A stretch of 64,000 nt of DNA, from the NCBI GenBank assembly GCA_030849065.1, contig JASAON010001632.1:1-64000 (forward strand). Reading direction: 5' to 3'. Position numbers and translations under genes: made by a program. Below the pieces are notes generated by a model. It made no database searches, was not told where the DNA came from, and saw only the letters and a list, made by a program, of their open reading frames with translations. Within the stretch, counting starts at the first letter, position 1; each line of letters starts with the position of its first letter. Source of the DNA: Jaenimonas drosophilae (Eukaryota; Euglenozoa; Kinetoplastea; Trypanosomatida; Trypanosomatidae). Of this stretch, positions 1 to 64,000 are shown piece after piece.

Positions 1-576
1 AGAGTTCCATGGTGCTGACGGATCGTACGACGCGTCCTCCGCAACATTCGGATCACAGAATTGCATCATGGCACGATACAGATCCACCTGGTACACCTCC
101 AACCCGCCATCCTTCTCCAGTTGCACAACCTCCTTACCTGCAGCGCAGTAAACCTTGGCGCGCTCAAAGGTCCGGGCAGTGCAGTTCCTCGTCAATAACC
201 GCCCCGCATCATCCAGCGGCGGAACGCTTAAGACGAAGATACCACAGACGGGCTTCACTTCTTGATAGATCATATGCAGTAGCTCCTTGAGATTGCGTCG
301 ATACTCCTCCAGAGGCACCGCTTGTTCGTTCGTTGCCATGTCGTTGGAACCAATCATCAGCGTGACGAAGAGCGAGCCAACCGCGTGAGGAGGCACCACC
401 AATGGCTTTGTCTTTGGGTCCTTCAGCATGTTGAGCAACATGCGTGAGTTGTAGCCGCTCAGCCCACGATTGATGACATCCACACGACGAATGTAGTGAT
501 TGCTCAGTCGAGATACCCAGCTGGAAACATAGCCCTGCTGAGTGATGGAATCTCCAATGAGGAGGATTGACTGCAT
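1..576 (-). CDS. SGNH/GDSL hydrolase, copy 1 (C-terminus cut by window edge)
   Basis: This frame is open from an ATG at 574-576 to base 1, so 192 codons are visible and the C-terminal end lies outside the window. The N-terminus reads MQSILLIGDSITQQGY, which holds the GDS nucleophile block of SGNH esterases; GSND (block III) follows near residue 76. The protein is clearly a paralogue of the next gene, with long stretches of near-identity. The fold and spacing resemble isoamyl-acetate-hydrolysing esterases (IAH1 type). By family it should be a serine esterase or lipase with an unknown substrate. The block V Asp-His pair lies past the window edge, so activity cannot be judged here. Confidence 0.85.
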   Translation of the reverse strand, partial: MQSILLIGDSITQQGYVSSWVSRLSNHYIRRVDVINRGLSGYNSRMLLNMLKDPKTKPLVVPPHAVGSLFVTLMIGSNDMATNEQAVPLEEYRRNLKELLHMIYQEVKPVCGIFVLSVPPLDDAGRLLTRNCTARTFERAKVYCAAGKEVVQLEKDGGLEVYQVDLYRAMMQFCDPNVAEDASYDPSAPWNS

Positions 577-790
577 GGAAGAGACCGGAGCTATTAGTAG
601 TATGTATGTGTTTGTGTGTGTGGATGAGCGCTGAGGGCGGCGAGATGGAGGATGTGCGGAAGTGAAGAAGGCATCTGGTTGTTTCATCGCTGCCAAAGAT
701 TGTCATCCACGTCCTCCGCCACCGTTCGCTAACACATTCCAGCAATCGAGCATCTTCTCTCAGAACGTGGCTTCGGCTGCTTCACCTCGT
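577..790. other. intergenic spacer between the tandem SGNH genes
   Basis: A 214-base spacer with a short GT-rich stretch near 603-622. On the minus strand it must hold the 3' UTR of copy 2 and the trans-splice acceptor of copy 1. No open frame here is convincing. Confidence 0.5.
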
Positions 791-1513
791 TTACACCAGT
801 TCCTGCCAGGTTGGTAGAGCAAAAGGGATGTTCTCCGCGTTGAGTTGGTCAGCTCGCGGAGATTGACGTATGGTATTCATGAGCGCATGGAACATGACTG
901 CACCACCCAGTTCATTGGGGTGGAGCCCATCCACAAAAAGAGAGTTCCATGGTGCTGACGGATCGTACGACGCGTCCTCCGCAACATTCGGATCACAGAA
1001 TTGCATCATGGCACGATGGAGATCCACTGGGTACACCTCCAACCCGTCTTGCTGAGCCTGACGAAGTACTTCCTCCCCTACCTGACAGTACCTTCGCCAT
1101 TGAGTGAAGGAGTGATACGTTTTGCCTGCTGCCTCACGTCCACGTTCATCAATCGGTGGAATGGTGAAGACGAAGATGCCGCAAACTGGTTGTACCTCAT
1201 GATGAATTAGCTCCACCAACTCACGCAGATTGCGTCGGAAGTCATCCAGTGGCAGGCCTTGTTTGCAGTCAGCCATGTCATTGGAGCCCACATTTAGCGT
1301 AACGAAGAGAGCACCAACCGCGTGTGGGGGAATGATGATGGATCTTCTGTGAGGGACCTTCATGGAGTCAAGCAGCATGCGTGAGTTGTAGCCGCTCAGC
1401 CCACGATTGATGACATCCGCACGACGAATGTAGTGGTTGCTCAGTCGAGATACCCACGACGATGTGTATCCACGTTCGCTCAAGGAATCACCCACAACGA
1501 GGATGTTGTGCAT
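791..1513 (-). CDS. SGNH/GDSL hydrolase, copy 2 (IAH1-like esterase)
   Basis: A complete 240-residue SGNH hydrolase. Block I is ILVVGDSLSERGY near residue 5, block III is GSND near residue 77, and block V is VDGLHPNELGG near residue 209, which supplies the catalytic Asp and His. The length fits the IAH1-like esterases (about 240 residues). I chose the ATG at 1511-1513 because copy 1 starts at the same alignment position; the frame is open slightly further upstream but without an ATG. The likely reaction is hydrolysis of small esters or acyl groups; the substrate is unknown. It stands head to tail with copy 1, so the pair arose by tandem duplication with a period of about 940 bases. Confidence 0.88.
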   Translation of the reverse strand: MHNILVVGDSLSERGYTSSWVSRLSNHYIRRADVINRGLSGYNSRMLLDSMKVPHRRSIIIPPHAVGALFVTLNVGSNDMADCKQGLPLDDFRRNLRELVELIHHEVQPVCGIFVFTIPPIDERGREAAGKTYHSFTQWRRYCQVGEEVLRQAQQDGLEVYPVDLHRAMMQFCDPNVAEDASYDPSAPWNSLFVDGLHPNELGGAVMFHALMNTIRQSPRADQLNAENIPFALPTWQELV

Positions 1514-1707
1514 CCCATGCCAGTCCTTCAAGGTTGGCCGCGGAATGCCGTAGAGGGGCTAAGCCTTCAGAAGATGACGGCAGAAGAGAACAACTTCGGA
1601 CAAGTCATCAACACATGTTTGCAGCCCAACAACAACTGAGAACAGTGAGGTCCCTAGAGTACGCCGAGCATGGCCTTGCTCATCCCCCCCCTCCTGCCTG
1701 TACCAAA

Positions 1708-4700
1708 TCAGTGTGGGCAAGGGTCATCCAATGAATGAGCGTGAAGGCAGGTGGGGCAAAGCAGCCCACCTGCAATGGCCTCACGACTCAGCCGTCGGCG
1801 AAGGAGGTACGTCCGACGGGTGTGTGAGTAGATCTCCTCACGAGCCCACGGCCGAATTAACAGGCAGAGATGAGCGAGTGCATCGAAGCCCATCACATCC
1901 ATCTCAGTCGTTGCATTGACCAGCTCCACCAGCCGTAACCCTGCAAGGGCCCACGGGCGAACATGGCTGAGCCACTGCTTCTCCTGCTCGTCGCCATGGA
2001 GTGATGCAGCTTCGTTCAAGGAAGAAGGTGCACCAAGACTGGCCACAGTCTGAATACCGCGCAGCAGCATCTGAATCTGCTCAACGGCAGAGTGTGGATG
2101 CTGCAGCTTGGCCGCCTTCCATGGAACACAGTGTGGGGGTAGGGAAGCGAGAACCTCGATACCCGTGGTGACGTGCGTGAGGAGCCACGTGGGAGACTGT
2201 GAAGAAGCGCCACCGCCTGCCGTTGAGGCGTGCAACGTTAGACTGCGCTGCATGGTGTTGAGGACAAGAATACTCCGCAGAATGTTGAAGCCGTCGCTGC
2301 CACGTTCCGATCCTGCTGAGGGGGCAAGGACCGATTGGGGGGCACACCGCTGGGACAGCGAGCCACACCCAGCGCAAGCGGAGAATGCTTCCACGCCATC
2401 CGGGGGGTAAGATGAACCACAGTGGGGGCAGCGTGTACGCTGTGTTGCATCTTCACACCGCTCAAGCTCTCCAGCATCCATGCTCAGCAACACCGCCGAC
2501 GGTGTGGCCTGAGAACCATGGCGCAGAAGGAACTCTGGTACGACGGGGTTGTGTTGGGTCATCACCGCCACTGAGTCGGCAGAACAGCAATGGCCACAAG
2601 CTGAGCATGCGAGAGGGTCATCGGTGGTGGTCTGTGGCGTTTGATTGACGTGAAGGCAGCCGTCATGCAGGCAAACCCACAGCGATGCAGGAGGTTGTTC
2701 CAACTTCGTCTGTGTCGGTGGTGAATCGCCACCAACGTGTTGGGTGCTCATGGAATGCCATGCCATCTCCACTCCCGCGATGCTCTCCTTCTCTCTCCGT
2801 AGCACTCCAGCCCGCCAGGTTGTCAGTGCTCCTTCTACACGCCCCCTCACGTCCTGGGGAAGGGCAGCGAGTGGATGCCCGCAAGATCGGCATACACAAC
2901 TACCAAGAGGATTGTGCTGTCGGCACTTCAAGCATCGCATCGTCCGCCATGGAACCTCCACCACCGGCTGCAAGACGGTGCGGTAGTCAGCGGCTGAATC
3001 TCCAGGCACACCTCCATCAGCATCATCACTTGATAAAGTACTCATGGAAGAGTACCAGCGCGGGTTGTCGCAGCCATCACAGTGCGACAGCAGCCATGGA
3101 TTCATGCGGTGGCAACTCAGACACCACCACAGTCGTGCTCTCTTCCCAGCAGAAGCAGCCACGTCGCCAAATAAACAGCCACAGCGCGAGCACCACGGAC
3201 GCAGCATCCCCTTGGGGCAACGTGCCCCACACTCCTTGCATTGAACCTCGTGTAGCTGGCAGGCCGCCGCGGTGGGCGAAGGAGCACTACATACCGCACA
3301 ATAGAAGAGACTCTCTGCAGTATTATCATGCCGGCAAGGTGTGCAGGTCCATCGACGCATCGGAAGAACCGCCAGCACCTTCTCGCGGTCCAGCAGCAAC
3401 GCCTCACCCCCGTTGCTGCCCCGAAACGACAAGGATCGGGAAGCATCATCGCCCTCCGGATGCTTCCACCACGGAGCCTCGCAAATGGGGCAGGACTGAT
3501 GCTCCGTCGAGCCGAATCCGTGGCACCGTTGGCACTGAATAACAGCCAAACTGCGAGAGCCACACAGCTTGCACGAGTGAGCAAAGCGGTTGTTCCACGT
3601 GGAGCAGAGCGGGCAGGCCCACGGCTGCTTCTGAGTCTCCACCTCAGTACGGCTGCGGAGTGCCATCTGCAGTCCATCACGCAGTTCCTGCAGCTCCACC
3701 GTGCGGGCTACGTCCACCTTACCGCCATCTTCATTGATCGTCGTTGATTGCAGCCCTGAGGCCACAGGCTCGAGCCCCTGTAGAGCAATCAGCGGCAGAC
3801 TTCGCAGCAACGCACGGACGTAGGTACCTGTCATGTGGCCTCCAGCCAGAAGCCGCAGCGTTTCTAAAACAGCATCATGTGCTCCCGCACGTAGAAGTCG
3901 TGTGAGCACCACACGGCAAACAGGTATGTAGGGGTAGTGGAGCATCATCGTAGTAACCGTCAATGTGAAGCACTGATTCAGAACCGCGTTGGGGATGTTG
4001 GCCTGAGAGAGCGACATGGATGAACGCTGACGCAAGCAGAGGAAGCCCTCCCCCAACTTCTCCGCCACCTTCACATCTAAGCCCTCTGTGGCAGCGTACG
4101 TGAGGCAGTACTCATGCACTGTCATGCAGCCAGCAAGATAGGTGGCAATCGCACGGTTGATGTCCTCACGCTGGAGCACCTCCACAGAAAAGATGAAATG
4201 GAGAATGGCATCTAGTCGGACTGCCCGTGGAAGCGGTCCATACCCTTGCTCCACGAGTCTCCCCAGTGTCTTGGAGGCATGACGTGCAGCATCCATGAGA
4301 TCCGCCGTCGTGACCACCTCCGCGTGTGGGTGCGCACCCGTCACCGTGTGCTCTAAGGCGGCCGCAGAAAGCGCCTCCAGCGCTTGTCGGCGAATAGAGG
4401 GTGGGAGGGTGTGTGGGAACTGCCGCGCGGTTTGGTCAAAGAAGGCACGAAAGGCCTCCACTGCTTCAGTGGTATGGCCTTCATGCAACAAGGCTCGGCC
4501 AACCTCCCAGCTGCCGCCCATGGACTGGCAGGCGGCGTGAAGGCTGCAGACGGAGTGAGTATCCCCACAACGCAGCGATAGCTTGACGCTAAGACGGAGG
4601 CCTTCCTGCAGCTTGGCGCGGGCATTCTCTGCTGTACGAGGTGTGAGGCCGCTCAACGCCTGGCGGAGCACCGACGACACCATTTCGTCCGACAGACTTC

Positions 4701-6531
4701 TCTCAATCTGCTGGGAGAGTAGCCCTACAAGGGCCACACACCGTTGTTGCAGGGTGCTCAACTGGCGAAGCAAATCGGCGACGAGAGGAGAAAAAGAGGC
4801 AGACGCACCTCGTGGGAGGTCAACGGACCGTTCGCAGCTGTGGCCCATCGAGGACAGCATCGCTGCCTGCAACAGCATACCCTCACGCAACAGAAGCGAG
4901 CCAAAGTGGCCCTCCATCACCCGCGTCATCCAGCGATGAGCGGTGCACTCTGATTCCGAGCCATTGGGGCTACCCATGATGAGGTTGTGCAGCACAAAAA
5001 TTGGTCCGAGCAGATTCTTCGTGCCCATAGCACTCACCATCCGTCGGAAGGATAGGAGCGCACCAACGGCACGGAACTCAAGCGACGAAGTGGGGCTTTG
5101 CTTCTTTGATCGCGACTTCAGCGAGGACTTCAAGGTATGCGCCTTGGCTGCTGAAAGGTGCTCCAGTGACTCCCACCACCACGCACGCAACTCCTCCAGC
5201 ACAAGTAGCCAAAAGGGCTGCACGGCACATGAATGTGTGTCAAGACAGCCTCCGGTGCGCTCACGCAGCCACAAGTCCGCAGCCTCGGTGGATGATGCTG
5301 CCTGCCCAGTTCCCGTTCTGTCAATCCTCGTAACTGGAACCTCTTCATCTTCACAGAGAACCGGCATCAGTACGGCAAAAGGAGAAGACGACGAGGGTGA
5401 TGAGGACCTCTCGCTGTCAGCCTCCGTCATCCACCCACGTCGTAGAATTGATTCTGGTGTTGCTGCACAGAGTGCATCAGCCGCTGCCGTCATCCATCGA
5501 AGCCACTCATCTTCTGTCACCACTCCAGCGGATGCTGTTCCCGGTTGTCGTTGCTCCAGTGGCTGAGATAACCGAGCCACAAGCCAGGGCAAGCTACTCT
5601 GCAGCTTTGAATCCGATCCAGCAGTCGTTGACAGGTACCTATCCGCATCTCGTGCCACGGCCACCGACATGGGCCGATCGGTCGCTGCGTGACTAAAGCC
5701 AATCATGTGCCGTAGCGATACCTCACTTTCCAGGTTGATCCTCGAGCCTGGCAGCGCAGCTAAGCTGGGCATGAGGTGGGTATAGGTCATGATGTGTGCC
5801 TCTGCTTCCTTGGGCCAATGAAAGTCATCAGTGATTTGCTCCATGGGCATGCACGTAGACGCCTTCACACGCCAAACGTAGTTTATCACCTCCGTTCTGA
5901 GAAGCGCAAGCGCATCGGTGCATCGCTCCACCAGGGCTGAGTCGGCATCTGAGGGTGGCTGGGATACGGCCAGTGGCATCACGGCCGCACGACGTTTCTT
6001 CACCTCCGTCCGCGTCGCGACGGTGTGGCGTCCGTTGTTGTTGGGATGGATAAGCCACGGAGACTGACAGACAACGGTCTCAAGAAGCTTCTGCACTGCA
6101 GAAAGTGCCTGCTCCGCGCGCTGCGTCGGAGTTAGATGGGTGGTGCTTGTGGCGTTTTTGCCACCATCGATATCTTGGTTGTTTGGCGCTTGGTTTTCTC
6201 CGTCGATATCCGCGAGAAGCCCGCGTAGCCCTTCAAGGGAGAGCAGCCATCGCCCCACCTCAGCAGGGAAGGTGGGTAAGTGTGGCTGCCCATGCGATGA
6301 GGACGGAGAGACAAACCCCGTTGATGTAGCTCGCTGGTTCTGCCTAGAGGTGCTACGGTGAAGACCCGTTTGGCGCTGTTGCGGAACGTCCCAGCACCGA
6401 GGGCCCTTCCCTCGAAGTGGAGCCGCCATGAAGATGGCGCTACGACGTGGCCTCCTTGTTGGAAACAACGGGCATGGCAGGCGAGCACTGCCGGCGGTGG
6501 CACCCCTAGAAAGCCGCAGCAGTTGGGCCAT
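1708..6531 (-). CDS. very large RanBP2-type zinc-finger protein, possibly mitochondrial
   Basis: 1607 residues. The first 60 are rich in Arg and Ser and poor in acidic residues, like a mitochondrial presequence. The middle (about 200-960) is helical with no recognised domain. From about residue 970 come four RanBP2-type fingers of the form W-x-C-x2-C-x3-N-x6-C-x2-C: WACPLCSTWNN (about 970), WTCTPCRHDN (about 1060), WWCLSCHRMNP (about 1137) and MRCLKCRQHNP (about 1194). More degenerate CxxC pairs follow at about 1288 and 1364, and a last one (LCPTC) near the C-terminus. RanBP2 fingers often bind single-stranded RNA, and in plant organelles such proteins (OZ1 family) act in RNA editing. A role in organellar RNA handling is inference. 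The start is supported by a trans-splice acceptor a few bases upstream. Confidence 0.75.
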   Translation of the reverse strand: MAQLLRLSRGATAGSARLPCPLFPTRRPRRSAIFMAAPLRGKGPRCWDVPQQRQTGLHRSTSRQNQRATSTGFVSPSSSHGQPHLPTFPAEVGRWLLSLEGLRGLLADIDGENQAPNNQDIDGGKNATSTTHLTPTQRAEQALSAVQKLLETVVCQSPWLIHPNNNGRHTVATRTEVKKRRAAVMPLAVSQPPSDADSALVERCTDALALLRTEVINYVWRVKASTCMPMEQITDDFHWPKEAEAHIMTYTHLMPSLAALPGSRINLESEVSLRHMIGFSHAATDRPMSVAVARDADRYLSTTAGSDSKLQSSLPWLVARLSQPLEQRQPGTASAGVVTEDEWLRWMTAAADALCAATPESILRRGWMTEADSERSSSPSSSSPFAVLMPVLCEDEEVPVTRIDRTGTGQAASSTEAADLWLRERTGGCLDTHSCAVQPFWLLVLEELRAWWWESLEHLSAAKAHTLKSSLKSRSKKQSPTSSLEFRAVGALLSFRRMVSAMGTKNLLGPIFVLHNLIMGSPNGSESECTAHRWMTRVMEGHFGSLLLREGMLLQAAMLSSMGHSCERSVDLPRGASASFSPLVADLLRQLSTLQQRCVALVGLLSQQIERSLSDEMVSSVLRQALSGLTPRTAENARAKLQEGLRLSVKLSLRCGDTHSVCSLHAACQSMGGSWEVGRALLHEGHTTEAVEAFRAFFDQTARQFPHTLPPSIRRQALEALSAAALEHTVTGAHPHAEVVTTADLMDAARHASKTLGRLVEQGYGPLPRAVRLDAILHFIFSVEVLQREDINRAIATYLAGCMTVHEYCLTYAATEGLDVKVAEKLGEGFLCLRQRSSMSLSQANIPNAVLNQCFTLTVTTMMLHYPYIPVCRVVLTRLLRAGAHDAVLETLRLLAGGHMTGTYVRALLRSLPLIALQGLEPVASGLQSTTINEDGGKVDVARTVELQELRDGLQMALRSRTEVETQKQPWACPLCSTWNNRFAHSCKLCGSRSLAVIQCQRCHGFGSTEHQSCPICEAPWWKHPEGDDASRSLSFRGSNGGEALLLDREKVLAVLPMRRWTCTPCRHDNTAESLFYCAVCSAPSPTAAACQLHEVQCKECGARCPKGMLRPWCSRCGCLFGDVAASAGKRARLWWCLSCHRMNPWLLSHCDGCDNPRWYSSMSTLSSDDADGGVPGDSAADYRTVLQPVVEVPWRTMRCLKCRQHNPLGSCVCRSCGHPLAALPQDVRGRVEGALTTWRAGVLRREKESIAGVEMAWHSMSTQHVGGDSPPTQTKLEQPPASLWVCLHDGCLHVNQTPQTTTDDPLACSACGHCCSADSVAVMTQHNPVVPEFLLRHGSQATPSAVLLSMDAGELERCEDATQRTRCPHCGSSYPPDGVEAFSACAGCGSLSQRCAPQSVLAPSAGSERGSDGFNILRSILVLNTMQRSLTLHASTAGGGASSQSPTWLLTHVTTGIEVLASLPPHCVPWKAAKLQHPHSAVEQIQMLLRGIQTVASLGAPSSLNEAASLHGDEQEKQWLSHVRPWALAGLRLVELVNATTEMDVMGFDALAHLCLLIRPWAREEIYSHTRRTYLLRRRLSREAIAGGLLCPTCLHAHSLDDPCPH

Positions 6532-6537
6532 ACTGCT

Positions 6538-6562
6538 CTACGCAAACAAAAAGAGAAAAAAG
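6538..6562 (-). promoter_or_regulatory. spliced-leader trans-splice acceptor
   Basis: On the minus strand a pyrimidine tract (TTTTTTCTCTTTTTG) is followed by TTTGCGTAG, with the AG at 6538-6539, only 6 bases before the ATG of the zinc-finger gene. This is the layout of a kinetoplastid spliced-leader acceptor and fixes the start. It implies a very short 5' UTR. Confidence 0.6.
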
Positions 6563-6778
6563 CGAGATGAATCAAAAGGGAGCGACAGAGGTGGGCAAAT
6601 GTGTTGTGGTGTATCATTCAAGGCATTCAACCAGTCGTCGTCGTCATTGTGTCATGTAAGCGCCACTTGGCTTGGAGCACATCCACGAGCACTGATGGAG
6701 TTGTTCGGGAGCAGCCGATGCCGACATGGACGCAGCAATTGTGTGAAGGAGACTTGCTCTGTTGTGGAGGGCAGAGAC

Positions 6779-6991
6779 TCAGGCTGTGAATGACTCCCGT
6801 TTCAGAACTTCCACGACATCTTGAACGTAAATGGCGTGGTTGTTGGTGGTGCGAATGCGCTCAACGGGCTCGTACATGGGCCACAAGACCTTCTCACGAA
6901 GAATCTTCATGGCCCTCTGCATCTTTTCAATGTCGTTGGCGGAGTAGCTTGCACCAACAGATGATGTAGAGAGCTGGACTCCGTCGGACAT
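6779..6991 (-). CDS. small orphan protein, 70 residues
   Basis: A short complete frame lying alone between the zinc-finger gene and the UVRAG-like gene. The predicted protein starts MSDGVQLSTSS and has a helical charged stretch (ANDIEKMQRAMKILREK) followed by WPMYEPVERIRTTNNH and a C-terminal helix. An ATG eight codons upstream (7013-7015) could add MGSSLVCR. There is no signal peptide or membrane segment. I do not recognise the family. Its balanced composition, good spacing and position on the coding strand make it more likely real than chance. It may be a small subunit of a larger complex, but that is inference. Confidence 0.55.
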   Translation of the reverse strand: MSDGVQLSTSSVGASYSANDIEKMQRAMKILREKVLWPMYEPVERIRTTNNHAIYVQDVVEVLKRESFTA

Positions 6992-7150
6992 CCTGCAGAC
7001 TAGACTTGAGCCCATCCACGCAAAGAGAAGGGAAGAGTGAGGGGAGAGTGTGGGTCACGAGGTGGAGTGAAGACTGACACGCATAGACTCAAGTAGAACA
7101 AAATGTGTTGTTGCTTTCAACATTCGTCCTTCCATTACTCTCTGGACTCT

Positions 7151-8983
7151 TCATCCCTCCAGTAGGGCAAGCAGTAGAGCTCCAATGCGCAGGCCACAAG
7201 ACTGCAGCATCTGCCGGTCTCTTCCCATCTCTTCCCCGAGGGCTAAGGCATTGCGCCGAAGCAGTTGTAGGCCAACAAACAACATTGGCCGATCTTCATC
7301 CTGTGTTCCAAAGAGAGGAATCATCCACACCTCCGCCGTTGTGGTGCGGCAGCCGTCATCGAGCACGGCAACGCGCCTGCTGTGAGGCATCAAAGGCAGA
7401 GGTGGCTGGTCGGAGGTGGCGTTGGTGGGCACCGCAACGTAGCTCCGGGGGCCACCCAACACCAGCCGAAAGGGTAGCTGGTAGCCCAGGAAGATGGCGA
7501 GAGCTGCAATGACAGTGGCGGCGTTGCCCATGGCCACAGACTCCTCCCGCCACTCCTCTGCGCAGGTGGCGCAGAACTTTGGGTCCGTCCCCGCAGCGAA
7601 GTCAATCCATCGATTGCTTGCCTTCCACTGCGATGCCTGCGTGGGGTCGTGACGGAGGGCGAAGACGGGCAGGCCCACTCCACTGATGGTGTCCTTGGAG
7701 AGCTGGCTGCATGCGGAGCCCAAACGTGAGCCGTACGACGACGAGAGCACAACTGGAAACATGGACTTTAGCTCATCGGTACGCTCCTGAAGGCAGTGAG
7801 AGATGCGCGCACTGACACGGGCGCGCAGCAGCTCCAAGTGTGTGGGTGCCGTGGCTGATGAGAGCGGAGAAGGTGGGGACGCTGAAGTCTCTCGTCGCGG
7901 TGCCAGTTGGGCCTCCATTGTGGCGGTATGTGCCTCCAGTCGAAGCGTATCTGCCTTGATGTGTTCTATTTCCGACGTAACCTGCGCAATTTCATCACGA
8001 AGGCGCTGCAGCTCTTCCTCCTCGTTCACTTGCTGTGCCAGCCGCTGAGCTGAAGCGATATGAGCCGTCTGCGCATCCACCCCATGGAGGACGTGATGAT
8101 GAATGCGTTCATGCATAGCCTTCAGCCTGGATTCTGCTTCATTGTGGATTGACGACCAGAGAAGGGTGGAGGTGGCGAGTCCGTGTAGTTCTGCCAACGT
8201 CATGCCATCCCCGGCAGACCGTCCATCCCACCATTGACCACAACCGCCAGGAGAGACGGTCCAACGCAGCGCATCTTCTTCCAACGGCATTCGGTGGTTG
8301 CTAGCTTCCTCAAGGGATTCAGGAACCACATAAACGCTTTCATCAACGCAGTCCAGCACGACGTGCATCCTGTCCTTCACCCCTGCAGGGGATGGAGCAC
8401 TTGCTGATGCCTCCGGCGTGCGTCCAGCGTAGAGCCACCGTGTTGGCTCCATATCCACCACATGGTCTGGCAACCCAGCGTAGGTCTCGGGACCATCGCT
8501 CTCCGGCATGCAAAAAATCTCAACGCAAAGATCTTGCAAGTGACCATATCGATGGCGTACCGAAGCGGGGATGCACTTCCAGGTTGGATTCCGCGACGTC
8601 AGCCACTCACTCTGGTAGACCACCTCGTGCGTCGTTACGTCTCGAATTTGGTACCCGCACCGGCACGGCACCTCCGCAGACGCAGAGACAGCAACAGATG
8701 AAGGCGGCTGCTCTTGTGTGGATGGGCATAGACCGCTCTGCGGTAGCGAGCTCCGCTCAGTCCAATGCGAATCAATGGCGCTCGGGGTATCTCCCGTGTT
8801 GTTGGAGGTACCATCCTCCTGATGCACAGCCTTCACGTTCGAGGATGCACTGAGTGGAGATGCGTGGGACACATCCAAAGAGACTGCCGCCGGTGGATGA
8901 TGACCAGCACAGTCAAGATTGCGGATGGAGATGCGGCGGTAGTGCCACAATGACCGCAGTTTGGTTGGCTGTAGAGAATCCAT
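7151..8983 (-). CDS. VPS38: UVRAG/Vps38-like subunit of class III PI3-kinase complex II
   Basis: 610 residues from the first ATG (8981-8983). The N-terminus (LRSLWHYRRISIRNL) and the stretch after it (CGYQIRD through VCVEIF-like strands) look like the C2 region of UVRAG/Vps38. A coiled coil follows at about 290-350 (heptads around EEEELQRLRDEIAQVTSEI). The C-terminal part resembles the BARA-like end of UVRAG: EESVAMGNAATVIAALA then FLGYQLPFRLVLGGPRS, and later LFVGLQLLRRNALALGEE. UVRAG/Vps38 pairs with Beclin/Vps30, Vps15 and Vps34 on endosomes to make PI3P for endocytic sorting and autophagy. An Atg14-like role is the main alternative. Family assignment is by pattern only. Confidence 0.65.
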   Translation of the reverse strand: MDSLQPTKLRSLWHYRRISIRNLDCAGHHPPAAVSLDVSHASPLSASSNVKAVHQEDGTSNNTGDTPSAIDSHWTERSSLPQSGLCPSTQEQPPSSVAVSASAEVPCRCGYQIRDVTTHEVVYQSEWLTSRNPTWKCIPASVRHRYGHLQDLCVEIFCMPESDGPETYAGLPDHVVDMEPTRWLYAGRTPEASASAPSPAGVKDRMHVVLDCVDESVYVVPESLEEASNHRMPLEEDALRWTVSPGGCGQWWDGRSAGDGMTLAELHGLATSTLLWSSIHNEAESRLKAMHERIHHHVLHGVDAQTAHIASAQRLAQQVNEEEELQRLRDEIAQVTSEIEHIKADTLRLEAHTATMEAQLAPRRETSASPPSPLSSATAPTHLELLRARVSARISHCLQERTDELKSMFPVVLSSSYGSRLGSACSQLSKDTISGVGLPVFALRHDPTQASQWKASNRWIDFAAGTDPKFCATCAEEWREESVAMGNAATVIAALAIFLGYQLPFRLVLGGPRSYVAVPTNATSDQPPLPLMPHSRRVAVLDDGCRTTTAEVWMIPLFGTQDEDRPMLFVGLQLLRRNALALGEEMGRDRQMLQSCGLRIGALLLALLEG

Positions 8984-9402
8984 GGCGAAGCTACTCAACC
9001 CAAGTGCTGACTTCACGCAAGAAGAGTGTCAGAAGTATGCGTCAATACCTGAGATGATGATGGGCCCCAGTGTGGTGATGGAGAGGTTCCCAACGATGTC
9101 CGTCAATACTCCATCCAAGCCTACCCACCGGTCACCTGTGCTACAGAAGAACAGAAAAAAAGATGTGGGGGAGACGAACATCCATTGAAATCAGCACAGT
9201 GGCAATCATCAACACCCAAGCACAATCCTCACAGATAGACAAAAAAAGGGTCCTACGCAGAACTTACTTCGTACTTAATCGCAGGGCATTCATTATTGCT
9301 CCATTGTCATCGATCGGAGAGGATGCGCAACGTCCAGGCAGCAGTGGTAGATGGTCATAGGCCACCTCACCCCCTCCCCTCACACACACGCAACAGGGCA
9401 GG
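8984..9402 (-). other. intergenic region with trans-splice acceptor
   Basis: 419 bases without a credible gene. On the minus strand the tract ATCTTTTTTTCTGTTCTTCT leads to TAG, with the AG at 9141-9142, about 160 bases before the UVRAG-like ATG; this is the likely acceptor. A second A-run (T-run on the minus strand) lies at 9240-9247. The rest is probably the 3' UTR of the Nep1 gene. Confidence 0.5.
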
Positions 9403-10587
9403 CTACATGCTCCTCGTGTGCGCCTCGCAAATTCGTGCACATGTGACGTGGGCAGTAGTTGGGTAGGCAGATATGCAGACTGGTTTGGTGACGTAATCAA
9501 TACCGTCAAGGTTGCTGTCGTCGGTGCACGACACCACATAAAAAGCATCGACCCCCTTCACACCTCCTTGAAGGCTGTCTGGGACGGGCTGCTCCTGTGC
9601 CACCTTGGCCAAGCCCGACGGGGTGATGACGGGGGCGTTGAGGTCGTTGCAGATGCCGGTGACCTCCGCGCCGTGTGGGATGATCGGGGCCACCGATCCA
9701 GGAAGGAGTCGCATCAGCACCTGGCCATCCACCGACGTTACCCGCCCATCACGCAGGAGGGCGGCCATGAGACCGCGGAAACGGGCGTAGGTTCTCGGAG
9801 GACGGAGGGTGGGTGATACCTCAATCACCTTGCCGGTACGCGCAAATAGACTGACGTACACTCGAAGTTGATGATTGTACGCCAAGTCTGAGTCGAAGAG
9901 AGCAAGAAGGCACTGATGCACAATGTCTGGTCGTACATCCTTCAGTGATTCATTGGCAATCTCCGTCGTTGGGGCACGCTCGTATGCATCCACGATACCT
10001 CGGTTGCCAAGCAGTAGTCCAGCCTTCTCCAGGATAACAACAACAGAGCGTCCTGACTTGGCTGCCTCCGAGCGGCTACCCATCTCTGATACTTTCGGGC
10101 GGTAGCCACCGCTGTTTGGGTTGCTACCTCCACGGCCACCGCTAAAGGATCCACGCCCGCCACCAAATGACCCACGTCCGCCGTCAAACGAGCCGCGTCC
10201 TCGACCAAATGATCCACGTCCGCCATCAAACGAACCACGTCCGCCAGAGAATCCACGTCCGCCGTCAAACGAGCCACGCCCGCCGCCAAATGACCCACGT
10301 CCGCCGTCAAACGAACCGCGACCTCGGCCAAATGATCCACGTCCGCCATCAAACGAACCACGTCCGCCAGAGAATCCACGTCCGCCGTCAAACGAGCCAC
10401 GCCCGCCGCCAAAGGATCCGCGACCGCGGGCCCCACCTCGGCTACTAAAGGATCCCTGATCTCTGCGATCACGCATTTCGCCTTCGGTGCGCGGCCGTGG
10501 TGCGCCGCGATCACCGCCGCCACCTCGTCCGCCGCCGAAGGACGAGCTGGGCCGCTTCTCACCCGCGCCTCGGAAAGAACCGCGCAT
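9403..10587 (-). CDS. EMG1: Nep1/Emg1 rRNA pseudouridine N1-methyltransferase with RGG-repeat N-terminus
   Basis: 394 residues. Residues 1 to about 165 are a low-complexity GRGSFxGGRG region. The rest is a Nep1/Emg1 SPOUT methyltransferase: VVVILEKAGL near 180, DIVHQCLLALFDSDLAYN near 220, VYVSLFARTGKVIEVSPTLR near 245, PRTYARFRGLMAALL near 265, and a C-terminal glycine-containing SAM knot. The DxxHQCLL and PRT-F-RF-GL signatures are typical. Nep1 methylates a pseudouridine in the 18S rRNA decoding region and acts in small-subunit biogenesis in the nucleolus. Nep1 proteins are usually about 220-250 residues, so the RGG domain is an addition; RGG tracts suit RNA binding and nucleolar targeting. 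A cysteine-rich tail after the core (from about 350) is also unusual. An ATG stands at 10585-10587. Confidence 0.88.
   Translation of the reverse strand: MRGSFRGAGEKRPSSSFGGGRGGGGDRGAPRPRTEGEMRDRRDQGSFSSRGGARGRGSFGGGRGSFDGGRGFSGGRGSFDGGRGSFGRGRGSFDGGRGSFGGGRGSFDGGRGFSGGRGSFDGGRGSFGRGRGSFDGGRGSFGGGRGSFSGGRGGSNPNSGGYRPKVSEMGSRSEAAKSGRSVVVILEKAGLLLGNRGIVDAYERAPTTEIANESLKDVRPDIVHQCLLALFDSDLAYNHQLRVYVSLFARTGKVIEVSPTLRPPRTYARFRGLMAALLRDGRVTSVDGQVLMRLLPGSVAPIIPHGAEVTGICNDLNAPVITPSGLAKVAQEQPVPDSLQGGVKGVDAFYVVSCTDDSNLDGIDYVTKPVCISAYPTTAHVTCARICEAHTRSM
10121..10450 (-). repeat. RGG-encoding tandem repeat inside the Nep1 gene
   Basis: The DNA repeats at two levels: a short unit encoding GGRGSFD/GGRGSFG, and a 123-base (41-codon) higher-order unit present about twice (for example CCAAATGATCCACG at 10205 and again at 10328). 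The 41-codon period keeps frame. Repeats of this kind vary in copy number by slippage. Confidence 0.8.
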
Positions 10588-10960
10588 CTGATGTGCTACA
10601 GACTGAGCTCGACCAGCAGAGATTTGAGGCCAAGAGAACTACTCCTGGTGATGACAGGTTTGGTCTCCGGACAATCCGCAACTAGTTGCTTATTACGGAC
10701 AGGCCCCTCAACACTACGAGCTACACAACGAATCAGCCAAGAGAGAAAAGGAGACGGACAGTACGAAAAGTTAGGAACTTCTGCAGTCACGATGATGTGG
10801 GGGTGAGAAGAGGACACACATCCAATTTGTTCTTCACATTTCTGTCAGGAGCAACAACGACAAGTGGAGCTGGGGAATTTGCGCCAATCAAGCAAGCAAA
10901 GAAGAGAGGAAACCTACATCCCTCACTCGCCTACACGCAACCAGTGGAGCGCTACACCGC

Positions 10961-13900
10961 CTAATCCACCTGAATGACCTCAGTGGCCGCCGCAGCGGGT
11001 GGAGAACACGTTGGAGTTGCGCCGGTGACATGTGGATGCAGGGCAAGCCCCTTCCGATGAGCGTCGGCGTGCAGAGGAGAGCGTTGTTCCGCTCCCAAGC
11101 ATCGTAACGCATCTTCTCCAGAGTGAATCAAGTCCTGAAGGGTCGCAATAAGCTGATTTCGCTCCTCTGCTGTCCAGAAAGAGTAAGAGTCCATCCGTGG
11201 TCTCTTCATCCCGCTGAGAGCATGTTCATCTCCGCTCCGTGTCAGGGAGTTCGGCAGCGTGGAGGCTTCGGCAACGATGGTGGCAATGAGCGAGTGGGAA
11301 TGCCGCAGCTTTGATTGAATCTCCACCAACGGCAGCATTCGGGGTGCATGAGCCATTTCCGGCGTCGTCGGCAGTTCCCTGCCAATGTCAGCGCCCCACT
11401 GCAGCGAGCCAGTACTCCGCCATCGTTCCCGGTCTCTCAACGAGGAGGACATAAGACGTGCTTCATGGGCACCGGAGCAGGTCATTTCATCTGTGCCATC
11501 CTCCGACGGCACTCCACAAGCCTCCAACAATTGGTGGAGGTACTTCGCTACTCGAGGAGACAGTTGAAGTGCAGGCAGGGATAGCGCAGTACTGTGTGTG
11601 GCTAGCATGAGGAAGCACCTTGCTGCGGAGCTCTCGGTGTAGGCCTCTGTCACGCACGGCAAGCCTGGCTGCGCCACGCTAGCATTCTCATGGGAAGCAA
11701 AGCTGAGCTTCACCCATCTTCGCACCAACGCAAGTAAATTCGGCTCGACGCATTCTGTGATGCCTGCCACTTCCAACAGCACAGCTGTTTGGCAAAGGAG
11801 GAAGGCTGACGATAGCCTTGACACCTGCCCAATCTCTCCCGAGATGTGGGGGGACGAGCATAGCTGTTCAAGGAGCCCAGTAAGGAGGCTGCTCATGCAT
11901 TGCCAGTCACCCCTTAGGTAGTCAGCGAGCGAACTACAGCTGGTGCCGTAGGCCTGTCGGAACCCTTGCAGCATACTTGGAAGCCGCGTTAGAGCCCCTA
12001 GAAGTGCTGCGCTTGTGCGGATATCGGTTGCTCCACTACTCAGCACGGCTTGGCCCAGCTCCACGACTTGCTGAATGTGTTTTTCTGCACGAGCAGTGTA
12101 GAGCGCAGCGTCGACGCAGTCATCCACGGACGACCCCCTCCCTTCCCACATATCATGAACAGTGATCCCACTGTAGAAGAGATCGGCAACTGCCGTGATG
12201 GACTCCACCCACTCACCGCTAGTACCTGGTGCATCAGTCATGTGCGCTGACTCCATTCCAATGGGGATGGTCAAAACGCATGAGGGCGTAGGCAAGCCGC
12301 TGGCAGCGCAACCCAGTGCCAGAGTAAGCGCCACGGACGACGCCCATCGTGCCATTCCAGGGGACAACGTGCGTGTGTGCCGAAGAACAGCTCCAGCGGC
12401 ACCAGCGACATAGTGCAAGTGAGCAGAAGGCCCACCGGGTGCAGCAGCGCCCTTCTCAGGAGAGGCCGCAAGTGCTGACGCCCACGCCCCGAGCAACAGC
12501 GACACCCCATCGCTACTCGATGATGACAGCGCACTAAGGAAGTGAAGGACAGCCTCACGTGGGTAGGCGGCGGCACCATGAGAAGCTGCGCCTAGAAACA
12601 ACATTGATAGAGCGTGGCTAGTACAACGCGTCCACAAGTCCCCAAGGGATGGAGCAGAGGTCGGAAGTGCATCGACCTCTGAAGCAAGCCGCCACGCAGA
12701 TGCGGGCAACTGCTCAGAGAGTTGCTCAATGCGTGCAAGAAGCCCATCCAGTGCATTGGACTCCACGACGGTTGTGCTACACCCCGTGTCGCACTGGTGA
12801 ATAGCATATTGTAGCTGCCTTTCATCGGTAGAGTGCTCAGGACGACATCTCCACACATTGCAAACACCTGGAGCCCAACCGAGAAGTACCAGGGACATCA
12901 TTTGCAAAATGCGAAGGTCCGTACTGTCCTGTGTTACACCTCGAGCAACCTGCAGAGTTGCATTCATTGAAGAGGTAGCAAGGGCCATGTCCGTCACCAG
13001 TGGCGCGAAGGAAGATGCTGCCCTGACGTTGGTCATCACGGAAGAATCGAGAAGCAGCTGAAGGAGATGCTGAACCGTCCCCATCGCGTCACCACGTGGT
13101 GAATGAGCGCTCAAATCAGGCCGCGCATTTGCACACGACGACGTTTCTTCCGGTTGTGTTCCTGAAACAGCAGCCCCGCCCAAAATGCAGAAGATGCCGT
13201 CCAAGCGTGCAACGACGCCATCGTGCATTGGCAGAAGCGTAGTCTCTGGGAAGTCACTCCCGGCGAGGGTGAGGAGAAGTGCTGAGTACACCTGCATCAG
13301 CTCCGCCACGTCGATGCAGGCATCGCTACGGAGGAGCAAGTAAGGCCACGAACGCACACACGCAACAAGATGAGAAGCGATGAAGATGGCGTAGCGCGTC
13401 CACTTTGAGTCCGTCCAGTCGTGTGAAAAGAGAGACCACTTGAACTGTTCCCACACAAAGCGCATGCCTGTAGTGACGACGTCTTCAGGCGTCGACGGTG
13501 ATGCCACAATGAGATTGATCGCCTTCCACAATAAATTCAGCTGAGTCATCTTCATCATCATGAAGGAGCCACGTGTGCCATCACATAGATCCATCAACAC
13601 TGGGAGGATCGTTCGTCCATCATCTAGAATGCGCTGTGGGGAGGACTCTAGGAGATTCTTCAGGGGTTCCAACTGAGGCGGCGCTGCACAAACCATACGA
13701 CACGCGCTAAGAACATCTGTAGAGAGGTGAGGTGAGGGTGAGAATCTATCTGAATAAGACGCCCCCGCGTGCATAACTTGCTGCACAGCGGTGTCAATAG
13801 CAACTATTCCCGACGCTGTAGCAGCTAATGAAAGAAAAGATTGTGGAGAAGGTAGGAACAAATTGTGACGACGAGAGCGACGGGGGGCATCAAGCGGCAT
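10961..13900 (-). CDS. large conserved-looking hypothetical protein, helical repeat-like
   Basis: 979 residues from the first ATG (13898-13900). Composition is leucine-, alanine- and serine-rich with many amphipathic helices, suggesting an alpha-solenoid (HEAT/ARM-like), but no repeat is clear enough to name. Near the C-terminus a basic KRPR is followed by an aromatic, charged stretch (SYSFWTAEERNQLIATLQ). There is no signal peptide or convincing membrane helix. I do not recognise the family. The frame stays open upstream to about 14041 without an ATG, across a run of ten C at 13977-13986, so a longer N-terminus is possible only if that run is misread. Confidence 0.7.
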   Translation of the reverse strand: MPLDAPRRSRRHNLFLPSPQSFLSLAATASGIVAIDTAVQQVMHAGASYSDRFSPSPHLSTDVLSACRMVCAAPPQLEPLKNLLESSPQRILDDGRTILPVLMDLCDGTRGSFMMMKMTQLNLLWKAINLIVASPSTPEDVVTTGMRFVWEQFKWSLFSHDWTDSKWTRYAIFIASHLVACVRSWPYLLLRSDACIDVAELMQVYSALLLTLAGSDFPETTLLPMHDGVVARLDGIFCILGGAAVSGTQPEETSSCANARPDLSAHSPRGDAMGTVQHLLQLLLDSSVMTNVRAASSFAPLVTDMALATSSMNATLQVARGVTQDSTDLRILQMMSLVLLGWAPGVCNVWRCRPEHSTDERQLQYAIHQCDTGCSTTVVESNALDGLLARIEQLSEQLPASAWRLASEVDALPTSAPSLGDLWTRCTSHALSMLFLGAASHGAAAYPREAVLHFLSALSSSSSDGVSLLLGAWASALAASPEKGAAAPGGPSAHLHYVAGAAGAVLRHTRTLSPGMARWASSVALTLALGCAASGLPTPSCVLTIPIGMESAHMTDAPGTSGEWVESITAVADLFYSGITVHDMWEGRGSSVDDCVDAALYTARAEKHIQQVVELGQAVLSSGATDIRTSAALLGALTRLPSMLQGFRQAYGTSCSSLADYLRGDWQCMSSLLTGLLEQLCSSPHISGEIGQVSRLSSAFLLCQTAVLLEVAGITECVEPNLLALVRRWVKLSFASHENASVAQPGLPCVTEAYTESSAARCFLMLATHSTALSLPALQLSPRVAKYLHQLLEACGVPSEDGTDEMTCSGAHEARLMSSSLRDRERWRSTGSLQWGADIGRELPTTPEMAHAPRMLPLVEIQSKLRHSHSLIATIVAEASTLPNSLTRSGDEHALSGMKRPRMDSYSFWTAEERNQLIATLQDLIHSGEDALRCLGAEQRSPLHADAHRKGLALHPHVTGATPTCSPPAAAATEVIQVD

Positions 13901-14510
13901 ACGTGCTGGTTCTTCGCTCAGCGACAAAAATGTACCATGATTGTATTGACGAGGAGAGGATGAGCAAGAGGATACACCCCCCCCCCACGATCTCGATCTA
14001 AGTCTGCAATAAGCAGGATTGTCTATTCCGCAGGCCACCACGCAGCTGCGGGTTTCACTTAGGAGCTACTTGGAGTGGATCTCGGGACGCAATGCGTCCT
14101 GAGATGTTATGCACGTCAGAACAACGACACAGAGAGCAGTGCGTCGCTCTCGTACGCACATCACATCACCGGCAAAAGAACACAACAAACACAATAAAGA
14201 CACGTGCACATTATTTTCCCTACCAACCTCCATGCTTAGGGCTACCACACAATGAAGGCACGAGCAGGCTTAGATGGACAGCACAATGCACACACAAGGA
14301 TGTGACGTGGTTCAGCCCCAATGTAGGAAAAGGTGCCCTCTTTCCGCTCTCCAGCACAACCCTCGTCAGCCTTCAGTGGTGGTGCTAGTAGGAAACAGTA
14401 GGAATGTGGGTACAAGACAAGAGAGGGGAAAATACGGTCACACCACAGCTCCTTTTCCAAATTCTGTGTCACCTCTCCCTAGTTAGCTCACATGTTGGCT
14501 CGGAGTGGCA
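13901..14510 (-). other. intergenic region with a C10 run
   Basis: 610 bases without a supported gene. It contains a run of ten C (13977-13986) and, on the minus strand, a pyrimidine-rich stretch (CCTCTTGCTCATCCTCTCCTC, 13950-13970) that could serve the hypothetical gene at 10961-13900, though no AG follows close by. The rest is likely UTR. Confidence 0.4.
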
Positions 14511-16124
14511 TCACCGCGCCCCGCTGTCTGCGCGCATCTGAAGGCTGATGGGAGGTGATGGAGCTACTCTGATGCATCTCTTGTGGGATTGGTGGAGAGT
14601 ACTCTCGTCGCGGAGCGGGGTTGGAGACGTGGACAGCCCAGGGTAGGGAGATGGCGAGGTGGCGATAGAAGATGGGCCAGCTGACACCGCAAATAACTCC
14701 TTTGACACGCGACGTGTCTCATCCTTTGCGGGCGATTGCTCAAAACGAGGCTCTGGCGAATTGGGCTCAACCTTCTCAGTCAGGGCCTCGTTACTCGCTC
14801 GCAGCTGCTCGCGTCGATCTAGTTGATGCTCCTTCACCAGAGCTTCCATGCGCAGCGCAAGGATCTCACATCGCTCCTCCGCCGAAGCAGCACGGCTGAG
14901 AGCCTCTTGTGTAGTACGCATGAGCTCCTCAACCTGTTGGCGAAGACGTTGAACCTCATCGGTGTCCTCCTTCGTTGCAGCACAAGGCCGCGTTTCCCGC
15001 ACACCCTTCGTCATAGTCGGCTTCCTCGCTGTTTCCGGGGGGATGCTCATGGCTATATTGCAGCCAACACTCTCTGTGTCTTTAGGCTTTGGCGGCACAA
15101 CCTCCACAGGGACTGGTTTGCGGAGAAGCGAGCTTGCGCGGGTGGATTTGGTGCCCGTCGCGCCACACAAACCGTGCGACGGCGTCTTGACTGTGTCACG
15201 AGCCGACTGCGTTAAGCGACTGCAGCTCTCCACTCGGTGGCTGGCTGGTTGCATCCTCTCTTCATCTGCACAACTCTGGGCACGGCGTCGAGCTGGTGGG
15301 GGAGGCAGCTTTCCTGGCGCAGATACGGCCGGGGGCGCCTTGCGTGGGGGGCGAGACTGATTCCAGCCAAGACTATGTTTTGCTTTGGGTGGAGCAGCCC
15401 AGCTGGGGTGGGGGAGGGTTGGAGAGTTAGGGAACACCTCCGTCACCTCCAACTCATCCATGAGCGGCTCCTCATTATTCACTGTCGCCGCCGGAGCAAT
15501 GACACTGGGCGGAGGATGTGAGCGTACGGAGGGCCTACGTTGGGAAGCGGCCATCCCTGCCCACATGGCTCGATGCGGTGTCGCCAAGAGAAAGGGATCA
15601 ACGGAGGACTCCAAGGAGACGTGGAGAACGGTGCTTGGTGCCTCCTCCATGATGGGGCCAACTGAGGCTGCATTCGTTGGTGTAGGTGGGTTCTCGTAGG
15701 AGGTGGCGGGTGGTGGTGGTGGTGAACTTCGATGGAAGTGCGGTCCCTGGCAGCTCCGCCGTACTTCACTCACCAGCTCTTCAATGAAGTCCTCGTCACT
15801 CAGTAAGCAGTCTGTCGAAAGAACAGGGGTTGGGGGGCGTGCCACGGGGCTATGTGAAGATGAAATCTGAGGCCAGTTGTTCACGACGGAGGAGGAGCAT
15901 CGTGGGGATAGAACCCGATCCTCCATCTCTGGGTAGAAGTAGGGGAGCAAGTCCTGCTTAGGTGTCTGCGGGCGTGGTGTCACGCAGGAAGCTCGCTGTG
16001 GGGGGGCAAGTGGAGGAGTGCCACTTGGTGCGTTGCCGCGGAGGTCAGACGATGGGTCAAAACGTACATCCGGGGGAACGTGTCGTGTGTGCAGTGGTCC
16101 ATCATCTACGTTATGGGTGTGCAT
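14511..16124 (-). CDS. proline/serine-rich hypothetical protein with C-terminal coiled coil
   Basis: 537 residues from the ATG at 16122-16124. Residues 1 to about 380 are low complexity, rich in Pro, Ser, Thr and Ala, with polyproline patches (SSPPPPPATSYENPP). A short coiled coil follows at about 390-455 (VQRLRQQVEELMRTTQEALS). The tail is again Ser/Pro-rich. There is no enzymatic motif. This is the pattern of kinetoplastid cytoskeletal or cell-cortex proteins, but a function cannot be assigned. The disordered part offers many possible phosphorylation sites. Confidence 0.7.
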   Translation of the reverse strand: MHTHNVDDGPLHTRHVPPDVRFDPSSDLRGNAPSGTPPLAPPQRASCVTPRPQTPKQDLLPYFYPEMEDRVLSPRCSSSVVNNWPQISSSHSPVARPPTPVLSTDCLLSDEDFIEELVSEVRRSCQGPHFHRSSPPPPPATSYENPPTPTNAASVGPIMEEAPSTVLHVSLESSVDPFLLATPHRAMWAGMAASQRRPSVRSHPPPSVIAPAATVNNEEPLMDELEVTEVFPNSPTLPHPSWAAPPKAKHSLGWNQSRPPRKAPPAVSAPGKLPPPPARRRAQSCADEERMQPASHRVESCSRLTQSARDTVKTPSHGLCGATGTKSTRASSLLRKPVPVEVVPPKPKDTESVGCNIAMSIPPETARKPTMTKGVRETRPCAATKEDTDEVQRLRQQVEELMRTTQEALSRAASAEERCEILALRMEALVKEHQLDRREQLRASNEALTEKVEPNSPEPRFEQSPAKDETRRVSKELFAVSAGPSSIATSPSPYPGLSTSPTPLRDESTLHQSHKRCIRVAPSPPISLQMRADSGAR

Positions 16125-16522
16125 ATCCACAAGATGTCAGATGGATGTGTGTTTGGAAGTGAGAACGGAAGAGATGCTATATCGCGCGCAAAGCTCACTG
16201 CAGCCGGAGCTCACGTAATCTATCTGAGTCTCTATAATGGTTATAATCTAAATGGTGTATGTATATGTAGTAAATCTAAGAACACGTGACAGATGGATGA
16301 AATGGCCCCACTCAGCAACCTCCACTTCTGGCTACACTCAATTCAATCCAACTGTAGAGACAGCAATCAAGGGAAGAAAAGGAAACAATGATGGGCATAC
16401 AGGCGCCTAGCAAACAAGATCTCTCCGTCCAAACAACTGGCACATGTCTGGAATTCTGGAATGGTGTACTGGTACAACGTCTGCTACACGCAGACTCGAA
16501 GGTAGTGAAGCAGTCGAGAGAG
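16125..16522. other. intergenic region
   Basis: 398 bases with no supported gene. The half nearest the proline-rich gene (16200-16280) is AT-rich. I see no strong pyrimidine tract and no RNA gene. Confidence 0.4.
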
Positions 16523-18190
16523 CTAGTCCGGTATTAGTGCGCCTTTGGTGATTTCATGTCGCCGAATAAATGCAAGGACATTGCGTAGCGCGTCAAACCA
16601 CCCATCGCACTGCTCTCGACGCTGTGTTGCAAGCTGCAGAATTCTCTGTGTGCTGGTAATGAGAAGCACGTAGTAAGGTCGCAGTACGCCGTCCTTCCCT
16701 CGCCAGGTGTGAACGCTGGGCGACACCTGACAAATGTCTTCCAGTCGTATATTCCCCGCAAAGGCGGTGCAATGAGTCTCCTTGCTGGACCACACAAGAA
16801 GATAACTCTGCGTATCGACCCACACCCACCTGTCCTGCGCCGCTGTGCCGCTGGAGTTCCACTTGATGAACCAATCACCTGAACGAAGAGTCCGAACGCT
16901 GTGCTGGAGGTCCGTGGTAACGTGAACGTGAGGAAGTGACGATACATTCTGGCGGAGTTCCCTCATAGGCCTCCGGGCAGATGCAGACCTACGCTGACGG
17001 GTCGCGCTCTGACGACGTGAAGGGCTCATACCTGTCCTCCGCACCGCAGAGGAGGCAGCTGTAGGCACAAAGACCACCGAATTCATGGCATCAACGTGCT
17101 GTGGTGAGCCTATCTCGGCGTCGTGTCGTAAAGCGGCTCCATCAGCCCACGCGGAAGAGGCTATTTTCTGGTCTGACTTGGGGTTCTCCACACGATCCTC
17201 AGCAACAAGCGCCCGTGGTGGTGGCGACGCCACGCGCTCCACGCGCGGCACAGCTATAGGGTAGGCGGTAGTCTGTGCCACTGGCTGGGAATACTGCTTG
17301 AAAGAGTTTGAGTAGGGGGCGCGGCCAACGTCCCTTGGAGAAACCGGAAACGTCGATTGTGCCAGGATGGGTGAGGAAGTTCGGTTGAGTCTCCAGTCAC
17401 CTCTCCATGGCGATGACGTAGGTAGCGAGTTATAGGAGTCCGGCGCACGTGACGCGTAGGTGCTCATAGTGGGGTGACGACTTGGAGAAGAGAAGCCCAG
17501 ACGTGAGGAAGAGCCAGCCTGTCGCACCGCAGCTCCACTTCTCTTAAACGTGCTCTGAGGGCGGGGCAGTGAGGAGCTCAGGCGTGGTCTTTCCGAGTCA
17601 ATGAGGCTACGTGAGCGCGCCGTCTTGAATGGGCTGTACTGGACCTTGGGGACTCGTCCCTGTCGATCACCGTAGGCTAGCGGGGCTACGATGGGACTCA
17701 GGTCACTTGACGGGAGGCTGAAGAGGGAGGTCCCAGGTGCCTGCGGAACTGCTTCCCTGTGAATTCCTCCGATTTGCTCTGGAATCCAGTCACGGGAAGG
17801 AGTCCCTGCCGCGGTATCTGTGGTGTAGCTCTCATGACCACAGGGAACGGGCTGGTGCGAGCTTCGGGAGGGAGGTGTGGTAAAGGCAGCATCCTTGGAG
17901 GCTGGCTCAACCTCATCCCTCCGGGAAGGTAGCTCGGCAGCCGCAGGGGTCTCTGTACGAGGTAGACCACCAACCTTGGCCCTGTCACTCTGTGTAGTTG
18001 CCAACTGTGGAGAAGTCTGACCTTCCCTTGAAGGGGCATAAGCTACGGGTGACACCTCCTGAGCAGTCTGCACAGACTCATCAACCTGAGGGGTGGCGGC
18101 CGCAAAATCCTCGCAGTACACGCCAAGAACGCCGCGACGGCGCCGAGCCTCGAGAATGCGAGCAAGGTGAATCTCGTGAAGATGATCCAT
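16523..18190 (-). CDS. protein with C-terminal pleckstrin-homology domain
   Basis: 555 residues starting MDHLHEIHLARILEARRRRG. Residues 30 to about 420 are Ser/Pro/Arg-rich and probably disordered. The C-terminal 120 residues form a PH domain: GDWFIKWNS, RWVWVDTQSYLLVWSSKE, NIRLEDICQV, YYVLLITSTQRILQLAT and a closing helix with the invariant Trp (CDGWFDALRNVL). The layout resembles the cortical Num1/Mcp5-type PH domains, which bind phosphoinositides at the plasma membrane, and kinetoplastid basal-body PH proteins. Recruitment to membrane or basal body is inference. The start is an ATG at 18188-18190. Confidence 0.78.
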   Translation of the reverse strand: MDHLHEIHLARILEARRRRGVLGVYCEDFAAATPQVDESVQTAQEVSPVAYAPSREGQTSPQLATTQSDRAKVGGLPRTETPAAAELPSRRDEVEPASKDAAFTTPPSRSSHQPVPCGHESYTTDTAAGTPSRDWIPEQIGGIHREAVPQAPGTSLFSLPSSDLSPIVAPLAYGDRQGRVPKVQYSPFKTARSRSLIDSERPRLSSSLPRPQSTFKRSGAAVRQAGSSSRLGFSSPSRHPTMSTYASRAPDSYNSLPTSSPWRGDWRLNRTSSPILAQSTFPVSPRDVGRAPYSNSFKQYSQPVAQTTAYPIAVPRVERVASPPPRALVAEDRVENPKSDQKIASSAWADGAALRHDAEIGSPQHVDAMNSVVFVPTAASSAVRRTGMSPSRRQSATRQRRSASARRPMRELRQNVSSLPHVHVTTDLQHSVRTLRSGDWFIKWNSSGTAAQDRWVWVDTQSYLLVWSSKETHCTAFAGNIRLEDICQVSPSVHTWRGKDGVLRPYYVLLITSTQRILQLATQRREQCDGWFDALRNVLAFIRRHEITKGALIPD

Positions 18191-18416
18191 GATTGTTGGT
18201 GTTGTGATTATGGACTAGCAACCTCCGCACAAGCTCAAAGTCATGGATGGTCTAATGATGGCAGACACAGAAGTAGAAATTGAGTATTGGGAAGCATATG
18301 AGCATTTCTACAGTGTTGGGGGGAAGGGGTACACTGCGGGTGGCACAAGAAGTGAACGAAGTGGCTAATGTGTGGATAAATGACCTCACTTGCAACGCAC
18401 GTGGCAAAGCGGGTCA

Positions 18417-20654
18417 TTACTTCTTCACGGTCTTGTAGGAGGGGTCATCGGCAAGCCCGTGGAAGAGGTCTACGTCTTCGGGGCTCTCTCGCATCGCCTC
18501 CTGCTCTGCCTTGGTGTTGCCATCCTCCTTCTTGGCAGCCATCGTGAGGCTATCACCGCGTTGAATGCTTGGGTTGGTTCCAGGAATAGTCCAGTAGGAC
18601 TCCATCGCCTCGGCGAGGCCGCATGGTGCAGTAGCGGATAGCTGCATCGCATCCACCAAGTTTCCGCACTGTGGAGCAAGCACCGTTACCAGATTGTCAA
18701 GGTGGGAAGCGAGAATAAGGGCCTTGTTTGGACTCAGCATCTTTGCGGAGAGTAGAAAGTCCATACGATCCATTTGACGAGCTAGGCAATAGATCCAGCA
18801 AATGTCACGGAGAATCTTTCGTCCTCGAGGGTCACTACACTCCTGAGTGGCGTTCATCATGATCTCAATGAACTGACTTTCCATAAAGGCCTCTCCGCAG
18901 TGGACCACCTCTCGGTGGCGGAACACAGACACGTCGTACCACTGATGCTCACTCCCACCCTTCCGTCGCTCCAGTTCACGAGACTGCGCAAGGCGGCGGC
19001 GCGTCGTGTAGTGCTTGTGGCTAAAGAAGAGAAGATGGCGTCCCAGATCGGCAAGTCGTGGGGAGTAGAGTGGGTTCTTGAGGAAACGATCCACGGCGGG
19101 CATAATGGGCTGCAGCACATTGGCAAGCTTCCATCCCCAATGGGTGGTGCCAATGTTGCCAATGACGGACTTCATGGCCACTTCTCGGATGAGGTATGAG
19201 GCGTCCAACCCATCCGTGCGGAGATGGACGGCAGTGATCGCATCCATTCCACCGGAGCTGTGAAGTGTGCCATGGATCGGCATAGAAGACATCATGAACT
19301 GATTAAGGGAGATGAGATTATCTGCGAGGAAGTGAACTGTCCCGCCAAGCTTCATGTCATCCTTGATGGTGGCCAGGTCAGGACGGGAAACATCGGAGAA
19401 TGTAGGTAGCAGCTTGTGCCAAGTGATGAGATACACAAAGAACTTCGCCACGAGGCTCACAAGCGGGGTTTGCACATGCTGGAGGCCAAACAAGGGGTAG
19501 TTCCGTGAGCCATCGGGGCCAACTACTTCCTTGTGCGCAACATATCGGACAGTATCGCGGAGGAGTCGCTTGTGAAGACCAACATAGATGGATCCAGTTG
19601 CCAGGCGGCAACGACGCTGCAGGACTTGAGGGCTAGTGGGATTTCCTTCCTTGCCAGCAACGTACTCCAGGGTGCCCTTCTCACTAATCCAGACTGGGTT
19701 CAACATGTGATCTTTTGGTAGCCGTACGTCATCAAAGTGGATGACGGCAGCACCAGTAGCGGAAAGGAGAGTGTTCTCCCCACTGACCGGTGCAATATGT
19801 ACCCCTTCCAAGAGGGAGCCATTTTCTCGCAAGGGAACCACAAATGTCTGCACGCCATGGTGGTCCTTCTTGTTGAGGGTGAGGGTGGCGGTGACGATTG
19901 CCCACTCCGCCACTTCTGCAGCCACCACGCTGAACTTGCCCGAGCCACGAAGCACGAAGCACTCATCTGCGGCATCATAGCGCGCTTCCGTGTTGAGTGG
20001 GGCTTCATCTGCGATTAGCTCTCTCTGAGCGACACATCCAACCCACTTAGCAGAATCGATGGCATCACCAAGAATGCGTTGCTGCACGGTTACGGGGGCG
20101 TGCGTCGCGATCATGCCAGCGAACGTGAAGTGATCCGCAGCCAGTAACGCCAAAGCAGGATGGACAGTTGCGACGGTTTCGTAGAAGGAGGCGAGCTTCT
20201 CTGGTGACGATCGGATCATGGCGTAGGAAATCTGGTTAGTGCGCTGGAGAAGCTCTCGAAAGAGCCGCAGCACATGGAGAACCGGCTTCTTACTCGTATC
20301 CACAACATCCGCCTGTGTAGCATAGAGTGCCTCTGCAAAGGCAGCTCGTTGAGTGAAGTTCGTTGGACTGGGGGGAAGAACTCGTCGCAGTGCCTCCCGG
20401 ATGTCTTCCTTGAAGTCAACGTCTACACCCTCGCAAATGAAGCGGAAGGTGGGTTCCTCGAAGGCATGTTCCATGTTGTAGCCTTGCTGAGCTGGATTAA
20501 GCTCGAATAGTGCAGTGCTAGTGGAGTGAAACAAGTTCCGCCTTGCTGATAGCACCAGAGGTGCGCCAGCCCTAGCCTGAGAGGTCCTCCAACCAGTGGA
20601 GTGACAAGGTCCTAGTAGCTGGTTGGCGGCCCATGTGTGCCCTATACGCCTCAT
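18417..20654 (-). CDS. acyl-CoA oxidase/dehydrogenase-like flavoenzyme
   Basis: 745 residues, close to the usual length of acyl-CoA oxidases (650-750). Recognisable parts are the N-terminal helical domain (FREDI-like region at 75-95), the substrate/FAD beta-domain with GVQTFVVPLRENG near 265 and IHFDDVRLPKDHMLNP near 305, the FAD-binding stretch YPLFGLQHVQTPLVSLVAKFF near 385, and a C-terminal oxidase-type helical domain. The family oxidises acyl-CoA to 2-enoyl-CoA, the first step of peroxisomal beta-oxidation. The protein ends SYKTVKK, not a standard PTS1, and the first 50 residues are Arg/Ser/Ala-rich like a mitochondrial presequence, so the location is uncertain. The catalytic Glu cannot be placed without an alignment. 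Confidence 0.8.
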   Translation of the reverse strand: MRRIGHTWAANQLLGPCHSTGWRTSQARAGAPLVLSARRNLFHSTSTALFELNPAQQGYNMEHAFEEPTFRFICEGVDVDFKEDIREALRRVLPPSPTNFTQRAAFAEALYATQADVVDTSKKPVLHVLRLFRELLQRTNQISYAMIRSSPEKLASFYETVATVHPALALLAADHFTFAGMIATHAPVTVQQRILGDAIDSAKWVGCVAQRELIADEAPLNTEARYDAADECFVLRGSGKFSVVAAEVAEWAIVTATLTLNKKDHHGVQTFVVPLRENGSLLEGVHIAPVSGENTLLSATGAAVIHFDDVRLPKDHMLNPVWISEKGTLEYVAGKEGNPTSPQVLQRRCRLATGSIYVGLHKRLLRDTVRYVAHKEVVGPDGSRNYPLFGLQHVQTPLVSLVAKFFVYLITWHKLLPTFSDVSRPDLATIKDDMKLGGTVHFLADNLISLNQFMMSSMPIHGTLHSSGGMDAITAVHLRTDGLDASYLIREVAMKSVIGNIGTTHWGWKLANVLQPIMPAVDRFLKNPLYSPRLADLGRHLLFFSHKHYTTRRRLAQSRELERRKGGSEHQWYDVSVFRHREVVHCGEAFMESQFIEIMMNATQECSDPRGRKILRDICWIYCLARQMDRMDFLLSAKMLSPNKALILASHLDNLVTVLAPQCGNLVDAMQLSATAPCGLAEAMESYWTIPGTNPSIQRGDSLTMAAKKEDGNTKAEQEAMRESPEDVDLFHGLADDPSYKTVKK

Positions 20655-20868
20655 TGGCTCCTCTGATGAAGACTAGATGAAGGCCTATACTTCTCATGAA
20701 TAGAATCAGAAGATGTTGGTTTGAAAGATATATCCAAAGTGCCAGCTACCACATGAAGTACCACCACCAGACCCAACAGAGGCCTTCCTCGGAAACAGAC
20801 GTCAGAAAATGGCCTTCAGCCATGGTTATTGAACCACAAGTAGCTTCCCAAAACAACAGACCTCTTCG

Positions 20869-22962
20869 TTAGTGGCCATTGTGGTCCGTGGAAGACATCT
20901 CAAAGCACTCGGAGTTCTGCTGCCAATCCTCCGATTGCTGGCGTAGAGACCCAGAAATATCTGCCTTTGTGGCATTATGGGGGCGGCGGAGTGGTGCGGG
21001 AAGCTGCTTGGGTGGTGCCACGTGCCGTGTTGTTGTACGACCGCCAGCGAGAAGTACGCAATCCGCGCTGAGGGCAACCACACCAGAGTTTTCCGGAATA
21101 CTGCGGCAGCAGACAAATAGGGTGCGGTTGAAGACGTGTACCACACGAGCCGTCTGGCCACCAAGATTGAAAGGGGTTAAGGTGTGAGCCTGAATATTGA
21201 CCTCCACCCCACGAGTGAGCGCATTCTGCAACCGATCCGCCGTCTGTCGCGGGCCGCGCACCACGGACTTGATCTCAGGATAGGTCAATGTCTTGAGCTC
21301 ATTACGCTCGGTGATCACGTCAACATCGTTGTTTGAGAGGCGGACGAGGCAGCCAACGCGGTTCGTATCTCCCACCAGAACCAGGTCGAACAGCTCCCAG
21401 CCACGCTTTGCTTGACAGAAGGCTCCCTTCAGCTGGCTCTGGTGACAGTCACTGGCCTGTACCCTGAATTGGGTGTTGCTGGAGGCACGATCGGGGAAGA
21501 TGACTACCACATCGCCCAAAGATTTCACCACGGTGCCACTCTCCCCAGCAAACTCGCCCTTCTCAATGATCACATGAACTCCTTCCTGGAAGTGCTTGGC
21601 GCAGGCGCGCAGCTCCACTTGAAGACGCACCGGTTCAGCTTTTCCTGGAACAGGGCAGTGCAGCAGTGCGGTGTTGGTGTTGGTAAAGATATTGGCAATC
21701 GTTCCCACCGCATCCCGCAGCTGACCTGAGATCACCCGAACGGTATCTCCAATCTTCAGATTACCGCCACGATCGGTAAGCTTCTCAATCGCCTCCAATA
21801 CGCGAGTGCGGTCATGATGGAAACGAGCCAACTCCTCTGTGGTCGGGTTCTCCATGTGCGAGCCGGAAATCACCATGCGTGCGGACACCTGCATCAGCAA
21901 GTAGCCTTCCTTGTCGAACTTTAGGTCCCCCCATTGATAGTGGTCCCCGCGATCCACCGCATCGATGGCCACGCTGGGGATGAAGAACTTAGCTGGAAGG
22001 CGTGTTGTGGTTTTGGCGTATGGCTTGCCGACGAAGTCCTCGCGCGGGACCACCTTGCAGGTTATGTGGATTCCATCGTGGTGGACGGCAGTCACCTGAG
22101 CAATATCTAGGCGGTAGTTCCGCTGCCTTAAACGCACAAAGGAGCCCACACGAATTCTATCCATGTTGGAGCGCCGCTTCTCCAACATCTGCATCAACTC
22201 GCTGGGATCTACCACGGTGATATTGTAACGAAATAGTCCTTCGAGGCCGTTGAGGGCATTCTCAACGAACACCTTTCGGTATGCCTCCACGTAGAGGTAC
22301 TCCTTGACATGGTCCAAACAGAACGCTGAAATGATTCCAAGATCAACTTTGCACTCGTTGTAGTTCTTGCCGTTGCGATATGCGTAGCACTTGTTGACGA
22401 TGCGTGCCACCAGCACTCGCGCCATGCGAGGGCGGCACTTGATGGCAAATACTTTGGGGTCGTGCTCCTGTGGAAGCAGGTGAGCCGCATAGCGGTAGGA
22501 AGACTTCTCCACACCAGAGCGCGTAACGGGATTCTTCTGCTGAGCTCTGAGAAACTTATCCCGCTCCTCGAAATGACGGCCCAGCTCCTCATCGTTCATG
22601 GCCTCTTCCCCTTCGTGGAAAATGAAGGCCTTTCGTGGCTCGTGCGAGGCCATGCTTTCAGCACCGACTTCACTCTCCTCATCATCTTCTTCATCTGATC
22701 CACTCTCCGCTGTATCGAGTACGTACCGCGATCGCTTGCGGCTCTTCTCATCCTCCTTTTCCATATCGCTGTGGCGGTGGCGCTTCGACTTTCGTCGGTG
22801 TTTTTCTTCACGACTACGTTCAGAATGAAGAGCGCCATCTGCTGCAGATGCACGCTGGGGAGGTGCCTCATCGGTACCCGCCGCAGCAATATACTCGGCA
22901 GGAGGAACGCTGGCAGTGGCTAAGAGGCCCTCCAGCTCGTCCAAACCCACCTCTTCCGTCAT
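20869..22962 (-). CDS. SPT5: transcription elongation factor SPT5
   Basis: 697 residues. The N-terminus is acidic and basic low complexity (KHRRKSKRHRHSD, then an E/D-rich stretch near 90). An NGN domain spans about 170-260 (RMARVLVARIVNKCYAY and VFVENALNGLEGLF). KOW domains follow: IRVGSFVRLRQRNYRLDIAQ near 272, LKIGDTVRVISGQLRDAVG near 400, and EGVHVIIEKGEFAGESGTV near 465, with further ones towards the C-terminus. SPT5 pairs with SPT4 and clamps RNA polymerase II, and matters for long polycistronic transcription. The C-terminal repeat region of animal SPT5 is absent, as is common in protists. A trans-splice acceptor sits 18 bases before the ATG. Confidence 0.92.
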   Translation of the reverse strand: MTEEVGLDELEGLLATASVPPAEYIAAAGTDEAPPQRASAADGALHSERSREEKHRRKSKRHRHSDMEKEDEKSRKRSRYVLDTAESGSDEEDDEESEVGAESMASHEPRKAFIFHEGEEAMNDEELGRHFEERDKFLRAQQKNPVTRSGVEKSSYRYAAHLLPQEHDPKVFAIKCRPRMARVLVARIVNKCYAYRNGKNYNECKVDLGIISAFCLDHVKEYLYVEAYRKVFVENALNGLEGLFRYNITVVDPSELMQMLEKRRSNMDRIRVGSFVRLRQRNYRLDIAQVTAVHHDGIHITCKVVPREDFVGKPYAKTTTRLPAKFFIPSVAIDAVDRGDHYQWGDLKFDKEGYLLMQVSARMVISGSHMENPTTEELARFHHDRTRVLEAIEKLTDRGGNLKIGDTVRVISGQLRDAVGTIANIFTNTNTALLHCPVPGKAEPVRLQVELRACAKHFQEGVHVIIEKGEFAGESGTVVKSLGDVVVIFPDRASSNTQFRVQASDCHQSQLKGAFCQAKRGWELFDLVLVGDTNRVGCLVRLSNNDVDVITERNELKTLTYPEIKSVVRGPRQTADRLQNALTRGVEVNIQAHTLTPFNLGGQTARVVHVFNRTLFVCCRSIPENSGVVALSADCVLLAGGRTTTRHVAPPKQLPAPLRRPHNATKADISGSLRQQSEDWQQNSECFEMSSTDHNGH

Positions 22963-22979
22963 TTAGGAGAAATCAAAAC

Positions 22980-23008
22980 CTATATCGAATAAAGGAAAGA
23001 AAGAAGGA
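22980..23008 (-). promoter_or_regulatory. trans-splice acceptor of SPT5
   Basis: The minus strand reads CCTTCTTTCTTTCCTTTATT and then CGATATAG, with the AG at 22980-22981 and the SPT5 ATG 18 bases further on. This is a strong pyrimidine tract plus AG. Confidence 0.6.
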
Positions 23009-23126
23009 CATAGCTCAACAGCAAAAGACCAAAATTGGTACACACTCATATCTGCCCGATCACGCAGGCGTGCATCCAGTCCCATGACAGAGTTACATCC
23101 ATGTGCATCGGGAGTCCACTCCCTTG

Positions 23127-23702
23127 CTACAAAATTGTTTCAGCAGTCATCGAAACAGCTACTCCGTTGTAAAACTTGCCGAACCATCTCGTGCCACTTG
23201 CGTCGACATACGTTCCAAGACCATTCATCCGACCATTTTCCCATTGCCCTTCGTAAAAGGAGCCATCTGGCCAGCTATACTTTCCGTTGCCATTGTAGCT
23301 GCTATCGAAGAAGTTTCCAGTGTAGGTTGCACCGCTGGGGTAACGGAGAGTGCCTGGTCCGCAAAAACGACCATCTCGCCATTGGCCCTCATATACAGAG
23401 CCGCTAACATCATGAAAGGAGCCAACACCGTGTTGAAGAAACTGAGCCTCCACTACACCTGCACCTACCGCTGCCGTGGAGTTGACAGCTCCCTTCGTGG
23501 CAAGGTGGCTACTGCCGCCTGAGGCCTGCTTCATTGAGGGCTGGAGAGAGCTGCCACCCACATTGGCGCCGCCGAAGCTCATTCCATCACCAGCTGCAAC
23601 CTCGCGCTTGTTGCAGTACCGTCCCTCATAGTAACTCCCATCAGAATAGTCAAAGTGGCCAAAAATCTCCTCGCGCTCATCCTCTTTCTTTTTTGGTGCC
23701 AT
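23127..23702 (-). CDS. MORN-repeat protein
   Basis: 191 residues. After a short N-terminus come MORN repeats: HFDYSDGSYYEGRYCNK near 15, VYEGQWRDGRFCGPGTL near 100, TYTGNFFDSSYNGNGKY near 125, FYEGQWENGRMNGLGTY near 148 and WFGKFYNGV near 172. MORN proteins of kinetoplastids sit on membrane-associated cytoskeleton such as flagellar collar or basal-body structures, and may bind lipids or act as scaffolds. Several copies are complete G-x-G-x-Y/F-x-G-x-W/F units; the region between repeats 1 and 2 (about 30-95) is low complexity. There is no membrane segment. The start is an ATG at 23700-23702. Confidence 0.88.
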   Translation of the reverse strand: MAPKKKEDEREEIFGHFDYSDGSYYEGRYCNKREVAAGDGMSFGGANVGGSSLQPSMKQASGGSSHLATKGAVNSTAAVGAGVVEAQFLQHGVGSFHDVSGSVYEGQWRDGRFCGPGTLRYPSGATYTGNFFDSSYNGNGKYSWPDGSFYEGQWENGRMNGLGTYVDASGTRWFGKFYNGVAVSMTAETIL

Positions 23703-23852
23703 TCACTGAGAACTCTATGTGCAAAGCACTGCTTCAGGAACAACAAGTAAAGAAGAGAAGATGCATCAGTGATTCACACGAACCTTTCTCACAAATACTT
23801 TTGACATTGTGAACACTGAAACTGTTCAGAAGGTTTGGATATGAAGCAAAGA

Positions 23853-24626
23853 TCACAGAGAACACAGAAAGATAAACATACTCTGGCGAAGCCTCATGAT
23901 GTACAATAGCAGCAAGGCACTGAAAAGCAGATGTGATGTCATCAGCACTGGAGTGAAGGGCATGAAGAACATCAGTACTATACTGGGCCAAATTACAGCA
24001 TGCATGGCGAGCGTTGTCGTGTAGATCCCTCGCTTTAGAACAAGAGCTACAGCGAAGGAATTTGGAATAACCACTAAGCACACACACGCCACTACGACAC
24101 GCTTGGGTAGGTGATTGGGAACAAGAGTTCCTATGAGGACACTAATTTGGCACACCAGCAGAATGAGTGGAATCGCTAGTGCCGGCAGGGCCAGTGGAGG
24201 AAAGGCGGTGACAATATGCAGCTGACTTTGAGTAGACTGCTTCGGCTTCGATCGATTTCTTTGCGTCAAAGGAGCCAGCTGTGCTTCTGGGCAATCTACA
24301 TTCAGTTTTGAGCGCTCGTCTATCGAGGTGTCCTCGCTCGTGAGATTATCCTTCGTCGGGTGAGGATTAGGTGAGTAAACCGATACGACTTTCATATCCA
24401 ACTGCTGTGGTGGAATATCTACTCTGCGCGCAATGTAGCGTGGTATCGCCTGTTCCTGCTTGTCCCGAGACATATCATACAGCAGGATAGGAACACTATT
24501 GCGGTGCGGATTTACTATACTGTCATCAGCAATTGTAGATCGAAGGTCAACTCTTTGGCTATGATTAGGAGCGCGCTTTTTGTGCACACCAACGACACTC
24601 CAATCGGTGTCATGAGCTTCAGTCAT
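23853..24626 (-). CDS. putative multi-pass membrane protein
   Basis: 257 residues. The N-terminal 145 are hydrophilic and charged. The C-terminal 110 contain about four hydrophobic helices: FPPLALPALAIPLILLVC, VVVACVCLVVIPNSFAVAL, TTLAMHAVIWPSIVLMFFM and HLLFSALLLLYIM. There is no signal peptide or catalytic motif. This is a kinetoplastid-style membrane protein of unknown role. It starts the AT-richer part of the window. ATG at 24624-24626. Confidence 0.7.
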   Translation of the reverse strand: MTEAHDTDWSVVGVHKKRAPNHSQRVDLRSTIADDSIVNPHRNSVPILLYDMSRDKQEQAIPRYIARRVDIPPQQLDMKVVSVYSPNPHPTKDNLTSEDTSIDERSKLNVDCPEAQLAPLTQRNRSKPKQSTQSQLHIVTAFPPLALPALAIPLILLVCQISVLIGTLVPNHLPKRVVVACVCLVVIPNSFAVALVLKRGIYTTTLAMHAVIWPSIVLMFFMPFTPVLMTSHLLFSALLLLYIMRLRQSMFIFLCSL

Positions 24627-24877
24627 TGTGAAGATCTCACCTACATGCTCTGTAACTGATGAGAAATTACGAGGAAAAAAGAGAGCAACGTGAAAAGCTG
24701 GCTTTCAGTTTGTGGATCGCCCCCCACTAGCCGGACCTCGTTTTGGTTTCATTGAGAAGCGCAAAGAGAACGGTAGTGAATCAAAGAAAAAATGCGGGAT
24801 ATACGGCCACAGCGCACTCTATAGTGAAAGCCATCACCCAAAACTGCAGGACATTCGTGATGACACTGAGCGAGAGT

Positions 24878-25819
24878 TCAGTGCTCAAACTTGCTCTCAA
24901 CTTTTTTCAAAAAGGAGCTCTTAAACTGCAGAATGATGATAGTCATGTTGTCTGTCCCAAACGAAGATGGTGTTGCAGCCAAACATGCGTTCATCAAACG
25001 CTCACAAACAAGAGAAATATCACCATGATCAGCTACCTCATTTCGAACAAATTCTACTGCCCTCTCGTTCGTCATTGTGTCCCAAACTCCATCGCAAGCA
25101 ATAATGAGAAATTCATCCAACGGGGTCAACTCTACATGAAGAACATCGGGGCAAGCGGTGATGGCCTGATCTTCCGGCTTGAGACTCATATCCTTGAATG
25201 CAAAATCACCAAATGCCCGACTAAGTGAGAGAATTCCGTTCACACGACCGCCCTGAACAAATCCACCTGCTTTCTCAATTCGTTCTCGCTCCTGGGGATT
25301 GGTGGGTTTATGGTCTTCACTAAGAGGAATCGCCACTCCATTTCGGCAGAGAACTGCCCGTGAATCGCCAGTGTTTGCGCAATATACGTGGTTTTGCACC
25401 AATAGAACGCAGTTTCCAGTGCAACCACTAAGTTCATTGGGCATAGCCTTATGAAGTGCGGCATCGCCCGCGAGAAACGCATCTCTCAAAGCGTTTTCAT
25501 AATCGGACGCATGGAAAGCGGGAGCATCCATAATCCACTCACGAATGTGGGCAGCACAGGATTGGGCAAATTTGCTTCCACAGTGTCCATCGAAAACAAC
25601 GGCCAGTGCTGCATCTTCTGGTGGCATTCCCTCAGGCAGATTTGGAATAGATAGAAACACTGCATGGGCATCCTCCATTGTGCTCCTCCAACCCTGCATG
25701 CTGCTAGCACCTGCTCGGAGCTTATCATCCTCCATCAGAATAGAGTATTTCTCCGTTACGGGTGTCAATAGAATCGTTTGGGTATTGCCCTTAAGAGCAG
25801 ACAAGCCTTTCATGCTCAT
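24878..25819 (-). CDS. PP2C-family (PPM) protein phosphatase
   Basis: 313 residues, the usual catalytic-core length. PPM motifs appear in order: SSMQGWRSTMEDAH near 40, VVFDGHCGSKFA near 73, NTGDSRAVLC near 150, LSRAFGDFAFK near 202, IIACDGVWDTMTNE near 237 and GTDNMTIIIL near 290. These include the metal-binding Asp residues of a Mg/Mn-dependent Ser/Thr phosphatase. The canonical DGHGG is DGHCG here, replacing one glycine; the metal ligands Asp and Gly-backbone positions remain. It is probably active in the cytosol or nucleus; no targeting signal is visible. Confidence 0.93.
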   Translation of the reverse strand: MSMKGLSALKGNTQTILLTPVTEKYSILMEDDKLRAGASSMQGWRSTMEDAHAVFLSIPNLPEGMPPEDAALAVVFDGHCGSKFAQSCAAHIREWIMDAPAFHASDYENALRDAFLAGDAALHKAMPNELSGCTGNCVLLVQNHVYCANTGDSRAVLCRNGVAIPLSEDHKPTNPQERERIEKAGGFVQGGRVNGILSLSRAFGDFAFKDMSLKPEDQAITACPDVLHVELTPLDEFLIIACDGVWDTMTNERAVEFVRNEVADHGDISLVCERLMNACLAATPSSFGTDNMTIIILQFKSSFLKKVESKFEH

Positions 25820-26053
25820 TGCGCTGTCGGTAACTAAAGTGTATGTGTTATGTAGAGAACTGCCGCATGATAAGAGATTGAAAAAGAGGTGTATTTTTTT
25901 TTGTTAGGAACAGTCACAAGGCTCCACCCGTCGCTCACAGCAATAAACACAATAGCCTCGTAAGCTCCCTCGTGGGATGCACGCTTCTTCATTTGAGACA
26001 TGACATTCAATTACTGGGATTACAAATAGGTTAGTATGATCACATGAACCACC

Positions 26054-27235
26054 TTACTTCTTGCCTCCCTTCGCTGCGTTAAACTTGAAGAAGATGATAT
26101 CACCGTCCTGTACCTCGTAGTTCCGGCCCTGTTGATGTTGCTTTCCTTCGTCGCGGCAAGTAGCTTCACACTCGAGCCGATCGAAATCCGCCCACTCAAT
26201 TACCTCTGCACAGATAAACCCCTTCTCCATATCGGTGTGGATCTTACCAGCAGCCTGAGGAGCTTTCGTTCCCCGCTGAATTGTCCAGCACTTGACCTCA
26301 TCGGATCCTGCGGTGAAGTAGTGAATAAGGTTGATGATACCATATGCGGTGTTGATGATCTTGGTAATCTGAGACTTCGTTTTATTCTCTTCACAGAACT
26401 GGTGAACTTCCTCGGGAGACATGTTGAGGAAGTTGGACTCCAACTCGGCTGAGAATGGAATCATCGGTTCACCAGTTTGCTCATCAATCCATTCCTTGAG
26501 CTTCTTCAGCCACTTATTTCGCTGACGCGCAAAATCCTTCTCCGACATATTCACCAAAAACATCGCGGGTTTCGCGGTAATGAGTTGAATTGTGTTCAGA
26601 AAGTCAACCTCCTTACCAGTCCACTGGCAGCAGCGCACTTGCTTCCCAGCCTCAAGAATTTCCTTGATTTTGTGGCAAGTGTCCAAGTCGAACTTCTTCG
26701 TCTTGTCCAATCCTCGGTTCACCATGGGATTAAGCTTGTCAATGAGACCATTGACAATTTGTAGATCCTTGAGGACAAGCTCCGAGAAAATAATTTCCAG
26801 ATCGCGAATAGGGTCTAAATCACCTTCAACATGAGTAATTTCCATTTCCTCAAAAACTCGAACCATGTGAATGATTCCATCACAAGCACTGATATGAGAA
26901 AGGAAATTGTTTCCCAAGCCTTCGCCCGAACTGGCTCCACGAACAAGTCCGGCAATATCGCAAATGTGCACCTGCGCAGGTACGATAGAGGCGGGTTTGT
27001 GAATCTTGACAAGCTTATCAAAGCGCTCATCGGGAATGTTAATATCGGCGGTATTGGGGTCAATGGTGCAGAATGGACGATTTTCGGCAGGAACACCCTT
27101 TTTTGAAAGGACATTGAAGAAAGTTGACTTTCCGACATTGGGGAGACCGACGATGCCCACCTTCAAGTTACTGCCGGGCCGGCCCAAAAGGATGGTCTTG
27201 CTCTCCACCTTCGCTTCGTTCTTCTTCGGTGGCAT
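26054..27235 (-). CDS. OLA1: Obg-like ATPase 1 (YchF family)
   Basis: 393 residues, the usual OLA1/YchF length. It has the G1 loop NVGKSTFFNVLSKKGVPAEN near 35, the DIAGLVRGASSGEGLGNNFL switch region near 93, the NMSEKDF that replaces NKxD in this family near 230, a helical insert, and a C-terminal TGS domain (CWTIQRGTKAPQAAGKIHTD then DIIFFKFNA). OLA1 hydrolyses ATP rather than GTP and binds ribosomes and stress regulators. This is a highly conserved housekeeping gene. Start at the ATG 27233-27235. Confidence 0.96.
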   Translation of the reverse strand: MPPKKNEAKVESKTILLGRPGSNLKVGIVGLPNVGKSTFFNVLSKKGVPAENRPFCTIDPNTADINIPDERFDKLVKIHKPASIVPAQVHICDIAGLVRGASSGEGLGNNFLSHISACDGIIHMVRVFEEMEITHVEGDLDPIRDLEIIFSELVLKDLQIVNGLIDKLNPMVNRGLDKTKKFDLDTCHKIKEILEAGKQVRCCQWTGKEVDFLNTIQLITAKPAMFLVNMSEKDFARQRNKWLKKLKEWIDEQTGEPMIPFSAELESNFLNMSPEEVHQFCEENKTKSQITKIINTAYGIINLIHYFTAGSDEVKCWTIQRGTKAPQAAGKIHTDMEKGFICAEVIEWADFDRLECEATCRDEGKQHQQGRNYEVQDGDIIFFKFNAAKGGKK

Positions 27236-27370
27236 TATTATTTGAAAAATTCACTTCTTCAACTTCAGAAGAGGGGGACAACAAACGTAATACACGGAGA
27301 TTTCATAGACTACAATAGCCTCAGCTCCAATCAAAGCCAGGACTCTATTTGCTCAATTTTCTGAACATGA

Positions 27371-27820
27371 TCATAACAAGATTCGATCTGGATTTGGCTG
27401 AGGCTGGGTCTCTGTACCAGGTGTAGGTGCATGTGCCACACTGCAGCCACACTTCTGGTTTCCAACAGTAGCCATGAGAGACTGCAGTTCTTTCGTCAGA
27501 CGGCGAATAACTGAATCATTCTCCACCAACGTCTCACGTAGCATCTCATCATCATTGTCTTCATTGGAAGCTGAGCACGTAAAAATCCCACAATCATCAG
27601 TCCTCTCTTTTTGCCGTGTCGCAATATACTCTGTAATGTATTCATTGCTTTCGGTTAGCTTCATAATTCGTCCACCAATCTCCTCAATTTGCTGGAAAAT
27701 GTATTCATAATCAATTGTTCCATCCTCCTTAGCAAAAGTTGCATCCTTTCTAACTTTCCTCTGAATCATGTACACGCCAGGAAGAACCATGTCTCCCCAT
27801 TCATTAGGGCTTTGGGACAT
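27371..27820 (-). CDS. small coiled-coil hypothetical protein
   Basis: 149 residues from the ATG at 27818-27820 (MSQSPNEWGDMVLPGVYM). An ATG at 27875-27877 would add 19 residues, but would leave little room for a splice acceptor after the neighbouring gene. Two helical segments with heptad character are visible (EYIFQQIEEIGGRIMKLTES near 45, VIRRLTKELQSLMATV near 115), followed by a short Pro/Gln-rich tail with a CGC. I recognise no family. It could be a small subunit of a tether or kinetochore-like complex, but nothing here proves it. Confidence 0.65.
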   Translation of the reverse strand: MSQSPNEWGDMVLPGVYMIQRKVRKDATFAKEDGTIDYEYIFQQIEEIGGRIMKLTESNEYITEYIATRQKERTDDCGIFTCSASNEDNDDEMLRETLVENDSVIRRLTKELQSLMATVGNQKCGCSVAHAPTPGTETQPQPNPDRILL

Positions 27821-27924
27821 CCTAGAGGGCAAATCAGGTAGAGTAAGTGATAGCAGGATGGAAGCTTTGCAACGCATACGCCCATCCACCGTCGGCAATC
27901 ATGACAAGCAAGAATTGAAATATC

Positions 27925-29190
27925 TTACGCTGTACAACTCCAAAATCTGACAATAGTTGATAGTCCCTCAAGGTCGTCTGGCAACAAACCTGGAGTCAAG
28001 AGTCTAGGTTGCCTCAGGGAGGATGGGCCGTCTAAGTTTAGTATTGACTCCTGGTGCACACAAGTGAGGTAACAAGTGAGCGTGGCTAACATCTGCTTTG
28101 TGGACGGTTCAAGCAAGTCAGATTCAAAGGCAGCAGCTTGTGGCTCCCTAGGAAACAGTAGATGCTTGTGCGATCGTAGCGGATTCTGTGAAAACCACAA
28201 GTGAAGAGCGCTCCGCTTCTTTGCAATCGGACGAAGACACAATAAGGTGTCACAGCAGTCTCGTTCAATAGAAAGATTGATTCGAGAAAGAGATCCGCCA
28301 CCGTAGTTTGCAAAACAGCAAAATTCACGTACTCCCTCAAACTGGGGATCGCCGATAGTTTTCGCAAACTCAGAGCACTTCTGTTTTCCCAGCCTCTCAA
28401 CATAAGCAATGTCATGAAACAATAGTAGTTCGTGAATTTCCTGAGAGATTTGTTGTTGGCAGAGGACCACCGAAACACCAAGGTTTTGAAGAGCTGACAC
28501 AAAATTGTGCCCCTGCTCACCACTTGACAAACTGAAAAACAGTGCAGCGCGTCCTACGCGTTTCTTTCTCTGCTTTCTTTTTGAAAAAAAGTAAGCATTG
28601 TACGAACAGGGTGGAATTGCGACAGAAAATTTGGCAGAAGATTCCAGCCAAGATCCACCAAGCTTTGTTGACAACAGCTGGTCCTCTGAAGGATGGCACT
28701 CAACCTCCAACAAAACAGGAACATCAACTAGGGCACAAGAATAATTATCTGGAGGGATAATATGGAGGTCTTCCATCAGAGATAACAGCGAATTTGTGGT
28801 TTCACAAGGACAACTTGGACTTTGTGAGTCAGCGCATTCACAGCCAACTCGGTGGAAAGACGTATGTTCGTCCTCTGTTCTACGGTGTGACATGTGTAGA
28901 GACGCAACAGTTCTACGCTCAGAGAGCTCACTTCTGCATTGTAAGATCACTTCAATGGCAATGGCAAACCTTAAAAACTGAATAAATCTTGGGTGCGATT
29001 GATTACATAGCAGCCGATTCACTAACATCAAGGTATGCGCGCCCTTGTTGTTAACTGAATCGAGAATACAAGTTACCAATGCGTCAACCGACCAACACCA
29101 AATATCCCCTTCTGGAAAATATAGCACCCGGCCCCGAGCCACCATCAAAGCACAAGCGGCGGCCAGCCGGAGAACCGCTTCATCGTCCAT
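27925..29190 (-). CDS. divergent chaperonin, MKKS/BBS6-like
   Basis: 421 residues; the frame is closed by a TAG two codons upstream of the ATG (29188-29190). The region about 245-300 has the apical-domain pattern of the BBS chaperonins: VVLCQQQISQEIHELLLFHD then IAYVERLGKQKCSEFAKTIG, followed by a variable strand region and a helical end (STKQMLATLTCYLTC). This matches MKKS (VLCQ-x-I ... R-x-G) better than ordinary CCT subunits. The nucleotide motif GDGT and the equatorial N-terminus are not evident, as in MKKS, and the protein is shorter than usual (about 570). By family it would help assemble the BBSome. A CCT-like relative or a degenerate protein are alternatives. Its 5' end lies next to the odd homopolymer zone, so the N-terminus may be damaged. 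Confidence 0.55.
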   Translation of the reverse strand: MDDEAVLRLAAACALMVARGRVLYFPEGDIWCWSVDALVTCILDSVNNKGAHTLMLVNRLLCNQSHPRFIQFLRFAIAIEVILQCRSELSERRTVASLHMSHRRTEDEHTSFHRVGCECADSQSPSCPCETTNSLLSLMEDLHIIPPDNYSCALVDVPVLLEVECHPSEDQLLSTKLGGSWLESSAKFSVAIPPCSYNAYFFSKRKQRKKRVGRAALFFSLSSGEQGHNFVSALQNLGVSVVLCQQQISQEIHELLLFHDIAYVERLGKQKCSEFAKTIGDPQFEGVREFCCFANYGGGSLSRINLSIERDCCDTLLCLRPIAKKRSALHLWFSQNPLRSHKHLLFPREPQAAAFESDLLEPSTKQMLATLTCYLTCVHQESILNLDGPSSLRQPRLLTPGLLPDDLEGLSTIVRFWSCTA

Positions 29191-30982
29191 CACCTAATTG
29201 TCCCTTTCCTAATCATCCGCTTTCATCAAAAATTGTCAAAAGCGGAAGCAGCACCTATTCCACAAATGAGAAGTTGCCAATGGAAGGAGCCCCCCCCCCC
29301 CCGCCGCAGACGAGACAGCCACAATCCAAGAAACAGTTTCCACGCAGATAAGGAAAACCACCAAACGACCCGATCCCAACGGCGGATCCCCAAGGGATCT
29401 GAATTCATCCCCCCTCCCCCCCACAAAGTTGAGAAGAAAAAAGAACGCAGCCCCGGGTTTTTTTTGGGGGGGGGAAACACCCGCCCCCCCCCCGCCAGAC
29501 GGAGACGGCCCACCCGGGCATTTTCATTTCCGAACGAGAAACCCAGCAAGCGGCACAACTGGATTTTTCGGGCGGGGGGGGGGCCGCCCGCCCGGAGCCT
29601 TCCCATCGAGAAACCGCAGGACGGCGGCAAAATAAAACGGCCCCAAAACGAAAAGGGGGCGGGAGGGGGAACACCCCGCCGGTGGCGAAAAATGCCAGAC
29701 CGAGCCGGCAAAAACCCGCCCCCCCCCCCCAAAAGCCCCGCCCGAAACAAAAAAAAGCCAACGCCTTTCGCCAACATGGAGATGGAGCCCCGCCGAAAAG
29801 AAATGGAGTCGCAACACGCCCAAAACCCCCAAACCCCGGCCCCGGCGCCGCGAGGGAAGGGGGGTGGCGGGGCGGTGGCGGTGGGGACATCCAACCCCCC
29901 CCCCCCTTACAACCCAACGCCAACGAAACCCACCGGAAGAAAAAGCGCGCGAATCCGAATTCAAACGGCGGGAATTTGGCCAATTGCCAAACGTATAAGC
30001 ACAACAAACGACTTATTTCTGGGGAACAATCGGCGCCCAGCCGCCCCCGCCGGCGGCCACTTCGCCGGCCAACGCCCCGCCGCCAGAAACCGCGGCGCCA
30101 AATTGCCACCGCGGGGGCGGGGTCGCCGGCGTGCCCCCAATTTTGCCCCGCGGGGGGGGGGGAATTTGACGGCGCCGGCTCGAAGCGCGCGCTCATAAAA
30201 AATTTGATGCCACATTGCTGGCGCGCTGGCATGCGCACCGGGGTAAATGCTGATCCAAGTTAACTTTTGCTCCTCGCATCGTGGCGGTCGTTTTCCGCAT
30301 GGCCATTTCCCTGTCGAGGGCGGCGTGCGCTTTGCCACGCCCCCCCCCCCCGCCCCCCGGCGCCGGCGCGCGCCAAACCCATTGCGCCGCCCCGGCGTAC
30401 GCTTGTGCGTGAGGGGGGGGGTTCGAATCTTCGCGAACCCTGGCGCTCCGGCGCAAATCCGTCATTGCAAGAAAAAGAACGGAAAAACTAATTCTCAATT
30501 TAAAGTTCCGGCGCCCCCCCCCCCCCCCGCCGCAAGGGTTTTTTTTTTTTACCCCCGGCCCGCGGCGGCGCGGCCTTTGCTTCCGCCGCGCGGGGTTGCC
30601 ACTTGCTCCCGCGGCGGCGTCCCCCCCCGCCCGCGGCGCAGGCGGGTTATCCTTGCACGCGCCTTGCTTGGAATCCGGCCGGTGGGGATTCGGGCATTAA
30701 GGGCGGTGTTCGTGCGTGCTCCCCCCCTCGCCAAAAAAAAAGGCACACCCGTTGGGGAAGTGGGTGGGATCTGGCATTGGCCTCAAAAGTAGTGGGCGCG
30801 CGCAACAGAAATGTGATGCCGCCACTCCTCGGCGCGTTTGGCCACCGCAAAAAAAGGAATACCGCGCAAACCTGTTCCGCGCATTTTTTTTCGCTCAATG
30901 GAACGATTTTGGCAATTCCCCAAAAACCAACAATACAATCTCGTACAGTTTTGTGAGTGATATTACATTCCCACATGTTACT
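29191..30982. other. gene-free zone, homopolymer-rich, doubtful sequence
   Basis: No credible gene. From about 29285 to 30760 the sequence has many C and G runs of 8-14 (near 29290, 29470, 29570, 29720, 29900, 30340, 30410 and 30520) mixed with A runs. T is very scarce on the plus strand to about 29990 and normal again from about 30240. Long open frames on both strands here follow from this composition and are not genes. Either a collapsed or badly read repeat or a real GC-rich island. Confidence 0.6.
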
Positions 30983-31101
30983 GTGTACGACCATACTCCA
31001 GTGAAAACACCATATCCCGTCCGATTTGTGAAGTTAAGCACCGGCAGGCCAAGTTAGTACTGAGGTCAGTGATGACTTGGGAACCCTTGGTGCCGTACAC
31101 C
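30983..31101 (+). rRNA. 5S ribosomal RNA
   Basis: A full 119-base 5S rRNA. The ends pair (GTGTACG at the 5' end with CGTACAC at the 3' end, forming helix I). The core CACCATATCCCGTCCGATTT followed by GTGAAGTTAAGC is the kinetoplastid-type sequence. Internal control elements are visible: box A around 31033-31043, the intermediate element near 31056 (TAGTACTGAGG) and box C near 31071 (GATGACTTGGGAACCC). Five T follow at 31102-31106 as a Pol III terminator. It is on the strand opposite to all protein genes. Confidence 0.95.
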
Positions 31102-31106
31102 TTTTT
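31102..31106 (+). terminator. Pol III terminator of 5S rRNA
   Basis: A run of five T starts directly after the 3' end of the 5S gene and is followed by A. Confidence 0.7.
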
Positions 31107-31722
31107 AAAAAAGCGCGGGGCGGGGGAAGCGCGCAAGCCGGCCGCCGCATTTTGCGCTACGCTATGGCGGCGAAGAATGGTTGGGAGAGGGGAAGGCATC
31201 ATTTGTGGGAAAAGGGGTCTCATTTTTGGTCACGCATTTACCGCCAGAGTGTTTTTTGATGAGTGGATGCTGTGTCATACGAAAGGGTATCGGCATTTCG
31301 GAGCGATCTCCACAGGAGTTGATGATGGAAGATGGAAAGAACCGAATTCATGAAGGAAGAAAAAACAAAAAATGTGTGTGGATGCGCAGAGCAGACTCTG
31401 GGAACCAATGAGGTACGTCGAGGTGAAGGAGGGAGGAATGAAGACGTAGAGCACGCAAACAAGGCAAGATCAAGAAAAGAGAAAGTGTGTGTATGAGTGT
31501 GAAGGAGGCAGAAAACAGGAGGAACGGCAACCCCGTCGCAACAGTTCTGCTCCAAGGTAAAAATAAAAGAGCGAGTGACGGCCACGGCATCGGGTATGAA
31601 CCGTGGTGATGAAGCACGCACGTGAAGAGCTAGTGTCATCTGCCGGCTCGTTGGTGGATTCGGTGGAGTATGCTGCCCCAACACGTTGTCGATGTGGGGT
31701 ATTCAGCTGCTTGTATAAATTG
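31107..31722. other. intergenic region between 5S rRNA and the dynein-D6/WD40 gene
   Basis: 616 bases. A GC-rich start (31107-31170) resembles the zone left of the 5S gene. The remainder is ordinary spacer and the 3' UTR of the D6/WD40 gene. I see no RNA gene and no convincing frame. Confidence 0.4.
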
Positions 31723-33915
31723 CTAGGCAAACTGCCAAAACCTAGCTAGGCCATCAGGGGAGGCCGACACGATGAGGTGGGAGTCGCTGTGGACCTTCAG
31801 CCCACGGGAGAGTCCCTTCCACCCTTGCGGGTATCCTCCAAGCACGGTGTTAAGGTTTCGAACATCCCAGAGGTACAGATTCTCTCCAACACTGGCGGCG
31901 AGGTGAACCCCATCCACATCAATCCCCGTGACGTAGTTCTTGAGGGTCAGGGTGTGTGCTGTGGACGCCCCAAAGTTGTCCAAGGAGGCCGTTCCCGTGA
32001 CGCCGCGTGGGATGCGTGTGTCCCATGAGTAGATGACGCGATCAAAGGCGCCGGTGAAGAACTGGTTGTCATCCCGAACGGAGAGCGACGGCAGCTTCTG
32101 TGAGTGCTCCTTGAGTGATCGAATGGCCTTTCCGCGGGTGACATCCACCATCGTGACCGACCCATCGCCCCCACCAATGAGGGCCAATGGGTAGGACGGG
32201 AGGCAGTCCACGACCTGGGCATTGGAGGGCAAGGGCACCAGACTCACCTTCTCGCTGTCACGGGAGCGGATGGCCAGGTTGTTCTGAAGGCCACCAATCA
32301 GCAGTGGGGAGTCCTGCGTGTTCTTGAGAAAGCTGACGCAGTACACGTGTGACGCGAGGGATGTGGAGTTCTCGGGAATTAATACCGCATCGGCGCTGGC
32401 ATTCTCCACCTTGGTGGAGAGGGACCAGAGTGACGCGGTGCTGTCCTCACTTCCCGTGGCGAAGCTGAACTTGCTGCTGAAGGCCACATCCCAAATCGCA
32501 GCGTCGTGGGCATGGGCCTGAAGCAGGGAGTTGCCGAGAGAGTCCAGGAAGTACACGTTTCCGCAGCTCGACCCAACGGCATAGCGCCCAGGCTCTCCCG
32601 CACTTCGAACGCATAGGAACTTATCCCCAGGAACACCCTTAAAGGTGCTGAGGAGTACCACACTCCCACTCACGTCAATGGGCGCGCCAGCACGCTTCGA
32701 CTGCATCACCTCACGTGGGGCGATATCCACAATTTCCACCGCGGCGCTAATGCGAACGTGGCGCTTTTGAGGCACGATGGAGGTGGCGGCGCCAAAGGTG
32801 CGACTCTCCGCGTTGTGCAGTTGCGATGCCCGCAGCGTCTCGGCCGTCACCAGCCGATGCCGCATCGAGGAGGAGGCGAGGGAGTCCGCCATGAGGTTGG
32901 ACCCCTCAAAGGATGAGACTAGCTTCAGCACAATCGCGTTCTGCACGAGACGTGCTGGGAAGTGGGGGTGGGGTTCTAAACTAATGACAATCTTGGCCTC
33001 CGGGTGGAACCCCTCGAGCTGGTGGGTGTGGGCGTCGGCGAGGAGCTCGTCAAAGATGCGGCAGGTGCTGATGGACTTGTGGGCGTTGGCCAAGACGAAC
33101 CACGCCCCCGATCGCATGGCCTCGGCGAAGGCGGAGGCCAACTCCTGTGGCTTGGGTCGGAGTCGCAGCTTCATGGCAACATCAATGGTGCAGATACGCT
33201 TCTTGGCATTCATGGCCATCAGCTCCAGCTCCGCGACGGGATTAATGCCGTGGGTGACGCAAATGACACACCGCCCTGGGGTAATCTTGCTCATTGCGGT
33301 GAGTAGGCGCCCCTTCACCGTCGTGGACGACGGCATCGTCTTGTTGGAGGACTCGTAGGAGGACGAGACCTTCATCTTGTCGAACTCGAGCAGGTAGGGC
33401 GACGAGGTATCATCGGCGTTCCCCGCCACACACTCCGAGTCCGCACGTGAGTACATGGAGACCCTCTGAAAGCTGCTGTCACTGCTGATGCCAATGGATG
33501 GAGAGCCCGCTTCCACCTCACCAGCCTCGGGCGGGGCGACGACCTCCTTCAAGGACGCAATCGCCTCCTTGTTGGCCGCCGCCACGAGACTGACGTTGCC
33601 ATCGAACATGACACTCTGCTCAATGGCGATGGCCGTTCCCTGCACGTCAGTGCGCTCCAACGTGATTCTGAGTGGCTTGCCCGGATTGGTGGCCTGGGAC
33701 TGAATGAGGGCCTCCTGCAGGTCCCCCGTATCCATGACGCGCTTGTCATTCACCGCCGCCACACGAAGACTGCTGGCAGACTTGCCCACCTGGTTTATAA
33801 GCTCCGCATGGGCGGTGTGGGTGTGTGTGCCATGAATGCTGCAGTCGGGGCCGAAGGAGAAGGTATCAACCAGCGCCTGCGCACTCGTCTCCAACGTCTT
33901 GGAGGGGTGTTGCAT
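31723..33915 (-). CDS. PDZ-like, dynein D6 (AAA6) and WD40 fusion protein
   Basis: 730 residues. Residues 35-95 look like a PDZ domain (AELINQVGKSASSLRVAAVN, then ALIQSQATNPGKPLRITLER). Residues about 210-345 match the dynein heavy chain D6 region: CVICVTHGINPVAELELMAM corresponds to the FVLSPGVDP strand, SGAWFVLANAHKSISTCRIF to the GHWVILQNIHL segment, and KIVISLEPHPHFP to the RVFISAEP segment, with FPARLVQNAIVLK after it. From about 405 a WD40 propeller follows (IWDVAFSSKFSFATGSEDST, then ASLWSL, YSWDTR, YLWDVR, LARFWQFA). Dynein motor AAA1-4 modules are absent, so it cannot be a motor by itself. By inference it is a scaffold or docking protein related to dynein or flagellar transport. Start at the ATG 33913-33915. 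Confidence 0.72.
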   Translation of the reverse strand: MQHPSKTLETSAQALVDTFSFGPDCSIHGTHTHTAHAELINQVGKSASSLRVAAVNDKRVMDTGDLQEALIQSQATNPGKPLRITLERTDVQGTAIAIEQSVMFDGNVSLVAAANKEAIASLKEVVAPPEAGEVEAGSPSIGISSDSSFQRVSMYSRADSECVAGNADDTSSPYLLEFDKMKVSSSYESSNKTMPSSTTVKGRLLTAMSKITPGRCVICVTHGINPVAELELMAMNAKKRICTIDVAMKLRLRPKPQELASAFAEAMRSGAWFVLANAHKSISTCRIFDELLADAHTHQLEGFHPEAKIVISLEPHPHFPARLVQNAIVLKLVSSFEGSNLMADSLASSSMRHRLVTAETLRASQLHNAESRTFGAATSIVPQKRHVRISAAVEIVDIAPREVMQSKRAGAPIDVSGSVVLLSTFKGVPGDKFLCVRSAGEPGRYAVGSSCGNVYFLDSLGNSLLQAHAHDAAIWDVAFSSKFSFATGSEDSTASLWSLSTKVENASADAVLIPENSTSLASHVYCVSFLKNTQDSPLLIGGLQNNLAIRSRDSEKVSLVPLPSNAQVVDCLPSYPLALIGGGDGSVTMVDVTRGKAIRSLKEHSQKLPSLSVRDDNQFFTGAFDRVIYSWDTRIPRGVTGTASLDNFGASTAHTLTLKNYVTGIDVDGVHLAASVGENLYLWDVRNLNTVLGGYPQGWKGLSRGLKVHSDSHLIVSASPDGLARFWQFA

Positions 33916-34323
33916 CGCCCGTGGATGGACGGACCACTAACTAGAAGTGATGATGAGAAATACACACGCACACAAAAGTAGAAGTAATACTCTTGTGTTG
34001 CACAAACAACGATCGGAGGTGATGATGGATGAACTCTTATCATACATCGAACAACAACAACAATGTTGAGACAAAAGAAGGAAGAAGACATGACTTGAGG
34101 GTGACAAATGACAGCAAGAGCTGCTCTCGAGCTCCTCAACACACACACACACACACAACTGTCAGACGGAGAGTTGTGCCACAGGTACAGCTTTGAAGGG
34201 TGTTGAGGGCTCACAAGGGGGGGGGGGGCATTCCCCTCCCTTGTCATCACTCAACGATGTACAGCCATTCTAACGTGGAATCTGGATGAATGAAAAATCT
34301 ATGTGCCGCACAACGTCACCCCG
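33916..34323. other. intergenic region with CA microsatellite and G12 run
   Basis: 408 bases. A (CA)n tract lies at 34139-34158 and twelve G at 34217-34228. Purine-rich patches on the plus strand near 34072-34090 (pyrimidine tract on the minus strand) may help trans-splicing of the D6/WD40 gene. No gene. Confidence 0.45.
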
Positions 34324-36777
34324 CTACACCGATGGTGACTTGGAGCTTGCGTTCCGCCTCCACAATGTGCGCTCGACGGGGTGGTGTGGGGCGGCCAGGG
34401 CGTGGCGGTGTGTGCTGGTGGATACGTGGGGTGAGGTGTCAGAGGGCAGCGCGTCATCCCCGGCCGCCAGGCACTTTGCCTGGGAGGCGGAGCGCGAGTA
34501 CTGCCGTCGGCCTCGGGTGTTCTCCTTACCTGTTGTAGGGGAGGAGGAGGAGCCTGCACGGAGCTGCTGCATCTTGTAGAGCTCCAACAAGGTGACGTCC
34601 TCGTCCTCGTCGTAGGAGGTCTGACGCACGTTGACGTTGGCGCGATTGCGCAGGCTTCGGCTCTTGCTTCGACGGTTGGACGTGCTGCAGAAGGGGGAGT
34701 TGGTGGCTGAGGATGGCTCGGCGTAGAGCGACTGCGGATCGAGCTCGGGAGGCTCAATGGAGGGAGATGCACGCGCACGCCGCTTCCTCTGCCCCTTGGG
34801 GAGGAGTCGGCTGCGGAGGTCATTCAGCACCGACAAGGCGTTGCTCACCTCGCTGGTGTAGCGCGTGTGAGGCCCGAGGTTCTCTGCCTCATCATCGCGA
34901 TCCATGGATGGCATCTTGTGGCGCCACTGCCGCATCGCCTCCAGCTGGGCCTCTCGACGCGCGCTGCGTGCACGGACGGCCACGTCGCGTGGTGAGCTAG
35001 AGGCCGCCGCAGAGACGGATGCTGGAACCACCTTTGCACCTGCCGTGCCTACGCATGGTGCGTCGTCCAGGTTGACGGGGTAGCCGTTCTTGGCGCACTC
35101 AATATCGTCACGTACCAAACTATGCGCGAGCTCCAAGTCGGCGAGCTCCTGCCGCGCGACAAGAAGGGCGTCATGCAGGCGTGCGCGGGCCTCGGCTGTG
35201 CCGTCGGCATCGAGAAGCTCCAATGCGGCCGCACCGCCGTCGTCATCCTCTCTCTGGAGGAGAAGGCGCTTCTGCACAGGAACACAGCGCGAGGCAATAC
35301 GCTCCACGCAGACGCTCCACTCGTACACAATCCGTGCCCGCCTCGCGCGCTCCGTGAGGAGGAGCACATCCATCTCCTTGATGCTCTTGTGGTGGGCCTC
35401 GTGGAGGCGGTACTCCCAGTTGGCGAGATCCGTGTCCGCCGTCGCCACACGTTCGTGGAGCTCCTCCTCCAACCTGGCCTTCTTGGCTCTACGGTTCTCC
35501 ACCTCGTTGAGCACCTCGCGCTGACGACGGTGCTCATCCTCGGCGAGCTCCTGATTGTTGCTGCGCTGCCTTGACAGCTCACCCAGTTGGTTGTAGAAGC
35601 GCCCGATGCGCTCCACGGCGGCGGCGTGGTCGTGGGCGAGCAGGAGACGCTGCAGGTTCGTCAAGGCCTCCAGTGAGCCCGCTACCTCACCGTGGAAGCT
35701 GCCAATCACCGAGGAAACGGTGCTTGAGCAGAAGAGGTACGTGTCGCGCAAACCACGTTGATACTCCCCATCGCAGGCGTCCTGTAGACCCTCCACGAGA
35801 CCTCGCGCACCATCGCTGTACTGGTGCGTGAAGAGAGGTGGCATCGTCATGAGCACGACGGGGTCGTTCTTGATCTTCATGGCGCGCTGGGTGAAGCGCA
35901 ACGCCGCCACCGTTTGATCCATGTTCTCCCGCGACGGATTAATGCAGCAGAGAATGAAGGTGATACCCGAGCCACCGAGGCAGTTGCGAAGAATGCGCGT
36001 CAGCTTCGCGTCTCGATAGGGCACATAGGGCCGCTTTTCTACAATCGCATCCACGACATTGCCCAGCGAGAGAAGACTCTTGTTGATGAAGCCACCTTCG
36101 CGGAGTGAGAGGCCCTCGGTGTTGGCACGTGCCGCACACTCTGCACCAGCCAGATCCACCAAATTCAGGACGCTACGGCTGCCGCGGTTGGAGCGATGAA
36201 TCTCAAAGGCTAAGATGATGTGCGAGCGACTGCTGTGGTCGTTGAGGTTGGTGACTCCGTACTTGCGATTGGCCTCCGCCATGGCCTGAATACGCAGAAA
36301 ATCGTCGTAGGATTCAATGGTGACGGTCTTCTTGTCGTAGACGACGCCGCCGTCGGGGGCATCGTGCAGCACCAACTCCCCACGTTGTGGCTCGAGGAGG
36401 TCCTTCACAGACTCATTATAAACCTCCGTGTAGTAGGCCTCAATGGAGGTGCCGGGGTGGTGGTGCTTCAGCTCCAGCAACAGCCGCGCCGCACGCGGGA
36501 CGATGCCCACATCCTCTGGCACACCAATCATGCTATGCGTCTTGCCGCTGCCGGTTTGGCCATAGGCCATGATGGTGACGTTCTTTCCATCGAAGGCGGC
36601 GTGCACGATGGCCTCCAGGCCCTTGAAGATGGTGTGGTTGGAGCTGTTGGAGGGGTGTACGCGGTTATACACGTAGCGGGTGTTGGGGTTGGAGGTGTTG
36701 TAGAGGACGGTTTCTGCGCTCGACCACACACAGCTACTCACCTCGGGCCGAACGCGAACATGAACCTCAATACTCAT
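34324..36777 (-). CDS. kinesin with N-terminal motor domain
   Basis: 817 residues from the ATG at 36775-36777 (MSIEVHVRVRP). The motor domain is complete: P-loop AYGQTGSGKTHSM at about 71-83, switch I NLNDHSSRSH near 180, switch II LVDLAGAECA near 205, and VPYRDAKLTRILRNCLGG near 250, ending ALRFTQRAMKIKNDP near 300, which fits a kinesin-7/CENP-E-like neck. A modest coiled coil lies around 400-480 and the tail is Ser/Arg-rich. It is an ATP-driven microtubule motor, most likely plus-end directed. The short stalk suggests a small or non-processive motor. Subfamily is uncertain. Confidence 0.9.
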   Translation of the reverse strand: MSIEVHVRVRPEVSSCVWSSAETVLYNTSNPNTRYVYNRVHPSNSSNHTIFKGLEAIVHAAFDGKNVTIMAYGQTGSGKTHSMIGVPEDVGIVPRAARLLLELKHHHPGTSIEAYYTEVYNESVKDLLEPQRGELVLHDAPDGGVVYDKKTVTIESYDDFLRIQAMAEANRKYGVTNLNDHSSRSHIILAFEIHRSNRGSRSVLNLVDLAGAECAARANTEGLSLREGGFINKSLLSLGNVVDAIVEKRPYVPYRDAKLTRILRNCLGGSGITFILCCINPSRENMDQTVAALRFTQRAMKIKNDPVVLMTMPPLFTHQYSDGARGLVEGLQDACDGEYQRGLRDTYLFCSSTVSSVIGSFHGEVAGSLEALTNLQRLLLAHDHAAAVERIGRFYNQLGELSRQRSNNQELAEDEHRRQREVLNEVENRRAKKARLEEELHERVATADTDLANWEYRLHEAHHKSIKEMDVLLLTERARRARIVYEWSVCVERIASRCVPVQKRLLLQREDDDGGAAALELLDADGTAEARARLHDALLVARQELADLELAHSLVRDDIECAKNGYPVNLDDAPCVGTAGAKVVPASVSAAASSSPRDVAVRARSARREAQLEAMRQWRHKMPSMDRDDEAENLGPHTRYTSEVSNALSVLNDLRSRLLPKGQRKRRARASPSIEPPELDPQSLYAEPSSATNSPFCSTSNRRSKSRSLRNRANVNVRQTSYDEDEDVTLLELYKMQQLRAGSSSSPTTGKENTRGRRQYSRSASQAKCLAAGDDALPSDTSPHVSTSTHRHALAAPHHPVERTLWRRNASSKSPSV

Positions 36778-37208
36778 GTCACACACCTACACACCTACAG
36801 GAAGGGAAGAAGCCTCACAACACCCTCGCCACAAACAACAACAACAAAGACACTCTCGCACACAATCGTTAGTGCAACAGACACGTGTTGATGGATGTGC
36901 CCGTAGTGCGTGAGTGTGTTGGTGCGTCGCTACGCAAGAGAAAGGGAGAAAAAAAAAGACGAAGAAGGAGATTGCTTGAAGTTGGGGCAGACACACAACA
37001 TTGGTTTGGCAGGACGTACATGTGCTTCATGCGTGTGTGTGTGTGTGAAAAAGTTGGGGAGGCGAGGGGGGAATCAACTGAATCTGTGGATGTGGGCGTT
37101 TTAGTGTCGCCAGCCCAGCCTGGCTGACGACGATGGCCCACACACAAGATGAAAAAGAACAATAACATGATGATGCGCATAATGATGGTGGCGGTGCTGA
37201 TGCCTTCC
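36778..37208. other. intergenic region
   Basis: 431 bases with a GT microsatellite at 37034-37047. A-rich stretches near 36951-36970 (T-rich on the minus strand) may be pyrimidine tracts for the kinesin. No gene. Confidence 0.4.
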
Positions 37209-38483
37209 TCAACGCGTGAAGGTGCCACTGCCGTAGCTCACGGTGTAGGGAGGTGGCTGCGCTGGATTCGGAGGGGGAGGAGGATGGCCCAGAAAAAAAG
37301 GTGGCGGCCCACGCATGGGCGGCGGACGAGATGCGGTGTTGTTCGTGTGCGTCATTCGTGGCTCCACACTCAGGGGGAGGGAGGTGCGCAGTGAAGGATC
37401 CATCGCCATCACCGACGCGATAGCCGCTGCGCTATTCCCCACCCACGCCCCGAGCGGCGTGCAGAGCAAACGCTGGTGCCAGAGGCAGGGGTTGGCATCC
37501 ATGGGACCCTCCACGACGACGAGGGCGCAGCACGGATTGATGGCGGGGGCGAGAGAACCGCCAAAATTTTGTGCGTCGTAGTCGCTCGAGCGCATCATCG
37601 TGATGCTCGAGACGTTGCGCACTTGGAGGAGGTCGAGCACCCAGCGTGTGTAGTCGTCGGTGGCGGAGGCGGGGAGGCCACCCAAGAAGAGGGTCTGCCG
37701 CACCTCCCCATGCGTTGGAGGTGGAGACGGGCGGCACCCAGCACCATCACCTGGATAGTGGCAGAAGACGGCGCCGTGCGGGTCCACGAGGCCGCCACCT
37801 CCCCACATGGGCGGCGTGGTGGGCGAGAGGATGTGTGGCGGGGCGGCGGTGGAGCGCGCGCTGGAGCGACGGCTTCGGTGTTGGCGGCGACGACCAGACA
37901 GCAGCCCTTCTCCATCGCTAAGGGCCTCCCGCGAGCTCAGCGATGAGGCGGCCACACCATCACCGTTGGTGGTGGTGGTGGCGGTGCCAGCGCTGCATGT
38001 GCGTCGATGCGCGGGCTCGGCAGAGCGCTCAATCACCACAGGATGAGTGGGGCCACACACTTTTCCATCGTTCAGATCGAGGATATCTCCCGTCGCGATG
38101 AGGTCGTTCATCTCCTCCGCCGATGGGGTGACGTGCAAGCCCTCCTTGGCACAAAAGATGCGACGGCTCAGTCGGAGTAGGTGCTGCACATCTTCGGCAT
38201 TCTCAACAAAGACGGAGGCACAGCCCGTGGGGAGGGCACCACCTCCCCCACCCTTGGACGACTTCGCCCCACGCCGATGAATGAGAATGTTGCTGGGCCG
38301 CACCTGCACACCACAACTCACCTGGAAGACCCACTGCACAGCAAAGCGGCCGGCTTGCACAATCTCAAAGCGTAGGCCGCCAATGAAGAGCTTTGTGCCG
38401 GTGTGTCGTGTCGGGAGTGTGGTGGTGCTGCTGCTGCTGCCTGGGACGGAGTGTGTGGAGCTGGCGTGGTCGGCATCGCTCAT
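37209..38483 (-). CDS. RNA-binding protein with two RRM-like domains
   Basis: 424 residues. RRM 1 begins KLFIGGLRFEIV near 30 (RNP2) and continues to GCASVFVENAEDVQHLLRL near 87 (RNP1-like). RRM 2 begins QTLFLGGLPASATDDYTRW near 275 and extends to CCALVVVEGPMD near 325. The linker is Ser/Arg/His-rich. The C-terminus is proline-rich. RRM proteins in kinetoplastids control mRNA stability and translation, the main level of gene control in these cells. The ATG at 38481-38483 is in the same frame as the ORF immediately upstream, separated from it by one TAG and 16 sense codons (see 38532-38915). Confidence 0.78.
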   Translation of the reverse strand: MSDADHASSTHSVPGSSSSTTTLPTRHTGTKLFIGGLRFEIVQAGRFAVQWVFQVSCGVQVRPSNILIHRRGAKSSKGGGGGALPTGCASVFVENAEDVQHLLRLSRRIFCAKEGLHVTPSAEEMNDLIATGDILDLNDGKVCGPTHPVVIERSAEPAHRRTCSAGTATTTTNGDGVAASSLSSREALSDGEGLLSGRRRQHRSRRSSARSTAAPPHILSPTTPPMWGGGGLVDPHGAVFCHYPGDGAGCRPSPPPTHGEVRQTLFLGGLPASATDDYTRWVLDLLQVRNVSSITMMRSSDYDAQNFGGSLAPAINPCCALVVVEGPMDANPCLWHQRLLCTPLGAWVGNSAAAIASVMAMDPSLRTSLPLSVEPRMTHTNNTASRPPPMRGPPPFFLGHPPPPPNPAQPPPYTVSYGSGTFTR

Positions 38484-38531
38484 GGATGCCTCTTCTCCAT
38501 CGTTGGCAGCCGCAGCAGCCTTCGCGCGCTG

Positions 38532-38915
38532 CTATTGGAAGTAGGAAGGGCTCGGGTAGGGGAAAAACTCCGTCTGAAAGCGCACGGCGTGGTGGCCGGC
38601 GCTGTGCAGGAGTGAGCGCCAATACCGCTCCTCCTCCACCTCATCAAAGGAGTCATTGTTGGTGTGTTGCTGCGGCGGGCTGGTTTGACGTTGTTGTTGT
38701 TGCTGATGTGGCACGCCTTCATCCCACCCGGGGGTGATGGAGCCACCGAGGGAGGTACCGAGTGAATCATCGCATAAATCATGGCGCCAGATATCCTCCA
38801 AGAAGGGGTGCGCTTGTTGGCCGCTGGCGGCACTCACCCCAAAGACCTCCGCCGACGGCGAGAGAACATCGCTCTCTCCTCTGCTGAAGGGCTCCGACAC
38901 ACCACTGCGGTTCAT
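38532..38915 (-). CDS. 127-codon ORF in frame with the RRM gene (possible 5' exon of a stop-interrupted gene)
   Basis: 127 residues, acidic and Gln-rich (HQQQQQRQTSPPQQH, then DSFDEVEEERYWRSLL), ending FFPYPSPSYFQ before TAG at 38532-38534. The codon after the TAG is CAG, and the frame then runs without a break into the RRM gene. Three readings compete: a short independent gene; the N-terminal part of one RRM protein broken by a nonsense change or kept by readthrough; or a leader sequence whose pyrimidine-rich end (CTACCCGAGCCCTTCCTAC, then TTCCAATAG) is simply the splice acceptor of the RRM gene. The sequence does not decide among them. Confidence 0.5.
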   Translation of the reverse strand: MNRSGVSEPFSRGESDVLSPSAEVFGVSAASGQQAHPFLEDIWRHDLCDDSLGTSLGGSITPGWDEGVPHQQQQQRQTSPPQQHTNNDSFDEVEEERYWRSLLHSAGHHAVRFQTEFFPYPSPSYFQ

Positions 38916-39182
38916 GATGGAGGTAGGTACGACTTATATAAGAGTTGTAGATGTATGTGTGTGAGTGCGTGTGTGAGTGTGTGTGTATGTGCGTGTTACT
39001 ATACATTCATGGGCAACAACCAATAAAGAAAGATTGGAAGAAGGATGCAAGAGAGTGCGTCGTAGAGCAGGCACACACACAATGCGAGATGCACACCAAA
39101 AGTAGTACTCGGCCGACGTAGCTCCTCTTTCATGAAGCACACAAGTGAGTGAGGGTGTGCCAGATGCATCTTCTTCCTCTCC

Positions 39183-39704
39183 TCAACGGCCGTGCTCCGC
39201 CCTAGCAATGGTGGCCATCACCTGGCTGCAGAACTCAGAGAAGTCGGTGCTGTTGTGCAGGGCGGCATCGAGCGCCTCCAGCCGACTGCGGCTGCTATCA
39301 ATGGCCTTGATCATCGATTGCAGCTCCGGCGTACGAAGGGACTGGCGGATGCGCGCATCCGACGTGAGGGCATCCAAGTGCTTGTCTGTGAGCATGACGA
39401 GCGTATCATCAGTATTGTCTTCCGCAGCATCTGAAGATGGCTGAGCCGGTGGAGCGAGCTCCACTTCCTCCACCTCACTAGAGCGTTCTCGTTTGCGGCG
39501 TTGGCCCACCACTGGCTTCTTCTTCTCCTCCGTCTCGCCATGATCTTGCACAACCTCCACCGGCTGTTGCAGAGCGGAACACACAATTTTGGCTGGCCCG
39601 CCCGCATCACGATGACGCTTGTAGCATTCGGAGCTGCAATAGGATGCTCGGCAGAAGCGGCACTTGTACCTCGACGACGTTGCCTCGCACGTGATACAAA
39701 CCAT
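39183..39704 (-). CDS. ZNHIT3: HIT-type zinc finger protein, ZNHIT3-like
   Basis: 173 residues. The N-terminus is a zf-HIT finger: CITCEATSSRYKCRFCRA, then YCSSECYKRHRDAG, with the full set of Cys/His ligands. The C-terminal 70 residues (LTDKHLDALTSDARIRQSLR through FSEFCSQVMATI) match the ZNHIT3/Hit1 domain that binds the NUFIP/Rsa1 partner in box C/D snoRNP assembly. Length is right for ZNHIT3 (about 155). The charged linker (RRKRERSSEVEE) may be a nuclear signal. The role is snoRNP biogenesis in the nucleus. Confidence 0.8.
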   Translation of the reverse strand: MVCITCEATSSRYKCRFCRASYCSSECYKRHRDAGGPAKIVCSALQQPVEVVQDHGETEEKKKPVVGQRRKRERSSEVEEVELAPPAQPSSDAAEDNTDDTLVMLTDKHLDALTSDARIRQSLRTPELQSMIKAIDSSRSRLEALDAALHNSTDFSEFCSQVMATIARAEHGR

Positions 39705-40077
39705 CTTTCCAACCCTTCAATCTCTACCCCAGAGGTACAGCTACTCACTGCATAGATGGAAGGAGGTGTGGGATGTTGTTGTTGTTGTGTTGCACAGAGT
39801 TACAGACATGTTGTGAAGCAGCTCACCCAACAGAGGAGTATGTAGAGAGGCGTTGGCCTTATTCTTTTTTTTTTTTTCTGTGTGTTGCCAGGAAATATCA
39901 TCCGTTGAGGTTAAGAAGACAGAAGAAGACGCAACCGATCCACGTCACCACCACCACACTCATTCACTCTCCCCAACCCCGCACCGTGGGAGAGACTGTT
40001 GATGGACGAAGCACAATAACCACAACCAAAAAAAAGAACAAAAAAAGCGAAACGCATGGCCGAATTATGCGTGGCAC
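39705..40077. other. intergenic region with T13 run
   Basis: 373 bases. A run of thirteen T at 39865-39877 on the plus strand is an A-run in the transcript sense. TTG repeats lie near 39775. No gene. Confidence 0.4.
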
Positions 40078-41295
40078 CTACAAGTATGGAGCACCGCAGC
40101 TCATGGAGCCAAGCAGCTGCTTGTTGCGGAACCGATAGCCGTTGTTTTCATTGAGCGACTGTGGCAGTCTCAGCACATCAACGCACCCTTCATCCATGCG
40201 GTAGTAGCTGCGGTGATGCAAACGTGTGAGGGTGCAGATGGAGCCCGGTGGGGGTGGCAGCATCGTATGAAAGGTATCAACGGTCAGGTGAAACCAACGC
40301 TTGATGAAGAGGCGCACGTTGAGGCCGTGGGTGATGATGACGACGTTGGTGTCCGTCGGGAACTCCACCCGCTCACGTTGAAAGGCGTCGAGGAAGCTCG
40401 TCACCCGATCACAAACATCGGCCCCACTCTCGCCGTGGGGGAAGCGATAGAAGAAGCTGCCGTACTGCCGCCGCTCCTCCAGGTGCGTACAAAGGTCTTT
40501 GGTGTCGGTGTAGCGGCCAATATCACCATCGCGGAGTCGTACATCCTCACGCACGCCAACAATGCGATTGCCGGAGCCATGACGGAGGATGAGTGAGGTA
40601 TCGCCATGGATGTTGGTGGCTGCTACAGAATCGGTGCGCAACGGGGTTGGGCGGCTCGCGCTCGACCCAGCCTCGCCCTTCTCTGCCCGCCCATCATCGT
40701 AGCCCTGAAGCACAAAGCGCAGTGATTGGCGGCTGCGAATGTAGGGAGAGTAGTAAATGTAGATGGGCTCATCCTGAACGAGGGCGGCGAGCTCACGCCC
40801 TGTGGCGATGCACTGGCGCTTGCCTTCCTCCGTGAGAGGAATACGCCAATCTGGAGTCTCGACGTAGGCCTTGAGGTCATCGTGGGCCGCACTCCGTCCG
40901 TTGCGCATCAAAATGATGCGCTTCACTGGTTCTGAAAAGCGGGGGAGGGAGTGGAGGGTGTAGTTGGCAGAGCTGGCGCCCCGACGATGCACCGCATTGA
41001 CGGTACCACGGCCTAACACCGCCGACGACTTGTGCTGCTGCGCGCGCTCCGCCGATGATGAGGAGGCCACTTTTTCTGCGGTGGAGCGGCTTGCCATGAC
41101 GGTGAAGCGCGACCCATCCTGCGGCGGGTGCGTGGTGGTGCATGTATCTGATGAGGCACTGCTGCCGCTACTTCCGTTGGGTGTGTGGCTCGTGCAGCGG
41201 CGACGGGCGAGGCAGGTCGCAGAGGTTGAGCACATTGACCACGAACGCAAGCCTGGCGAGAGCAAACCATGGCTCGACGCATGAATACACCGCAT
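40078..41295 (-). CDS. histidine-phosphatase-fold protein lacking the catalytic histidine (probable pseudoenzyme)
   Basis: 405 residues. An Arg/Ser-rich N-terminal extension of about 125 residues precedes a phosphoglycerate-mutase-like domain. The RHG motif is RNG here (ILMRNGRS, Asn at about 132, codon AAC), so the phospho-acceptor histidine is missing. The second catalytic histidine (VVIITHGLNVR near 329) and the PHGESGADV block remain. The protein is a paralogue of the next gene, sharing TPDWRIPLTEEGK, IYIYYSPYIRSRQ and RWFHLTVDTFHTM. A binding or regulatory role is inferred. ATG at 41293-41295. Confidence 0.85.
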   Translation of the reverse strand: MRCIHASSHGLLSPGLRSWSMCSTSATCLARRRCTSHTPNGSSGSSASSDTCTTTHPPQDGSRFTVMASRSTAEKVASSSSAERAQQHKSSAVLGRGTVNAVHRRGASSANYTLHSLPRFSEPVKRIILMRNGRSAAHDDLKAYVETPDWRIPLTEEGKRQCIATGRELAALVQDEPIYIYYSPYIRSRQSLRFVLQGYDDGRAEKGEAGSSASRPTPLRTDSVAATNIHGDTSLILRHGSGNRIVGVREDVRLRDGDIGRYTDTKDLCTHLEERRQYGSFFYRFPHGESGADVCDRVTSFLDAFQRERVEFPTDTNVVIITHGLNVRLFIKRWFHLTVDTFHTMLPPPPGSICTLTRLHHRSYYRMDEGCVDVLRLPQSLNENNGYRFRNKQLLGSMSCGAPYL

Positions 41296-41614
41296 GACTA
41301 TGTTGCTACGTCAGTCAGTCCCTCTCTCTCTCTGTGTCTATCCAAGGAATCAGGCCGTCTACCAAATGAAATGATGGTGCGGCGATCGCTGTGGCTCGTT
41401 GTTGCCGTGTTGGCGAGGAGCTACAGCCGAACTAGCAGAACAAAGACTGAAGAAACACAGAAGGGAAAGAGGTAGTAGAGCACAACATGTACGTATATGT
41501 GTGCGCGCATCGTTCATCATCAGGGTGCCACAACGTGACGGCAGAGACAAAACCAAACATCATTGCAAAGCAGACGCACAACGTTATAGTGGGAGCTCAC
41601 GAGATGGGCTCTCA
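41296..41614. other. intergenic region between the phosphatase paralogues
   Basis: 319 bases. A CT-rich patch lies near 41320-41338 on the plus strand. No supported gene. Confidence 0.4.
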
Positions 41615-42856
41615 TCACTGCCAGATACCCCCCTCACGCCAGGGCTTCAGCAATGCATCGTCGCCCTCACTTCCATGCAGGATGTTGCCGAGGGAGCGAG
41701 GGTCTGCCTCAAGTGGAGATACTGCCGCTTCCTGACGGGGGCGCACGCAATTCTGTGGTGGTGCGGGCGCCCCCACCAGGGAGTTGTGGGCGGCGGAGTG
41801 GGAGTAGTGATTTTCATCATCATCCTCGTCGGGGCGTTGTTGGGCATCTCGATCGGGATCGATGATGCCGAGGAATTGTTCTCGATACCATTCCGTATCC
41901 TCCACCCCATCAAACTTCATCGCCTGCAACAGCGGATCACTGCCAAAGAGCTGTTTGCTGATATCCGACATGACCAAGCGGCCGAGCTTGTCGTCCCTCT
42001 CCAACACCACAATGGCACAGTTTGGCGGGTTCATCATGGTCTCGAAGACCTCCATCGGCACACGGAACCAACGTCCGACGAAGAGGCGGAGGAGGAGGCC
42101 ATGTGCGACAATCAGGACGTTTTGGTCGTTGTTGATGCCGCCACCGGAGTCATTGGGCGGGAGCACACCACCATCACCGGCCCTCCCGAGCCCGTTGTTG
42201 GCCTCCGACACACCGTCGTCCTGCCGCTCCGCCGCATCCCTCCACCGATCACGGAGCTCCAGCCAACGCGAGACGGCATCTGGGGTGTAGGCCTGCTCAC
42301 GTCCGTCTTTTAGATTCGGGATTGACACCCCGGCACGTTCACGAAGCAACGAATCAAAGAAGCTCGATACACGGTCGCCGACATCGGCGCTGCTCTCACC
42401 AAAGGGGAAGCGGTAGTACAGCCTGCTGAATTGGTTGCGCTGGGCCCACGTGGCATCCATATGATCCATCGGTTGGTAATTGCCAATTTCCTGCTCGCGC
42501 AGACGTTCATCCTCGCGCTCACCTTGAATATGGGCCACATCGAGACTCTTGCGTATCTCCTCCAACGTTTGTTGCGTTCGGCGGTATGGGGAGTAGTAAA
42601 TGTAGAGCTTCTCATTGCCAATAATCTTGCGCAGTCGTTTGCCGCAGTCAAAGGCCTGTTCGCGACCACGTGCGGTTAGGGAGATGCGCCAATCTGGGGT
42701 GTTGCTATACACCTCACGATCCACGTTGGCGGCGGACTCGCCGTGTCGGACCAACAACAACCTCCGTGGCAGCCATTGAAAGTGGGCGTTGCGTGTGCGT
42801 TCGGCAATGCGCGGGTTGTTGGGGTGGGTGAAGAAGAGGGATGATGTTCTACGCAT
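41615..42856 (-). CDS. histidine-phosphatase superfamily (phosphoglycerate-mutase-like) protein
   Basis: 413 residues. The RHG box is intact (LLLVRHGESAAN, His at about 38), followed by the partner histidine block (NVLIVAHGLLLR near 260) and the GES glutamate (FPFGESSADVGDRV). The core resembles cytosolic phosphatases of the PMU1/DET1-like branch. A loop of about 70 residues around 185-250 (acidic and Gly-rich) lies between the two halves. The active residues are all present, so it should be a phosphatase; the substrate is unknown. It is adjacent to its inactive-looking paralogue in the same orientation, a tandem duplication followed by divergence. ATG at 42854-42856. Confidence 0.88.
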   Translation of the reverse strand: MRRTSSLFFTHPNNPRIAERTRNAHFQWLPRRLLLVRHGESAANVDREVYSNTPDWRISLTARGREQAFDCGKRLRKIIGNEKLYIYYSPYRRTQQTLEEIRKSLDVAHIQGEREDERLREQEIGNYQPMDHMDATWAQRNQFSRLYYRFPFGESSADVGDRVSSFFDSLLRERAGVSIPNLKDGREQAYTPDAVSRWLELRDRWRDAAERQDDGVSEANNGLGRAGDGGVLPPNDSGGGINNDQNVLIVAHGLLLRLFVGRWFRVPMEVFETMMNPPNCAIVVLERDDKLGRLVMSDISKQLFGSDPLLQAMKFDGVEDTEWYREQFLGIIDPDRDAQQRPDEDDDENHYSHSAAHNSLVGAPAPPQNCVRPRQEAAVSPLEADPRSLGNILHGSEGDDALLKPWREGGIWQ

Positions 42857-43450
42857 GATGCTGGATCGGGGTAAATTTGCCGGAATTGGTGTTTTGTATC
42901 TCTATACGGCACTTGAACCTTCTGCTACCTCATGTGTGTGTGCCTTAGTACCCTAGCACAAGTAAATGATGATGAATGAAAATGAAAAGACAACAAGTTA
43001 GTCAGTTGGAGACACTGTCGTGTCATGTGGCCAACAACACCACAGCACACACAATGGTTTTGCTTTGCTCCTAATAATGAATCGAGACCACTCAGGGCCA
43101 GTTGAGGTAGCAATGCCAGATGTTGTTGCGGAGGGGAGTGTGCCCATTCGTTGTTGTTGTTGTTGTTGTCGTCTGCAATGGTTGTGGGGGCTGTGGTAAG
43201 GAGCAACGAATCCAAAATAGTTGGCCAAGTTTGACTGGTCTGTGGTGGTGAGAGGTATCTTGAGGCGAAGCCTACACACACACATACATACAGTGTCATG
43301 GAAGGGGTGGCGACATCGACGCACGTCGGGTGTGGCTCTCCCTTTGCTTCACCACTCCTCATCAACACTTGGTGGGTGGTGGTGAGGTGAGAGAGCAAAT
43401 CGAAAAAAAAAACACACACGAAGTCAGAGAATATATGTGTTGGCCAACGT
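42857..43450. other. intergenic region with (TTG)n and GT repeats
   Basis: 594 bases. A (TTG)6 microsatellite lies at 43151-43169 and a GT/CA stretch at 43272-43292. An A-run at 43402-43412 is a T-run on the minus strand. No gene. Confidence 0.45.
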
Positions 43451-46400
43451 CTACGGCCGATGCTCAATGAGATCGGCTTCGAGGATCGGTCGGAACAAGC
43501 GGATGGAGAGGCTCGACGCGAGGACGCTGAGGCTGGATAGCACCATTGCCAGGCCCGCAATGACGGGAGGCAGCTGGAAGTGAAGCAACGGGAAGAGCGC
43601 CCCGCTCGCTAGCGGGAGCATAACAAAGTTGTACCCGCAGGCCCACACAAAATTGCCATAAATGTGGTGCACGGTAGAGCGTGAGAGCTTCATGAGGTTC
43701 AGAAGATCGACGAGCGAGTTTCGGACGAGGACCGCGTCGGCAGCCTCAATCGCCACCTCCGTCCCGGCGCCAAGGGCCACGCCAACGTCAGCCTGTGCGA
43801 GGGCGGGGCTGTCGTTGATGCCGTCGCCCACAAACATGACGCGATAGCCCTTCGTCTGGAGCTCCTTCACAATGGAGGCCTTGGCGGCGGGAAGGGTCTC
43901 GGCCCGGACGTCGCGCGGAGGAATGCCAACCTCCTCCGCCACACGCCCAGCGACCAGCCGATGATCTCCCGTGACCATCATCGTGCGGATGTTGCGCTTG
44001 TGCAGGTGGCGAATGACCCCCGCCGCCTCCAGCTTGGGCTCATCGGAGAGGGAGACGACGACGGAGGCCACGCCGTCCAAGGCTCCAATCACTGTGGTGC
44101 GGCCATGCGCATGCTGCTCCTTCACCATCTCCACCACCTCCCGACGCACCTCCACCGCGAAGGTCTCCATCATGGCCATGTTCCCAATGAGCACATGATG
44201 GGTGCGTGTGGTGCCGCTGGATGCATCAGCCACTCGTACCTCGGCCTGCACACCTTTGCCGCTGTGGGTGATGGCCGAGGCCACGACCATATCTGCCGCA
44301 TCGCCCACCACCTCCCCCAGCCCCTTCGCCACTGCCTTGGCAATGGGGTGGCTCGATTGGCCCTCCACGAGCCCAACCATCTGAAGCCGCCTGCGACGCA
44401 CAGCTTCCTCCTCATCAAAACAACGATGGTTGACGAGCTGCAGTCGTCCATCGGTGATGGTGCCTGTCTTATCAAAGACGACGCAGGTCAGCCGCCGCAC
44501 ACACTCCAGAGTCACCCCCGATTTAACCAACACGCCGTTGCGCGCGCCAACACCGGTGCCCACCATGATGGCGGTCGGGGTGGCGAGGCCGAGCGCGCAG
44601 GGGCAGGCGGCGACGACGGTGGCGATGAAGAAGTTGAAGGCGAAGGCCACCCACGGATGGCCGTCGCGCCAGTGAGCGGGGTAGGCCTCCGTGGCGCCGA
44701 GAATGAGCCAGACCAGGAGGGTGAGGATGGAGAGACCAACAACGCAGGGAACGAAGTACATGGCCACCCGATCGGCCATGCGCTGCACCGCAGGCTTTGT
44801 GTTCTGCGCCTCCTGCACAATGCGGAGGATCTGCGAGAGCATCGTCTCCTCACCAATCTTGTCAGCCACCATAATGAAGTTGGCGGTGACGTTGAGGGTG
44901 CCGCCCACGACGCGGTCGCCGGGCTTCACCGACTTCGGCACCGATTCGCCCGTGATCATTTGCTCGTCAATCTCGGAGAGACCCTCGAGGATGGTGCCAT
45001 CGACTGGCACACGCTCACCGGCGAGAATGCGCAAATGATCTCCAACCACCACCGCAGATGATGGAAGTGGCAGGTCGCCGTCGGGGGTGACTTTGATGGC
45101 CACAGGGGGCACGAGGCTCATGAGCTCGACGAGGGCGCTGCTTGTGCTTCGCTTCGCATTGGCTTCAAGGTAGCGCCCGAGGAGCATGAAGGTGGTTAAC
45201 ATGCCCGAAGTATCAAAGTAGGTCATCATGTGCAGAGATGAGGTGAGTGAGATGATGAAGACGACGGCGGAGTAGAGGTAGGAGCAGCCAATGCCAATCG
45301 CCACGAGTGTGTCCATGGTGAAGATGCCATGCCGGAGACTCTTCCACGCCCCTACAAAGAATTGGCGGCCAAAGTAGAAGACAATGGGTGTGGCGAAGAC
45401 GAGCTGCACGCCATCAACGATGTCTCCTGCCAGGTGGTGGTGGGTCATGATGTGGGTGAAGGACATGAGAATCATGGCAATAAGGAGGGGGATGGAGAGG
45501 ATGGCACTTCCAATGAAGAGCCGCCGTTGGTGCTCAATCTCCTGCGTACGTTGCAGTGCCTGACGGGTTTTTTCCGTGGAGTCGTGTGCGCTGAGGGCGT
45601 CAGTGACGGTGACGGTGTAGCCCATCCCCTCAATCACCTTCAGCACCGCAATCAGCGCCTTTTCATGGGTCAGGTGCACCACCGCGGTGCTTGTCGCAAA
45701 GTTTACGGTGGCCTCCTGCACCTCCTCCATCACCTGGAGTGTGCTCTCCACCTTGGCGGAGCACGACGTACATGCCATCCCCTCAATGAGAATGTGCCGT
45801 TCAACCACACCGTCACCGCCCTTCATCATGGTCAGCCGGGCAAACTCCGTCTCGGTGGAGTGTTGCAGCGTGGGCTCGTAGCCCAGGTTGCGGATAGTGG
45901 TGATGATGCGGTCCACCGACACCGCCATGGGGTTATGGACAAACTTGCCAGTGAGGGTGGCGAAATTGACGTTGGCGCTCTTCACACCAGCCACCTTGGC
46001 AAGGGCTGCCTCCACACGTGCGGCACAGGACCCACACGACATACCTTCAATGAGGATGGACGTCTCTGCCTCAACCTGATCACTTGGCGGCCCTTCGCGC
46101 GACTTGACGACCGTGTCCTGAGCCGCGTCGCCAGGGTCAGCGAACATCGTCTTCTTCCTTGTGGTTGTGGGAGCGGCACCTCGTGCGTACCCTGGCGCGG
46201 TGGAGTGTTGCAGCGTGGGCTCGTAGCCCAGACTCTGAATGGAGGAGATGATTCGGTCCACCGACACCGCCATGGGGTTATGGACAAACTTGCCAGTGAG
46301 GGTGGCGAAATTGACGTTGGCGCTCTTCACACCAGCCACCTTGGCAAGGGCTGCCTCCACACGTGCGGCACAGGACCCACACGACATACCTTCAATGAGG

Positions 46401-46885
46401 ACGGACGTCTCTGCCTCAACGGGAGCACTTGGTGGTTCTTCACGTGGGCTATCCAACAAGCCTTGAGCAGCAATGAGGGTCTCAGATTCACCTGACGTAG
46501 CACTCTTCTGCTTCTTAGTGTTGTTGTTGTTGTTGTTGCTGGGTGCATCGCGTTGTGGTGCCTCTGACAACACCGTGTAGCCAAGCTCCACCACCTTGTT
46601 AGTGGCATCTCCGACGGCGCTTGACTTTTGGCTATCCACGAGAAGATCGGCGCGTTGGCTGGAGAAGTCCACGTGTGTCTCCACGACACCTTCCAACTTA
46701 CCGAGCTCCTCGGTGATGTACAGTGCGCACGAGTTGCACGACATGCCACCAATGTAGAAGCAAAAGAAGATGCTCTTCTTCTGGCAACAGCTGGACTGCG
46801 TCTCTGTCGGTGCGTCAGAGGAGTTAAGCAGCTCCATGGTCGCCTTCTCACTGGTGCTGCAGCAGCTTCCGTCGTGTGCGCTCAT
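43451..46885 (-). CDS. copper-transporting P1B-type ATPase with four HMA domains (ATP7-like)
   Basis: 1144 residues from the ATG at 46883-46885. Four HMA metal-binding domains carry GGMSCNSCA near 46, EGMSCGSCA twice (about 165 and 280) and EGMACTSCS near 370. The membrane core has the CPC motif (VAACPCALGLATPT near 770), the actuator TGE (MITGESVPKS), the phosphorylation motif DKTGTITDG near 812, the SSHPIAKAV loop and GDGINDSPALA near 1035. It moves Cu(I) across a membrane (Golgi, vacuole or plasma) at the cost of ATP. HMA domains 2 and 3 are almost identical at DNA level. It is the only transporter in the window. Confidence 0.95.
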   Translation of the reverse strand: MSAHDGSCCSTSEKATMELLNSSDAPTETQSSCCQKKSIFFCFYIGGMSCNSCALYITEELGKLEGVVETHVDFSSQRADLLVDSQKSSAVGDATNKVVELGYTVLSEAPQRDAPSNNNNNNTKKQKSATSGESETLIAAQGLLDSPREEPPSAPVEAETSVLIEGMSCGSCAARVEAALAKVAGVKSANVNFATLTGKFVHNPMAVSVDRIISSIQSLGYEPTLQHSTAPGYARGAAPTTTRKKTMFADPGDAAQDTVVKSREGPPSDQVEAETSILIEGMSCGSCAARVEAALAKVAGVKSANVNFATLTGKFVHNPMAVSVDRIITTIRNLGYEPTLQHSTETEFARLTMMKGGDGVVERHILIEGMACTSCSAKVESTLQVMEEVQEATVNFATSTAVVHLTHEKALIAVLKVIEGMGYTVTVTDALSAHDSTEKTRQALQRTQEIEHQRRLFIGSAILSIPLLIAMILMSFTHIMTHHHLAGDIVDGVQLVFATPIVFYFGRQFFVGAWKSLRHGIFTMDTLVAIGIGCSYLYSAVVFIISLTSSLHMMTYFDTSGMLTTFMLLGRYLEANAKRSTSSALVELMSLVPPVAIKVTPDGDLPLPSSAVVVGDHLRILAGERVPVDGTILEGLSEIDEQMITGESVPKSVKPGDRVVGGTLNVTANFIMVADKIGEETMLSQILRIVQEAQNTKPAVQRMADRVAMYFVPCVVGLSILTLLVWLILGATEAYPAHWRDGHPWVAFAFNFFIATVVAACPCALGLATPTAIMVGTGVGARNGVLVKSGVTLECVRRLTCVVFDKTGTITDGRLQLVNHRCFDEEEAVRRRRLQMVGLVEGQSSHPIAKAVAKGLGEVVGDAADMVVASAITHSGKGVQAEVRVADASSGTTRTHHVLIGNMAMMETFAVEVRREVVEMVKEQHAHGRTTVIGALDGVASVVVSLSDEPKLEAAGVIRHLHKRNIRTMMVTGDHRLVAGRVAEEVGIPPRDVRAETLPAAKASIVKELQTKGYRVMFVGDGINDSPALAQADVGVALGAGTEVAIEAADAVLVRNSLVDLLNLMKLSRSTVHHIYGNFVWACGYNFVMLPLASGALFPLLHFQLPPVIAGLAMVLSSLSVLASSLSIRLFRPILEADLIEHRP
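45854..46421 (-). repeat. near-identical HMA-domain duplication
   Basis: The segment around 45854-46076 is repeated at 46199-46421 with an offset of 345 bases (115 codons). From 45911 to about 46054 the two copies are base-for-base identical. The repeat encodes HMA domains 2 and 3 plus the linker. The identity implies recent duplication or gene conversion. Confidence 0.85.
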
Positions 46886-47566
46886 GATGCTGTTTTCAGC
46901 AATGGAGTGGAGAACGGGCTTGTGTGTCGTGGAGAAGACTTCCAGGTAGGCCAACACCGTCGGATGGCAGTGGTGCTGGTGTTGGTGATGCTCGTAGCAA
47001 CGCGGTGTGCGATGAAGAATAACGGAAAAGGGTGGATCAACGAGGCGTGCCCGGATAGGAATACGCCTGACGATTCCAGCTTTGAGTAGAAGTGGTGTGC
47101 AGCTGAGATCTGCTAATTCACCAAGACAAGGGTGGACAACACGTGGATCGGCTGAAGTGCTCCACGTACCGTAGCAACACAGCGACGGTGATGTCGTTCG
47201 CTGAGTATGTTGGAGTGAAGAATTAATGTGGTTCCACGATGCGGAATGAACGAACGTGATGGTGAGGTTGACTGTTGGCGCGTATGCAAAGGTATCTACG
47301 CACCAACGAAGTTGATAAAAAAAAAAGGAAAAAAAATTGAAGATATGCTTGCCTTGACTTTAGAGTGCTATTTGTTGGGACAACTGTGACACACACACAA
47401 GATGATAGTGAGAGAGCAAGTACACACTTGACTTGAGTAGTGAGTTGACCAAGAACACACATGAAAAACGCAGTGAGTTGGTCACACTGAATGAATAGGT
47501 TACTCGTGATGCATGAGCTTGATCTCATGTGTTGTTGTTGTTGTTGTTGTTGGCGTGAGGGAGGTG
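46886..47566. other. intergenic region
   Basis: 681 bases, one of the longest spacers in the right part. It holds an A10 run at 47317-47326 and A6 at 47331-47336 (T-runs on the minus strand) and a (TTG)n microsatellite at 47530-47552. No supported gene. Confidence 0.4.
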
Positions 47567-50323
47567 TTAATCCTCACGAGTGCGCTTGCGATCTGCCACA
47601 TCGGCCACTGCCTCCACAAGCACCTGGTGCGGGAGAAGTGCGTAAGGAGGCGTACGTTCGTAACACTCATCCACTGGTGCCCGCACAAGTGTGCCGCAGA
47701 TGCGCTCAATGACGAAGGTCGGCACCACACGACTGCGCGGTGGCTCACCCTCCTGCAGCGGCGATGCTGATCCATCGGCCGTTGCCACTGTGGCCTCCTC
47801 GCGCGAGGGCGTGCGGGATGAAAAGTGGCTAACTTCCTCTGCAGAGACGTAGATCTCAGCGATCCCACAGCCGTTCAGCTGAGTGAAGTAGTGCGGATGA
47901 TGTCGGAGAACAAAGGTGGCCACGTTGCGATCAATGGAATAGAGCGTTGTGCGCACGGGGAAGGCACCACTTCCTGGGATTGCGCCTGCCACTGCAGTAG
48001 CAGTTGTTGTTGGGGAGGTGGAGGGAGAGGAGTTGGTCTCTCCTCCATGCTCGTAGTAGCGCAGCACCTCCGACTTGATGGAGGTGTAGTAGTGTTGTAG
48101 CATGCCATGAACCTGAGCCCGGGCGATGCGATGGGGCTGCTCGCGGAGGTCAGGGGGGAGAGTAAGGGCGGGCACACCACAGCTACTGGCACTCATGCTC
48201 CGCCTTGGTGTTCGCAGCTCTCGTAATTTGGCACCGGTGTAGCAGTCGCGTGGCGTCCACGGCACAACGACACCACACCGCCGCTGCACATGAAGGCTGC
48301 CGTTGTTGGCGGCCATCAAAATACGTCCGAGCCCGCATCCAATGAGATATGGTGCGTCGGGATGGCACTCCAACACACGCAGCAATACCGCCTCCTCCGC
48401 ACGCCGAAGTGCCACCACACGCATCTGTTGTTGTTGTTGTTGTTGTTGTACTTCGTTCTTCTTCTCCGTCTCCGCGCTGTGGCGCTGTGGTGCGTTGAGG
48501 GCGATGGTGCGTGTGTTGCCAGTGCTGCGGGCCTGCAAATGCTGCACAAGTGCCCCAATTTCCTCATAGCCGCCCTGCGTCACGAGGGTATTCAGAGAGG
48601 TAAGTGAGTAGGTGCGGCCATTCTCCTCTCCACGCGTCGCCTCATCCACCACGTAGGCCCGCCCCGCCAACTGTGCCGCCGAGCCAATCTTGCGCTCTCT
48701 GCCAGAGTTGTCGGTGATGGAGAGCACTACGGTACGTGGATCCACGGCACGAATGCTCCACGCCACGATGCCGTGTTTTTTGCACTCAATATACACGTCG
48801 AAGTACTCCCGCTGGAGGACGTGGGTGGCGAACTGCGCAAGTGCGCGCGACAGGGTGAGGGGTGGAGAGGCAGGCCCCATCAGAGAAACACCGAGACGGC
48901 AAATGAGGTCGGCCAGCTCCTCCTTGGAGCACACCATCTCCGCAGCACGTGCCACCTCCTTCAGCTCGCAGGAGAGAGAGGAGGAGGAGGTGTGCGGGGA
49001 ACGGCAGTCGGTGCGGCTTGTGCATCGAGCGAGGTGGCCACAAAAGAGCAGCGACCCGCTTGCCTGGTCTATCTGCCACTCCCCCGTCACAGGCCGCCAC
49101 ACCGCGAAGGAGCTACTCGCGATGCACCTTGTGAGGCACGATGGTGCTGAGGCATCGTCTCGCAGCCTGTTCTCCTCCAGATTCATGATGTGCTCCACGG
49201 CCTGGTTGGAGGCCTGCAGGAGGAGCTCCCGCACCCGACGTGGCCCCGTCGCCTCACGCATGCATGCCTGCAGCACTGACTCCCACACGGGCACAAAAAT
49301 GAGGAGCAGCGGATCTTGTGGGAGTGGCGGGAGATGGAAGGGGTGCCTACTCGCTGGCGCACATCGTTCCTCAAGTGGGGCGAACACGATGCCATCCTTG
49401 GCTGCTCGGGCCTCGGCATCGCGCCACGCCAGCGCCACCGCGGCGCTTCCGCTCGGCGAGGCCGCCGTGACGGTGGCGGAGCGCCGACTTTCCCACTCAC
49501 GTGCGGCAAGCACAAGAATATCCACCACACAACCGAGGTTGTGTGGTGTGGTGTCAGTGCCATGCAAGATGGACCCCATCTCCTCCGCACTGAGGTTTGC
49601 CACTGCCGCATTGGGTGAGGCACGCATCCAGCGCAACACGCAGCTCTTCACGCGTTGTCGCAGATCGTGGAATGTGCTCCCCATCTCTGCCCGCGGGGGC
49701 TGCGCACTCTCCCCACCAGTGCCCAACATCCGCATCTCTTCCTCCGCACTGCCAAGCCCACACACCGCCATCACCTCCAAGTAGCACAACGACAGGGAGC
49801 ACAAGAGGAGTGCCTCCTGCACCGGGATGGAGTAGCGCACCGCGCGCTGGGCGACGCCACACACCAACGCCACCGTTGGCCCGCGCGGATCCTCCAACAG
49901 CGGGCTGAGAAGAGGGCTGCTCAACAAGGTGGGGCAGGCGAAGCATTCGTAGGGGGAGAGCATCTCCACGAATCGATGGACGGCCATCAATCGCGGAAGT
50001 GGGGAGGAAGATGGCGATGTTGCTGAAGATGCATCCCTGCCACTGCCATCGTCACCCACCAGCGAATGAGGTTTGGTGCGTGGAAAGGGTGCCATGCGGG
50101 TGCGCACCCGAGTGGATCCCACCGAGCGCAGCAACTGATTCTCCTCCATCAGCACCTCCTGTCTCGGCCGACGATGCATGGCGAGGTGGTCCCGCATCTT
50201 CGCATCACTATCCTCCCCAATGAAGCGCACATCAAATGAATCTCCGCGCACAAGTCGGTCAACGGTATCCACCAAAAGAAGGCGTCGCTCTGCACGCGAG
50301 ATGGCATTATCAGCTGCACTCAT
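47567..50323 (-). CDS. protein with two DUF3223/DCL-like domains
   Basis: 918 residues from the ATG at 50321-50323 (MSAADNAISRAERR). The C-terminal third contains two copies of a DUF3223/DCL-like unit: VLECHPDAPYLIGCGLGRIL (about 625), ending TPRDCY, and VLRHHPHYFTQLNGCGIAEI (about 805), ending VDECY. DUF3223 of plant DCL proteins acts in rRNA maturation and also occurs in RNA-polymerase-associated plant proteins, so a nucleolar or transcription role is possible. A polyQ tract (eight Gln) sits just before copy 1. The N-terminal 500 residues are helical without a recognised domain. A trans-splice acceptor lies upstream. Assignment is by pattern. Confidence 0.62.
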   Translation of the reverse strand: MSAADNAISRAERRLLLVDTVDRLVRGDSFDVRFIGEDSDAKMRDHLAMHRRPRQEVLMEENQLLRSVGSTRVRTRMAPFPRTKPHSLVGDDGSGRDASSATSPSSSPLPRLMAVHRFVEMLSPYECFACPTLLSSPLLSPLLEDPRGPTVALVCGVAQRAVRYSIPVQEALLLCSLSLCYLEVMAVCGLGSAEEEMRMLGTGGESAQPPRAEMGSTFHDLRQRVKSCVLRWMRASPNAAVANLSAEEMGSILHGTDTTPHNLGCVVDILVLAAREWESRRSATVTAASPSGSAAVALAWRDAEARAAKDGIVFAPLEERCAPASRHPFHLPPLPQDPLLLIFVPVWESVLQACMREATGPRRVRELLLQASNQAVEHIMNLEENRLRDDASAPSCLTRCIASSSFAVWRPVTGEWQIDQASGSLLFCGHLARCTSRTDCRSPHTSSSSLSCELKEVARAAEMVCSKEELADLICRLGVSLMGPASPPLTLSRALAQFATHVLQREYFDVYIECKKHGIVAWSIRAVDPRTVVLSITDNSGRERKIGSAAQLAGRAYVVDEATRGEENGRTYSLTSLNTLVTQGGYEEIGALVQHLQARSTGNTRTIALNAPQRHSAETEKKNEVQQQQQQQQMRVVALRRAEEAVLLRVLECHPDAPYLIGCGLGRILMAANNGSLHVQRRCGVVVPWTPRDCYTGAKLRELRTPRRSMSASSCGVPALTLPPDLREQPHRIARAQVHGMLQHYYTSIKSEVLRYYEHGGETNSSPSTSPTTTATAVAGAIPGSGAFPVRTTLYSIDRNVATFVLRHHPHYFTQLNGCGIAEIYVSAEEVSHFSSRTPSREEATVATADGSASPLQEGEPPRSRVVPTFVIERICGTLVRAPVDECYERTPPYALLPHQVLVEAVADVADRKRTRED
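48427..48449 (-). repeat. polyglutamine-coding microsatellite
   Basis: The run TTGTTGTTG on the plus strand encodes eight glutamines in the DUF3223-like protein (VQQQQQQQQMR). Confidence 0.7.
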
Positions 50324-50827
50324 GCTGAGATGCCTTGACCATTCCACATCAATCTCTATCTCAATCTAAGAAGAAGAACAACAAAGAGAGGTAGGAGGAA
50401 GTGAGGGGGGCTGATGATGATGATGATGATGATCCATATCCATTCCGTTGCTGAGGAGTGAGAAGGTGTTCCGACCTTTCCTCCTCTGCACGCCACACCA
50501 TGACGTATAAGAAGAAAACTTTCCGGATCAACGAAGACGAAACTTTTTCATCTGCCGACGCATTGTGTTTGTTGGGGCAATTGAGATAAGTCGAGGGATG
50601 GAGTGAGTGAGAGGGAGAAGACTGAGATGGTGTGGAGCGAGGAAAGCGAGGAGTGAGTTGCGTGTGTGAGACGGAGGATATCGGCAAAAACAACAACAAC
50701 AAAGCGACTGCCGCACCTCCATCATCCTCATCATCGCCAACACACACACTTCATCTTCCTCCTTTTCCATTCAGCGATCATATGATGACTTGAGTTCATT
50801 ACGTGCAACACCATGATGCATGCCGCA
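50324..50827 (-). other. intergenic region with trans-splice acceptor and microsatellite
   Basis: 504 bases. On the minus strand CTCTCTTTGTTGTTCTTCTT, then CTTAG, ends with the AG at 50366-50367, 43 bases before the ATG of the DUF3223-like gene; this is the likely acceptor. A (GAT)n repeat is at 50412-50433. No gene. Confidence 0.5.
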
Positions 50828-52897
50828 TCAATACCGGGCTGATGCCGTTGACTGGGAGCACACGAAGAAATTTAGGAGCTCGCGGAGTTGTTGTCCGACC
50901 TCAGGATCATGCGCGGAGTAGGCCATATCGGAGAGCACGCAGTTAATGGCCTCACCCACAGACTCACGAGAGAAGCTACTGTACTTCCGCCGCAGCTCCT
51001 CGCTCGCGATGCGTGGGAAGGAAGAAGAAATAATGCTCTCCCCAAACTTTCGTCCCGCGCCTGCCTCGCCATCATGCCCAACGTAGTGCTGCTGATCATA
51101 ACGTGGCATGTCGCTACGGTGAGGAGGTGGGGGAACGGCCGCGCGCAAGGCACGAGCAGGTGGGGGTGGCTCCATGCCGCGTGTGTAGTAGCTGTGGCTC
51201 TCCTCATTCTGTGAGTGTGCGGTGGGGCTGCCCAGGCTTAATGCAGGGATAGCGGCCATTTCTTGCAGTGAGGTTGGAGAGGCCTGCGTGGGGCCAATGA
51301 GCGGCGTGGGCACCACCACTGGCGCAAGATGCATGTCAGGGCTGTAGGAGTGTTGTTCCTCATCGTAGTAGGAGGAGGGATAGGGCTGTGGCGCACTAGA
51401 GTGGCTCATGTGGGTGCTGCTGCCGTTGTTGTTGTTGTGGGAGTAGGCGGCAGGGGTGTGCATGGGGTCCATGTGCGACTCCATCGCCACCTCCTGTGCG
51501 GATGGATGATCTGAGGCCGCCCCTTCACTCAGCGGCGAGCCCTCACCTACCCCATCTTCATCATCTTCATCCTCATCACTTGAGAACTCCGGCAGAGTTT
51601 CTGCCAAGGTGGCCTCCACGAGGTCCAAAATGCGTGTTTTATCCCGCTGCAGCGATTGCTGGCGATCTCCACACTCATCGCTCGTGTACGTTGGTGTGTA
51701 GGGAAAGGCCTCGAACTGCTTCACGTTGTGGTTGTAAATGACGTTGTATCGCACGAAGAGGGGGCTGCAGCAGAGGTCCGCGGCGCTTGGTCGCTTGGCG
51801 GGGAAGAACTCCAGGCAGCTGCAAATGAGGTCTCTCCAGAGCTCCATCTCCTCCAGCGGCACAGAACTCGTGCAAAGAATCCAGTTTTGGCGGAGAAGGG
51901 TGGCGATCTTGGATGGTCGTGGGGCACTGCGGAGGAGGTAGGACTGTGCATTGCCTTCTTGCATGTACTTGCGGATATCCTCGGCCATCGGGGTGCCGAC
52001 GGTATCTAAAATAAGCTCAAGCTGCCGGCTGGCCTTCGTGCCGTTCCAGACGCCCTGCTCCGTGCGTGAGGTGTCCATGAGCTGGAAGAGTGGCTTACCT
52101 GTGCAGAGCTCGTACAAGATGCACCCGATGGACCACACATCCAGCTTCTCATTCCCGGTGGAGGTGTTGGTGATGAGCTCTGGTGGGCGGTAGTAGCGCG
52201 TGCAAACATAGAACGTTTCCGTTCGATTGGCACCACAGGCGAGGCCGAAGTCGGCGATGATGGCGGTGGAGCTGTACGGGTTGACGGGATCCACACGAAT
52301 AAGGACGTTCTCTGGCTTGAGATCGCGGTGCACGACGCCACACTTGTGCAGATAATCCAGCCCGAAGCACATTTGGAAAGCGAAAACAACCGCCACTTGC
52401 GAGAGGAGCTCGAGGGTGATGCCATGGCGCTCCTCCGAGAGGAGGAGCTTCACGTAGTAGCCCAGCTCACCCTTCATCCTCGGCATGACGATGTGGACGC
52501 TGAAGTTATCCCCCGGGTTCAGCAACTGAGCGACTTTCTGCAGGTCCGAGTGGTAGCGCTCAATCATCTGAACGATACTGAGGTTGCGGTACGCTGGTCC
52601 TTGCACATCAATCTGGGGAAGGTCTCCCGTGTTGGATGAGGTGGCGAAGATGGTGACGATGCTAATAACGTGCGGGTGTGCCTTGTGCAGAAAGCGCATG
52701 ATGTCCACCTCCCTCACCAACCGACGACTTTCCTGATTAACGGAACTGTGCGGGATGGTTTTGATGGCTACCACTTCGCCTGTAATGATGTCGGTGCACT
52801 CGCGCACGATGCCAAAACCACCAACACCGAGGGGTTCCTTATACAAGTAGCGTCCGCCAATGCATAAGGGATGCTTTTTCATGTCTTGTTGCAGCAT
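50828..52897 (-). CDS. MAPK-like CMGC protein kinase with long C-terminal tail
   Basis: 689 residues from the ATG at 52895-52897. The kinase domain has the glycine loop LGVGGFGIV (near 24), VAIKTIP with the ATP-anchoring Lys, VVHRDLKPENVL (catalytic loop), IADFGLACG and the activation loop ETFYVCTRYYRPPEL. The TxY site is TFY, with Phe where MAPKs usually have Glu, Asp, Gly or Pro. An insert of about 60 residues lies between helix C and the hinge. From about 395 the tail is acidic, Ser/Pro/His-rich and disordered. It is a Ser/Thr kinase, likely MAPK-branch; an RCK/MOK-like CMGC kinase is the alternative. Catalytic residues are all present. Confidence 0.88.
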   Translation of the reverse strand: MLQQDMKKHPLCIGGRYLYKEPLGVGGFGIVRECTDIITGEVVAIKTIPHSSVNQESRRLVREVDIMRFLHKAHPHVISIVTIFATSSNTGDLPQIDVQGPAYRNLSIVQMIERYHSDLQKVAQLLNPGDNFSVHIVMPRMKGELGYYVKLLLSEERHGITLELLSQVAVVFAFQMCFGLDYLHKCGVVHRDLKPENVLIRVDPVNPYSSTAIIADFGLACGANRTETFYVCTRYYRPPELITNTSTGNEKLDVWSIGCILYELCTGKPLFQLMDTSRTEQGVWNGTKASRQLELILDTVGTPMAEDIRKYMQEGNAQSYLLRSAPRPSKIATLLRQNWILCTSSVPLEEMELWRDLICSCLEFFPAKRPSAADLCCSPLFVRYNVIYNHNVKQFEAFPYTPTYTSDECGDRQQSLQRDKTRILDLVEATLAETLPEFSSDEDEDDEDGVGEGSPLSEGAASDHPSAQEVAMESHMDPMHTPAAYSHNNNNGSSTHMSHSSAPQPYPSSYYDEEQHSYSPDMHLAPVVVPTPLIGPTQASPTSLQEMAAIPALSLGSPTAHSQNEESHSYYTRGMEPPPPARALRAAVPPPPHRSDMPRYDQQHYVGHDGEAGAGRKFGESIISSSFPRIASEELRRKYSSFSRESVGEAINCVLSDMAYSAHDPEVGQQLRELLNFFVCSQSTASARY

Positions 52898-53283
52898 GGT
52901 TAGAGTACGAACACACACTCCTACGAGTGCCTCAAGTGAAGCTTGCCAATGAGAATGCCGTTGTGGTGGCAACGCCTACGGTTGATGTGAGACGACTACC
53001 GCACCGGCTTGACGTCCCTTGATGATGATGATTGTGAGGAAGAGATGAAGAAGCAGAGTCAGTGATGTATGTATGTATGTGTGTGTGTGTGCTGGCACAC
53101 ACAACATTGGCAGAGTCGGGGCAGATGTGCTGAACCTATAAATCGTTTTTTTTTGTTTTGTTTTCACTTCTACTAGAAGATATGCGCTACCTCCACAGAC
53201 ACGACTTCTTCTCGTGTACGTGTTGTATTGAACTATGCTAACTATGCCATCACCCATGGATGAGCAGGAGAAGCACCCACGCC
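52898..53283. other. intergenic region
   Basis: 386 bases. A GT/AT microsatellite stretch lies near 53065-53090. A T-run at 53149-53156 is on the plus strand. No gene. Confidence 0.4.
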
Positions 53284-53631
53284 TTACTTGCCGGCGTTCT
53301 TCACCTTGGACTGGAGCTCATTCATGAAGGGCATGATGCGCTCCTGCTGGATCTTGAGGTTGGCCACGGCCTCGGCACCCTGCATCACCGTGCCATCGTC
53401 ATCGTAGAGGTCGGTGCTGTCCTGCACGAATTGGCGCTTGGTGCTGTAGTGGTCGAAGACGAGCTTCTTGATGGCCACGGACTCCACCACCATCAAGGTG
53501 AGTGTCACGGCGAGGCAGGCCTGCATCGTGGCGCCGCTGACGCCCGTCTCACCGGGGCAGGCGTAGAAGTATGAGCGGGTGGGCTGGGCAAGGCGGAGGA
53601 GGCTGCTGCCGGCGGTGAGTCGTCGGAACAT
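53284..53631 (-). CDS. small putative mitochondrial single-pass membrane protein
   Basis: 115 residues. The N-terminus MFRRLTAGSSLLRLAQPTRS is a basic, amphipathic presequence. One hydrophobic helix follows (ATMQACLAVTLTLMVVESVA, about 35-54), then a charged C-terminal domain with heptad character. This is the form of a small inner-membrane subunit of a respiratory complex or ATP synthase, but I do not recognise which. A strong trans-splice acceptor lies just upstream. ATG at 53629-53631. Confidence 0.72.
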   Translation of the reverse strand: MFRRLTAGSSLLRLAQPTRSYFYACPGETGVSGATMQACLAVTLTLMVVESVAIKKLVFDHYSTKRQFVQDSTDLYDDDGTVMQGAEAVANLKIQQERIMPFMNELQSKVKNAGK

Positions 53632-53943
53632 GATGAATGTGTGTACGGGTGTGTTGGTGTGTGTTCTGAAGGACGATACCTAAAAGAGAGGGGGAGGGGG
53701 TGAAACACAAGTCAAGTGCGTACAACATGTGCTGCGGGAGAATGAGCGCAAATCTTCTTCCATTAAGAAACATGAACGAATCATGGTGTTGTGGTGGCCA
53801 AGATTAGGGGCATTAACTGTGGTGATGGAGCGGCACGTGGTTGGGCATTTACTCGGAATAGAGTGTAAGATGGATGCATCCATCCATGAAGATCATCACA
53901 GAGGTGTGTGCGTGTGAGTGTGAGTGTGTGTGTGTTGTGGAGG
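53632..53943 (-). promoter_or_regulatory. spacer with strong trans-splice acceptor
   Basis: The minus strand reads CCCCCTCCCCCTCTCTTTTAG with the AG at 53680-53681, 49 bases before the ATG of the small mitochondrial protein. This is the clearest acceptor in the window. The rest of the spacer holds no gene. Confidence 0.6.
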
Positions 53944-55038
53944 CTAGTCGAGCTCTTCGCAACCTGGCGGGAGGTAGGCATCCACGACATCGTCCAAGTA
54001 GGGCATGATGTGCCGCTCAATGAATTCGCACACCTCACTGGAGAGTGGTGCAGCCGCACTGACGTCCTGCCCGTCCTCCTCCACGACCTCCACACGCGAC
54101 GACTGCTCATTCACCGCTCGATGCAGCGCCTGCTTTGCGTTGATGCTCTCCAAGCGTGCCATGCCGGCCTCTGATTCCAGCATACTAGCAATGAATTCCG
54201 CCAGGCAGAGCTGAATCTCAGCCACTGCCTCGCGCTTGGGGGAGGTGAGGCGGGCCACGGACGACTCCAGCGCCGCACCCTTCAGAAGCAGATCAAAGCG
54301 AGGGTTCTGCGCGCGACTGCAGTTGCGATAGCACTGCGCGGCAATGAGGCGGTGTGGTGCTTCCGTGGATTGCAAGCCATGATCGCACAAGGTTGTGCGC
54401 CACTCCTCATCCTCCAACAGCAGCTCCTGGCCGTCGACGGAGCGGGTGAGATTCAGCAGGATGTGAAGAATCCATTTACGGATGTCGCGGCCCCCGCGCT
54501 TCTTCTCCTCTTCCTCCTCACCGGCATCATCGTCCTCACTCGGGGTGAGCCGTGAATACATGAGCTGGAGCTTGCCAAGATAGAAGCCGCGCATATCCTC
54601 GTCGTGGGTCTGAAGAAGATCATCGACGGCAGAAATGTGAGAGGCGGTGAGGTTGCTGAGGAGCATCAAGGTGAGCTCCTGGATGCCACGCACGTAGGCA
54701 TCTGGGTGGTCCGAGCGCTCAATCCCATCCAACAAGCGCATGGACTTGCGCACCACCTTCGCATCGACGAGCCGCTCCGCGCACCGCCCATCCACGCAGA
54801 CGTTTACGAGAATCGTGAGCACATCACCCAGGATGGCGGTGCCGCCTGCGTGCATAAATTGAAGAAGGGCATCCACCGCCTTGGCGCCGTCCTTTCCTCC
54901 GCGAGCGAGGAACTCATTGAGCGCGGCATTATCTTTGCTCTGCATGGCGATGCCGTGCACGGCCATCTTCCGCACATCATCGCGCTCGTGCGAGAGGAAG
55001 CCAAAGGCCTCGGAGAGCTGCGCCATGTCCTCCTCCAT
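53944..55038 (-). CDS. HGH1: HGH1/FAM203-like armadillo protein
   Basis: 364 residues from the ATG at 55036-55038. It is an alpha-helical repeat protein with HGH1 patterns: FLSHERDDVRKMAVHGIAMQ near 11, LGDVLTILVNVCVDGRCAER near 70, IQELTLMLLSNLTASHIS near 120, DIRKWILHILLNLTRSVDGQ near 185, and the family end with VCEFIERHIMPYLDD. HGH1 is a chaperone adaptor that helps fold elongation factor eEF2 with the CCT/TRiC chaperonin. The acidic linker (EEEEEKKR) is variable. Assignment is by overall pattern, not by a single motif. Confidence 0.7.
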   Translation of the reverse strand: MEEDMAQLSEAFGFLSHERDDVRKMAVHGIAMQSKDNAALNEFLARGGKDGAKAVDALLQFMHAGGTAILGDVLTILVNVCVDGRCAERLVDAKVVRKSMRLLDGIERSDHPDAYVRGIQELTLMLLSNLTASHISAVDDLLQTHDEDMRGFYLGKLQLMYSRLTPSEDDDAGEEEEEKKRGGRDIRKWILHILLNLTRSVDGQELLLEDEEWRTTLCDHGLQSTEAPHRLIAAQCYRNCSRAQNPRFDLLLKGAALESSVARLTSPKREAVAEIQLCLAEFIASMLESEAGMARLESINAKQALHRAVNEQSSRVEVVEEDGQDVSAAAPLSSEVCEFIERHIMPYLDDVVDAYLPPGCEELD

Positions 55039-55529
55039 CTTTGCCGCCGTATTCGTGTGCCACAATGGAGGTTTAGGAGTGTGTTTGGTACGTGTGGTTG
55101 TGGAGATGATCTCTACAAACCTTCCTTGGGAGGTCCGTTTTGGCGCGGCTACGGATTAATGATGATGATGGTGTACGAGCACAGGCACGAAACACCTTGA
55201 AGAGAGAGAGGGAGAGATGGAATTGGATCTATACATACGAGTGGATGAGATGATGCGGTGCCACACATCATGGTTGGTGAGCGAGCCCACCCAGAGCCCC
55301 CAATGCTTCATTATGCTGTTCTGCGCGGTGAAAATTGCACCAGTCGCAATGGTGTGGGGGTTGCCGTTGAGCCCACACCCCCACACCTTTCTTATGGATC
55401 ATGGAAGAAGGAGCCTCTCGCACTTCTATGTCCTCAGCTCAGCTCTCACATGCGCATGCACGGCTAGGAGGTGAAGCAGAAGCAGAAGCATCTTCTTCCA
55501 TGGTCCAACCAACCACGTGTTCTTTATCA
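55039..55529. other. intergenic region
   Basis: 491 bases. A GA-rich stretch at 55199-55215 is a pyrimidine tract on the minus strand (CTCTCCCTCTCTCTC) and may serve the HGH1-like gene, although an AG close behind it is not obvious. No gene. Confidence 0.4.
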
Positions 55530-58055
55530 TCATGCCGCTGCCATTGCAGCAGCTGCGGCTACTCGAACCATGTCGCGGCGGTGGCGCAGACGTCCGTAGG
55601 CACCCCGCAATGCGCGAATGCTGGCAAAGAGGTCCGATGCGTGTTCCTGCGTGAGTAGGTCTGGATGGAAGTAGCCAGCCTCATCCAGCATCTGCACAAG
55701 CTCCATCACCTCCTGCAGCTGATGATCTCCGCCCTTGCCCTGCCCCTCCTGCCCGTTGCCACTCGATTCAGCGCAGAGGAAGGATAGCGCCACGTCCTCG
55801 GCCAGTTGCTGCACACTCCACGTGATGGCGGTGAGGCACTGACGAGAGCGATAAACAACGGCACCGCCGTGGTGGACGAGGGCGTGAGTGAGACGGTGCA
55901 GCTTTCGGATGAGAGCAACCTCGTCCTGGGCGAGCTGAAAGTGAAGCGTGCGGTCTGCGGGAGAGGCGGCTTGGCGGGCCGAGGCACTCACCAGCGCCAC
56001 GCCCAACTCACCAGCTACACGTGTGTGCTCCTGCGCCACCTGGCGGGCCTCGTTGAAGAGGTGCCAAAACAACACCTCCGAGTACTCCATGGAGGAGCAC
56101 AGACGTTCATCAAAGACGGGCAGCGGATGGGTTAGGTCCTCGGCCACCATGGGGCGATCATCCGGGGCAATGATGCGGGGGAGCACCGTGCGGAAGAGGA
56201 TTCTCGCCACATCGGCCAGTGCCTCCAGCTCCGCCTGGGGGCTACTGAGCCAAAACAAGACGCAAGCATCGAGGCCGCGACGCAGCACACGCGCCTCATC
56301 CTCGGGCGAGGCCGCATGCATCGCCGCCCAGAGTAGTTGCTCCGCCACCTTGTTGTGCGTGAGGAGTTGATCCTCCCCGACTTGCTGATAGAGGAGGTGC
56401 TGCACCTGCTCTCGCACACGTGGATCGGCGTCGGCCTCCACGAAGAGCCGCACAAGCTTTGCTTCTTGTGCCTCGAGGGCCGCGCGCTCAGGCTCCACCT
56501 GCATCGCCATCTCCGCGCAGCGGCCAGCCAAGACGAAGGCGGCGTACACCTCGGCACGGTGAGCGGGATCGCGGAGGCGCGAGGCCATGGCGATGGTGCA
56601 GCGCATTCCCTCTTCCAGCCCAACCTCAGCCTGCGCGGTGGCGAGCTGCCGGGCGTAGAGGGCCACAGCACACGCCATGGAGTCTCCGGCGTAGGCCTGA
56701 AGGGCGTGCGGGAGCAGCAACTCACGATAGGCGGCGTCGAGCTCCAACAGGACGTGGGTGATGAGGCGAATGGCGTGGAGGTTGTCGGGCTGTGGGCGGA
56801 TATCAAAGTAGGTGGCTGCGTTGCCAGACAACACCTGAAGCATGAGCCGCATCTGCAGCTGGTCCTCGAGGGACGCGTGGGGGAGGTAGACCTCCGCGAG
56901 ACGAGCCGCCAGCCCATCCACCATCTTCTTTGACCACTGCTCCACCCAATCAGCATCATTGCCCGTAGCCTGCTGCACGTAGTCGGCGTAGGGCCCATCG
57001 AGCATGGAGGATGAGGACCCCCCGCCACCCATCGCGATGGCCTTGGTGAAGGCTATGACCAGCATCGATCGCAGCCAACACCACGCCGTATCTCGCCAGC
57101 TTCCATGCACCGCAAAGGCGGGCTCCATCACCTCTAAATGGCCACACAGGGTCGCGCCAATCATCGCGTCGAAGGACTGTGTGGCGGTGAGGCCCGCATC
57201 CCCGTCAGCAGCAGCGCCAACAACACCGCCAGCCTGCAGAAAGCGCTGCGACTCCTCAAAGAGCTGCGAGAGGTTGTCCAGCCGGTGCTCGTTTCCTACC
57301 CAGGTGGCCTGCATCTCTCCATTGGCGTACTCCCCAAAGAGGGGCACCACGGCGGTCTGTGAGAGCCACGCCTCCTTCACGCTCTGTAGGTGCGAGGCGC
57401 TGAGAATACAGCTGTAGGCGCAGTCGCGGTAGGCCACGGCGGCATCGATGGCCTTGTGGAGCTCGCCACCACGAATGTAGGTCAGGATGAGCTGCCGAAG
57501 CACAACCTCCTCCTCCCCGACCAGACGTGGTTCTGGGCTCGTCTCGCGGTACATCTTTTCCAGCCACCTGCACATGATGGCTGCCTGGCGGAGTAGAGGA
57601 TGGCGCTGCAGCAGGTTTTGTATGTGTGCCATGTGGGATATGAACCAGCGACGATGTGGCTGGACTGACTCGATGCCGATGGCCTCGGGATGATATTGTG
57701 TGCTTCCCTCTGCATCGAGGAGGAGGTCGGTGAGGAGGACCCACAATGGCGCCTCGCGTTGACGGCCATCCCGCTCGGCAAGACGGCGAAGATGCTCTGC
57801 CATGAAGATGGAGGAGGCGGTGGGCTGCTCATGATATATACGTGCCCCATCGTGCATCATCGCTGACGCGTGGCGACGACTGTTTGTGTTGATGGAGGTG
57901 GCCATGGGATCGGCCTCATCTACCCGTGTGGAGCTACTTGCCGGGAACATCCACGGCTGGTTTTGTGGGTAGTTGCGGCCTGGCTTCCCCGTCTGGCGGC
58001 TCGCCGAGCGGAGGATGTTGGCCTTTCCATGTTCAGTTTCGTAGGTCATGGACAT
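55530..58055 (-). CDS. Nup107/Nup84-like nucleoporin
   Basis: 841 residues from the ATG at 58053-58055. The middle has the Nup84/Nup107 pattern: LRQLILTYIRGGELHKAIDA near 195, the YRDCAYSCILSA helix after it, GNEHRLDNLSQLFE near 260, and the hallmark CGHLEVMEPAFAVHGSWRDT near 313, then AWCWLRSMLVIAF. The rest is an alpha-solenoid. In the Y-shaped (Nup84/Nup107) complex this subunit forms the stalk of the nuclear pore scaffold, as expected for a trypanosome outer-ring nucleoporin. The exact kinetoplastid name cannot be set here. The N-terminus to about 80 is Ser/Asn-rich. Confidence 0.7.
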   Translation of the reverse strand: MSMTYETEHGKANILRSASRQTGKPGRNYPQNQPWMFPASSSTRVDEADPMATSINTNSRRHASAMMHDGARIYHEQPTASSIFMAEHLRRLAERDGRQREAPLWVLLTDLLLDAEGSTQYHPEAIGIESVQPHRRWFISHMAHIQNLLQRHPLLRQAAIMCRWLEKMYRETSPEPRLVGEEEVVLRQLILTYIRGGELHKAIDAAVAYRDCAYSCILSASHLQSVKEAWLSQTAVVPLFGEYANGEMQATWVGNEHRLDNLSQLFEESQRFLQAGGVVGAAADGDAGLTATQSFDAMIGATLCGHLEVMEPAFAVHGSWRDTAWCWLRSMLVIAFTKAIAMGGGGSSSSMLDGPYADYVQQATGNDADWVEQWSKKMVDGLAARLAEVYLPHASLEDQLQMRLMLQVLSGNAATYFDIRPQPDNLHAIRLITHVLLELDAAYRELLLPHALQAYAGDSMACAVALYARQLATAQAEVGLEEGMRCTIAMASRLRDPAHRAEVYAAFVLAGRCAEMAMQVEPERAALEAQEAKLVRLFVEADADPRVREQVQHLLYQQVGEDQLLTHNKVAEQLLWAAMHAASPEDEARVLRRGLDACVLFWLSSPQAELEALADVARILFRTVLPRIIAPDDRPMVAEDLTHPLPVFDERLCSSMEYSEVLFWHLFNEARQVAQEHTRVAGELGVALVSASARQAASPADRTLHFQLAQDEVALIRKLHRLTHALVHHGGAVVYRSRQCLTAITWSVQQLAEDVALSFLCAESSGNGQEGQGKGGDHQLQEVMELVQMLDEAGYFHPDLLTQEHASDLFASIRALRGAYGRLRHRRDMVRVAAAAAMAAA

Positions 58056-58341
58056 GGTTGGTGCCTCACGTGTGTGCCCAAACAAAGAAGGGAAGGAACC
58101 CTGCTGTTGATATTGTGTGTGTGTGAGTGTTGCGACAAAGGGTTGCTGCTGTTGTAGTTCCTTCAACAACAACCGTACTCCGTCAGATCTATCTGCTTTT
58201 GGAGGAGGATGAAGATGAAAGAAAAAGATGAATAGAAAGGGGAGATGGGGTAGCCATACTCACAAAACGATAATAGAAGCAGAATGATCATCCACGTATG
58301 TGCGGCGTGAGACCTCACAGGATTTGATGATGGTGATGAGC

Positions 58342-58713
58342 TCAGCTCGGCATCGGCCCTAGAAGCAGCCGCTCGTAGTCCACGGCGGGTGGGGCCTTAG
58401 CGGGGAAGGGAGGCGCGCGCCAGAATTCTTCCACGTCCGTCGTGCATGTCCAGTCGAGGCCCTGCGAGCGTAGAAAGCTGCGGGCGGCAAGTTCAGGAGC
58501 TGGATGAGGAGCGGTACCGTTCTCATCGCCCACATCATCCTCACCCGAATTGGTGCTGCGCTGCCAGCGACCATGTGCCGCATGCAGCGCCACGAACACG
58601 GGAGGAAAGAAGCAAGATGCTTCATCGCTGCGTTCGTCCTCATCACCCAACTGCGGGGCGTACCATCCCCACCCGGAAGAGGTGGACGGGCTACCTATCC
58701 CTTGGCCACTCAT
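58342..58713 (-). CDS. small hypothetical protein, 123 residues
   Basis: 123 residues starting MSGQGIGSPSTSSGW, with an acidic middle (GDEDERSDEA, SGEDDVGDENG) and an aromatic C-terminal part (LDWTCTTDVEEFWRAPPFP). An ATG at 58759-58761 would extend the frame, but the codons after it are a T9 run followed by CCTAG, a typical splice acceptor, so mature mRNA probably lacks that ATG. The family is unknown. Confidence 0.6.
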   Translation of the reverse strand: MSGQGIGSPSTSSGWGWYAPQLGDEDERSDEASCFFPPVFVALHAAHGRWQRSTNSGEDDVGDENGTAPHPAPELAARSFLRSQGLDWTCTTDVEEFWRAPPFPAKAPPAVDYERLLLGPMPS

Positions 58714-59038
58714 AACGGGGAGAAGAGTAGTATGTTCTGGGCTAGGAAAAAAAAATAGCATGGACGTGAAAGAAGATGAAAAGATGATTCATTCCATCAT
58801 TTCACAAGTACCATTGGGATCTACGCTCACGAGTCGTGAGGCAGGGATGAAGGTGGCACCGTTGTCAATCTACACAGCAGCAGCTTGTGCTCCGCTCCGC
58901 ACCCGCAGGGCCAAGGAGCAGCCAAACAACATGTACGTTCATCACAACACATATCTTCTTCAGAGTTTAAGTGTGTAGAGAATCAACGACAACACAGAGT
59001 GTTGGTGATGAATGGTAGGCCCATCCAACCTCATTCAT
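58714..59038 (-). promoter_or_regulatory. spacer with splice acceptor inside an upstream pseudo-start
   Basis: The minus strand reads CTATTTTTTTTTCCTAG at 58741-58757; the AG lies about 28 bases before the ATG of the 123-residue protein and just after an unused ATG. No gene in the rest of the 325-base spacer. Confidence 0.5.
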
Positions 59039-60685
59039 TCATTCATCGTCTTCGGCGTCTTCCGTCTCGGCGGCACAGTTGTTGGAAGACTGTGGCGGGC
59101 AGAGCAGTCCGCGAACGTTGAGGAGCACCTTCTCCACCAAATCTGCAATCTGCTCGGCGTACTCACTCGAGTAGCCCTTCGCCCCCAGCGTGGCAGCCGC
59201 CTCCGCCTCCGCCTCTGTGAGAATTTTCCCCGTCTCACCCAACTCCACACTCAGCCGCTGTTCCTCTCGTGCGGCGGCGGCGGTGATGTCCTCCCGTCTC
59301 GTGTATCGCCCCGTGTGCTGCAGCAACATCTTCAGCAGCTCCGCATTCTCCACGACACGGCAGGAGGTGGCGGCGGTGAGGTTCAGAATGATGCCAAAAC
59401 ACAAATACACAATGCGGAGATCCTCATGACCGAGGAAGACCACAATAACCTCATCGCAGCGGTTGTCCTCCATCCAGTCTCGTCCAGCAATGGTGAAGCT
59501 CATGTTGCCAAGAATGCGTGCGGATTCCACCGTGGCTTCTGAGTTGCCCTCGAACAAGAAGCCGGCGAGGATGAGGCCGAGGGTGGCGAAGAGGGCAGGA
59601 AGGGTGGCCTCCCCGTTGACGGCGTCCTCCTCTTCCATGGCGGCGAAGAAGTAGGAGAGGTTGCTCAGACACATGAGGATGTACATGCAGGTGAGGTGGG
59701 TGCGTGGGCAGAGCTCAACATCCTTCAGAAGCACCAACAAGGGCGGCACCACGGTGCGGACCAGCCACAAAGGGCAGTGTGGGCTCACCGCCATCAAGCC
59801 GACGAGCCACACCACACGTCGAAGAAGGTCCTCCGCCTCATCCACCTCATCGGGCAGCCGGCCATTCATCGATTGCCGTGCCGCCATGCCCTCTGGCGTT
59901 GCGTAGCGCTCCATCAGCATCACGAGCACCGATGAGCCGTGCTGGGCGAGGAAGTCCACCTGCGATGGGCTCCCCTCCGCCACACGTGCGGCAGCGCAGC
60001 ACAGGCGTGAGACGAGGAGAGAGAGCTCAGCATCCTCGGACGATGATGCTGACTGGAGTTGTGCCTCGAGGGCAGCGAAGGCAATACGCACGAAGTCGGT
60101 GTTGGCCTGGAAGGATGAGAGGCAATCTGGATCATAAACCAGCTTCGCCAAGGCACGTGCAGTGGCCTGTACCACGGGGCGGTCGGTGCGGCGCGTGGCG
60201 AGAATGCGGACGAGGATGTCTGGGGTACCAACCTTGTGGAGATGATGGCCATAGGTGGTGCTGATGTTGCGGTAGAGGAGGCAGAGCGGCGTCAAAAGAT
60301 GCACATGACCCTGCTCAGAATCGGAGGCGGCGAGTAGGCGCAGTGCGAGGTGGTTGGCGGTCGGAATGACACCCAAGGTGATGAGCTGGAGCATCAGCGC
60401 ATCGGTATCGGATGTTTCCTCGGCGGCATGCGACGGATCCATGCGGCCGCACCACGTACATTGATGAAGAATGGTTAGTACGTCATGGATCAGCGCGGGC
60501 TTCTCCGCGAGGAGGCCATCATCACGCAGAATGTGCAGCAGCGGCTCGAAGACGAGCTCGCGGTCAAGAAGGCTCGCCATGCCGAGCTCGGTGAGCCAGC
60601 GAAGAAGGGCGATCATATCCGCCAGGGCTGGGCAGTCCACCACGGCGGTGTTGTGGAGGAGGACGGAGGTCGCAACGAGTGCCAC
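59039..60685 (-). CDS. armadillo-repeat protein (ARMC2-like), C-terminal part after a frameshift
   Basis: 548 codons of armadillo-like helices: LADMIALLRWLTELG near 21, VQATARALAKLVYDPDCLSS near 178, LTCMYILMCLSNLSYFF near 325, VESARILGNMSFTIAGRDWM near 375, IVYLCFGIILNLTAATS near 410. The ARILGN-S and FGIILNLT units resemble ARMC2, an axonemal protein needed for flagellar radial-spoke or central-pair assembly. The frame has no ATG at its start: it is the continuation of the ORF 60613-61275 in the -1 frame. The C-terminus is acidic (AETEDAEDDE). Confidence 0.75.
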   Translation of the reverse strand: MALVATSVLLHNTAVVDCPALADMIALLRWLTELGMASLLDRELVFEPLLHILRDDGLLAEKPALIHDVLTILHQCTWCGRMDPSHAAEETSDTDALMLQLITLGVIPTANHLALRLLAASDSEQGHVHLLTPLCLLYRNISTTYGHHLHKVGTPDILVRILATRRTDRPVVQATARALAKLVYDPDCLSSFQANTDFVRIAFAALEAQLQSASSSEDAELSLLVSRLCCAAARVAEGSPSQVDFLAQHGSSVLVMLMERYATPEGMAARQSMNGRLPDEVDEAEDLLRRVVWLVGLMAVSPHCPLWLVRTVVPPLLVLLKDVELCPRTHLTCMYILMCLSNLSYFFAAMEEEDAVNGEATLPALFATLGLILAGFLFEGNSEATVESARILGNMSFTIAGRDWMEDNRCDEVIVVFLGHEDLRIVYLCFGIILNLTAATSCRVVENAELLKMLLQHTGRYTRREDITAAAAREEQRLSVELGETGKILTEAEAEAAATLGAKGYSSEYAEQIADLVEKVLLNVRGLLCPPQSSNNCAAETEDAEDDE

Positions 60686-61275
60686 CGCCGGATCTCCCGA
60701 TCCATCGCCCCGGGTCCGTAGGTGAGGAGCTCAGGCCAAATGAGGTGTGTGGGGTTGGAGAGCCACCGCATGAGATCTCGCAGCAGGTTGATGGCAGCGC
60801 CACTGTCGTCCTTCGCGGCGGCCAAGCGCGCCACGAAGTTGGCTGCGTTGAGGGTGGAGGTGCTACTCACCAGCTGGGATGGCGCGGAGCCTGAGGAGAG
60901 CAGCGCGGTGAGTCGGGACCCCTTCTTGGGGGCCGAGGGGCCAGGCTGAAGCACATCATAGGGCGTCTCGGGCCGAAATGGCGCCTTCACAGCCGCACGC
61001 GCATCGCGGAGCCGCCGACTCATCTTTGGCAGCACCTCCGCGGTTGAAGATGTTGGGGAGGCCACACTAGAGCTACTCACCAACACCGGGGAACCTTCAG
61101 GGGAGCTCTCCACAACGGTCGGTGCTCCTCGCGTCCCAACCGACGGCTTCCGTGTGCGTGCGTTTCCCACCACCGTTGCCCCGCCAAAGGTCAGCTGATG
61201 GCCACCAGGCTTGGCGGCGTGCCGCTCCGGCCCACGCTGCTTTGGTGGAACGAGGGAGGGCTTCGTTGGCGGCAT
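60613..61275 (-). CDS. armadillo-repeat protein (ARMC2-like), N-terminal part before a frameshift
   Basis: Starts at the ATG 61273-61275 (MPPTKPSLVPPKQRG). No ATG lies between it and a splice acceptor at 61337-61338. The first 160 residues are Ser/Pro-rich; then a helical unit begins (NFVARLAAAKDDSGAAINLL) up to LIWPELLTYGPGAMD. Past this the frame gives low-quality peptide and stops, while the -1 frame carries armadillo sequence without a break. The shift falls at or near a run of four C at 60708-60711 (GGGG in the gene). Together with 59039-60685 it is one gene of about 740 codons, intact only if one base is missing here. Confidence 0.75.
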   Translation of the reverse strand: MPPTKPSLVPPKQRGPERHAAKPGGHQLTFGGATVVGNARTRKPSVGTRGAPTVVESSPEGSPVLVSSSSVASPTSSTAEVLPKMSRRLRDARAAVKAPFRPETPYDVLQPGPSAPKKGSRLTALLSSGSAPSQLVSSTSTLNAANFVARLAAAKDDSGAAINLLRDLMRWLSNPTHLIWPELLTYGPGAMDREIRRWHSLRPPSSSTTPPWWTAQPWRI

Positions 61276-61345
61276 TAGAACACAAGGAGCACACACGTGA
61301 AGAATAACAAGCAAGAAATGCGGGTATGTACAAAAGCTAATCCAT
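61276..61345 (-). promoter_or_regulatory. 5' UTR and trans-splice acceptor of the ARMC2-like gene
   Basis: The minus strand reads CATCATCTTTTTCATGGATTAG with the AG at 61337-61338. The next ATG in any frame is the assigned start, which supports it. Confidence 0.45.
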
Positions 61346-61461
61346 GAAAAAGATGATGATTGAGGTGAGTGAGAAGGAGATGTAGCAATCACCAGAGAGC
61401 TAGCAGGCATACATACATTCGTGGTACATGTGCGTGCCAAATTTGGTTGTGTGGTTGCGAT

Positions 61462-62277
61462 TTAGTCTGTGCCCGGCGGAAGCGCGGCTGCCAATCGTCT
61501 TCGACGCACATCGCGAAGGAGACGTAGCCGCTGTGCCGGGTGAATGGGGGTGGCGTCAGTGCCATCGTTCAGGTTTGTGAGTGGTGTTGGTGCTGGTTCC
61601 ACCATCGTCTCTTCTCCAAGGCCCGCAAGCGCAGGAAGAGCGGCTGGCCCAAATGATGCAATGATGTCTGACTCGGTGGAGCGCATGAGCCAGTGAGCGA
61701 GGCATCTCGCACAGGCATGTGAAAGGCGCGCATGACCCATGAAGTTGGCCAAGACGATGAGTTCCAGCAGCAGACGCTGGTGCGACGCATTCATTGCATG
61801 TGGCGTAGTGCTGGAGGAAGAAGGACTTGGTGATAGAGCTCCTGCTGGGGTGGTGGCGAGCGTGATGTGGTTGAGCAGGAATGCATCATCGGCTTCTTCA
61901 TCCGATATGCGGGGAGGGATACTGTTTTGGGGCTGAGTGGTGTGCGTGTGCTCGGCCCTGAGCTCCGTGGCGTGCTCGCACCGCATGGCTGTGGCACGTC
62001 TTCGCTTGGGTCCGTACAGCCTATTGAATGGCCAGGCGGGCGCACTTGCACCTCCCGCTGACAAGCCGCTGCGGCCTCCTCGGCACCGCTCCTCTACATA
62101 GCGCAAGAATGCCACAAAGGCATGAATGGTTGTGGCGGTGGCCACGGGAACGCATCCGACGTGCTCCTCCACATCAGCTGCAGCCTGAAGAAATAAGCAT
62201 TGCTCCATCATGCCCCGGCTTAGCTCCACTCGGACGACCTCCATCTCTGCAGAGATGAAGTCAAAGACATGCGCCAT
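61462..62277 (-). CDS. divergent SKP1-like protein with large insert
   Basis: 271 residues. The N-terminal half matches the BTB/POZ part of SKP1: VRVELSRGMMEQCLFLQAAA near 15 and VPVATATTIHAFVAFLRYVE near 43. The C-terminal half matches the SKP1 dimerisation/F-box-binding helices: LLLELIVLANFMGHARLSHA near 170, then CARCLAHWLMRSTESDIIAS, matching the canonical LFELILAANYL and AN-x-IKGKTPEEIRKTF pattern. Between them is an insert of about 95 residues (basic, His/Ser/Pro-rich). SKP1 links F-box proteins to cullin-1 in SCF ubiquitin ligases. Canonical SKP1 has about 160 residues, so this is an unusual paralogue or a related elongin-C-like adaptor. Confidence 0.62.
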   Translation of the reverse strand: MAHVFDFISAEMEVVRVELSRGMMEQCLFLQAAADVEEHVGCVPVATATTIHAFVAFLRYVEERCRGGRSGLSAGGASAPAWPFNRLYGPKRRRATAMRCEHATELRAEHTHTTQPQNSIPPRISDEEADDAFLLNHITLATTPAGALSPSPSSSSTTPHAMNASHQRLLLELIVLANFMGHARLSHACARCLAHWLMRSTESDIIASFGPAALPALAGLGEETMVEPAPTPLTNLNDGTDATPIHPAQRLRLLRDVRRRRLAAALPPGTD

Positions 62278-62545
62278 GGGGCCCCTCTCACTTCTCCTTC
62301 ATGGATGCCACGACAAGAAGTGGGACGACAAACTCCCAAGTATAACGTGCTTTTGTGTGTCTGTGTCTGTGATGCAGTCTGCTATGCTCAGTGCGACCTC
62401 TACTTCAACGATGATGGTACAAGAAGGAGTCAGTGGTGGACGAACGCTATACAATACCAAAAAAAAAGGTGCCGTCATCTGAACCCAACCTGCATCACGG
62501 ATTTCCTCAGGGAGAGGGGGTCCATCACATCAATCAATCACTTCC

Positions 62546-63763
62546 TCAGGCTGACTTCGTTGTTGCGGGTTGACCTCGTTTTCTGGTTTTCCAGCCTGAC
62601 ATCGACTGCACTGTGGTGCTCCACGCACATCGTGGTGACCTTGGCGCAACGAGAGCTACCACACCTCCATCAGCATCCTTGGCGGTAAGGCGACCGCACA
62701 GAGGAATGAGCGCCTTCAGCTCACGCTGCGCTTGCTCATCTATGCTTGGCATAGGCTTCGCTTCACGTGCATCTGCCAGAGGGAGGTGGTGGGTAACCAC
62801 GCTTCTCTCCCACACCTGAACATCCTGTTGGTGTTGGGACCACACCGGCATCGTCTCTGAGATCACCCGCTGTAGTACGCCATGGAGGAGCTCAGCAAGA
62901 ATGGTTTCCAAAGTGTGAGAGGCCAGCACATGAAGCACCAGTCGGTCCGCCACCACGCGGTCCGTCACCTGGTGCGAACGTGGCTGCCGGCTAAAGTGGC
63001 GTAGTTCACCCACCAGGGAGAGCACAACAATAGCCTTCACGTCGGGATGCACCCGTAGTTGAGGAGCACGCGTAGGGGAATGAGTGCTGCTGTTGGGAGC
63101 ATCATCTGGGCCATCCGCGGATGCGGATGGGTTCATGGCGCCATCTTGTGCGTCTTCACTGGGCAGCAGCAAGGATGCCAGCTTCAGGCTGTCGAAGAGC
63201 TGCGCTAAATGCCGGCTTGAGAGGAGGTACTGCACAACACTGCTCAGCTGGTCAATGTTGGTACATGTCGGCATCAATCGTGCAGTGCGGTCCGTCAATT
63301 CCTGCAGCGCAAAGCTCTTCCCTGCCAGCAGAAAGATGGAGAAGCGATCATCCACCACGAAGTCCTCCACATACAGGGACGTAGACGCGCGCTCAGAGTG
63401 AGAATGAAGGAGCTCTGGCAGGCTGTGCTGAACCACCTCCTTATCACGAAGGTGTGCCACGACTGAGCACAACCTCTGACGCCGTTGCTGTTCTCTGCGC
63501 TCGGTCAGGGCATCAACCTCGTCAAAGTTGAAGCTCAGGTGACGCGTGAGCTTCTCTTCAATCGCAGCACTTCGTTCCGGGCGGGCAAATGTAGCAGCAA
63601 TGACACTCTTTGCTTGATGGGCCACGCCAGCCGCGTGCTCTCCCCACGATGTAAATGAAGCATCACATAGAGCACATACTTTATGACTATGCGAGCGCAC
63701 CTGCGCAAGAGAAAACGTGGGACATGCACGGCGCCCCCACAGCGTAGGTCTACGAGCGGACAT
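62546..63763 (-). CDS. putative mitochondrial protein with one C2H2-like zinc finger
   Basis: 405 residues from the ATG at 63761-63763 (MSARRPTLWGRRACPTFSLA), an Arg-rich, acid-free N-terminus like a mitochondrial presequence. Residues 29-52 form a C2H2-like finger (VCALCDASFTSWGEHAAGVA then HQ). The remainder is helical with no known domain; an acidic Ser/Pro-rich stretch lies at about 205-235. Kinetoplastid mitochondrial ribosomes and RNA-editing complexes contain many such lineage-specific proteins, so that is a reasonable but unproven guess. Confidence 0.65.
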   Translation of the reverse strand: MSARRPTLWGRRACPTFSLAQVRSHSHKVCALCDASFTSWGEHAAGVAHQAKSVIAATFARPERSAAIEEKLTRHLSFNFDEVDALTERREQQRRQRLCSVVAHLRDKEVVQHSLPELLHSHSERASTSLYVEDFVVDDRFSIFLLAGKSFALQELTDRTARLMPTCTNIDQLSSVVQYLLSSRHLAQLFDSLKLASLLLPSEDAQDGAMNPSASADGPDDAPNSSTHSPTRAPQLRVHPDVKAIVVLSLVGELRHFSRQPRSHQVTDRVVADRLVLHVLASHTLETILAELLHGVLQRVISETMPVWSQHQQDVQVWERSVVTHHLPLADAREAKPMPSIDEQAQRELKALIPLCGRLTAKDADGGVVALVAPRSPRCAWSTTVQSMSGWKTRKRGQPATTKSA

Positions 63764-64000
63764 CTCTAGATCACCTATCACACTTTAATTGAGTGCCGTA
63801 CCCTTCATGACAGCCGAAGAGAGAGAGAGAGAGAGACAGTCCTGTGATGCGAACAACTCAACATTGATACAACACTTCACTTGAGGCACCACCACAAATG
63901 GATGCCATTTCCACGAAGTAAGTACACGTGACTTCATTGCCGTTCGCACAGTGTGTGCATGTGTGTGTTTGCATGACCCATGATTCAATTCATCAAAGAA
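63764..64000. other. 5' flank of the zinc-finger gene to window end
   Basis: A GA repeat at 63816-63836 is a CT-rich pyrimidine tract on the minus strand and may help trans-splicing of the zinc-finger gene. A GT stretch lies near 63949-63970. No complete gene. Confidence 0.4.

Follow-up and report, generated by a model that had tools for sequence, protein, structure and literature searches.

Dynein heavy chains are built from a tail, a linker, six AAA modules and a stalk, and comprise about 4,000 residues. The last of these modules, AAA6 (region D6), is usually considered only in the context of the dynein ring, and in true dyneins it is not known to carry a Walker A motif. DAW1/ODA16 and LIS1 are examples of WD40 proteins that act on dynein. 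DAW1/ODA16, a dynein assembly factor, is not known to contain a D6 or PDZ-like domain. Beta-propellers are common in flagellar structural assemblies.

Here we describe a gene within a 64,000-nucleotide stretch of the Jaenimonas drosophilae genome (contig JASAON010001632.1, positions 1 to 64,000; hereafter the window) whose product carries a D6 region together with PDZ-like and WD40 domains. Its D6 has the same fold as the AAA6 of dynein heavy chains (PF03028; human dynein-1 and Trypanosoma brucei axonemal dyneins) and can be aligned with it over about 130 residues, the two having three motifs in common: N/D-P following strand 1, G-x-W preceding strand 3 and F-P following strand 4. Unlike a heavy chain, however, the protein has a single AAA subdomain in 730 amino acids, without linker, AAA1-5, stalk, lid or C-terminal region. 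Trypanosomatid database records named 'Dynein heavy chain region D6 P-loop domain' or 'WD domain, G-beta repeat' are orthologs and paralogs of this protein. As databases already carry these automatic names, the combination of D6 with WD40 is not in itself new. The PDZ-like part, the two-paralog structure of the family and a family-specific set of invariant D6 residues are absent from those names, and are described here.

Organisation of the gene and its product

The reading frame runs from an ATG to a stop codon, and its features are listed in Table 1. The AlphaFold2 model, built from 36 sequences, has a mean pLDDT of 76.6 and contains three confidently predicted domains, at about residues 1-92, 200-335 and 418-730. 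The segments between them, at residues 127-196 and 335-415, have pLDDT values below 50. Because the pTM is low (0.47), the placement of the domains relative to one another is not predicted. Confidence is also weaker in two loops of the propeller, at residues 501-510 and 631-650.

Table 1. Features of the D6 gene and its product (window coordinates)
Feature	Position	Strand	Remarks
D6 gene ORF	31723..33915	minus	730 aa; PDZ-like + D6/AAA6 + WD40; window member of paralog group A
Probable PDZ-like domain, residues 1-92	33640..33915	minus	AlphaFold2 strand/helix order; remote PDZ matches
Flexible linker 1, residues 127-196	33328..33537	minus	pLDDT <50; conservation 0.21 (low)
D6/AAA6 large subdomain, residues 200-335	32911..33318	minus	Pfam match 217-329; AlphaFold2; Foldseek
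N225-P226, loop that follows strand 1, where the P-loop has been lost	33238..33243	minus	80/80 rows; heavy chains D-P 7/8, N-P 1/8
Basic loop 249-253 after strand 2	33157..33171	minus	stretch mostly missing from heavy chains
NAHKSI, residues 277-282, loop that follows strand 3, at the Walker B position	33070..33087	minus	A278, K280, S281 in 80/80
EPHPHFP, residues 314-320, loop that follows strand 4	32956..32976	minus	H316, H318, F319, P320 in 80/80
Conserved peptide KRHVRISAAVEIVDIAPRE, residues 384-402, within disordered linker 2	32710..32766	minus	mean commonest-residue fraction 0.62
WD40 beta-propeller, residues 418-730	31726..32664	minus	28 predicted strands = 7 blades

A kinesin-like gene (34324-36786, minus strand; PF00225, 269.7 bits) lies directly upstream on the same strand. 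Elsewhere in the window, a 422-aa ORF (27925-29193, minus strand) gave a weak chaperonin match (PF00118, 19.3 bits against a cut-off of 34.3) and is maybe a diverged chaperonin-like protein. Positions 29226-30800 are GC-rich and contain long overlapping ORFs on both strands, with no nameable gene; the GC content is 0.59-0.65 over 29501-31000, flanked by a lower-GC gene (about 0.45) and by the D6 gene (about 0.60).

Two paralogs with the same architecture

A homolog search with the window protein returned 47 proteins, 35 of which belong to its family (P0002-P0036, with E values of 1.4e-110 or better); the other 12 matched in the WD40 part only, with E values from 2.4e-14 upward. A precomputed PF03028 match was present in 30 of the 35 family members, which together with the window protein we call group A. 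The organisms named were all trypanosomatid, from the genera Leishmania, Leptomonas, Novymonas, Porcisia, Angomonas, Phytomonas and Trypanosoma.

When the genome was searched with the PF03028 profile, the 17 matches obtained corresponded to 13 dynein heavy chains (frames of 4084-5138 aa, one heavy chain being in two pieces), the window gene and two further genes. One of these encodes a paralog, P0049 (locus L009, 2785-4674, minus strand, contig C329 of assembly G000), which has 617 aa from its likely ATG and the same order of PDZ-like, D6 and WD40 domains. All 48 homologs matched by P0049 fall into a second group, B, and 46 of them carry PF03028; those with a named organism are again all trypanosomatid. 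The other gene (locus L010, 2515-3555, minus strand, contig C336) encodes a 346-aa protein with a D6-like N-terminus, scoring 22.0 bits against a cut-off of 30.5, followed by ankyrin repeats. Like the window protein it has a D6-like domain outside a heavy chain, but ankyrin repeats take the place of the PDZ-like and WD40 domains, and the K-S and H-x-H residues that are invariant in the window family (see below) are missing. The earlier note had called an isolated D6 region very unusual. That the region occurs outside a heavy chain was confirmed, but it does not stand alone, as the same genome holds both a paralog of the same architecture and the D6-ankyrin protein.

In a tree of 80 rows, group A (35 rows) and group B (45 rows) each occupied one side of a branch with an SH-aLRT value of 100; the tree was made by a quick method with midpoint rooting and has some long branches. 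The short sequences P0034, P0083, P0089, P0096 and P0097 (383-490 aa) were excluded from the tree and from the conservation counts below. Both groups contain Leishmania, Phytomonas and Trypanosoma, and the duplication therefore predates the split of those genera. When the two paralogs were aligned jointly and used as one query, against the 7,995 candidates sharing most words with it, at least 17 matches were obtained, namely 12 rows of group A and 5 other proteins (752-1414 aa) that carry WD40. No group B row was among the matches listed, despite the presence of group B in the query, and distant relatives may thus be missed by this search. Among the matches listed for the window protein, P0049 and the merged alignment, no counterpart was recognised outside the trypanosomatids. 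The architecture for which the earlier note had proposed a search is found in both paralog groups, in trypanosomatids and in deeper relatives, and through the latter the family probably extends to kinetoplastids at large.

The D6/AAA6 domain

Pfam model PF03028 matched the window protein with 38.2 bits, above the curated cut-off of 30.5. Scores above this cut-off were also obtained for the paralog P0049 (41.2) and for a T. brucei group B protein (37.3), while two T. brucei group A proteins, P0032 (28.4) and P0036 (30.2), fell just below it. An AAA6 fold is present in the predicted structure. In a Foldseek search with the full-length model the best 50 rows were all chains of 299-445 residues, which we take to be propeller chains, and residues 1-345 were therefore modelled separately. 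With this model, all 50 matches listed were dynein-size chains from dynein or axoneme entries, so that the D6 fold expected of the N-terminal part was borne out. The Pfam score, a reciprocal HMM comparison with a reversed control, and the fold search together exclude a chance match or artefact.

GxxxxGK[ST], the Walker A pattern, is absent from all 35 rows of group A; two of the 45 group B rows have it, within the propeller, at residues 591 and 594. Relaxing it to [AG]xxxxGK[ST] added one row, P0028, at residue 474, which is C-terminal to the D6 of that protein. As the AAA6 of true dyneins also lacks this motif, its absence alone cannot separate the window protein from heavy chains. No AAA lid model was among the 24 Pfam families matched by the window protein at E <= 1, and in the AlphaFold2 model the chain is disordered past the fifth strand of D6. 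The domain would thus be unable to hydrolyse ATP. With one AAA subdomain only, no Walker A motif and no matched lid, a role as a motor or ATPase is unlikely.

The PDZ-like domain and the WD40 propeller

Residues 1-92 of the AlphaFold2 model were compared with the strand and helix order of PDZ domains, and were found to follow it, with an extra helix at residues 12-18. By sequence, the window protein scored 13.0 bits against PDZ_6, below the cut-off of 27, and DUF5983_N ranked higher (17.1 against 27). Matches to Pfam PDZ models were obtained for some relatives, PDZ_2 in 6 of 12 group A members and PDZ_6 in 3 of 12 group B members. None matched P0049, the weak matches of which were to unrelated families.

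Profiles of the N-terminal regions of the two groups matched each other with 97% probability. Against the PDB, the group B profile found PDZ-bearing proteases of the DegQ/DegP type, with E values from 1.5e-4 upward, among 74 sequences at E <= 10, of which the best 60 were listed and some are unrelated. The group A profile found 17 sequences, the best at 0.035, and 14 of the 17 are by name PDZ domains or HtrA/Deg-type or trypsin-like proteases. We conclude that the N-terminal domain of the window protein is probably PDZ-like.

The C-terminal propeller was recognised as WD40 repeats (PF00400, 43 bits against a cut-off of 27), and its best fold match was 7f1q_B (TMt 0.81), presumably a G-protein beta chain. 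DAW1/ODA16, which has a WD40 propeller as well, was among both the sequence and the fold matches. It was one of many generic WD40 matches, and was outranked by designed propellers in sequence and by G-protein beta chains in fold. These results substantiate the description of the protein in the earlier note as a D6 region joined to PDZ-like and WD40 domains, the first of these being PDZ-like rather than a recognised PDZ domain.

Invariant residues of D6 that are specific to the family

Residues N225, P226, G270, W272, A278, K280, S281, H316, H318, F319 and P320 of D6 are invariant in all 80 rows, and E314 and P317 are present in 79. To these may be added the basic loop after strand 2: position 249 is lysine in all 35 group A rows and arginine in all 45 group B rows, position 251 is basic in 79 of the 80, and position 253 is arginine or lysine in every row. 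The family was compared with 8 of the 13 heavy chains of the genome, a comparison that relies on a MAFFT alignment. All eight have a gap at positions 249 and 251 and glutamine at 253. All have cysteine at 278 and leucine or valine at 280, and serine at 281 occurs in one. After strand 4 the F-P pair is present in all eight, H316 in none and H318 in one. Thus K280, S281, H316, H318 and the basic loop distinguish the D6 of the window family from that of the heavy chains compared, where they are largely missing.

In the model, residues 225-226, 249-253, 277-282 and 314-320 come directly after strands 1, 2, 3 and 4, respectively, and in the P-loop fold the ends of these strands line the nucleotide edge. 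From the strand order in the model and this topology, K280, S281, H316, H318 and loop 249-253 may form one site on the edge of the former ATP site, suggesting that a binding site has been reused. The invariance of these residues could instead reflect folding rather than ligand binding.

A conserved peptide in the second linker

The second linker contains a peptide, residues 384-402, which is better conserved than its flanks, where the mean commonest-residue fraction is 0.31 (residues 336-383) and 0.40 (residues 403-417). Despite its disordered setting it is also more conserved than the propeller (0.56) and D6 (0.53). In group A a regular expression for the peptide matched 28 of the 35 rows, whereas in group B it matched only 6 of the 45. 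Conservation across both groups is therefore claimed from V387, V393 and V396, which are present in 98-100% of the 80 rows. The peptide may function in docking; alternatively, it may fold as a strand onto a partner.

Relation to the flagellum

The PDB was searched with the window protein (P0001), a group A protein of T. brucei gambiense (P0032) and a group B protein of T. brucei equiperdum (P0081). No family member was found, only generic WD40 chains such as CFAP52. The PDB copy searched includes the 96-nm doublet structures 9e5c (T. brucei) and 9y6s (L. tarentolae), and a heavy chain of the same genome, used as a positive control, matched them at 1.5e-167 and 1.9e-164 respectively. No modelled chain of 9e5c or 9y6s therefore belongs to the family, a result that applies to doublets and leaves unmodelled density aside, and the protein is unlikely to occupy a fixed position in the doublet repeat as modelled. 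For the D6-ankyrin protein, no 9e5c or 9y6s chain was among the best 60 of 291 PDB matches.

Among the open-licence papers listed by our literature searches we found no localisation, interaction or mutant data for either paralog, and no functional study of a PDZ-D6-WD40 protein. Term look-ups in PMC2239267, PMC12637542 and PMC7617938 returned no passage on such a protein, and the passages returned from PMC4632311 had no bearing on it. The L. panamensis group B protein LPMP_303380 suggested LmxM.29.3360 as an ortholog of the paralog; LmxM chromosome 29 is taken here to be LmjF chromosome 30. According to a passage of PMC6615630, LmxM.29.3360 goes to the flagellum when tagged at its N-terminus and to the cell body when tagged at its C-terminus. 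A table in PMC6027440 apparently places LmjF.30.3360 among calmodulin-like proteins, and LmjF.30.3380 is given as PAS-PGK in a passage of PMC7729029. This candidate was rejected; as LmxM.29.3360 is probably calmodulin-like, its localisation was not used for the paralog.

A Crithidia protein annotated with D6 and ankyrin repeats, CFAC1_300105600, is reported in a table of a Crithidia proteomics paper (PMC11520290) to be higher in swimming than in attached cells. Judged by the domains they have in common, it may be the ortholog of the J. drosophilae D6-ankyrin protein. Given the origin of D6 and the enrichment in swimmers of this Crithidia protein, which is a different protein from that studied here, a role near the flagellum or dynein, in assembly, transport, at the base or tip or at another non-doublet site, would be the more likely setting for the window protein.

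Discussion

The scaffold-like build proposed in the earlier note is upheld, in that D6 lies outside a heavy chain, is flanked by PDZ-like and WD40 domains and is conserved in this arrangement in trypanosomatids; the note's further proposal, that the protein could dock dynein or act in flagellar assembly, stands as a hypothesis. The reading we prefer, which we consider about evenly balanced between being right and wrong, is that the window protein is a flexible, non-motor, multi-domain scaffold in which a dynein-type AAA6 subdomain has been reused as a binding module. Of the heavy chain only the AAA6 large subdomain would have been kept, and K280, S281, H316, H318 and loop 249-253 would provide a positively charged or histidine site at the former nucleotide edge. 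This site might bind an anionic or metal-held partner. Further partners could be held by the PDZ-like domain, the linker peptide and the propeller, and the long linkers would let one protein unite them.

The same domain could act in trans on heavy chains, as a mimic of AAA6 in their folding, inhibition or transport, and the protein would then be a dynein assembly or adaptor factor. D6 is indeed a genuine AAA6 homolog, the solved doublet chains include no member of the family, and DAW1/ODA16 and LIS1 are both among the generic propeller matches of the window protein. Several invariant residues of the family differ from heavy chains, however, so that what selection has preserved goes beyond simple imitation, and we think this explanation unlikely. 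It is similarly doubtful whether the protein is a structural component of the flagellum beyond the modelled doublet, such as in the central pair, paraflagellar rod, attachment zone, basal body or tip. The open-licence papers listed yielded no localisation in its favour once LmxM.29.3360 had proved probably calmodulin-like, although two paralogs have been retained in trypanosomatids, and 9e5c and 9y6s cover doublets only.

In a more radical departure, D6 would have taken on a new function in ligand binding or catalysis, for instance as a sensor of phosphate, metal or nucleotide, and would have lost its tie to dynein; this seems to us quite improbable. In its favour, K280, S281, H316, H318 and the basic loop lie where strands 2, 3 and 4 end, vary little or not at all over the 80 rows, and hardly occur in the eight heavy chains of the comparison. 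Against it, the N/D-P, G-x-W and F-P motifs are still shared with heavy chains.

The reuse of AAA6 as a binding module in a scaffold can be extended to the kinetoplastids as a group, although we put this wider proposal forward only tentatively and with low confidence. Kinetoplastids would possess a free AAA6 domain whose dead nucleotide edge was turned into a basic/histidine site, and which gave rise to a family of non-motor scaffolds, comprising two old PDZ-D6-WD40 paralogs and a separate D6-ankyrin protein. These would recognise a partner that is anionic or held through a metal, which might be dynein or tubulin, while the flagellum is being built.

Important parasites that rely on their flagella are found among the trypanosomatids. 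That AAA6 has been kept as a free domain by an old family of two paralogs shows that a dead AAA+ module can be put to new use. As a small D6 protein, the window protein offers a chance to study AAA6 in isolation, and the invariant site in its D6 is a direct and cheap handle for testing function.
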